A stretch of 33,128 bases of DNA from Microcystis aeruginosa Ma_MB_S_20031200_S102 (GTDB taxonomy: Bacteria; Cyanobacteriota; Cyanobacteriia; Cyanobacteriales; Microcystaceae), in assembly GCA_007095845.1 (NCBI GenBank), contig SFBI01000048.1, positions 1-33,128 on the forward strand, written 5' to 3'. This document shows, piece after piece, positions 1-33,128 of the stretch. The notes under the pieces are model-generated. The model was not told where the DNA came from. It did not search any database and saw only the letters and a program-made list of their open reading frames with translations. Position 1 is the stretch's first letter. Every line of letters begins with the position of its first letter. The position numbers were made by a program, and so were the translations under genes.

Positions 1-186
1 TAACTTACATTATGATCGATCAATCTTTGTGTCCTTTGTGTCTTTGTGGTTCGTTCCACTCCCTCTCTAGGAGGAATGTATCTTAGAGTACATTTTACCC
101 ACCAAATCCAAGAGAGCCACTTCCTTTTACCAAAAATCCCATTTATACTAAATCTTGTTTAAAAACTATAGGATAGTGGGTAAGAA

Positions 187-214
187 AAAAAGATGTTAGT
201 GATAACATCTTTTT
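187..214 (-). terminator. Terminator of the str operon
   Basis: A 12-bp perfect stem (AAAAAGATGTTA / TAACATCTTTTT) with a 4-nt loop lies just beyond the rpsJ stop codon. Read on the minus strand, the second arm runs into a T-rich tract, which is the form of an intrinsic terminator. No gene is visible from 1 to 186, so it probably ends the rpsL-rpsG-fusA-tuf-rpsJ transcript. Confidence 0.85.
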
Positions 215-222
215 GGCATTTT

Positions 223-540
223 TTACAATTTAACTTCAATATCAACCCCTGCGGGTAAATCCAATTTCATCAAAGCATCGATTGTCTTAGAAGAGGGTTG
301 GTAAATATCAATAATGCGGCGATGGGTGCGGGTTTCAAAATGTTCACGGGAGTCCTTATCAACGTGAGGGGAACGCAGGACACAATAAATCTTTCTTTTT
401 GTCGGTAGGGGAATCGGTCCGATCGCTGTGGCGTTAGTTCTATTGGCAGTATCGACAATCTTCTCACAGGAAGTATCGAGTAGGCGCCGGTCAAAAGCTT
501 TCAAACGAATGCGAATTTTCTGTTGTTGTAACGTAGCCAT
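223..540 (-). CDS. rpsJ: 30S ribosomal protein S10
   Basis: Component of the small ribosomal subunit head, also the NusE transcription antitermination factor in the wider family. The 105-residue product starts [17 protein letters not shown] and carries the family's conserved stretches ([31 protein letters not shown]), so the assignment is firm. The reading frame stays open 24 bp upstream to 564, but the ATG at 540 fits the family N-terminus and has an AGGTGA ribosome-binding site a few bases before it. Last gene of the str operon, 92 bp after tuf, as is usual in cyanobacteria, where rpsJ sits behind tuf and not at the head of the S10 operon. Confidence 0.97.
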
Positions 541-632
541 AATTTCACCTATTGCAATTGTCAAGGTACAAGATCAAGACAGTAACGGAGCAGTTTTTTG
601 TCATTAACTGCCCCGTTAATTAGTAGATTAGC

Positions 633-1862
633 CTACTTAATAATTTTCGAGATAACGCCAGAACCGATGGTGCGACCACCTTCGCGAATAGCGAAGCGCA
701 TACCCTCTTCAATCGCGATCGGGTTGATCAGTTCCACAGTCATTTTGATCCGGTCTCCCGGCATGACCATTTCTACGCTGCTGCCATCATCGGCGGTGTA
801 GTCTTGGATAGTGCCAGTTACGTCGGTTGTCCGCACATAGAACTGAGGACGATAGTTTTTAAAGAAAGGAGTGTGACGACCACCCTCTTCTTTACTTAAC
901 ACATACACCTCACCTTCAAACTGGGTGTGGGGTTTGATTGTACCCGGTTTAGCGATCACCATGCCGCGCTCGATGTCGGTTTTTTGGATACCACGCAGGA
1001 GGATACCAGCGTTGTCACCAGCCATCCCTTGGTCGAGACTTTTCTTGAACATTTCGATCCCGGTGACGGTGGTCGGGCGAGTTTCTTTGATCCCGACTAA
1101 TTCCACGTTATCGCCCACTTTCACAATACCGCGTTCGATCCGACCAGTAGCTACCGTCCCCCGACCGGTAATCGAGAATACGTCTTCTACCGCCATCAGG
1201 AAGGGTTTATCTACCGCCCGTTCGGGGGTGGGGATATAGCTATCTACCGCGTCCATTAATTCATAAATCGCATCTACCCACTCGTTTTCGCCTTTTTGGG
1301 CCTTGGGATTTTTGGTCATGTAGTCGAGGGCTTCTTTAGCAGAACCGGCAATAATGGGGATATCCTCGCCGGGGAAGTCGTAATTGGTGAGAAGTTCCCG
1401 CACTTCCAGTTCCACGAGTTCCAGTAATTCCTCATCATCCACCATATCTTTTTTGTTGAGGAAGACCACGAGGTTAGGTACACCCACCTGACGAGCCAGC
1501 AGGATATGTTCCCGGGTTTGGGGCATCGGGCCATCAGCGGCCGAGACCACGAGAATACCACCGTCCATCTGTGCCGCACCGGTGATCATGTTTTTTACAT
1601 AGTCGGCGTGGCCAGGGCAGTCCACGTGTGCATAGTGGCGATCAGCAGTTTCGTACTCAACGTGAGCGGTGTTGATGGTGATCCCGCGAGCCTTTTCTTC
1701 GGGAGCTGCATCGATTTCATCGTATTTTTTAGCTTGGGCATTACCCAGAGCCGCTAGGGTCATAGTAATAGCGGCGGTGAGGGTAGTTTTGCCGTGGTCA
1801 ACGTGACCGATCGTACCGATGTTAACGTGGGGTTTCGTCCGTTCAAATTTAGCGCGTGCCAT
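633..1862 (-). CDS. tuf: Elongation factor Tu
   Basis: GTPase that delivers aminoacyl-tRNA to the ribosomal A site. The 409-residue length matches cyanobacterial EF-Tu. The G1 motif [10 protein letters not shown] lies near residues 19-28; the G3 motif DCPGHADY and the G4 NKKD motif follow, and the beta-barrel domains 2 and 3 complete the protein. ATG start with AAGGA about 11 nt upstream. Fourth gene of the str operon, downstream of fusA. The 152-bp fusA-tuf spacer is longer than expected and contains heptamer repeats. Confidence 0.98.
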
Positions 1863-1989
1863 TTACTTTCTGTTCCTTTGTTTTTTTTCTTCTTCAGGTG
1901 GGTGAACAGTAATCAGTCGCCAGAGATCAGTTTTAAGTTAGCAGTTATTAGGGTTGACCGATCGAATTTAAATGATCGGTTTATTCCCA

Positions 1990-2017
1990 CTGCTCACTGC
2001 TCACTGGTCACTAATTA
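1990..2017. repeat. Heptamer repeat in the fusA-tuf spacer
   Basis: Four tandem heptamers, CTGCTCA, CTGCTCA, CTGGTCA and CTAATTA, belong to the CTGNTNA family seen through the window. The last unit overlaps the fusA stop codon (TAA on the minus strand, 2015-2017), so the repeat reaches exactly to the coding end. Confidence 0.75.
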
Positions 2018-4090
2018 ACCGTTTCCTTTACTTTTGGTGATAATCGCCTCAGCCACGTTGCGGGGGACTTCTTCGTAGTGGCTAAATTCCATGGTGAAGA
2101 TGCCCCGTCCTTGGGTTTTGGAGCGAATATCAGTGGCGTAACCAAACATTTCCGCTAGGGGAACTTTAGCGGAGACTTTGGCGATGCCGGTCTCGGTTTC
2201 TTGACCTTCGATTTGTCCCCGACGGGAGTTAAGATCACCGATGACGTTACCGATGAAGTCTTCGGGTACTTCCACTTCGACCTTCATCATCGGTTCTAGG
2301 AGAACGGGACCAGCTTTCATCACCGCTTCTTTGATCGCCATGGAACCGGCAATTTTAAAGGCCATCTCGGAGGAATCCACATCGTGGAAAGAACCATCTA
2401 CCAAGGTTGCTTTCAGGTCGATGACTGGATAACCCGCTACGATCCCCGATTCGCAAGCTTCTTTCATCCCCTGTTCTGACGGGTTGATGTATTCTTTGGG
2501 GATAGCACCACCGACAATTTTAGAGACGAAGACAAAGCCTGACCCCGGTTCACCCGGTTCGAGTTCAATGACGACGTGGCCGTACTGTCCTTTACCGCCA
2601 CTTTGACGGATAAATTTACCCTCGGCCCGCACGGGTTTGCGGACGGTTTCCCGATAGGCAACTTGGGGAGCGCCCACGGTTGCTTCCACTTTGTATTCCC
2701 GCAGCATTCGATCGACGAGGATTTCCAGGTGCAGTTCTCCCATGCCGGCGATTACCGTTTGATTGGTTTCGGGATCAACTTTGACCCGGAAGGTGGGATC
2801 CTCATCGGAGAGAGCTTGCAGAGCTTTGCTGAGTTTCTCGATGTCCTGTTTGGTTTTCGGTTCCACCGCCACGGAGATAACCGGTTCAGGGATAAAGAGG
2901 GATTCTAGGATAATCGGGGTTTTCTCATCACAGAGGGTATCCCCGGTAATGGTGTTTTTCAGTCCGATCGCCGCCCCTAGATCACCGGCCCGCAGTTCAT
3001 CCACTTCGATCCGTTCGTTGGATTTGAGGACAATCAGGCGAGCGATCCGTTCTTTGGTTCCTTTGGTAGAGTTGTAGGCGTAGCTGCCTTTGGCTAGTAC
3101 ACCAGAATAGACCCGCAGGAAGGTTAAACGACCGAAGGGATCCGCCATGATTTTGAAGGCCAAGGCCGAGAAGGGCGCATCGTCCTTAGCTTCCCGGATG
3201 GCCTCGCTGCCATCGGGAAGAATCCCTTTAACGGCGGCTACTTCCGAGGGTGAGGGTAGGTAATCTACCACGGCATCGAGGAGCAGTTGTACCCCTTTGT
3301 TTTTGAAAGCCGAGCCGCAGAGGACGGGAACAATTGTACCAGCAATCGTCCCTTCCCTGAGACCGCGTTTGATTTCGGCTTCGGTGAGTTCTTCACCTTC
3401 TAGATATTTTTCTAGGAGTTCTTCATCCGCTTCTGCTACAGCTTCCACCAGCTGCACGCGGAATTCTTCGGCCTTTTTCAATAAGTCTTCGGGAATGTCG
3501 GTTTCTTCTATGTCCTTCCCTAGATCATCCTTATATATATAGGCGCGCATCTTGACGAGATCAACGATCCCGCTCAGTTCGCTTTCTGCGCCGATCGGCA
3601 TTTGGATGGGAACGGCGTTAGCTCTAAGGCGATCTCTTAATTGTTCGTAAACTTTGAAGAAGTTCGCTCCCGTTCTGTCCATTTTGTTGATAAAGGCAAT
3701 CCGGGGTACTTTGTACCGATCGGCTTGTCTCCAGACGGTTTCTGATTGGGGTTGTACACCGCCAACAGAGCAGAAAACCGCCACCACGCCATCGAGTACC
3801 CGCATGGAACGTTCCACTTCAATGGTGAAATCGACGTGGCCAGGGGTATCGATGATGTTGATGCGATGATCTTGCCAACTGGTACTGATGGCGGCGGCGG
3901 TGATGGTGATTCCCCGCTCCCGTTCCTGTTCCATCCAGTCGGTAATTGCCGTTCCGTCGTGGACTTCGCCCAGTTTATGAGCGACTCCCGTGTAGAACAG
4001 GATTCTTTCTGTTGTCGTTGTTTTGCCCGCGTCTATGTGAGCGGCGATTCCGATGTTTCGCACTCTCTCTAGCGGGATAGTCCGTGCCAC
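2015..4090 (-). CDS. fusA: Elongation factor G
   Basis: Translocation GTPase of the ribosome, also used in ribosome recycling. The 691-residue product has the G1 motif [13 protein letters not shown] near residues 17-29, the G3 motif DTPGHVDF, the G4 motif NKMD, and domains III-V in the standard order, full length for EF-G. Translation begins at GTG (4088-4090), with a textbook AAGGAGG five bases upstream; no nearby ATG fits. Third gene of the str operon, between rpsG and tuf. The C-terminal codons run into a heptamer repeat that coincides with the stop codon. Confidence 0.98.
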
Positions 4091-4233
4091 AGCAACCTCC
4101 TTGCTTTGCTTGCCAGTGATGGGGTTTTGTTCTAGGATTTTTTACACTATTTACAATTCTATACTTTTCTTGACAGTTTTTTGGCGGCAGCGGTGTAGTC
4201 CACCGCCCTTAAAGTATCTTTAAAGTATCTTTC

Positions 4234-4704
4234 TTAGTAACGATAGTGGGCAAAGGCTTTGTTTGCCTCTGCCATCCGGTGGGTTTCTTCCCGTTTTTTG
4301 ATTGTGCCGCCGGTTTCATTGGCTGCGTCCATGATCTCGTTAGCTAGTTTACCTGCCATGGTTTTGCCGCCTCTGGTTCTGGCATAATGAACTAACCAAC
4401 GTAGTGCCAATGTACTACCACGGTTGGTGCGTACTTCCATCGGGACTTGATAGGTGGCTCCACCGACCCGACGGGCCTTCACTTCCACTAGAGGAGTGGC
4501 GTTTTTAACGGCTTTTTCAAATACTTCTAGGGGTTCTTGACCGGTACGTTCGCCGACGGTTTTCAGGGCATCGTAAACGATGTTAGCGGCTAGGGATTTT
4601 TTGCCCGATCGCATGATCCGGCGGATGGTCATGCTGACTAAACAGCTATTGTAAACGGGATCGGGGGGAATAGGACGTTTTTTGACGTTTTTACGGCGAG
4701 ACAT
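4234..4704 (-). CDS. rpsG: 30S ribosomal protein S7
   Basis: Primary 16S rRNA-binding protein that nucleates assembly of the 30S head. 156 residues, normal for the family, beginning [16 protein letters not shown] and containing the conserved [12 protein letters not shown] and [10 protein letters not shown] stretches. ATG start with AGGAA about 9 nt upstream. Lies between rpsL and fusA, which is the conserved str order. The 143-bp spacer to fusA is AT-rich and carries a short GGCGG inverted repeat, but no convincing terminator. Confidence 0.98.
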
Positions 4705-4860
4705 CGGAATATTCCTGAATTTTCTAGGTTAACTTTAACTTTTGCTTGACAGTCGGATGATTACAGCCCATCTCAAACCCTCTCCTGCGAGTTTTCAGTC
4801 TCTTGGGTTAACTTTGACCGACTCGGTGGGAGTATTTTTTTTGGTTAATCAATTCCCTGT

Positions 4861-5244
4861 TTATTTAGCGGCGGGTTTGGGGCGTTTGGTTCCGTACTTA
4901 GACCGCGCCTTTTGACGGTTTTTCACCCCAGTGGCATCGAGGGTGCCGCGAATGATGTGATATCTGACTCCGGGTAGGTCTTTGACCCGACCGCCCCGAA
5001 TCAGGACGACCGAGTGTTCTTGCAGGTTATGACCGATACCCGGGATGTAGGCTGTCACCTCAAATCCAGAGGTCAAACGTACCCTAGCCACTTTCCGTAG
5101 GGCTGAGTTGGGTTTTTTCGGTGTGGTGGTATATACTCTTGTGCAAACTCCCCGACGTTGAGGGCATTGTTTGAGGGCGGGAGATTTGGTTTTTCTTTTC
5201 GCTTTGGATCTTTCGTCGCGTATTAATTGCTGAATGGTGGGCAT
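4861..5244 (-). CDS. rpsL: 30S ribosomal protein S12
   Basis: Decoding-centre protein of the small subunit, target of streptomycin-resistance mutations. The 127-residue sequence has the family signature [18 protein letters not shown] (around residues 39-56) and the [12 protein letters not shown] stretch. Lys at both classical resistance positions (TPKKPNS and GRVKDLPG) suggests a streptomycin-sensitive form. First gene of the str operon, with a promoter about 70 bp upstream. The start at 5244 is fixed by the conserved [10 protein letters not shown]-terminus; its Shine-Dalgarno is weak. Confidence 0.98.
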
Positions 5245-5310
5245 GATAGGGCTGTATCTAAGGTTACTCTGAACTCCTTTTACCGAAGGTCAAATCGTTG
5301 ACAAAAGGCC

Positions 5311-5340
5311 ATCATAGCAAATTGTCGCTGTTGTTGTCAA
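5311..5340 (-). promoter_or_regulatory. Sigma70-type promoter of the str operon
   Basis: On the minus strand there is a perfect -35 TTGACA (5335-5340) and a -10 TATGAT (5311-5316) with an 18-bp spacer. They lie about 67 bp upstream of the rpsL start, giving a leader of roughly 60 nt. This close match to consensus fits a strongly expressed ribosomal operon. Confidence 0.8.
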
Positions 5341-5344
5341 GTCG

Positions 5345-5610
5345 CTTATCGTGCTTTTCTGAGGTTTAGAGGTTTAGAGATTGTCTTTTTCTTGGGCAGC
5401 GGCGGCACTTAATTTGAGCGTTATTAGGCTATAAAACCATATTTTCGTTGTTTTGGCTTGATAGTGCAGTTTTAGCAATAATTATCACCTGATTTATCGG
5501 CTAATATCTGAAAAACTGTCTCTAGCTAACCTTATTTTCAGAACTGGTGTCTAGACTATTAACTCTTAACGCTATATTTAGAGCTTTTGTACTGGATGCA
5601 CCAGAGGCTA
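5345..5610. other. Intergenic stretch, nothing recognised
   Basis: AT-rich sequence between the str promoter and the toxin-antitoxin operator. I see no open frame of note, no tRNA and no convincing hairpin. It contains a short direct repeat (gaggtttagaggtttagag, near 5360-5378) of no clear role. Confidence 0.4.
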
Positions 5611-5616
5611 CCATAA

Positions 5617-5647
5617 AATATTGTTAACCTCAAAGGTTAACAATATT
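5617..5647. promoter_or_regulatory. Perfect palindrome, likely operator of the toxin-antitoxin operon
   Basis: Two perfect 14-bp arms (AATATTGTTAACCT and AGGTTAACAATATT) are separated by CAA, ending 16 bp before the toxin ATG. Toxin-antitoxin operons of the HigBA type are commonly repressed by the helix-turn-helix antitoxin binding such a palindrome. The operator role here is inferred from position and symmetry. No T-run follows it, so a terminator is less likely. Confidence 0.65.
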
Positions 5648-5663
5648 ACAAGGGTCATCTACA

Positions 5664-5999
5664 ATGGATATTGTCTTTAAGGAAAAAAAATTTGAGAACG
5701 AATGCAATAGCCAAAGACTACTGAAAAAACAGTATGGAGAGAAGATGGCTAAGAAAATCAGGCAAAGACTCGACGACTTAAAAGCAGTTATTGTCCTGGA
5801 GGAAATGCGAGCGCTGCCGGGACGTTGCCACGAATTATTATATAACCGGGCCGGACAACTATCCCTAGATTTAGTTCATCCCCTCAGACTAATTTTTGAG
5901 CCAGCTAATATACCGATTCCTCGAAAAGCAGACGGGGGAATTGATTGGAAGAAAGTAACCGCAGTCGTAATTATTGGCATAGATGACACCCATGACTAA
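5664..5999 (+). CDS. HigB-like toxin (RelE/ParE fold), host inhibition
   Basis: 111 residues. The pattern is that of the HigB/RelE mRNA-interferase family: a basic N-terminal helix pair (KKQYGEKMAKKIRQRLDDLK) followed by a beta-sheet with LPGRCHELLYNRAGQLSLDLVHPLRLIFEP, close to the RCHEL..R.GQ..LDL.HP.RLIF motif of HigB-type killer proteins. Known members cleave mRNA on the ribosome; the activity here is inferred. AAGGG lies about 10 nt before the ATG. Toxin precedes antitoxin, the HigBA arrangement, and its 3' end overlaps the next gene by 17 bp (or 8 bp if the second ATG is used), implying translational coupling. Confidence 0.85.
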   Translation: MDIVFKEKKFENECNSQRLLKKQYGEKMAKKIRQRLDDLKAVIVLEEMRALPGRCHELLYNRAGQLSLDLVHPLRLIFEPANIPIPRKADGGIDWKKVTAVVIIGIDDTHD

Positions 6000-7149
6000 T
6001 ACTATTGAGAACAGATATGCACCGGATTTTATTTCTCCACCGGGAGAAACCCTTGCCGAAATCCTAGAAGAAAGAAATATGTCTCAATCGGAACTTGCCC
6101 AACGTATGGGCAGACCGAAAAAGACTATCAATGAGATCATAAAAGGTAAAGCGGAGATTACTATCGATACCGCTTTACAGATAGAGTTAGTGTTAGGAAC
6201 TCCCGCCAGTTTCTGGATAGAGCGCGAAAGACTTTATCGGGAATATTTAGCAAGAAAAAACGAGAATCAAAGATTAAAAGGTTATTTAGGCTGGTTAAAA
6301 CAAATTCCTTATCGGCAGATGACTAAACTAGGCTGGCTCAAGTTTTATGAGGATAAAATAGAGCAATTACGGGAGAGCTTGAATTTTTTTGCCGTTGTTT
6401 CCCCTGAGCAATGGGAGGAGATTTGGGGGATAAATTTATCGATTGATTTTAGAAAGTCTCAAGCATTTGATAGCGATCAAGGGGCAATAACAGCATGGTT
6501 ACGTCAAGGAGAAATAGAGGCATCGAAAATTAATTGTGCTGATTACAACGAGTTGAAATTCACAGATGCCTTGCAGCAAATTCGTTCGTTAACTGTTAAG
6601 TCGATCGAAGTATTTCAACCGCAAATGATCGAGCTTTGTGCGGCAGCGGGAGTTGCCTTGGTTTTTGTTCCTGAACTTCCGAAAACAAGGGTATGCGGTG
6701 CTACCCGTTGGTTAGGTTCTCAGAAAGCTTTAATTCAATTGAGCGATCGATACAAAACAAATGATCATTTTTGGTTTTCTTTTTTTCATGAAGCTGGTCA
6801 TATTTTATTACATGGGAAACGAATTTTATTTTTAGAGGGGCAAGATATTCAAGATACAATTAAAGAAAAAGAGGCGGATATTTTTGCGGCTAATTTCTTA
6901 ATTGATTCCAGAGATTGGCAGAGATTTGTTGCCAATAATTCTCTTAGTAAAAAAGCTATTAATCAATTTGCCGAACAACTAGGAATACACCCTGGTATTA
7001 TTGTTGGTAGAATGCAACATGAGCAAATTATTTCTTATCAAAACTGTAATGATCTCAAGGACAAATATTGTCTAAATACGCAGGATTCCTTTTTGGTATT
7101 GACGAGCGACTCCCCAAAAGGAAAACTTCCTATCTCACCCTTGAGATAA
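5983..7149 (+). CDS. XRE antitoxin fused to an ImmA/IrrE-type metalloprotease domain
   Basis: 388 residues, about four times a plain HigA antitoxin. Residues 20-75 form an HTH_XRE domain (GETLAEILEERNMSQSELAQ onward, with the HigA-type FWIERE end). The C-terminal half is a DUF955/ImmA-IrrE zinc peptidase with HEAGH at 269-273 and a downstream glutamate in KEKEADIFAANF (Glu297) as likely third ligand. The HTH part should bind the palindrome upstream and neutralise the toxin; the protease part may degrade a repressor or the antitoxin itself under stress, by analogy with ImmA. Two ATGs, 5983 and 5992, are possible starts; both overlap the toxin gene. Confidence 0.88.
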   Translation: MTPMTNTIENRYAPDFISPPGETLAEILEERNMSQSELAQRMGRPKKTINEIIKGKAEITIDTALQIELVLGTPASFWIERERLYREYLARKNENQRLKGYLGWLKQIPYRQMTKLGWLKFYEDKIEQLRESLNFFAVVSPEQWEEIWGINLSIDFRKSQAFDSDQGAITAWLRQGEIEASKINCADYNELKFTDALQQIRSLTVKSIEVFQPQMIELCAAAGVALVFVPELPKTRVCGATRWLGSQKALIQLSDRYKTNDHFWFSFFHEAGHILLHGKRILFLEGQDIQDTIKEKEADIFAANFLIDSRDWQRFVANNSLSKKAINQFAEQLGIHPGIIVGRMQHEQIISYQNCNDLKDKYCLNTQDSFLVLTSDSPKGKLPISPLR

Positions 7150-7237
7150 CTGCTGTAAGCGGAGATTACTACGGATAAATTTGGCAATAATTGACAAAAT
7201 TGCGATAAAATCAAAAAAAGTCAGGGAGAGGATAGCT

Positions 7238-8434
7238 ATGCTCGATCTTGCGAAATTAGCGGCAAAAATGCCAGGAATCAGTCAACATTTTCAACAGGAA
7301 GTGACAGCTAGTCGTGAGCGAGTGCAAAGGGCTAAAATTCTTTTAGAACAGGCTCAACGGCAACAGGAAAAACTGCTAGAACTCTATCATAACTGGCACG
7401 ATCGCCTAATTTTCTCTGTCGCGCTACCGATCGAACCTCTCGACACCCGCATTACTATCCTTCCCGCTCCCGAAAGTCATAGCGTTTTTGCCACGGATGG
7501 TTCCCAAATTGCCCCTTCTCACCACGAAATTGCCTACTGTTATCTAATTAATATCGGTAGGATCATGTTGCACTATGGCCAAAATTTACACCCGCTCCTT
7601 GATAGCATTCCCGAAGTCTATTACAAATCAGAAGACCTCTACATTTCTAAACAGTGGGGTATTCGCGTGGATGAGTGGATGAGTTATCGTCGGACGGTAT
7701 TAGAAAGCCAAATGTTAGCGGAAATGGCTACTCGTTGGGTAAAACCCCCCGGGGCCCATTATGAACCAAATTTAGCCCTCGTGGATGGTTCTTTGATCTA
7801 TTGGTTTATCGATAGTCTCCCCCCGGAAGCAAAAGATTTAATTTTGCCACCGATTTTTCAGTCTTGGGACGATTTAAAATCAGCTAGAATCCCGCTTATG
7901 GGTTATATTAGTGCTTCTCGTAGCACGGAAAGTTTAAATTTCCTGCGTTTACAATCTTGTCCCCATGATACTCCCAATTGCTTGATCAATTGCGGTGATT
8001 TAGACCCAGAAAAAACTCCTTGTCGCGTTGTCGATCCTCTCCGGGATGCTTCTCTCTGGGGTTATTTATTGGAACCGGGGCAAAGAAGTCCTTTTTGGCG
8101 CAGTTCTTTGAAGATACTCGATCTTTATGGGGATGAGCATCGCATTTACTTCTGTTATCTCCATGTGGGGACGGAAATCGCTAGAGTAGAGGTTCCTGCT
8201 TGGGTGGTGGAGGAGGGAGAATTACTCGATCGCTCTTTGAGTATTTTACTGGCCCAGGTGTTAAAAGGTTATGGTTATCCGATCGCCTTAGCGGAAGCGC
8301 ACAATTTAGCGGTGATTAAAGGTGGCGATCGCTTGCGTTTTTTTGCCCTTTTGGAACAACAGATGATTAAAGTCGGTTTACAGGATGTGGGAACATCTTA
8401 TAAGGAAGCGAGAAAGCGCAGTAGTATCGCTTAA
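7238..8434 (+). CDS. NurA-domain nuclease-like protein
   Basis: 398 residues from the ATG at 7238, which has a strong AGGGAGAGG ribosome-binding site; an upstream in-frame TTG at 7181 lacks one and is less likely. The N-terminus is a coiled-coil-like helix (residues about 1-55), then the NurA fold: an ATDGSQI motif with Asp87, a second acidic motif LALVDGSLIYW with Asp183, and a C-terminal EAHNLAVIKGGDR block. NurA proteins are RNase-H-fold, Mn-dependent 5' nucleases that work with HerA in archaeal end resection. In cyanobacteria this stand-alone protein has no HerA beside it here, so the substrate is uncertain. It is 88 bp after the antitoxin gene and may be co-transcribed. Confidence 0.8.
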   Translation: MLDLAKLAAKMPGISQHFQQEVTASRERVQRAKILLEQAQRQQEKLLELYHNWHDRLIFSVALPIEPLDTRITILPAPESHSVFATDGSQIAPSHHEIAYCYLINIGRIMLHYGQNLHPLLDSIPEVYYKSEDLYISKQWGIRVDEWMSYRRTVLESQMLAEMATRWVKPPGAHYEPNLALVDGSLIYWFIDSLPPEAKDLILPPIFQSWDDLKSARIPLMGYISASRSTESLNFLRLQSCPHDTPNCLINCGDLDPEKTPCRVVDPLRDASLWGYLLEPGQRSPFWRSSLKILDLYGDEHRIYFCYLHVGTEIARVEVPAWVVEEGELLDRSLSILLAQVLKGYGYPIALAEAHNLAVIKGGDRLRFFALLEQQMIKVGLQDVGTSYKEARKRSSIA

Positions 8435-8462
8435 TTGAGGAGGCAGCAGATGGGGAGTGGTT

Positions 8463-8745
8463 ATGCTAAATCCAGTTATTGCGTGAGTGCCTCTCTTGAT
8501 ATGTAGCCCATACTCAACGGATGGCCGTATTACTGCCGATTTTATCACTCAATCCAAGTCTTTGGGGGGTTCTACCCCCCAAACCCCCCGTTGGGGGCGT
8601 GGCGCCGCCCCCAAACCCCCCGCGCATTAGTTTTTCGGTGGGATGCTTACACGCAGCTGCTGATACATCTGTCATAATTTAACAGTCACTCCCCTTGCAG
8701 GAGTGCCTCTCCTGATATGTAGCTTATACTCAACGGATTTAGTAT
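8463..8745. mobile_element. Composite or interrupted MITE with CTAAATCC termini
   Basis: The left end reads ATGCTAAATCCAGTTATT and the right end CAACGGATTTAGTAT, the same termini as the 118-bp MITEs elsewhere in the window. Internally a 38-bp direct repeat (8485-8522 and 8701-8738; GAGTGCCTCTC then TGATATGTAGC, ending ACTCAACGGAT) brackets about 178 bp of unrelated sequence. This looks like a short MITE whose right half was duplicated around an insertion. No transposase is present; a mobile element in trans would be needed. Confidence 0.6.
8561..8614. repeat. Two adjacent GC-rich hairpins
   Basis: First stem TTTGGGGGGT / ACCCCCCAAA with a 3-nt loop (8561-8583); second stem TTGGGGGCG / CGCCCCCAA with a 6-nt loop (8591-8614). 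The runs of G and C contrast sharply with the AT-rich neighbourhood. They lie inside the sequence inserted in the composite MITE and look like an independent repeat element. Function unknown. Confidence 0.6.
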
Positions 8746-8935
8746 GATTGATGAATTTGCGTTATTTCAGCTTCTATTTTCAAGTCAGGAGACTGGGAGC
8801 AAGGAGGTGGTCACTGATAAACTGAGGCTCTTCGGTTTTTGTTATGCAATGGACGGGGGCTATAAGGGATGGAACCCTTATATGGAAAGGCATTTAGCTA
8901 TTTTTGTCAATTGTTTTTTATCTAGAGCGAGCTAA
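8744..8935 (+). pseudogene. 63-residue hypothetical ORF, probable gene remnant cut by a MITE
   Basis: The ATG lies within the last bases of the MITE end (GGATTTAGTATG), so the frame probably continued upstream before the insertion. The peptide contains a plausible protein-like segment (DKLRLFGFCYAMDGGYKGWN) without a family I recognise. No ribosome-binding site is visible. It could be a spurious frame; the sharp junction with the mobile element makes a truncated gene the better reading. Confidence 0.3.
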
Positions 8936-9012
8936 TCAGTTAAATCTTTTGCCAGATAAGGATTTAGTCGATTTATGCCCCCCTATCGAACCATACCAAG
9001 TAACGAAGAACC

Positions 9013-9090
9013 ATAACTGATAACTGGTCACTGATAACTGATAACTGATAACTGATAACTGATAACTGGTCACTGGTCACTGATAACTGA
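9013..9090. repeat. CTGATAA heptamer array
   Basis: About eleven tandem heptamers, mostly CTGATAA with CTGGTCA variants, sitting just beyond the terminator of the NYN-domain gene. They match the short tandemly repeated repetitive sequences described for cyanobacterial genomes. Confidence 0.85.
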
Positions 9091-9091
9091 A

Positions 9092-9114
9092 AAAGGTGGG
9101 AATTACCCACCTTT
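9092..9114 (-). terminator. Terminator of the NYN-domain gene
   Basis: Perfect 9-bp stem AAAGGTGGG / CCCACCTTT with a 5-nt loop, followed on the minus strand by further Ts. It lies 24 bp beyond the stop codon of the gene that ends at 9138. Confidence 0.75.
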
Positions 9115-9137
9115 AACTTGATTTTTGCTGAATTTGT

Positions 9138-9743
9138 CTAGCGACTGCTACGATCTTGGTCTAAGACGCTGACGGGGAAATTATTATAACTAACGTGATG
9201 TTTGCTAGTTTTTTGAATTTCTTCTTTGATTTGATCTAGATCGACATAGCGATCGGCTACATTAATTAAACTATCACTGGTCATCGATCGCAAACTAACC
9301 ACTTCTACTCGCGCACCACGGTAACTGACGGAATCGGCAGCATAGGCCAAATCCCCATCACCACTGACAATGACTGCGGTATCATAGGAACCCACTAGGG
9401 CCATTAAATCTACGGCAATTTCCACGTCGAGATTGGCTTTTTTGGAACCATCGGGCAATTGTACTAGATCTTTAGCGATGACTCGATAACCGTTGCGACG
9501 CATCCAGAGGAGGAATCCCTGCTGTTTTTCGTTAGTGCGATCAACTCCAGTATAAAAGAAGGCACGCAAGAGACGAGAACCAGCAGTTAAACGACAAAGT
9601 AATTTGGTGTAGTCAATTTCGATACCTAATTGCAGAGCCGCATAGAATAAATTAGAACCATCGATGAAAATCGCCACACGGCCGCGATTTTCTAACACTT
9701 GTTCGGGGGTGAAGACTGGGGCCGCATCATAATCATCAAACAT
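9138..9743 (-). CDS. LabA-like NYN-domain protein
   Basis: 201 residues. The NYN (DUF88) fold is clear: RVAIFIDGSNLFYA with Asp28, ANLDVEIAVDLM, and VSGDGDLAYA, which together form the acidic PIN-like metal site. LabA in Synechococcus elongatus, a member of this family, affects negative feedback on the circadian kaiBC promoter; many other NYN proteins are RNases. A kai role here is not shown by context. The ATG at 9743 follows GAGGAAA, and the gene ends in its own terminator, so it is likely monocistronic. Confidence 0.85.
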   Translation of the reverse strand: MFDDYDAAPVFTPEQVLENRGRVAIFIDGSNLFYAALQLGIEIDYTKLLCRLTAGSRLLRAFFYTGVDRTNEKQQGFLLWMRRNGYRVIAKDLVQLPDGSKKANLDVEIAVDLMALVGSYDTAVIVSGDGDLAYAADSVSYRGARVEVVSLRSMTSDSLINVADRYVDLDQIKEEIQKTSKHHVSYNNFPVSVLDQDRSSR

Positions 9744-9843
9744 TTTATTTTTCCTCGTTTGTTAAAAGTTTAGTGTTGGGTGTTTGCCAGTTGTATCCCA
9801 AAGGACAACAGACCTTAAAAAATAGAGTTATTAAAAAATTCCT

Positions 9844-11457
9844 TTAGGAATCGTTTAACGGCAGTTCTAGTTTAGAAAAGATCGGTTCAGGTGTTCCTAG
9901 TTGTGGATTTGTGGGTAATCCCCATTGACAGTGTTGGGAAAAAGAGACACCATCAGGGAAGTTTTCCCCATCCTCCGACCTGAAAGTATTAAAATCAATA
10001 ACAAAACCTAGTTGTTGATAAATTTTACTGCTCAAGGTCGGTATTATCGGTGAGAGTAGATAGGCAGAGAGTCTTACGGATTCCAAAACTGCGTAGAGAA
10101 CTTGTTCTAGCGCTGCTTGTTGTTTCTGTTTAAATAAACTCCAGGGCGCACTCTCATCGATAAACTTGTTACTAGCGCGAATTAACGCCAATATTTCTTC
10201 ACAGGCTTGGTTAAATTGTAGCGCATCATACTTCTGTTCAACAATAACCCCTAGATTGATCCCCATATTCTTAAGATGATTATCGTTGGGGATATCTACG
10301 CCAGTCAACTGGGGAGGGATATTTTGGCAGTATTTTTTAACCATACCTAGGGTGCGATTTAGGAGGTTGCCTAAATCGTTGGCTAAATCTGCGTTAAGAA
10401 TATTAACAAATCTGGTTTCCTGGAAATCGCCATCCTGTCCTAATTCAATCTCTTTAACGAAATAGTAACGGACGGCATCAGCTCCATAGCGCTCAACTAA
10501 ATCGAAGGGATCGAGGGTATTACCGAGACTTTTGCCCATTTTCCGCCCGTCTTTGGTCAAAAAGCCGTGGCCGAATACTCTTTTGGGCAAGGGTAAACCC
10601 GCCGACATTAGCATAGCTGGCCAATAAATGGCATGGAATCTTAATATATCTTTACCGATCAGATGCAGATCGATCGGCCACCATTTGGCCAAGGCATTTT
10701 CTAGGGTGGGTTCGTCTTCGGGGTCGAGAAGGGCGGTAACATAGCCAAGAAGGGCATCAAACCAGACGTAGATGGTATGCTGACCATTGTGGGGAATGGG
10801 AAACCCCCAAGCCACATTAACCCTAGAAATGGAGAAATCCTGTAGTCCTTGGTTGACGAAGTTGAGAACCTCATTACGTCGGCTTTCTGGTTGAATAAAA
10901 TTGGGTTGTTCTTGGTAAATTTGTTCTAGTTGTGCTTGGTATTTAGAGAGACGGAAAAAATAGTTTTCCTCGTCGCGCCATTCGGCGGCCAGGTTAGTAT
11001 GAATGGGACAACAGCCATTATCTAACAGTTCTCTTTTTTCCTTAAATTCTTCACAGGCGACGCAATACCAACCCTGTTGGCGATCGAGATAGATATCGCC
11101 CTTTTCCCAGACTTTTTCAAAAAATTCGTTAACAATTGCCTGATGACGGGGGGCAGTGGTACGACTAAAGCGATCATACTGGATGTGTAGCTTTGCCCAG
11201 AGATTGGCAAAACTGGTGGCAATGCGATCGCAGTGTTCCTGGGGATTGAGTCCTTTGGCTGCCGCAGTCCGTTCGATTTTCTGTCCGTGTTCGTCGGTTC
11301 CTGTAATTAGGAGGACAGAATTGCCCTGTAACCGCTTCCATCGTGCCATAACATCCGCTACGATCGTCGTGTAAGCACTACCGATGTGAGGGATATTGTT
11401 GACATAATAAAGGGGTGTTGTTAAAGCAAATGTTTTTCGCTCATTCAAATCATTCAT
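9844..11457 (-). CDS. metG: Methionyl-tRNA synthetase
   Basis: Class I synthetase that charges tRNA-Met for initiation and elongation. 537 residues: Rossmann catalytic domain with the HIGH-type motif PHIGS at 23-27, a zinc-knuckle insertion with CVAC near 132-135 and CCPIH near 149-153, the KMSKS loop as KMGKS at 306-310, and an alpha-helical anticodon-binding domain. There is no C-terminal tRNA-binding (EMAP-like) extension, so it is the short form. Gly replacing Ser in KMSKS is tolerated in this family. It is preceded by an AT-rich divergent spacer shared with the acyltransferase gene. Confidence 0.95.
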   Translation of the reverse strand: MNDLNERKTFALTTPLYYVNNIPHIGSAYTTIVADVMARWKRLQGNSVLLITGTDEHGQKIERTAAAKGLNPQEHCDRIATSFANLWAKLHIQYDRFSRTTAPRHQAIVNEFFEKVWEKGDIYLDRQQGWYCVACEEFKEKRELLDNGCCPIHTNLAAEWRDEENYFFRLSKYQAQLEQIYQEQPNFIQPESRRNEVLNFVNQGLQDFSISRVNVAWGFPIPHNGQHTIYVWFDALLGYVTALLDPEDEPTLENALAKWWPIDLHLIGKDILRFHAIYWPAMLMSAGLPLPKRVFGHGFLTKDGRKMGKSLGNTLDPFDLVERYGADAVRYYFVKEIELGQDGDFQETRFVNILNADLANDLGNLLNRTLGMVKKYCQNIPPQLTGVDIPNDNHLKNMGINLGVIVEQKYDALQFNQACEEILALIRASNKFIDESAPWSLFKQKQQAALEQVLYAVLESVRLSAYLLSPIIPTLSSKIYQQLGFVIDFNTFRSEDGENFPDGVSFSQHCQWGLPTNPQLGTPEPIFSKLELPLNDS

Positions 11458-11612
11458 GAAATTTATTTTTTTAAATAGACGAGGCTGCCCCAGTGGCTTT
11501 CTGTAGATGATTGGGAGATAATCCCGATATTCTATGATCCTCTAATTCTGTTTTATCCTTTAGTTGTGATCTAAGTCAATAAAAACAATCTTAAGGCCGA
11601 TTTTTTTTTTCC

Positions 11613-12329
11613 ATGAAGCTGCTTACCCCCCTATCTACCTCTCGTTTAATTCTTGATACCACACGCACGAGTCTGTTTACCGTCGGTCAAGAAAATCTAC
11701 CCAGTCAAGGAGTGGCGATCGTGGTAAGTAACCATCGTAGCTTTTTAGATGCGCCGATTTTAATTCAAGCTTTGGGCAAAACTCTCCCGATCGCCTGTCA
11801 TCACTACATGGGAAAAACGCCGCTTTTGCGGGAATTAATCGGAGAATTGGGCTGTTTTCCCTTTGATACCCCTGAAAAACGCCACCGGACTTTTTTTCGG
11901 CAAGCAACGGATTTTTTACAGTCCGGACGATGGATCGGTTTATTTCCAGAAGGTGGATCGCCGATGTTAAATTTGACTTCTCCTCGTCAAATTAGCCGTT
12001 TTCAAAGCGGATTTGCCCATTTAGCCCTGGGTTGTCCTGTGGAGAATCTATCTGTCTTACCTGTGGCTATTCTCTCCGAGTCGGAAACTGCTATTAGTCC
12101 TTTTCCCGTGCGTTTGCTGCGCTTATTAGATACCACGGAACCTTTATTCGATCAAGATGGTTGGCATCCTGTTGTATTTTATCATCGTGTCAAGGTGGCG
12201 ATCGGTCGTCCCTATCGAATTACTGAGAGCGATCGCTCAGATTATCAAGGTAAACAAGGAAAAAAAGCCCTTAACCGTTTAATTGGTCATTGTCAGTCGG
12301 AAATTAGCGATTTATTGCTGAAAGGCTAA
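11613..12329 (+). CDS. 1-acyl-glycerol-3-phosphate acyltransferase family protein
   Basis: 238 residues with the PlsC/LPLAT signature: NHRSFLDAP (NHX4D, residues near 41-49) as catalytic block I, and FPEGG (near 116-120) as block III. Members acylate lysophosphatidic acid to phosphatidic acid in membrane lipid synthesis; related paralogues act on other acceptors, and cyanobacteria carry several, so the exact substrate is open. The protein lacks a clear membrane anchor and probably associates peripherally. The start ATG at 11613 has AAGG about 17 nt upstream, which is far. Confidence 0.8.
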   Translation: MKLLTPLSTSRLILDTTRTSLFTVGQENLPSQGVAIVVSNHRSFLDAPILIQALGKTLPIACHHYMGKTPLLRELIGELGCFPFDTPEKRHRTFFRQATDFLQSGRWIGLFPEGGSPMLNLTSPRQISRFQSGFAHLALGCPVENLSVLPVAILSESETAISPFPVRLLRLLDTTEPLFDQDGWHPVVFYHRVKVAIGRPYRITESDRSDYQGKQGKKALNRLIGHCQSEISDLLLKG

Positions 12330-12331
12330 GT

Positions 12332-12480
12332 CAGGAGACAGGAGACAGGAGACAGGAGGCAGGAAGCAGCCTTGAATCAGTTATCAGATGTAAGTTTTCA
12401 GTTCACTGATTACTGTTTACTGTTCACTGAAAATACTTCCCACTTCCTAACTCATAATTCATAATTGATACTGGAGTGAT
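12332..12480. repeat. Heptamer repeats after the acyltransferase gene
   Basis: Three exact CAGGAGA units plus two variants (12332-12366) directly follow the stop codon. A degenerate CTGNTNA run (about 12395-12430) and ATAATTC/ATAATTG units (about 12450-12470) come after. These are several different heptamer families in one short spacer. Confidence 0.65.
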
Positions 12481-12505
12481 TTGTTATAAGTAGGGAGACA
12501 CAATT

Positions 12506-12605
12506 ATTTGTAGGATGGGTTAGCAGTAGCCTAACATGATCGGGCGTTGGGTTTCATGCTTCAACCGTTCGGCAAAAGCTCACGGCCGAAGCCCAACCTT
12601 GAATG
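12506..12605. repeat. GTAGG-TGGGTT type dispersed repeat
   Basis: The stretch starting GTAGGATGGGTTAGC and containing CGTTGGGTTTC and GAAGCCCAACC resembles the GTTGGGTTTC-containing dispersed repeats of Microcystis-like genomes. GTTGGGTTTC and GAAGCCCAAC form an imperfect inverted repeat, so it may fold as RNA or be a MITE relic. I identify it from general resemblance only. Confidence 0.4.
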
Positions 12606-12670
12606 ATATTATCAGTCTAACTCTCGGTCGGGTGCAGTGATTGGTTAGACAGATGGACTTTAGATGAAGT

Positions 12671-12895
12671 TTATGGAGATTTCCACTCTCCTTCTGGGAT
12701 CATGGCTGTAATCATGATGTTACGCAATGTTCCAGTAGGTAAATCTCTCCCTTGATGGTAAGGTACGATAACTTGAGTATCTTGATCCCTACCACGCCAT
12801 TTTCTATGACTACCCTTCTGAGAGATCAGTTCAAAGTTATACTTGCGTAATATGCGCTCAACCTCGTCAGCATTCATTCTCCTGAGTCGAGTCAT
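12671..12895 (-). CDS. hicA: HicA-family toxin
   Basis: 74 residues forming the small dsRBD-like HicA (YcfA) fold, with the catalytic histidine in QKGSHRKWRG (His30) and the typical VPYHQGRDLPTGTLRNIM end. HicA toxins are ribosome-independent mRNA interferases. The ATG overlaps the hicB stop codon by 4 bp (ATGA), so production is coupled to the antitoxin. Complete and apparently functional. Confidence 0.92.
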   Translation of the reverse strand: MTRLRRMNADEVERILRKYNFELISQKGSHRKWRGRDQDTQVIVPYHQGRDLPTGTLRNIMITAMIPEGEWKSP

Positions 12896-13095
12896 CCCAC
12901 CATAACCTCACGGATTACTGCTCCTGGTAGAAGGTCGATAGCATCAGGTTGTAAATAAAGCTCGATCGCTTCGCGTATATTATTGAGAGCTTCCTCTTCT
13001 GTAATACCGGCAGATGTGCATCCGGGCAGTTCCGGACACCAAATTGCCCATTCGTTTGTATCGGGATCGGGTTCAAGTATCACTCGCCATTTCAT
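12892..13095 (-). CDS. hicB: HicB-family antitoxin (short form)
   Basis: 67 residues with the partial RNase H fold of HicB: EWAIWCPELPGCTSAGITEEEALNNIREAIELYL is the family hallmark (residues about 15-48). It has no room for a DNA-binding C-terminus, so autoregulation by this protein alone is doubtful. The antitoxin gene comes first, then hicA. AAGGA precedes the ATG by about 11 nt. HicB binds and neutralises HicA. Confidence 0.9.
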   Translation of the reverse strand: MKWRVILEPDPDTNEWAIWCPELPGCTSAGITEEEALNNIREAIELYLQPDAIDLLPGAVIREVMVG

Positions 13096-13188
13096 AGGGA
13101 CTAAATCCTTAGAGAACTACCCAAGATGATAACAGATGGACTCCACAAGCATAATCAATGCTCAAGTCCGGGATGACTCGATAGTGGT

Positions 13189-13284
13189 TCACGTTGAAAA
13201 AGCTCCCAATTCCATATCTTCGTTAGAAAGGCTTTGCTGCCATTTTAATTCACTTTCAATATCTTCTAGCAATTGATAATTCAT
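13189..13284 (-). pseudogene. Possible antitoxin gene remnant
   Basis: A 31-codon frame begins MNYQLLEDIESELKWQQSL and stops early with TGA. The stretch resembles the middle of small cyanobacterial antitoxin-like proteins, but this rests on memory of the pattern only. It lies between hicB and the ParB-like gene and overlaps ATAATTC-type heptamers. It may be chance. Confidence 0.25.
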
Positions 13285-13319
13285 AATTGATCATTCACTT
13301 TGGTTGATACTCCTTTTTC

Positions 13320-14012
13320 TTATTGCGCTAATATTCTGACTAGCTCTGCTTTCTTCATCTTGCTTAAACCAACGATTCCCTTTTCTTTGGCTAGAGTCTT
13401 TAATTCAGAAACAGTCTTGAGTTTGAGAGTTTCTTCTGAAAATTCCTCAATCACTGCATCTTGTTGAGATTGAGGAGTGAGATAAAAGACGGTTTTGAGT
13501 AAATCTAATCCCTTCCCTTTTGTAATTCCACACTTGAGGGCAACAATTGAGTCTAAACTCTTCCAGAATTGACGGGGAGCCTCATCAATCCTAGCAGTAG
13601 CCGTAGCTAATTTAACTGTTTTTATTGGGCTATTCGGTTGTTCAATCAAGAACTGTAAAGCAGATTTAATTTCTTCTCTTGAAGCTGTTGACAGATTTAG
13701 TTTTGGGGTTTCTTCTCTTGCCAAAGCTCTGGATATATTCCTAGCATTTTCTGTTCCATCGGCAATAATACACCAAATTCTTTCTAGTCCAGCCCTTTCA
13801 GCCACAGCATAAACAAATGAGTTGCCGATAACTTCATAGCGATCCTCTGATAGTTCTTTGACGATTACAGGCAGCCAGTTGCGTCCACCTGTCTGCTGTA
13901 ATAGTTTAGCAGTAACTTCAATTAAAAAACTATCAGCATCGGTTCCATTGGTAATTTCTATTTCATCTAGGTATAGGTACTTTAAAGTACCAATATCGGT
14001 ATATTCCATCAT
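13320..14012 (-). CDS. ParB-like protein with C-terminal Rho_N-type domain
   Basis: 230 residues. The N-terminal two thirds resembles a ParB/sulfiredoxin-like domain: a start segment that names position-setting residues (YLYLDEIEI), then LPVIVKELSEDRYEVIGNSFVYAVAERAG, the usual parameter-and-name layout of ParB-like folds. The last 35 residues (about 195-229; TVSELKTLAKEKGIVGLSKMKKAEL) form a Rho_N/SAP-like helical nucleic-acid-binding domain. No HTH domain of canonical chromosomal ParB is seen. It is translationally coupled (ATGA, 4-bp overlap) to the ParA-type gene upstream, so the two should work together. A second ATG at 14009 is an equally good start. Confidence 0.65.
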   Translation of the reverse strand: MMEYTDIGTLKYLYLDEIEITNGTDADSFLIEVTAKLLQQTGGRNWLPVIVKELSEDRYEVIGNSFVYAVAERAGLERIWCIIADGTENARNISRALAREETPKLNLSTASREEIKSALQFLIEQPNSPIKTVKLATATARIDEAPRQFWKSLDSIVALKCGITKGKGLDLLKTVFYLTPQSQQDAVIEEFSEETLKLKTVSELKTLAKEKGIVGLSKMKKAELVRILAQ

Positions 14013-15343
14013 TGTAAAAAATACTCCTTTGCTAAGTCTTTGTAGTAGTCATAAGCGGAACGATTTTTATAAACGGCTGGCACGCGAGCGAAAGCAGCAC
14101 TGGCTATAATAGCGTATTCTGGCAGGTGATGAATATGTAAATTTTTACTGGCATTAGTGTATTTGGGATAAAAATAGGGTGTAAGGGTTTTGTCATTTTT
14201 TAGTATTTGATAAATTTCTTTTTGGGCAAGTTCTAACTGTGGTTGAGTAATCTTCTCGCCGTTGAAAAAAATTGGTAAGGCTATGGGAGTCCCATCTTTT
14301 TTTGATTTTTGCATTTCCGGCAGAAACTCCTTGATGGCAGTGGCTGCATTATTAAGGGAGAATGAATTGTTATGTTTTGTGGGTAAGAGGACAACATCGG
14401 CAGCATAAACAGCCAGCCGGCTAGTAAATCGCCAATTGGGAGCGGCATCTATAAAGATGTAATCATATTCATATCTAGCTAAGTCTAATTTTCTATGGAG
14501 AGTGAATATTTTCATTTGAGAATTATACTGAAAGTCCGGATAGTCTGCCATTTTAGGATCAGCAGGAACAACGTCGAAGGTAATTTGTCGTTTTGGATTC
14601 TTAAAAGTATAGGGAATAATCACTGATTTTAGATCAATATTACGGTCAGTTAAAGCCTTTTCTAGTAGGCCATCTTCTGGGTTTATATTTAGGATAGATT
14701 TAGTTAAATCTCGTTGATTAAAATCAAAGTCTAAAACTAGAACTTTTTTCCCTAAAAAAGCAAGAATAGCCGCAAGATTTACGGTTGTGGTGGTTTTGCC
14801 TACACCGCCTTTATTATTGTAAACAGTAACCGTTAATGCTTTGGGAGTATTGTCAATTTTTGTCTTGATCCGAGCTACAGTCTCATCAATGTTCTCAGGA
14901 GTTATTGCTATGCAAGTAGTGGCAGGAAAAATGATTTTACCATGTTTTCTAAATAACTGGATGTGTGAACCGTTAGTGATAATTCCCCATTGGGCTGCTT
15001 GACAGTTATTCCCTAATAACTGACGCTTTAACTGATTGACAGTTGTCTTATAACCTGGACTATTTTCAGTTAAGTTAGTATCTCTACCCTTTAACTCTAT
15101 CAGCAGAAAAGGATTACTCTTTGTCTGCAAAAAAATATCGTTTGCTAGGTTTCTTCGAGTGGCAAAGTCGGTAATCCCACCGCCTCCCGTGTCTTACTGT
15201 GGGATTATCTCCGTGGTTGAAAATCCTAAATATGATATCAGGTAAGGTGCAAAGTTGGTGCTAACAATAGCTTCCGACGCATCTTGAGGCAAATGCTGAA
15301 GATAAGATTTGAGACTTTTTACTTTGGGGGTGTTATCTTTCAT
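14009..15343 (-). pseudogene. PD-(D/E)XK (HsdR_N-like)-ParA ATPase fusion, interrupted by an in-frame stop
   Basis: A single frame runs from the ATG at 15343 to 14009 (444 codons plus stop), broken once by TAA at codon 50 (15194-15196). Before the stop: MKDNTPKVKSLKSYLQHLPQ onward, helical. After it, GGGGITDFATRRN (Asp59) and LLIELKGRD (Glu83, Lys85) form a PD-(D/E)XK active site as in HsdR N-termini. From about residue 170 a ParA/Soj ATPase follows: YNNKGGVGKTTTT (deviant Walker A, about 178-185), DFDFNQRD, then the ADVVLLP region. The remaining downstream frame can start only at weak codons such as TTG at 15130, which lies after Asp59. Hence the nuclease part is probably dead and the ATPase may survive. 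A sequencing error is possible. Confidence 0.75.
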
Positions 15344-15397
15344 CTGAGTTCACAAACTATAGACTAAAGTTGATGAATTACTGTTTTTTTGATTATA

Positions 15398-15515
15398 ATA
15401 CTAAATCCAGTTATTAAAAACTGATTATTTATTCCCCGTCTTGCCTTTTGCATGAGTAGAAAACGGGTTTCTCCGAGAAACCCGTTTTCTGTGGGTTACT
15501 CAACGGATTTAGTAT
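15398..15515. mobile_element. 118-bp MITE
   Basis: Terminal inverted repeats CTAAATCC / GGATTTAG are flanked by TA on both sides, as expected for insertion by an IS630/Tc1-mariner-type transposase. The centre is a near-perfect palindrome, AGAAAACGGGTTTCTC followed by its complement (about 15458-15490). A second copy of equal length lies at 19377-19494 in the opposite orientation. It sits 55 bp before the ParA-fusion start and 31 bp before the GAF gene. Confidence 0.85.
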
Positions 15516-15546
15516 AACACCCCATTTCCTCAACCCCTAAACCATT

Positions 15547-15966
15547 ATGGAAAAATTAACTAATCTCGATCGCATTGCTGAAGAAATTTTAGGTTTAATT
15601 CCAACAGAAACGGTTATCATTGCCGAATTTGACGGTGATGGTATTTATTATCGTGCGGGTGCGGGTAAAAACACCCAGGCAATTGTGGGCAAAAGGGGTG
15701 ATATTGCCACGTCGGGATTGTGTACGGTGGTTTACCAGGGGAGTTGTCCGGTGGTGGTGGGACAAACCCTAGGAGATAATCGCATCCGTCAGGATATAGC
15801 AGTCGCTTTGGGGATAAAAACGGCTTTAGCTGTGCCAATTAGGGTTAATAATCGGTTATTTGGTGCAGTAATGCTGTTAAACCGTCTCGATGGTCAGGAA
15901 TTGACCGATCGAGATAGTTTGTTAGTGGAGGAATATCTGAACTCGCTACTCAGAGATGAGGGATAG
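15547..15966 (+). CDS. GAF-domain protein
   Basis: 139 residues forming a single GAF domain: TSGLCTVVYQGSCPVVV, DNRIRQDIAVALGIKTALAVPIRVNNRLFGAVMLLNR, then the C-terminal helix. GAF domains bind cyclic nucleotides, bilins or other small ligands. There is no obvious bilin-attachment Cys-His pair, although Cys residues occur near 59 and 67 (GLCTV, GSCPV), and no output domain, so it may act as a soluble sensor partner. Its last 21 bp overlap the 3' end of the convergent flavoprotein gene. Confidence 0.82.
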   Translation: MEKLTNLDRIAEEILGLIPTETVIIAEFDGDGIYYRAGAGKNTQAIVGKRGDIATSGLCTVVYQGSCPVVVGQTLGDNRIRQDIAVALGIKTALAVPIRVNNRLFGAVMLLNRLDGQELTDRDSLLVEEYLNSLLRDEG

Positions 15967-17139
15967 AAGCGGTTGGGTAATCCAGTTGAATCCTACCGCG
16001 ATTTGATGGTTAAGGGTGGGCAGTCGGTAGAGATAGACTAAGCGACGGGTAAGATGGGCAAGGGGACCGGCTAATTCTAGTCCTAAACCGCTAATCGTAG
16101 CTTCATCAATGCCGAGGGTCAACATTTCGCCTAAAGGTTGATAACGGAAGGGTAAAGCCGGTTTATCGTGGAAACTCGCCCAAATATTCCAAGCGCAGTA
16201 GTCGGACTGTTGAAGGGCGACCTGAGCCGTGGCAGCGTAGGGTTTATCCTCTTGATCGCGACTATCGGCCGCATCGCCGATCGCGTAGATGCTGGGGTTT
16301 TCGACAGTTTGTAAATATTGATTAACTTTTAGTAATTTGCGCTCATTATGTGCTATGGGCAAATTAGCGAGCAGTGGAGAGGCGATCGGACTAACGGTCC
16401 AGAGAATTAGATCAACGGGGATATTGTCGATTTGTCCTTTGTAGTCAAGGGAGAGGCGATCCGCTTGGATGTCGGCGACGGTGGTTTCTAGGTCTAACCA
16501 AACCAGACGTTTTTCTAGGGCTTTTTTGGCGGTGTCGCGGTTAAATTGGGTTGAAGGGCCAAGTATATCGCTATTTCTTTCGATCAGACGAATTCTTCCC
16601 CTTTCTCCGAGACGATCGGCCAGCTTACAGGCTAATTCTACGCCGCTATAACCGCCCCCGATAATGGCGACCCGAATTTTATCGCGATCGGATTTTTCTA
16701 GGGTTTTGAGTCGATCCCGAAGACGATAGGCATCCTCTAGACTGCGAAAGGGGATAGCGTGGGTTTTGGCCCCAGGTAGGAATTCAAGGGAGGATTGACC
16801 ACCGAGGGCGATGACGAGGCGGTCGTGGCATATATCGTTTTGATTGTCAAGGGTTATTTTATGATTATTAACATCGATCGCCGTGACGGTTCCCTGTTGA
16901 AAGTTAACCGGGGTATTGGCGAGTAATTCGCTGAAAGGGGGAGCAATTTCCCAGGATTGTAGTTCTGAGGTGACTAATTCGTAGAGAAGGGGAGAAAATA
17001 AAAAGCGATCGCTTTTATCAATTAAGGTAATTTGGGGGGGGTGTTGATCTTGCCAAGGCAATTGACTCAAACGTAAAGCAGTATAGAGTCCACCAAAACC
17101 ACCACCGAGAATACAAATTTTTGGGTTTGAGTCAGTCAT
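15946..17139 (-). CDS. Type II NADH dehydrogenase-like FAD oxidoreductase
   Basis: 397 residues. It has an FAD dinucleotide fold (CILGGGFGGLYTALRL, glycines at 12-17), a second NAD(P)-binding fold (VAIIGGGYSGVELACKLA, 161-166) and the FAD-binding IYAIGDAAD motif near 284-292. This is the NDH-2 pattern, non-proton-pumping oxidation of NAD(P)H with quinone reduction at the thylakoid or plasma membrane. Cyanobacteria have several paralogues (NdbA, B, C) and I cannot tell which this is; NdbB-type members act in demethylnaphthoquinone reduction for phylloquinone. Its 3' end overlaps the GAF gene tail-to-tail. Confidence 0.87.
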   Translation of the reverse strand: MTDSNPKICILGGGFGGLYTALRLSQLPWQDQHPPQITLIDKSDRFLFSPLLYELVTSELQSWEIAPPFSELLANTPVNFQQGTVTAIDVNNHKITLDNQNDICHDRLVIALGGQSSLEFLPGAKTHAIPFRSLEDAYRLRDRLKTLEKSDRDKIRVAIIGGGYSGVELACKLADRLGERGRIRLIERNSDILGPSTQFNRDTAKKALEKRLVWLDLETTVADIQADRLSLDYKGQIDNIPVDLILWTVSPIASPLLANLPIAHNERKLLKVNQYLQTVENPSIYAIGDAADSRDQEDKPYAATAQVALQQSDYCAWNIWASFHDKPALPFRYQPLGEMLTLGIDEATISGLGLELAGPLAHLTRRLVYLYRLPTLNHQIAVGFNWITQPLLSLISE

Positions 17140-17249
17140 ATCGATCGCTGAGGGTTTTGTTTCTTATTTTGACACTCCCTGCCGTAAAATGGACGGGGAA
17201 ACTTAAACCCAAATTTTCGGGAAAGCAAGGAAAGAAAAATAGTTTTTAT

Positions 17250-17342
17250 TTATCTACCCAGCCAAATCGTCAGCAAAGCCAAAATTGTAGCCAGAAAAAG
17301 GATATGATTCATCCAATCGTCGAAAGACCAATTTTTAAACAT
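17250..17342 (-). CDS. Small single-span membrane protein (30 residues)
   Basis: A short frame, MFKNWSFDDWMNHILFLATI followed by LALLTIWLGR, with a charged/aromatic N-terminus and one hydrophobic helix (about residues 12-28) ending in Arg. AAGGA sits 8 nt upstream of the ATG, which is better than many full-length genes here. It lies just upstream of the NDH-2-like gene on the same strand and could share its transcript. Similar tiny thylakoid proteins are common in cyanobacteria, but I do not recognise this one. Confidence 0.6.
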   Translation of the reverse strand: MFKNWSFDDWMNHILFLATILALLTIWLGR

Positions 17343-17553
17343 AATTTAGTTCCTTAAAATCGAGGCTTACTGCTCCACAGCTTACCTTAATTTCTAATAG
17401 AAGTGCTATCGGGTGCAGCCGGTTGACCCGGGCAACATATTAAGATTAGTTAAGGGCAGTAAAGGAATCGTTAAATCAATCATAAATTGTCATAGTCCAT
17501 TTCCTCCAGAGCCTAGCATAGAAGGTAAGCCTCTTTTATCCCCAGGTAATTGC

Positions 17554-17904
17554 ATGAATGGACTACAACAACAGATTATCAGTCTTGATCGGAAAGTCGA
17601 TCATCTACAGGATATTGTCGAGAGCCTCAGCCGGCAAATTACTATCCTAGCTGGGGATAAATCGAGTCGTTCCCCGCGAGAATCGCTAGAAATAGTTGGT
17701 TTTTCCGAGTTATCCGATAATAGCCTCTACGATCACAAAGATATTCTCCGAGATCACGGTGGCAAACAATCCCCGACTGTCAATGGCGATAATTCTTTTT
17801 CCGATGAAATCCAAATTCGCCGATTAACCGCACAATTGACGGCAGCCTACAATCGCATTGCAGCTCTCGAAGAACAATTACTCAGCTATCGCATCCATTC
17901 CTAG
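17554..17904 (+). CDS. Coiled-coil hypothetical protein
   Basis: 116 residues from the ATG at 17554; an earlier GTG (17413) gives a longer frame with an unconvincing, proline-rich N-terminus. The first 35 residues (LQQQIISLDRKVDHLQDIVE) form a heptad-rich helix, the middle is low-complexity and acidic, and the C-terminus (RRLTAQLTAAYNRIAALEEQ) is a second coiled coil. No family recognised. The two coiled coils suggest oligomerisation or scaffold behaviour. It ends one base before the exbD stop (convergent genes). Confidence 0.6.
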   Translation: MNGLQQQIISLDRKVDHLQDIVESLSRQITILAGDKSSRSPRESLEIVGFSELSDNSLYDHKDILRDHGGKQSPTVNGDNSFSDEIQIRRLTAQLTAAYNRIAALEEQLLSYRIHS

Positions 17905-18474
17905 TTAATTTCTGCCTAGAGGATTGGTTAAACCGGGTAAGGTGGGATTAGTAGGTAAATTGGGCAAAGGATTGCTATTTTCTATTGTGGGATTGTTAGC
18001 TTCCCCCGATAGAGTCGCTAAAGCCACGCGATCGCCGCCTACCTGTCGCAGTAGATCTAAAACCCCAACCACTTCGTTATAACTGGCATTTCTGGAGGCA
18101 TTCAGTACCATCAGTCCATTGGGACTATATTGATGATAATTCTTAATCGCCTCGAATAACTGGGGGCGAGTCACCATCTGTTTTTCGACGTAGAGTTGTC
18201 CGAAATCATCGAGACTAACCACTAACATTTCCCGCATCGGGGTGGTGGCGGTACTAGCTTTCGGTAAATCAAGACTGATAGCCTGTTGGCGAGATAATCC
18301 CACTGCACCGAGAATAAAGAAGGTGAGAATACAGAAAATTACATCGATCAAGGGAATGATGTTAACCTGCACATCCTCTTGAATGCGGTGTTGATCATGC
18401 CATAATTTCAGGGGACGAGCCGTTATATGGCTACTTTTGGGCTTTTTGTGGTTAAGAGATTTAGTTTCGGCCAT
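17905..18474 (-). CDS. exbD: ExbD/TolR family biopolymer transport protein
   Basis: 189 residues: cytoplasmic N-terminus, one membrane helix about residues 37-60 (VNIIPLIDVIFCILTFFILG) with the proton-conducting Asp44, then a periplasmic domain with the NASRNASYNEVVGVLDLLRQVG pattern. Works with ExbB as a proton-driven motor that powers outer-membrane import through TonB or cell-envelope maintenance. The C-terminal 30 residues are Asn/Pro-rich and likely disordered. Begins 5 bp after the exbB stop codon, one operon. Confidence 0.88.
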   Translation of the reverse strand: MAETKSLNHKKPKSSHITARPLKLWHDQHRIQEDVQVNIIPLIDVIFCILTFFILGAVGLSRQQAISLDLPKASTATTPMREMLVVSLDDFGQLYVEKQMVTRPQLFEAIKNYHQYSPNGLMVLNASRNASYNEVVGVLDLLRQVGGDRVALATLSGEANNPTIENSNPLPNLPTNPTLPGLTNPLGRN

Positions 18475-18479
18475 GGCTA

Positions 18480-19157
18480 TTAGCGATCGAGAGGTTTTTC
18501 TAGGTTAGCACTGAGGGAGTATTGTTGGTCTTCTCCATCTAACCAACGTTGACGGTAGATAATTTCTAAATCACTGCCAGCCTTGCGAAAAATTCTAGCT
18601 TGATTGAACCAGAGTCCCTGAAAAATGCGATAGAAAGCGAGGCTAAAAATAGCGACAATTAAGCCGGTAGCGGTGGAAATTAAAGCTTCACTAATACCTA
18701 AAGTTACTCCGGCTGTGGAGGAAGTTCCCAGGTCACTCAGTTGAATATTGGCCAAAGAGGTAATTAAACCGAGTACCGTCCCTAATAATCCTAGCAGGGG
18801 AGAAAGGGCGATGACCGCCTCCAGGATTTTATCACCCCGTTTCATTAAGGATAATTGTTCATCGGCAGCCGATTCGAGGGCAAAGTGAAAAACCTCTGGA
18901 TCTGGATTTTCTAAGCGCAGGGGTGCGTAGAGATAGCTACCGATGGGGTGATTGCGGGAATCCCTAGCGACTTTTGCCGCTAAGTCCCAGTTACGGGTGG
19001 CTGACTCCATAATACGATTTAAAATCTGGCCTTCACTGAGCAGGGTGCGACTCCAAAACCAAATTCGTTCGATAATAGTGCTAAGAGCTAAAATAGACAG
19101 AAAAAGCAGCGGCCACATGGCCACTCCGCCTTTTTGGATTAAATCAGTTATACTCAC
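18480..19157 (-). CDS. exbB: ExbB/TolQ/MotA family proton channel protein
   Basis: 225 residues with three membrane segments: about 12-33 ([19 protein letters not shown]), 110-130 ([18 protein letters not shown]) and 150-172 ([18 protein letters not shown]). The [12 protein letters not shown] and TATGLxVAI motifs are diagnostic for the family. It forms the pentameric stator around ExbD. Start is GTG at 19157, with AGGAGGG about 12 nt upstream. Two tandem TATAAT boxes upstream probably drive the exbB-exbD pair. No TonB gene is nearby. Confidence 0.88.
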
Positions 19158-19191
19158 GAGTTGTTTTGTCCCTCCTGGGCGATCGGGTAAT

Positions 19192-19219
19192 GATTATAGT
19201 TTAAGGATTATAGTTTAAG
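19192..19219 (-). promoter_or_regulatory. Duplicated -10 region upstream of exbB
   Basis: A perfect 14-bp direct tandem repeat (GATTATAGTTTAAG twice) gives two consensus TATAAT boxes on the minus strand, 14 bp apart and about 36-50 bp before the GTG start. No good -35 is seen. Likely tandem promoters; this is inference. Confidence 0.45.
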
Positions 19220-19376
19220 ATTTAGCTTAATCGATTGACATTTATAGTTATCACGCTGACTTACAATACAGGATGATATGGGGCTTTTCAAGGGGCCAGA
19301 AGATATCAGAAAAGGGATTGCCCTGACTCTATTTGAAGCTAATTCGGGACAGAGAAGTCTAAACCACGGCTATCTA

Positions 19377-19494
19377 ATACCAAATCCGTTGAGTAACGCA
19401 CAGAAAACGGGTTTCTCGGAGAAACCCGTTTTCTACTCATGCAAGAGGCAAAAGGAGAAATAGATAATCAGCCTTTAATAACTGGATTTAGTAT
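19377..19494. mobile_element. 118-bp MITE, second copy (inverted)
   Basis: Same element as 15398-15515 in reverse orientation: ends TACCAAATCC and GGATTTAGTA with flanking TA, and the same central palindrome AGAAAACGGG...CCCGTTTTCT. The two copies differ at only a dozen or so positions by eye. It lies between the exbB promoter and the atp operon terminator, where an insertion is harmless. Confidence 0.85.
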
Positions 19495-19515
19495 TAAGCC
19501 AGCTAAAATAAAAAA

Positions 19516-19537
19516 AGGAGTGAAAATAATCACTCCT
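19516..19537 (-). terminator. Terminator of the atp operon
   Basis: Perfect 8-bp stem AGGAGTGA / TCACTCCT with a 6-nt loop, followed on the minus strand by a run of seven or more Ts. It lies about 32 bp after the atpG (gamma) stop codon. Confidence 0.9.
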
Positions 19538-19568
19538 ACTGATAATCACAAGAAAAACTGGCTTAAAC

Positions 19569-20516
19569 CTAGAGAGCGTTGGCTCCCGCCACTACTTCTA
19601 ACAATTCTTGCGTAATAGCGGCTTGACGCGCTTTGTTGTAGGTACGGCTTAAAGTGCCAATTAACTCGCTGGCGTTCTCGCTGGCGTTACTCATCGCCGT
19701 CATCCGGGCTGCTAATTCGCTAGCTGCCGATTCCTGGAGAGCGCGCAGTAATTGGTTATTTAAGTACAAAGGTAGGAGAGAATCGAGGATTTGGACGGGA
19801 TTCTGCTCAAAAATCATATCTTGGGGAAAAACCTGCGCCGGTTGGCTGGCCATTTTTTCCCGTTGTACCTTAAATTTTCCCTCTTTAGTCACCAAACGGA
19901 AAATCTCGTCATCCTGTACCGCTAAACCTTGAGTAGTCAAAGGTAAAAGGGTTTGAATCACCGGAGTGGAACTGATCAGGGAGATAAAGCGAGTATAAAC
20001 CAACTCGACGCGATCGACTGTTTCCGATAAAAATAAGGAAAGCAATTCATCCCCAATCGTGCCAGCTTCATCGGCAGTGGGAATCTGTTCGAGGTTAATA
20101 AATTTAGCGGCAATGGGAGCATTCCGGCGCTCGAAATACTGTGCCGCTTTCCGGCCGGCAATAACTAATTGATAGTTAATCCCTTGCTCTTTTAATTCAT
20201 TCATCCGTTGTTCGGCACGACGGATGACGTTAGTATTATAACCGCCACAAAGACCTCGATCGCCTGTGACTACCAACAGAGCCACGGTTTTTACTTCCCG
20301 TTGGGCCAGTAGGGGTAAATTAACATCACTAAAGGCTAAACGACCTTGGAGATTATAGAGTACCTGAGCGAGGGCATCGGCAAAAGGACGGGTACAGAGA
20401 ACTTGTTCTTGGGCGCGACGCACTTTTGCTGCCGCCACCAGACGCATGGCCTCGGTGATTTTTTTGGTATTTTTGACCGATTGAATTTGGTCGCGAATCG
20501 CTTTGAGATTAGGCAT
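19569..20516 (-). CDS. atpG: ATP synthase gamma subunit
   Basis: Central rotor shaft of F1. 315 residues, longer than the bacterial 286 because of the photosynthetic insertion around 198-232 ([20 protein letters not shown]), here without the two regulatory cysteines of plant chloroplasts. N-terminal [21 protein letters not shown] and C-terminal [23 protein letters not shown] are the conserved coiled-coil ends. Last gene of the operon (atpC in some cyanobacterial naming). The ATG is directly preceded by a CTGATAA array with no Shine-Dalgarno sequence. Confidence 0.97.
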
Positions 20517-20520
20517 AATT

Positions 20521-20694
20521 CAGTTATCAGTTATCAGTTATCAGTCATCAGTCATCAGTTATCAGTTATCAGTTATCAGTTATCAGATTGGAGTTTTAAG
20601 TGAGCAGTATTAAATAGCAGTTTCTTGCCATCTTTTCACTGTTTACTGATCACTGTTTACTGATCACTGTTTACTGATCACCGATAACTGAAAA
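20521..20694. repeat. Heptamer arrays between atpA and atpG
   Basis: Two blocks: CAGTTAT/CAGTCAT units (20521-20586), and alternating CTGTTTA and CTGATCA units (20639-20694). They fill most of the 205-bp spacer between two genes of one operon. Confidence 0.85.
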
Positions 20695-20721
20695 GGCTGA
20701 CAGCTTAAAGCTCACAGAAGT

Positions 20722-22230
20722 TTACTTGAAAGCCTGTTTGTACTCGTTGATGCCATCTTTGAGCAGGCCTTCTGCTTCGTCGTTGAGTTGTTTTTCAGTG
20801 CTGACGATCTCAACGTAACGAGGTTTGCTGGTTTTCAGGTATTCGCGTAAACCGGTGCAGAAATCGATAACTTTATCGGTGGCGATATCGTCGAGATAAC
20901 CGTTTAAACCGGCATAAACCACCGCCACCTGTTCCCAAACGGAGAGGGGGAAGTTTTGGGGCTGTTTGAGGATTTGACGCAGACGTTGACCGCGAGACAG
21001 TTGTGCTTGGGTGGCTGCATCAAGGTCAGAAGCGAATTGAGCAAAAGCTTCTAATTCGTCAAACTGGGCTAATTCGAGTTTTAATTTACCAGCAACTTTC
21101 TTCATCGCTTTCGTTTGGGCCGCCGAACCCACGCGGGATACGGAAATACCAGCGTTAATTGCGGGACGGAAACCAGCGTTAAAGAGGTCGGTGGAGAGGA
21201 AGATCTGACCGTCAGTAATCGAAATTACATTGGTGGGAATGTAGGCAGAAACGTCACCGGCCTGGGTTTCGATAATCGGCAGGGCGGTCATGCTACCACC
21301 ACCGAGGGCATCGCTGAGTTTAGCGGCGCGTTCTAGTAAACGGGAGTGGAGATAGAAAACGTCGCCGGGGTAAGCTTCCCGACCGGGAGGACGACGCATG
21401 AGCAGGGATAGCTGACGATAAGCTTGAGCCTGTTTGGTGAGGTCATCGTAGATAACTAGGGTCGCTTTGCCTTTATACATGAAGTATTCGGCGATCGAAG
21501 CTCCGGTATAGGGGGCGATATACTGGAGGGTGGCGGGGTCGTTAGCGTTAGCGGCCACCACCACGGTGTAATCCATGGCGCCTCTTTGGGTGAGGGTGTC
21601 GATTACTTGGGCGACGGTGGAGGCTTTTTGACCGATGGCAACATAGACACAGATCACGTCTTCGCTTTTCTGGTTAATGATTGTGTCAATGGCGATCGCT
21701 GTTTTACCAGTTTTTCTGTCACCGATAATTAACTCCCGTTGACCACGACCGACGGGAATCATGGCATCGATAGCGGTAATGCCAGTTTGCATCGGTTCAC
21801 AGACGGATTTGCGAGCGACAATACCGGGGGCGGGGGATTCCACCAGACGGGTTTCGCTGGCGAGGATGTCCCCTTTACCGTCGATGGGACGACCGAGAGC
21901 ATCAACGACGCGGCCGACTAAAGCGTCACCCACGGGAACCTGAGCGATTTTACCGGTAGCTTTCACCGTACCGCCTTCTTTAATCCCGAAACCGTCACCC
22001 ATTAACACCGCACCGACGTTATCTTCTTCGAGGTTAAGGGCGATGCCGACGGTTCCATCTTCAAATTCCAAGAGTTCTCCCGACATGGCCTGTTGTAGTC
22101 CGTAGATGCGGGCAGTACCGTCACCCACTTGCAGGACGGTTCCCACGTTGGAGACCTGTACTTCTTGGTTATAGGATTCGATCTGTTGACGAATAATTGT
22201 ACTAATTTCGTCGGGTCTGATAGCTACCAT
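20722..22230 (-). CDS. atpA: ATP synthase alpha subunit
   Basis: Non-catalytic nucleotide-binding subunit of F1, alternating with beta. 502 residues. Walker A GDRKTGKT at 170-177, [19 protein letters not shown] region, and the arginine-finger motif [12 protein letters not shown]-terminus [17 protein letters not shown] is the delta-binding helix. Full length, no frameshift. 68 bp after atpH. Confidence 0.98.
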
Positions 22231-22298
22231 AGTTTAATCTGGGAAAAAGTAAAAAATTAGAAGGTGAAAAAACGGCAAAAAAGAGAGATTAGATGACC

Positions 22299-22847
22299 TT
22301 AGCGCAGGGAGAGGCTGAGGCGTTGTAGTTGACCGCGAATGCTGGCATCAAAGACCTGAGAACCGACTTTGATCACCACACCACCGATGAGGCTGGTATC
22401 AACTTTGGTTTTCAGTTCGACCACATTTGCCCCAGTTAGGGTTTTCACTTTGTCGATGACGATTTGTTTTTGGCTATCGTTCAATTCGGTGGCCGAGGAA
22501 ACTTCCGCTAAAACGGTGTTAGTCAGCGCTCTGGCCAGGGTGAGATATTGTTGACAAACGGGTTCTAAAAATTGAATCCGACGTTTATCGACTAATAACA
22601 TCATGAAGTTAGTTAAATAGGGATTGGCACTGGTCCCCATTACCTGGGAAAGAACGGCTTTTTTAGCTTCTTCTTTGATGACGGGATTGCCGATAAAAGC
22701 TCTTAGATCGGGAGCATTTTCCAACAATTCTAAGAGGGATTTAATTTCACCGCCGATCACTTCTAATTGTCCGCTGCTTTGGGCGACGGAAAGTAATGCT
22801 TGGGCGTAGGGTTCGGCTATTTCTGAACTGATTAAACTTCCCTGCAT
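22299..22847 (-). CDS. atpH: ATP synthase delta subunit
   Basis: Links F1 alpha to the b/b' stalk (OSCP homologue). 182 residues, with the N-terminal helical bundle ([20 protein letters not shown]) and the C-terminal family motif [29 protein letters not shown]. The ATG immediately follows the atpF stop (no gap), with AGGAGG inside the atpF end, so translation is coupled. Called atpD in some cyanobacterial naming. Confidence 0.95.
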
Positions 22848-23390
22848 CTATTTACCTCCTAGGTTGGCCAAACTGCGATCAATTAGGGTTTGTTGTACCG
22901 ATTCTTCCAGGCCAGCGGTTAATTGGGATTCCACGTTAGCTAAGGCTAAAGCGGTAATTCTTTGGCGTAATTCTACTAAAACGCGATCCTGTTCCGCCGA
23001 GAGATCTTTAGCGGCACTTTCGCGCATTCTTTGAATATCGAGTTCGGCTTGGGCGGCGATGTCGGCGGTGACAGTTTTAGCTCTATCTCGAGCATTATTG
23101 ATAATTTGTCCCGCCTCTTGTTTTGCCAGGGCGAGTTTTTTCTGTTCTTCGGCGAGGGCGTTAGCGGCAATATTTTTCCGGTCTTCAGCTTCGGCTAAAG
23201 CTTCAGCAATCTTCGACTGACGTTCTCCGAGGATTTGTCCGAGAACTTTGCGGCCGTAGAAGATGACTAAACCGAGCAGAATTGAGAGGTTAAATAGGTT
23301 AGTTCCTAGGATATCGGTGTTGATGCCGAATCCTTCTGCTGCCGCTTCCTTCGCCTCCGTGGCTAATAATAAAACTGTGTCGATGATCAT
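22848..23390 (-). CDS. atpF: ATP synthase b subunit
   Basis: Peripheral stalk subunit. 180 residues: N-terminal membrane helix around residues 28-50 ([21 protein letters not shown]), then a long amphipathic helix rich in Ala, Glu, Lys and Gln for the coiled coil with b'. The first ~25 residues are a cleavable or extended leader typical of cyanobacterial b. The 126-bp spacer to b' contains heptamers. Confidence 0.95.
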
Positions 23391-23418
23391 GATTATTGAG
23401 GGCGGGGAGTAGGTTATT

Positions 23419-23435
23419 CAGTTATCAGTTATCAG
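23419..23435. repeat. Short CAGTTAT repeat between atpF2 and atpF
   Basis: Two and a half CAGTTAT units, followed near 23485 by CACTGATCACTGTTA. Part of the heptamer family, inside the operon. Confidence 0.6.
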
Positions 23436-23516
23436 AGGTAAGTTTCCAGTCTTCTAACTCCTGACGACTGACTTCTATCTTTTCACTGATCACTGTTATT
23501 AACCAAGGGCTGGGAT

Positions 23517-23948
23517 TTAGCGAACAAGTTCGGGGCCGAGGAGTTTTTCGAGAATTTGACGGGAAAGAGAGGCCACTTGTCCTTCTAGAGAACGAAAGGC
23601 TTCTTCTTTCTGTTGGGCAATTTCGGCGGCGACGGCTTCTTTACGAGCGATCGCTTCTTTTTGGGCTGCGGCAACTCGTTCGCTGGCTAGTTTTTGGGCC
23701 TCGGCTTGCGCTTGGGCGATAATCTCTTGGGATTGTTTACGAGCCGAAGTTAATTGCAATTCGTACTCTTGTACCAGTGCTTCGGTTTTGGCTAGTTGTT
23801 CTTTGGCTCCGCCTTCGGTTTGCCGAATATACTCCGCCCGTTCATCTAAAACTTTACTGAGGGGTTTATAAAAAACGGCGTTCAGGATCACTGCCAAAAG
23901 AATAAACTGTAGTGCCATCACTGGCAGGGTGGCATCGAAATCAAACAT
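23517..23948 (-). CDS. atpF2: ATP synthase b' subunit
   Basis: Second, diverged peripheral stalk subunit found in phototrophs. 143 residues: membrane helix at residues 7-27 ([20 protein letters not shown]), then [25 protein letters not shown] and a long helix. It pairs as b:b' heterodimer with atpF. Called atpG in older cyanobacterial naming. Follows atpE after a 229-bp spacer with two sets of inverted repeats. Confidence 0.95.
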
Positions 23949-23980
23949 TGATTTATTCCTGATAAATAGAAGCTATAGAC

Positions 23981-24162
23981 AGGTTCAAAAAAGGAAGATG
24001 ATCCCCCTGCTTTAAAAGTAAACAGTCAGGGGGAATCACTAAAATTCCCTTAATTAGCTATCAGCCTTCCGTCCCAAAAACCAGATTTTTTAGTTGGCTC
24101 CCTTGGCGTTTTTTCGAGTTTTTAAAACTCTGCTGCCAAGCTGGGGACTGGGGGCTGATAGC
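23981..24162 (-). promoter_or_regulatory. Inverted repeats in the atpE-atpF2 spacer
   Basis: Two structures: CCCCCTG / CAGGGGG with a ~17-nt loop (about 24004-24033), and a 10-bp pair GCTATCAGCC / GGCTGATAGC (24057-24066 and 24153-24162) that encloses a smaller GAGTTTT/AAAACTC palindrome near 24116-24130. No T-run typical of full termination is evident on the minus strand. Likely mRNA-stabilising or attenuating structures behind the c-subunit gene. Confidence 0.5.
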
Positions 24163-24177
24163 CCACTGCTTTTTTAA

Positions 24178-24441
<264 letters not shown>

Positions 24442-24512
24442 TTACTAATCAATTTCAATCTGTTGTTTACAGAGCGCGTTCTCAGCCTCAAAAAATGGCT
24501 GGTTTTCTGCTC

Positions 24513-24580
24513 AAAACTCCCGAAAGAGTTTTTGGGAAAGAACGATCCTGGAATTCAGTTGCTCATCCTGAATTCGACCA
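24513..24580 (-). promoter_or_regulatory. Hairpins in the atpB-atpE spacer
   Basis: Stem AAAACTC / GAGTTTT (24513-24532, loop CCGAAA) and stem GAATTCAG / CTGAATTC (about 24552-24576). They are close together upstream of the c-subunit start and could influence processing or stability of the atpE message. Function inferred. Confidence 0.4.
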
Positions 24581-24654
24581 ATAATTTCTTAGTTATTATC
24601 CTATTATTTGGACACTTTTTCCTAAGAAATTTTTCTTTTTTTCGTCCCTCGCTT

Positions 24655-25410
24655 TTAAGCGTGTTCCTCTTCGTGTTCCGATTCCAGGGCCTCATGGATA
24701 TAGGCCCCGGCAAGGGTGGCGAAGACAAGGGCCTGAATAGCACTGGTAAATAAACCGAGAGCCATCAGGGGTAGGGGTACGACTAGGGGGACAAGGAAGA
24801 CTAATACGGCTACTACCAACTCATCCGCGAGGATGTTTCCGAAAAGACGGAAGCTGAGGGAGAGGGGTTTGGTAAAGTCTTCTAAAATTTTGATCGGTAA
24901 TAGCACGGGAATCGGCTCTAGGTAGTGAGCGAAGTAACCGAGTCCTTTTTTACTGATGCCTGCGTAGAAGTAAGCGAGGGAAGTCAGTAGGGCTAACGCC
25001 ACCGTGGTATTGATGTCGTTAGTGGGGGCGGCTAATTCTCCTTCGGGCAGTTCGATTAACTTCCAAGGAATCAAGGCCCCTAACCAGTTAGAAACGAAGA
25101 TAAATAAAAATAGGGTGCCGATGAAGGGCAACCAGGGTCGATATTCCTTTTCTCCTAGCTGGTTTTTGGCTAAATCGCGCAGAAATTCGAGAACGTACTC
25201 CATGAGGTTTTGAATACCGCTAGGGACTTTCTGGATTTTGCGGGTAGCGGCGATCGAGGCGATGATTAAGATAGCGAAGACGATCCAGGAGACCGCGATC
25301 ACTTGCCCGTGAATTTTTAGTCCGCCGATGTGCCAGTACCAGTGTTGTCCCACTTCCAGGGAAGCGAGGCTATAAAAATTAAGCACACTTAAACTGTCTA
25401 ACATTTCCAC
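24655..25410 (-). CDS. atpB: ATP synthase a subunit
   Basis: Membrane subunit forming the two proton half-channels beside the c-ring. 251 residues, with five to six hydrophobic segments, and the essential Arg in [16 protein letters not shown] (Arg188). C-terminal [21 protein letters not shown] is the family end, with an acidic tail. 52 bp after atp1. Called atpI in chloroplast and many cyanobacterial annotations. Confidence 0.97.
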
Positions 25411-25462
25411 CTTGGAGAGATTCGGTTTCGCAAATCAGGGTTATTTTTAACGGACAAAAGGT

Positions 25463-25885
25463 TTAGGAATCGGCTTTCTGCTCCAGCTTGAAGATGGTTT
25501 GCAGGGTATAGACGATGATCGCGCCTTTATAGGTTAAAAAACCCAAAAAAACTGGCACAATGTGCAGTTCTTGCCAACGACTGGCAATGATGATTAATCC
25601 AGCGAATAGGGCTAATCCTTTTTTTCCCACCCGATTTTTCGTTACCCCTAATTTTTCCACTTCCCCGGCGAGGAGTTTTAGGTAAACAACTCCCACCATT
25701 GCCCCTAATAGGTAATTAAGGGCGGTATTGAGGGAATAAAACAGCCACACGGGTATAAAGATCAGACCGCTTAAGATCAGGGTGGTGATCAGTAAAGTGT
25801 TTTGTAGTTGATAGTATTCCCGCATCGGATCTGACAGCGGGTTGGTTTCTGGGGTTGGGGGAGATTCGATCGATGGGTCAGACAA
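25463..25885 (-). CDS. atp1: ATP synthase subunit I (Atp1)
   Basis: 140 residues: N-terminal hydrophilic Pro/Ser-rich segment, then helices at about 31-52 (LLITTLILSGLIFIPVWLF), 57-75 and 86-103, and a final hydrophobic stretch. This is the small uncharacterised AtpI-type protein that begins cyanobacterial atp operons and is thought to help c-ring or Na+/Mg2+ related assembly. The start appears to be TTG at 25885, with AGGTG about 6 nt upstream; the next ATG (25825) would leave out the N-terminal segment. Confidence 0.85.
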   Translation of the reverse strand: MSDPSIESPPTPETNPLSDPMREYYQLQNTLLITTLILSGLIFIPVWLFYSLNTALNYLLGAMVGVVYLKLLAGEVEKLGVTKNRVGKKGLALFAGLIIIASRWQELHIVPVFLGFLTYKGAIIVYTLQTIFKLEQKADS

Positions 25886-26362
25886 GGTACACCTAAATCA
25901 GCGATAGATTAATCTCAATATCTAGATTGCTTTCCGAGCTATGACGCTCAGGTAAGCCACAAGACATATTATCACGGCAGTGGCAACAATTATTAAGCAA
26001 TTGTAAATTGTCATGATTCCGTCGGTCGCCAGTCGTTAGGAGACTCCGAGACAGTGATCAGTGATCAGTGATCAGTTATCAGTGGCTCTCTTGGGGTTAT
26101 AGTCATGAGCAAATCTTATCGAAGAAAGAGCGTAGGCTATAGGTCCCTACCAATCACACAGGTGTAATGTAGGGGCGCAACGTGGTCAGTGAGTTTATCC
26201 AACTGCTTGCGCCTATAATGTGACATTGTGAACATTTTTCAGCCAATATCCAAGAGAGCTTTTTCAGTTCACTGATTACTGATTACTGTTTACTGGACGG
26301 CTACGCCGTGCCTTTGGCAACACTGAAAAGCTCCCCACTTCCCCCTTTCCCCAGAATTAGTC
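25886..26362. other. Intergenic region upstream of the atp operon, with repeats
   Basis: 477 bp without a convincing gene. It must contain the atp promoter, but I found no clear -35/-10 pair on the minus strand. Contents include CAGTGAT units (26052-26083), CTGATTA/CTGTTTA units (26265-26292) and a GTAGGGGCGCAA ... TTGCGCCTA inverted repeat (about 26172-26216) like dispersed repeats of this group. Confidence 0.55.
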
Positions 26363-27151
26363 TCAATCAGGTTTTTTTAAGAGTTTTGCGCCACAGTTTT
26401 TACAAAAATTGGCATCTATATCGTGACGGGGTAAACCACAATCTGGACAAGGATAATCAGTTTGAGTGCCAGATTTTAATAGTTGTTTAGTCAGATCGCT
26501 AATCTGCAAGGGAATTAACAAAACTCCCGTTAAAATCATTAAAACTGTCACCATTTTGCCCCCATCAGAAAGGGGAGTTACATCCCCAAATCCTACGGTA
26601 GTCATAGTCACGACAGCAAAGTAAAAAGCATCAAAAAATGTCCGATAGACTTGGGGATTAATTGGGTGTTCGATCTGATAAATTAACCCTGCATAGACAA
26701 AAATAATCGAAAATAGAGTTAGTAATATGCGAATAAATACTATCTGATCGGAAGTTTTAATTTGAAAAATAGAAAGATCGGAGCCAAAAAAACGAATCAC
26801 TCGCAAAATTCTAAACCAGCGAAAAATTCTAAAAAACCTAATATCAAAAAATCCAAAAAATAGGGGTAGAATTGATAATAAATCTAGGATGGAAAAAATA
26901 TTAAAAACAAAGCCTAGTTTTGATTCCGCACACCAAAACCGAATTAAATACTCTAGGGAAAATAAGCTTAAAATTCCCCAATCAAGCTGACGTAACCACA
27001 TTTGCCAGGTGACGGATAAGGGATAGGTTTGAGCCACATAAATCCCCAACGAGAGTAAAATTAATGCTAGGATAAGCAGATTTACCGTCAGCCCGATCGC
27101 CGTGGTGACATCCTCTAAATAAAAAGCTATCTTGGCACGAAAAGAGAGCAT
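26363..27151 (-). CDS. Voltage-sensor K+ channel-like protein with zinc ribbon
   Basis: 262 residues. Six-helix layout: S1 about 16-40, S2 about 55-73, S3 about 82-101, S4 with regularly spaced arginines (RFFRIFRWFRILRVIRFF, 105-122), S5 about 138-160, a pore helix and the selectivity filter TVGFGD at 185-190 (GFG variant of GYG), then S6 about 198-218. The C-terminal tail carries a zinc ribbon (Cys235, Cys238, Cys250, Cys253). Probably a voltage-sensitive K+ channel in the plasma or thylakoid membrane; the zinc ribbon is an unusual cytoplasmic addition. Monocistronic by context. Confidence 0.82.
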   Translation of the reverse strand: MLSFRAKIAFYLEDVTTAIGLTVNLLILALILLSLGIYVAQTYPLSVTWQMWLRQLDWGILSLFSLEYLIRFWCAESKLGFVFNIFSILDLLSILPLFFGFFDIRFFRIFRWFRILRVIRFFGSDLSIFQIKTSDQIVFIRILLTLFSIIFVYAGLIYQIEHPINPQVYRTFFDAFYFAVVTMTTVGFGDVTPLSDGGKMVTVLMILTGVLLIPLQISDLTKQLLKSGTQTDYPCPDCGLPRHDIDANFCKNCGAKLLKKPD

Positions 27152-27205
27152 AAATTCAGCTATCAGTGAACAGTAACCAGTAATCAGTCAACTGAAAACT
27201 TACAT

Positions 27206-27247
27206 CTGATAACTGATAACTGATAACTGATAACTGATAACTGATTA
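27206..27247. repeat. CTGATAA heptamers reaching the nadK stop
   Basis: Five CTGATAA units and one CTGATTA; the TTA of the last unit is the complement of the nadK stop codon (27245-27247). Confidence 0.8.
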
Positions 27248-28162
27248 AGGTAACTCCACCGAAGTTGGTTTAGCAATATGAGGCAAACCCCAACCCAATT
27301 TTTCCCGGAGGATGCGGAAGAATTCCGTTGATTGCAGACGAATAAAATGGACTTGGTGGGGCGATTTCTGCACATTAATTCGATCTTCTGGCAAGATATA
27401 AGAACCGCCATTACCGTCCACTACCATCACCATCCGATTAGCAGTTGCTGGAAAAATATTTACTGTTTCCTTGTCAGAAAATACCAAGGATCTGGAAGCT
27501 AAAGAATGGGGACAAATGGGGGCTAATTGTAATACCGGCACATCGGGAGTTATTACCGGGCCACCGGCGCTGAGAGCATAGGCAGTAGAACCCGTGGGAG
27601 TGGAGAGAATCACCCCATCAGCAGCGATATCGACGGGTGCGTGTTCACCAATTTGAATCTCAAAATGACACATACTGGTGAGGGGTTCCCGGTGGACGAC
27701 TACCTCATTGAGAGAAAGTGCCTCCCAGAGGAGGGTATCTTCGCGAAACAGTCGCACCGTGATCATCGAGCGATTTTCGATGGTGTATTTCCCCTCTAAA
27801 ACCTGCTCTAGGGCGGGTTCAAGCTGATTTAGGTAAATTTCGGTCAAAAAGCCCATGTGTCCCGTATTGACCGTTAACAGGGGCAAATTGAGGGTGGCCA
27901 ACTGCCGGGCCGCCGATAGGACTGTACCATCGCCCCCCAGCACGATCGCAAAACTTAAATCTTGCTCGAAATGGGGGGGGACTAACTGATCGATCGGAGT
28001 AAAACAAACGGGACGAGAGGGTTTAGAATGGCCTAGCAGGCCACCGCTGCCGGTAGCCATAAACACCTGCCAACCTAAAGAAAGTAGCTGATCTTGTATC
28101 TGATGGGCTGTTTTACAAGCGATAGGCTTAATATCGTTGTAAATAATGCCGATTTTGGGCAT
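27245..28162 (-). CDS. nadK: NAD+ kinase
   Basis: Phosphorylates NAD+ to NADP+, the only known route. 305 residues from ATG 28162 (an upstream in-frame TTG at 28168 is less likely). GGDGT at 76-80, [10 protein letters not shown] and [21 protein letters not shown] are the family's ATP- and NAD-binding motifs. Cyanobacteria carry two NadK types; the length and N-terminus suggest a cyanobacterial/plant-like group, but I cannot say which. The 3' end is set by a repeat. Confidence 0.93.
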
Positions 28163-28185
28163 TGACAAATTTTCCTACTGCTGGT

Positions 28186-29163
28186 TCACGCTTTCTTTTT
28201 GAAAGGGGTTTTCTTCTTCTTCTGAGCTTTTTGTTTCTCGAAGTCGATTTCCTTGAGCTTCTTGAGAATGCGGCTAAAGTATTCTTGTAAATAGGATTCT
28301 AAAGTAGTTGTTTGACTCGGATCAAGGCCAAATACTTGATAAACTTCTGCCATGGGGGCATCAAGAGCTTGACCACTAGCGAGAACTTCCGCAAAAGCTA
28401 GTCGGTCAGATATATTATAAGTCCATTGGAAACAACGGCTTATTCCTCGCATAAAACGCAGTAATCCCATGGGTAAACGCCAAATTTTCCCCTCTTTAGC
28501 CGATAAGCGCTCGCAAACTTCGATAATTTCTTCAGCTTTCCAAGCTTTGCTGCCGACCACGGGATAGGACTGACCGACGGTTTCGGGGACTTCTAAAGCG
28601 CGAACGGCGAATTTAGCGATATCTTGGGTGTCCATGTAGGCGATCGCTGTACTTTCCCCCGTGATCCAGACGGTTTGATTATCTAACATCGGGATGGCGT
28701 ATTGGCCGATTAAACCCTGCATAAAGCCACAGGGACGGAGAATTGTATATTTTAAACCCGATTCTGCTAGAAATTTCTCGGTACAGCGTTTTATCTCCAT
28801 CAAAGGCACGTTGGGATATTTTTCGGCATTGAGAATCGAAAAGAAAATAAAGCGATCTACTCCCGCAGTTTTGGCCGCTTGAATCAGATTAACTTTACCA
28901 TCCCAATCCACCTGTTTAATGCTGGCCGAGTCCGTCGCCCGGGCTGTAGCGGCATCGATCACCGCGTCCATTCCCTCTAAAGCGGTAATAATGGTACTCT
29001 TATCCCGCAGGGTTCCCCCGACTAATTCCGCGCCCCATTCCTTCAAAAAAGCCGCTTTTCTCTGACTGCGGACCAAACAACGCACTTTATGTCCCTGATC
29101 GATGGCATGACGCACGATCTGTCGCCCTAGGGTTCCCGTCGCACCGACAACTAATACTTTCAT
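28186..29163 (-). CDS. ycf39: Ycf39-type NAD(P)-binding assembly protein
   Basis: 325 residues of the atypical short-chain dehydrogenase family: VLVVGATGTLGRQIVRHA (NAD(P) motif GxxGxxG, 7-13), the central Ile/Val sheet and a basic C-terminal tail (KKLKEIDFEKQKAQKKKK). Matches Ycf39, which acts with high-light-inducible proteins in delivering chlorophyll to the nascent D1 protein of photosystem II. Starts just 23 bp upstream of the nadK region on the same strand, so the two may be one operon. The poly-Lys tail is unusually long for the family. Confidence 0.85.
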   Translation of the reverse strand: MKVLVVGATGTLGRQIVRHAIDQGHKVRCLVRSQRKAAFLKEWGAELVGGTLRDKSTIITALEGMDAVIDAATARATDSASIKQVDWDGKVNLIQAAKTAGVDRFIFFSILNAEKYPNVPLMEIKRCTEKFLAESGLKYTILRPCGFMQGLIGQYAIPMLDNQTVWITGESTAIAYMDTQDIAKFAVRALEVPETVGQSYPVVGSKAWKAEEIIEVCERLSAKEGKIWRLPMGLLRFMRGISRCFQWTYNISDRLAFAEVLASGQALDAPMAEVYQVFGLDPSQTTTLESYLQEYFSRILKKLKEIDFEKQKAQKKKKTPFKKKA

Positions 29164-29227
29164 CTATAATTAATTTTTTGTTACATTTGTTAACACTTCT
29201 CTAAGATAGTATCAAAAAAGTGGCTCA

Positions 29228-30115
29228 TTAGGGATAGAAAAATTCTAAGATTCCCCGATCCCCGTCCAGTTCTACCATTGTTCCCACCGGTAAAGCGGCA
29301 TTATCGCCATCATGACCGAAAGGTAACTCAGCAATAACCGCAATGCCCAAATCGCCCAAACGCTCTTTTAAGACTTCCTCTACGGTTTGACTATCACTAC
29401 TGGGAGCTGCCAGACAACGGCTAAAACGACCGAGAGCAATGGCTTTAATTTGCGAGAAAATGCCCAGCATTCGCCACTGAGTTAACATTCGATCGATCCG
29501 GTACGGGGCCTCGGTTACGTCCTCTAGGGCTAAAATTACCCCCTCTAGGGTGGGTTGAACCGAGGTTCCGAGGAGGTGGGTGGCTACGGTTAAATTAGCT
29601 GGTAATAAGCGTCCCCGCACTTTGCCCCCACCCCAACCTTGACCGACAAGAGGGGCTAAAGGACGACCTTCTAGGAGATAAAAGAGGCGATCGATTGATT
29701 GGGGACTTTCTTGGGCTAAGGTGGTTAAAACTGGCCCGTGAACGCTACAAATGCCCTGTTTCGCTAAACTCCATAAAATACCCGTCACGTCGGAAAAACC
29801 GATTAACCATTTCGGGTTAGTTTTTGCCCATGTCCAATTTTCTAAGAGGCGAGCGCTACCGTAACCCCCCCTAGCGCAGAGAATTGCTTGACAATCGGGA
29901 TCTTGCCATGTTTGGGCTAAAGCTTGACGACGTTCCTCGTCGCTACCGGCGAGATAACCGCAACGATTAGCCCAATTTTCGCTAAATTCCACTTGATAAC
30001 CCCTCGATCGCCAGATTTCTACGCCTTTTTCGAGGGCGGCTAATTCCTTGACGGATCCACTGGTGGCCACCAGAGAAACTTTAGCACCGGGTTGCAGAAA
30101 GGATGGGATGATCAT
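29228..30115 (-). CDS. LD-carboxypeptidase (muramoyl-tetrapeptide carboxypeptidase)
   Basis: 295 residues of peptidase family S66 (LdcA). Removes the terminal D-alanine from murein tetrapeptides during cytoplasmic recycling. N-terminal GAKVSLVATSG, the CARGGYGSARLL strand turn, the nucleophile in IGFSDVTGI (Ser108), an acidic ALEDVTEAPYRIDRML element (probable Glu198) and the terminal FGHDGDNAALPVG with His268 are all present in order, so the enzyme looks intact. Divergent from the DUF2887 gene across 40 bp. Confidence 0.88.
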   Translation of the reverse strand: MIIPSFLQPGAKVSLVATSGSVKELAALEKGVEIWRSRGYQVEFSENWANRCGYLAGSDEERRQALAQTWQDPDCQAILCARGGYGSARLLENWTWAKTNPKWLIGFSDVTGILWSLAKQGICSVHGPVLTTLAQESPQSIDRLFYLLEGRPLAPLVGQGWGGGKVRGRLLPANLTVATHLLGTSVQPTLEGVILALEDVTEAPYRIDRMLTQWRMLGIFSQIKAIALGRFSRCLAAPSSDSQTVEEVLKERLGDLGIAVIAELPFGHDGDNAALPVGTMVELDGDRGILEFFYP

Positions 30116-30155
30116 AGGCAGATTAAGCTGAAATTACAGGCAATTTTGTGGCAGC

Positions 30156-31016
30156 ATGAAAACTGACAGCATATTCTATCGAATGTTTCTCGATTTTCCC
30201 GATTCGTTCTTTGAATTAATCGCTCAACCCGATGTTATTGTTAGCAATTATCGATTTACTTCCCAAGAAGTAAAACAACTAGCTTTTCGATTAGATGGTT
30301 TATTTTTGCCGCTCGATCATCTAGAAAATTCCCCCTTTTATCTGGTAGAAGTACAGTTTCAAAAGGATGAAGACCTATATTATCGATTATTTTCGGAACT
30401 TTTCCTGTATCTTAGACAGTATAAACCTTTGTCACCCTGGCAGATAGTTGTTATTTATCCCAGTCGAGACATTGAGCGAGAACATCCCCAGCAATTTGCC
30501 GACTTGTTATCTTTGGACAGGATTAGAAGAATCTATCTGGATGAATTGCCAAATGACGAGACTCCTTCCTTAGCGATCGCCATGATCAAATTGGTTACGG
30601 AAAGTGAGAGTCAAGCTGTTAATTCTGCTAAGATTTTAATTAAACAGGCTCAAAGAGAAGTGAGCGATCGCTTAGTGCAGAGAAATGTCATTGATTTAAT
30701 CGAAACGATAATCATTTATAAGTTACCCCAAAAAAGTCGAGAGGAAATTGAAGCTATGTTGGAACTACAAGACCTCAAACAAACTCGTTTCTATCAAGAA
30801 GCTTTTGGAGATGGAATTGAACAGGGAATTGAACAGGGAATTGAACAGGGAATTGAACAGGGAATTGAACAGGGAATTGAACAGGGAATAAACTTGCAAA
30901 AATTGAAAACAATTCCTCTACTGCAAGACCTCGGTTTAACCCCACAACAAATCTCGGAACGCTTAGAATTAACTCTGGACACAGTGCTTAACTATTTGGC
31001 ACAACAGCAGCAATAA
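30156..31016 (+). CDS. DUF2887/Rpn-family PD-(D/E)XK protein with GIEQ repeats
   Basis: 286 residues. The N-terminal ~190 residues match the DUF2887-type group in the Rpn/transposase-like superfamily, starting MKTDSIFYRMFLDFPDSFFE, with FRLDGLFLP and FYLVEVQFQKDEDLYYRLFSE as the D and E-x-Q blocks of the nuclease fold. A stretch at 220-243 repeats Gly-Ile-Glu-Gln six times. The C-terminus (LGLTPQQISERLELTLDTV) is an HTH-like segment. These genes are abundant, rapidly varying and of uncertain function in Microcystis-type genomes. Divergent from the carboxypeptidase gene. Confidence 0.8.
   Translation: MKTDSIFYRMFLDFPDSFFELIAQPDVIVSNYRFTSQEVKQLAFRLDGLFLPLDHLENSPFYLVEVQFQKDEDLYYRLFSELFLYLRQYKPLSPWQIVVIYPSRDIEREHPQQFADLLSLDRIRRIYLDELPNDETPSLAIAMIKLVTESESQAVNSAKILIKQAQREVSDRLVQRNVIDLIETIIIYKLPQKSREEIEAMLELQDLKQTRFYQEAFGDGIEQGIEQGIEQGIEQGIEQGIEQGINLQKLKTIPLLQDLGLTPQQISERLELTLDTVLNYLAQQQQ
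30813..30884 (+). repeat. Six 12-bp tandem repeats inside the DUF2887 gene
   Basis: Unit GGAATTGAACAG repeated six times without a mismatch, encoding GIEQ. Because it is a multiple of three, copy-number change keeps the frame. Confidence 0.95.
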
Positions 31017-31115
31017 TTAAACCTGTTTCAACCGTCTAGAAAAGCAGTAATTGCTAAGTAGTGGACAAATGGATAGTAGCGAATCAGTGACCTTTAACCT
31101 ATCAGCGATGACTCG

Positions 31116-31226
31116 ATGAATAACGACTTATTGACTTTTCTCTTTGGTGTTGCTTTTCTCATTCTCTATCTAGTTTTTTCAGCTTTAACCGAGATGGGAA
31201 CAAAATGGCCTTGGACAAAAAAATAG
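31116..31226 (+). CDS. Small membrane protein (36 residues)
   Basis: A frame encoding MNNDLLTFLFGVAFLILYLV then FSALTEMGTKWPWTKK, a single hydrophobic helix (about residues 5-24) with a lysine-rich tail. No clear ribosome-binding site, so translation is unproven. Followed 112 bp later by another tiny membrane ORF. Confidence 0.4.
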   Translation: MNNDLLTFLFGVAFLILYLVFSALTEMGTKWPWTKK

Positions 31227-31337
31227 AAATACTTATAGATGTGAATAAACATAAAATCGCATCAAGGATTCGGTCATTGGAAAGATTCTAGAGATTTGCT
31301 ATCTAAAAAATTAACTCGTTCGCTCTACTGATAAAAT

Positions 31338-31538
31338 ATGAAACTAATTGCTGATATTTCCCCGAGCTTAGATTTATTCTTGTTGCTTTTTTTCTGGCAT
31401 TGTCTCATCGGTGCCATTGCTACAATCATCGCTATCAATAAAGGCTATCCAAGATTAAATTGGCTAATCTTCGGCTTTCTGGGGGGAACCTTTACCTTTT
31501 TTATCGCTCTTTTCCTGAAAAAAAAGGCCAAAATTTAA
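31338..31538 (+). CDS. Small two-span membrane protein
   Basis: 66 residues: helix one about 11-33 (DLFLLLFFWHCLIGAIATIIA), a short GYPRLNW loop, helix two about 42-59 (LIFGFLGGTFTFFIALFL) and a KKKAK tail, consistent with a positive-inside topology. No recognised family. It lacks a good Shine-Dalgarno, but its codon and residue composition look coding. Confidence 0.55.
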   Translation: MKLIADISPSLDLFLLLFFWHCLIGAIATIIAINKGYPRLNWLIFGFLGGTFTFFIALFLKKKAKI

Positions 31539-31555
31539 GGGATGATATTGCTTGA

Positions 31556-32014
31556 TTATCCTTTAATAGTTCCCATCAACACCTCTAAATCTTCTGCGTC
31601 TAACTCCTCTGGGATACCATTGCGAATTAATTCCGAAAAATCCTCATTGGGAACCATAAAACATAGTGCATAAAGTCTTCCGTCCCCCATATTTCTAATC
31701 TCGTGAATACCCGTGGGACGAACTAATAAACTATCCCCCGGCCCCAGGGAAATCGATTTACCATCACAGATAGCCATTCCTTCCCCTTTAAGGATAAAAA
31801 ACATTTCTACGGCAAAATGATGACGATGGGTAGGGGTGCGACCGTGGGGATCGAAAATTTCCACACAGACGGTCAAGGAATCCCCCGCTACGGTAGAATC
31901 GAAGACGATCGCCAAACGATTCGTATCCCCAGCGCTAATGCGAAAAACTTGATAATCCCGGGGAGATCGAATCACGGGTAACATACAATGATCGCTGGTT
32001 AGTTGGCTATTCAT
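31556..32014 (-). CDS. Cupin-domain protein
   Basis: 152 residues from the ATG at 32014; an upstream TTG (32056) and a downstream ATG (31984) are alternatives. The conserved double-stranded beta-helix motifs are HGRTPTHRHHFAVEMFFILKGEG (metal-binding His, His, Glu) and GDSLLVRPTGIHEIRN (His). Likely a metal-dependent cupin sensing or acting on a small molecule; no partner suggests a pathway. Only 49 bp separate it from folP, same strand, so a shared transcript is possible. Confidence 0.8.
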   Translation of the reverse strand: MNSQLTSDHCMLPVIRSPRDYQVFRISAGDTNRLAIVFDSTVAGDSLTVCVEIFDPHGRTPTHRHHFAVEMFFILKGEGMAICDGKSISLGPGDSLLVRPTGIHEIRNMGDGRLYALCFMVPNEDFSELIRNGIPEELDAEDLEVLMGTIKG

Positions 32015-32062
32015 CGCTAATTTCGATCGAACTGTGGATGATTCTAAGACTAGCAAAAATTT

Positions 32063-32905
32063 TCAACTTCGCTCGATTGCGTCCACCACTTTACTCACAT
32101 CTACGATCGCAGCCACATCATGAACGCGCAGGATATCGGCCCCCTTAGCGATCGCTATGGCACAGGCCGCCGCCGTTCCGAAAACTCGTTCTTTTGGGTC
32201 ATCTTTGCCTGTAATCTCGCCGATAAAGCGTTTTCTCGACAATCCAATCAAAACGGGTAAATCCAAATCCCGAAATTGCCCTAATTCTCGCAATAACTCA
32301 AGATTTTGTGTCCCAGTTTTGGCGAAACCAATCCCCGGATCGATGATAATATTTTCCCTAGCAATACCCCACTGTAAAGCTTCCTTAACGCGATCCTGTA
32401 AAAATTCTTTAATTTCCTTGACTAAATCATCATAATGTGTTAGCGATTGCATGGTTTGCGGATTGCCCCGCAGGTGCATGAGGATGATGGGAACGGCCAA
32501 TTTAGCGAGTGTAGGCAATAATAGGCGATCGAAGGTTCCCCCAGAAATATCATTGATCAAATCGGCCCCGGCGGCGATACCCTGGGCTGCTACAATCGCC
32601 CTAGTGGTATCGAGAGAGATAGGAATAGAACTTTGTTGTCGAATAGCGGTGATTACGGGGATAACTCGCGATAATTCTGCTTCTAGGCTAATTTCTTGCG
32701 CTCCCGGACGGGTGGATTGACCACCGATATCGATTATATCAGCCCCAGCCTCGATCATTTTCATCGCTTGTAGCATGGCATTTTCAACATTGTCAAATTC
32801 TCCCCCATCACTAAAACTATCGGGAGTAACGTTCAAAACACCCATGATATAGGTGCGTTTTCCCCAAGCAAAAATATGTTCACGAATTACCGTTAAATTA
32901 GACAT
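32063..32905 (-). CDS. folP: Dihydropteroate synthase
   Basis: Joins p-aminobenzoate to 6-hydroxymethyl-dihydropterin diphosphate in folate synthesis; the sulfonamide target. 280 residues, with MGVLNVTPDSFSDGG (residues 21-35), a DIIDIGGQSTRPGA pterin-site block, LINDISGG, IIIDPGIGFAKT and VLIGLSRKRFIGEI, all the family signatures in order. Start ATG 32905. The gene is followed upstream by repeats only, so it likely has its own promoter. Confidence 0.95.
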   Translation of the reverse strand: MSNLTVIREHIFAWGKRTYIMGVLNVTPDSFSDGGEFDNVENAMLQAMKMIEAGADIIDIGGQSTRPGAQEISLEAELSRVIPVITAIRQQSSIPISLDTTRAIVAAQGIAAGADLINDISGGTFDRLLLPTLAKLAVPIILMHLRGNPQTMQSLTHYDDLVKEIKEFLQDRVKEALQWGIARENIIIDPGIGFAKTGTQNLELLRELGQFRDLDLPVLIGLSRKRFIGEITGKDDPKERVFGTAAACAIAIAKGADILRVHDVAAIVDVSKVVDAIERS

Positions 32906-32931
32906 AATAATAAATCCTGTTGAAAAAGTAT

Positions 32932-32985
32932 ATGAATTATGAATTATGAATTATGAATTATGAATTATCAATTATGAATTATGAA
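32932..32985. repeat. ATGAATT heptamer array
   Basis: About seven and a half ATGAATT units, one carrying a T-to-C-type change (ATCAATT). A different heptamer from CTGATAA, but the same unit length. Confidence 0.85.
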
Positions 32986-33012
32986 GTGGGGAGAATAAAT
33001 AAAAATAATCTC

Positions 33013-33128
33013 CTGATAACTGATAACTGATAACTGATAACTGATAACTGATAACTGATAACTGATAACTGATAACTGATAACTGATAACTGATAACTGA
33101 TAACTGATAACTGATAACTGATAACTGA
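33013..33128. repeat. Pure CTGATAA heptamer array at the window end
   Basis: Sixteen and a half identical CTGATAA units, running off the end of the window. It is the longest uninterrupted array here. Confidence 0.95.

Follow-up and report, generated by a model that had tools for sequence, protein, structure and literature searches.

In ParABS systems (Soj/Spo0J and the plasmid types) the gene for an ATPase with a deviant Walker A motif is followed, in an overlapping or abutting operon, by that for a ParB/Srx-fold protein. The cyanobacterial gene pair considered here has the same layout, and a profile of its second product matches the solved structures of Noc (the best, at 4.4e-14), ParB and Spo0J. 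However, here ParA bears an N-terminal nuclease domain of the HsdR_N type, the partner is without GERR and often has a Rho_N, SAP or helix-hairpin-helix (HhH) tail, no parS-like site is recognised and the pair is not origin-linked. The nuclease domain resembles the N-terminal domain of HsdR: both are of the PD-(D/E)XK type, belong to the HSDR_N families and have D, ExK and QxxxY-like motifs. Whereas the motor in HsdR is a helicase, here the nuclease is fused to ParA, and the paired gene is ParB-like rather than HsdM or HsdS. GmrSD and ParB-HNH proteins also couple a ParB/Srx fold to a nuclease, but in the available sections of their descriptions (PMC4619093; PMC12839542) it is HNH on ParB, whereas here it is PD-(D/E)XK on ParA. 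PDC-M28B, a PADLOC candidate defence protein, has a ParA-type domain, though only that part aligns, with the nuclease and the partner unmatched. No description of an HsdR_N–ParA fusion was recognised in the literature, most subscription papers being outside the search, and to that extent the original prediction of an undescribed module stands.

The window (the whole stretch of DNA that was analysed) is 33,128 nucleotides long and is one entire contig of a 4.57-Mb Microcystis genome. The features that matter here are the following.

13320..14012, minus strand: partner gene, 230 aa, with a 4 bp overlap with the fusion
13329..13427, minus strand: Rho_N/SAP-like tail of the partner (Pfam)
13743..13991, minus strand: ParB/Srx-like N domain of the partner; GERR arginine pair absent; the weak Pfam match is to residues 48–90
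14009..15343, minus strand: nuclease–ParA fusion frame, 444 codons plus stop, with an in-frame TAA at codon 50
14012..14836, minus strand: ParA ATPase domain, residues 170–444, with deviant Walker A K178–K183
14489..14713, minus strand: fast-evolving ParA segment, residues 211–285
14939..15286, minus strand: putative HsdR_N-type PD-(D/E)XK domain, about residues 20–135, with D59, E83 and K85
15194..15196, minus strand: in-frame TAA interrupting the window copy, preceding the D59, E83 and K85 codons

That one frame (minus strand, 15343–14009) joins nuclease and ParA, as had been predicted, proved correct, and the positions that had been given for Asp59, Glu83, Lys85 and the deviant Walker A (K178-GGVGK-183) hold. 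The predicted 4-bp overlap with the gene for a 230-aa partner (14012–13320) is likewise real. In Pfam the ParA part matches AAA_31 at 1.8e-29, above the cut-off, and the N-terminal part matches HSDR_N_2 at 0.0019, under its cut-off. A QxxxY-like motif, a feature of RecB/HsdR nucleases, is at residues 104–108 of the nuclease domain, and in the window copy reads QxxxQ. As the catalytic codons are after the TAA, and the first later start listed after it (TTG at 15130) is beyond D59, the window copy is probably nuclease-dead.

Conservation was assessed with 117 full-length matches, reduced to 84 distinct fusions, all of which have the N-terminal part by selection. Within this set E24 and E83 are kept in 84 and D59 and K85 in 83; ParA residues K178, K183, D207 and D299 are kept in 84 of 84. 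The QxxxY motif is less uniform (Q104 in 56 of 84 and Y108 in 70). Without 12 near-copies, 72 N domains were scanned at E 0.01; 58 match HSDR_N_2 (best 3.5e-9) and 35 match HSDR_N. The Pfam support for the nuclease domain is collective, since in single scans of four representative fusions the HSDR_N families fall under their curated cut-offs and one fusion is without a match. When two N domains were each compared alone with plasmids, proteins annotated as HsdR N-terminal made up 10 of 11 records for one and 6 of 6 for the other. The N-terminal profile has no significant match among solved structures (best E 0.34), and it is from profiles and motifs that a nuclease fold is predicted.

Directly downstream of the fusion, on the same strand, is an open reading frame of at least 120 aa in 80 of the 84, its overlap most often being 4 or 1 bp; for the other four, by-eye inspection of the downstream sequence shows none. 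The expectation that homologues keep the neighbour is upheld in nearly all of them. When 88 partners were scanned at E 0.01 (some of them beside ParA-only or broken copies), ParB_N was matched by 62, Rho_N by 33, SAP by 10 and HhH by a few. The window partner matches Rho_N at 2.6e-6, above the cut-off, and ParB_N at 0.0074, under its cut-off; together with the 62 of 88 relatives this supports the ParB-like and Rho_N domains that had been proposed for it. (In its available part, a survey of the ParB fold, PMC12704722, employs Pfam gathering cut-offs, below which the window partner lies.) Certain partners (L046/L056, L049/L057 and L051/L058) match residues 102–229 of the window partner twice and so have a duplicated middle domain. 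ParB uses the arginine pair of GERR for CTP binding. The first of these arginines is in 2 of the 88 partners and the second in 0, as against 13 of 14 each for canonical ParB. The partner is predicted to have the ParB fold and, since the GERR arginines are essentially gone, the usual CTP switch has probably not been kept.

The pair is common and widespread in cyanobacteria, though unnamed. The fusion profile is matched at 1e-30 by 116 of 386 cyanobacterial genomes, ParA-only matches included, and a hand count among the matches listed gives at least 74 with a match spanning nuclease and ParA, a few of them with a stop. Among 80 of 524 genome loci, and the plasmid and phage matches listed, no fusions outside cyanobacteria were seen; the non-cyanobacterial matches there cover ParA. 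Two proteobacterial plasmid matches that begin earlier, from Massilia and Azospirillum, were discounted as fusions, since the open frame of each ends 14 codons ahead of the annotated start and the N terminus, judged by eye, does not resemble HsdR. Divergent pairs occur in picocyanobacterial genomes (L105 8926–11305, a Prochlorococcus record; L227 9169–11537; L228 9321–11695), those of L105 and L227 being near DnaB-like or AAA_25 genes, possibly in mobile islands.

The ParA phylogeny has fusions in every group, namely clade A (with the window), clade B, clade C and the outlying groups. The fusion is present in 10 of the 12 genomes compared in the window's genus, as 9 intact copies and the window copy. 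Thus 9 of the 11 other genomes have the intact 444-codon fusion and then the partner; the two remaining are without a full copy, and one retains only part of the partner. The locus itself is shared. Five of six genus genomes compared with the window carry the pair with flanking genes matching on both sides, and in the sixth a partner remnant is left, where the flanking genes match on one side and the other side holds a fragment. A HicA/HicB toxin–antitoxin pair (12671–13095) adjoins the module in the window and is found in one (L179) of six relatives' loci.

Clade B is a paralogue found in 12 of 12 genomes of the window's genus. Nuclease-less members are scattered at several places inside this clade, L222, L223, L231 and L232 having a ParA of 285 aa and a ParB-like partner, with the nuclease domain absent. 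The N-terminal part, whose absence from homologues had been named as a check, is thus missing from a few clade-B relatives; as these keep the partner, the ParA–partner pair can have some role without cutting. Separate nuclease and ParA genes (L217, L219 13086–15152 and L220) look like broken fusions, and were rejected as stable two-gene forms. In L200, L201, L202, L204 and L220 type B is near a separate gene for a canonical ParA of 294 aa.

The paralogous operon shows matched variation in ParA and partner in two genera, its nuclease domain being little changed. For type B of the window's genus the variable tracts are ParA codons 211 to about 375 and partner codons 1–90. They sort together into two classes across 11 of 11 genomes, and a twelfth genome is, by eye, distinct in both genes. 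Between the classes pS is 0.44–0.78 and within them 0.01–0.13 (ParA codons 211–360 and partner codons 1–90), with intermediate values in the edge window, codons 361–390 (0.26 versus 0.19). There is no between-class excess in the nuclease domain, where pS is 0.04–0.19 both ways, or in ParA 391–449, which is between the two variable tracts. Linked neighbours are expected to share ancestry. However, a single linked block would bring synonymous differences mid-way too. Residues 40–85 of Pseudomonas ParA are those with the dimer and ParB contacts (PMC4219104). With the Walker A motif as reference point, the equivalent region would be in and just before the exchanged tract. The partner tail has a second polymorphism, at codons 211–252 (L197, L198, L199 and L313–L319), unlinked to the first; pS there is 0.37–0.54, alike within and between the two classes.

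Of 53 genomes searched in a second genus, 39 had a match; 30 loci were fetched and 29 operons were usable. Mean identity is 0.88 in the nuclease region, 0.66 in the middle of ParA, 0.60 in the ParA C-terminal part and 0.60 in the partner N domain. Across the 29 operons the middle of ParA correlates with the partner N domain at 0.88, and the nuclease with the partner N domain at 0.21. Given the nuclease, the partial correlation of the former pair is still 0.88, a value reached in 0 of 2000 permutations; the ParA C-terminal part also follows the block and, given it, the partial correlation is 0.49. Exceptions occur. The partner N identity is up to 0.96 among 225 pairs with alike nuclease and unlike mid-ParA, and down to 0.59 among 40 pairs with alike mid-ParA. 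As pS climbs from nuclease to ParA (0.09 in codons 1–40, 0.09–0.29 in codons 1–120 and 0.5–0.6 in ParA), the conservation of the nuclease partly reflects recent shared ancestry or recombination and not constraint alone. That recognition parts vary between related species, and the cutting part little, suggests control of foreign DNA over ordinary segregation.

For type A, dN/dS is 0.66 for the fusion (9 intact copies) and 0.12 for the partner (10 copies), with 0.01–0.37 for nine flanking genes (3 to 9 copies each). The ratios of amino-acid to silent changes that segregate are 125:66 in the fusion and 18:26 in the partner; for flanking genes they are 31:90 in metG, 37:71 in NDH-2 and 24:38 in a plsC-like gene. 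By window, rates are low over the catalytic parts and near 1 in ParA 211–285, whose equivalent in the type B paralogue is within the exchanged allele tract. The variable windows were picked after the data had been viewed, so the Fisher p of 0.019 for them versus the rest of the gene is optimistic. Behind the raised dN/dS is diversifying selection or else a relaxation of constraint. Preservation of the catalytic motifs speaks against simple decay, and the broken (1 of 10 with a stop) or missing (two genomes) copies speak for some decay.

An association with known defence systems was sought with PADLOC, and four fusions and four partners gave no whole-system match. In three of the four fusions PDC-M28B is matched, by the ParA part alone (3e-10), and the four partners match nothing; the nuclease domain of one picocyanobacterial fusion matches mad2 at 6.2e-7. 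Among 123 neighbours of 15 type A loci there are one MTase_II, one REase_II, one type IV enzyme and scattered others (from the best 25 of 114 matching families, without a control set). For B and C loci, 123 of 144 neighbours (14 of 16 loci) were scanned, again with the best 25 of 44 matching families listed and without a control set. Among these listed matches few are to specific defence models and no consistent set of defence genes beside the pair was seen, so they give no support to location in defence islands.

dnaN serves as an origin marker. For 41 pairs in 32 genomes, on contigs of at least 1.7 Mb (2 of 34 genomes were dropped for lack of length information), the mean distance from it is 0.233 of the circle, 0.25 being expected (KS p 0.23), with 6 of the 41 within 0.05; these distances do not support an origin-linked role in chromosome partition. 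Some chromosomes hold two pairs. Most of the protein is held by 5 of 14 matching plasmid records, three from one Nostoc strain, whose plasmids with the pair also carry other ParA genes, and two from Pseudanabaena, in the 12.6-kb plasmid ABRG53g of which the fusion is the only ParA found. Among the best 80 loci of virus contigs, one matches the whole fusion and has the partner. It is 58 kb long (possibly a fragment; L233 10001–12024), its intact fusion is the only ParA found, and it has genes for a BRO antirepressor and an IrrE-type repressor, possibly being a cyanobacterial phage-plasmid. In the ParA tree plasmid copies nest among genome copies. The prediction had raised plasmids and defence islands as possible locations; plasmid records exist, if few, and a consistent defence neighbourhood does not appear among the matches listed.

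Among 300-base flanks, 4% of the 75 upstream stretches and 13.5% of the 74 downstream ones hold palindromes with arms of at least 9, compared with 0.8% of 745 shuffled stretches. Read by eye, the 15 longest on each side show no shared sequence, and none was recognised as parS-like. Upstream of the operon in the window is a 118-base element (15398–15515) with inverted repeats at its ends (15398–15417 and 15496–15515) and a perfect 33-base palindrome as its core (15458–15490). With up to 3 mismatches allowed, this palindrome is found at 70 sites genome-wide, and two of these lie in the window's contig. Being dispersed and between inverted repeats, it was discarded as parS and looks like a MITE or REP-type repeat.

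Tentatively, and at nearly an even chance, we see in the pair a two-gene DNA-interference module built from ParA–ParB parts. The ParB-like partner would bind target DNA via its tail (Rho_N, SAP or helix-hairpin-helix) while its N domain engages ParA, and the ATP-bound ParA dimer would join two N-terminal nuclease domains on the target, which they would then cut. Dimerisation on DNA, cutting, target and benefit are what we infer from the parts; the benefit would come from telling DNA that is its own or resident apart from DNA that is foreign or competing, such as that of plasmids and phages. Exchange of ParA–partner alleles in matched fashion with a nuclease that is little changed is what would be expected of self/non-self discrimination. 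Kept catalytic residues, a ParA motor, a ParB-fold adaptor and co-inherited alleles favour interference, as do the raised dN/dS of the type A fusion and the missing origin linkage. The presence of the fusion as sole ParA on ABRG53g and the virus contig, which a partition gene would also show, counts against it, as do the nuclease-less clade-B relatives that keep the partner, the imperfect allele match in the second genus and the lack of consistent defence-gene neighbours among the matches listed; the raised dN/dS of type A may be partly relaxed constraint, and plasmid partition genes may diversify specificity too. Of the three options in the original prediction, standard segregation of chromosomes is disfavoured by the missing origin linkage, the lack of a recognised parS-like site and the loss of the CTP-binding arginines, and interference with plasmids or phages appears to fit the allele pattern best.

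The main rival is an accessory partition or replicon-stabilising system, in which ParA and partner position DNA and HsdR_N either stands in for the N-terminal DNA-binding domain that type Ia ParA has or serves to resolve joined copies. It is considered rather unlikely. Its sole-ParA occurrences (ABRG53g and the 58-kb virus contig with the BRO antirepressor), the pair on three Nostoc plasmids, the nuclease-less pairs, the kept core ATPase residues and the excess of long flank palindromes over shuffled flanks speak for it, but the 41 pairs are not near dnaN, some chromosomes hold two, the longest palindromes vary by eye from locus to locus, 0 of 88 partners have the GERR pair, the Nostoc plasmids have other ParA genes and a catalytic triad so strictly kept is unneeded for binding. 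On certain plasmids or phage-plasmids the pair may serve in partition, and a partition origin or continuing role may be compatible with interference.

A selfish or incompatibility module, in which the pair secures its own replicon or locus by cutting rival replicons with a non-matching partner or site, would make the alleles compatibility groups. This would account for the matched ParA and partner classes with a little-changed nuclease, for the plasmid, virus-contig and picocyanobacterial occurrences and for the nesting of plasmid copies among genome copies. We consider it improbable; the same chromosomal locus is occupied in the window and five compared genomes of its genus, so such a module has not been moving recently there. 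Least probable, and only slightly credible, is that the nuclease fold binds DNA without cutting it and that the pair serves to organise the chromosome or control genes. No activity is known for the fusion and several clade-B members are without the domain, but each of D, E and K is retained in 83 or 84 of the 84, and binding alone is not expected to hold all three. 

Returning to interference, the most probable target of the module, with its co-inherited ParA and partner alleles, is DNA that is foreign or competing. It is conceivable, at somewhat below an even chance, that the module stands for a class of prokaryotic interference systems set apart by a nuclease borne by a ParA motor and not a helicase or SMC protein, with swappable specificity given by a ParB-fold partner without the CTP arginines, the nuclease staying near-constant as alleles are traded.

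If so, machinery for moving DNA would have been turned to cutting it, with recognition exchanged in the manner of restriction specificity, and a common unnamed gene pair of cyanobacteria would have a testable function. For cyanobacterial genetics, the pair could have an influence on how plasmids become established and on sensitivity to phages. The matched classes of alleles that occur in nature are also a route to mapping ParA–ParB specificity.
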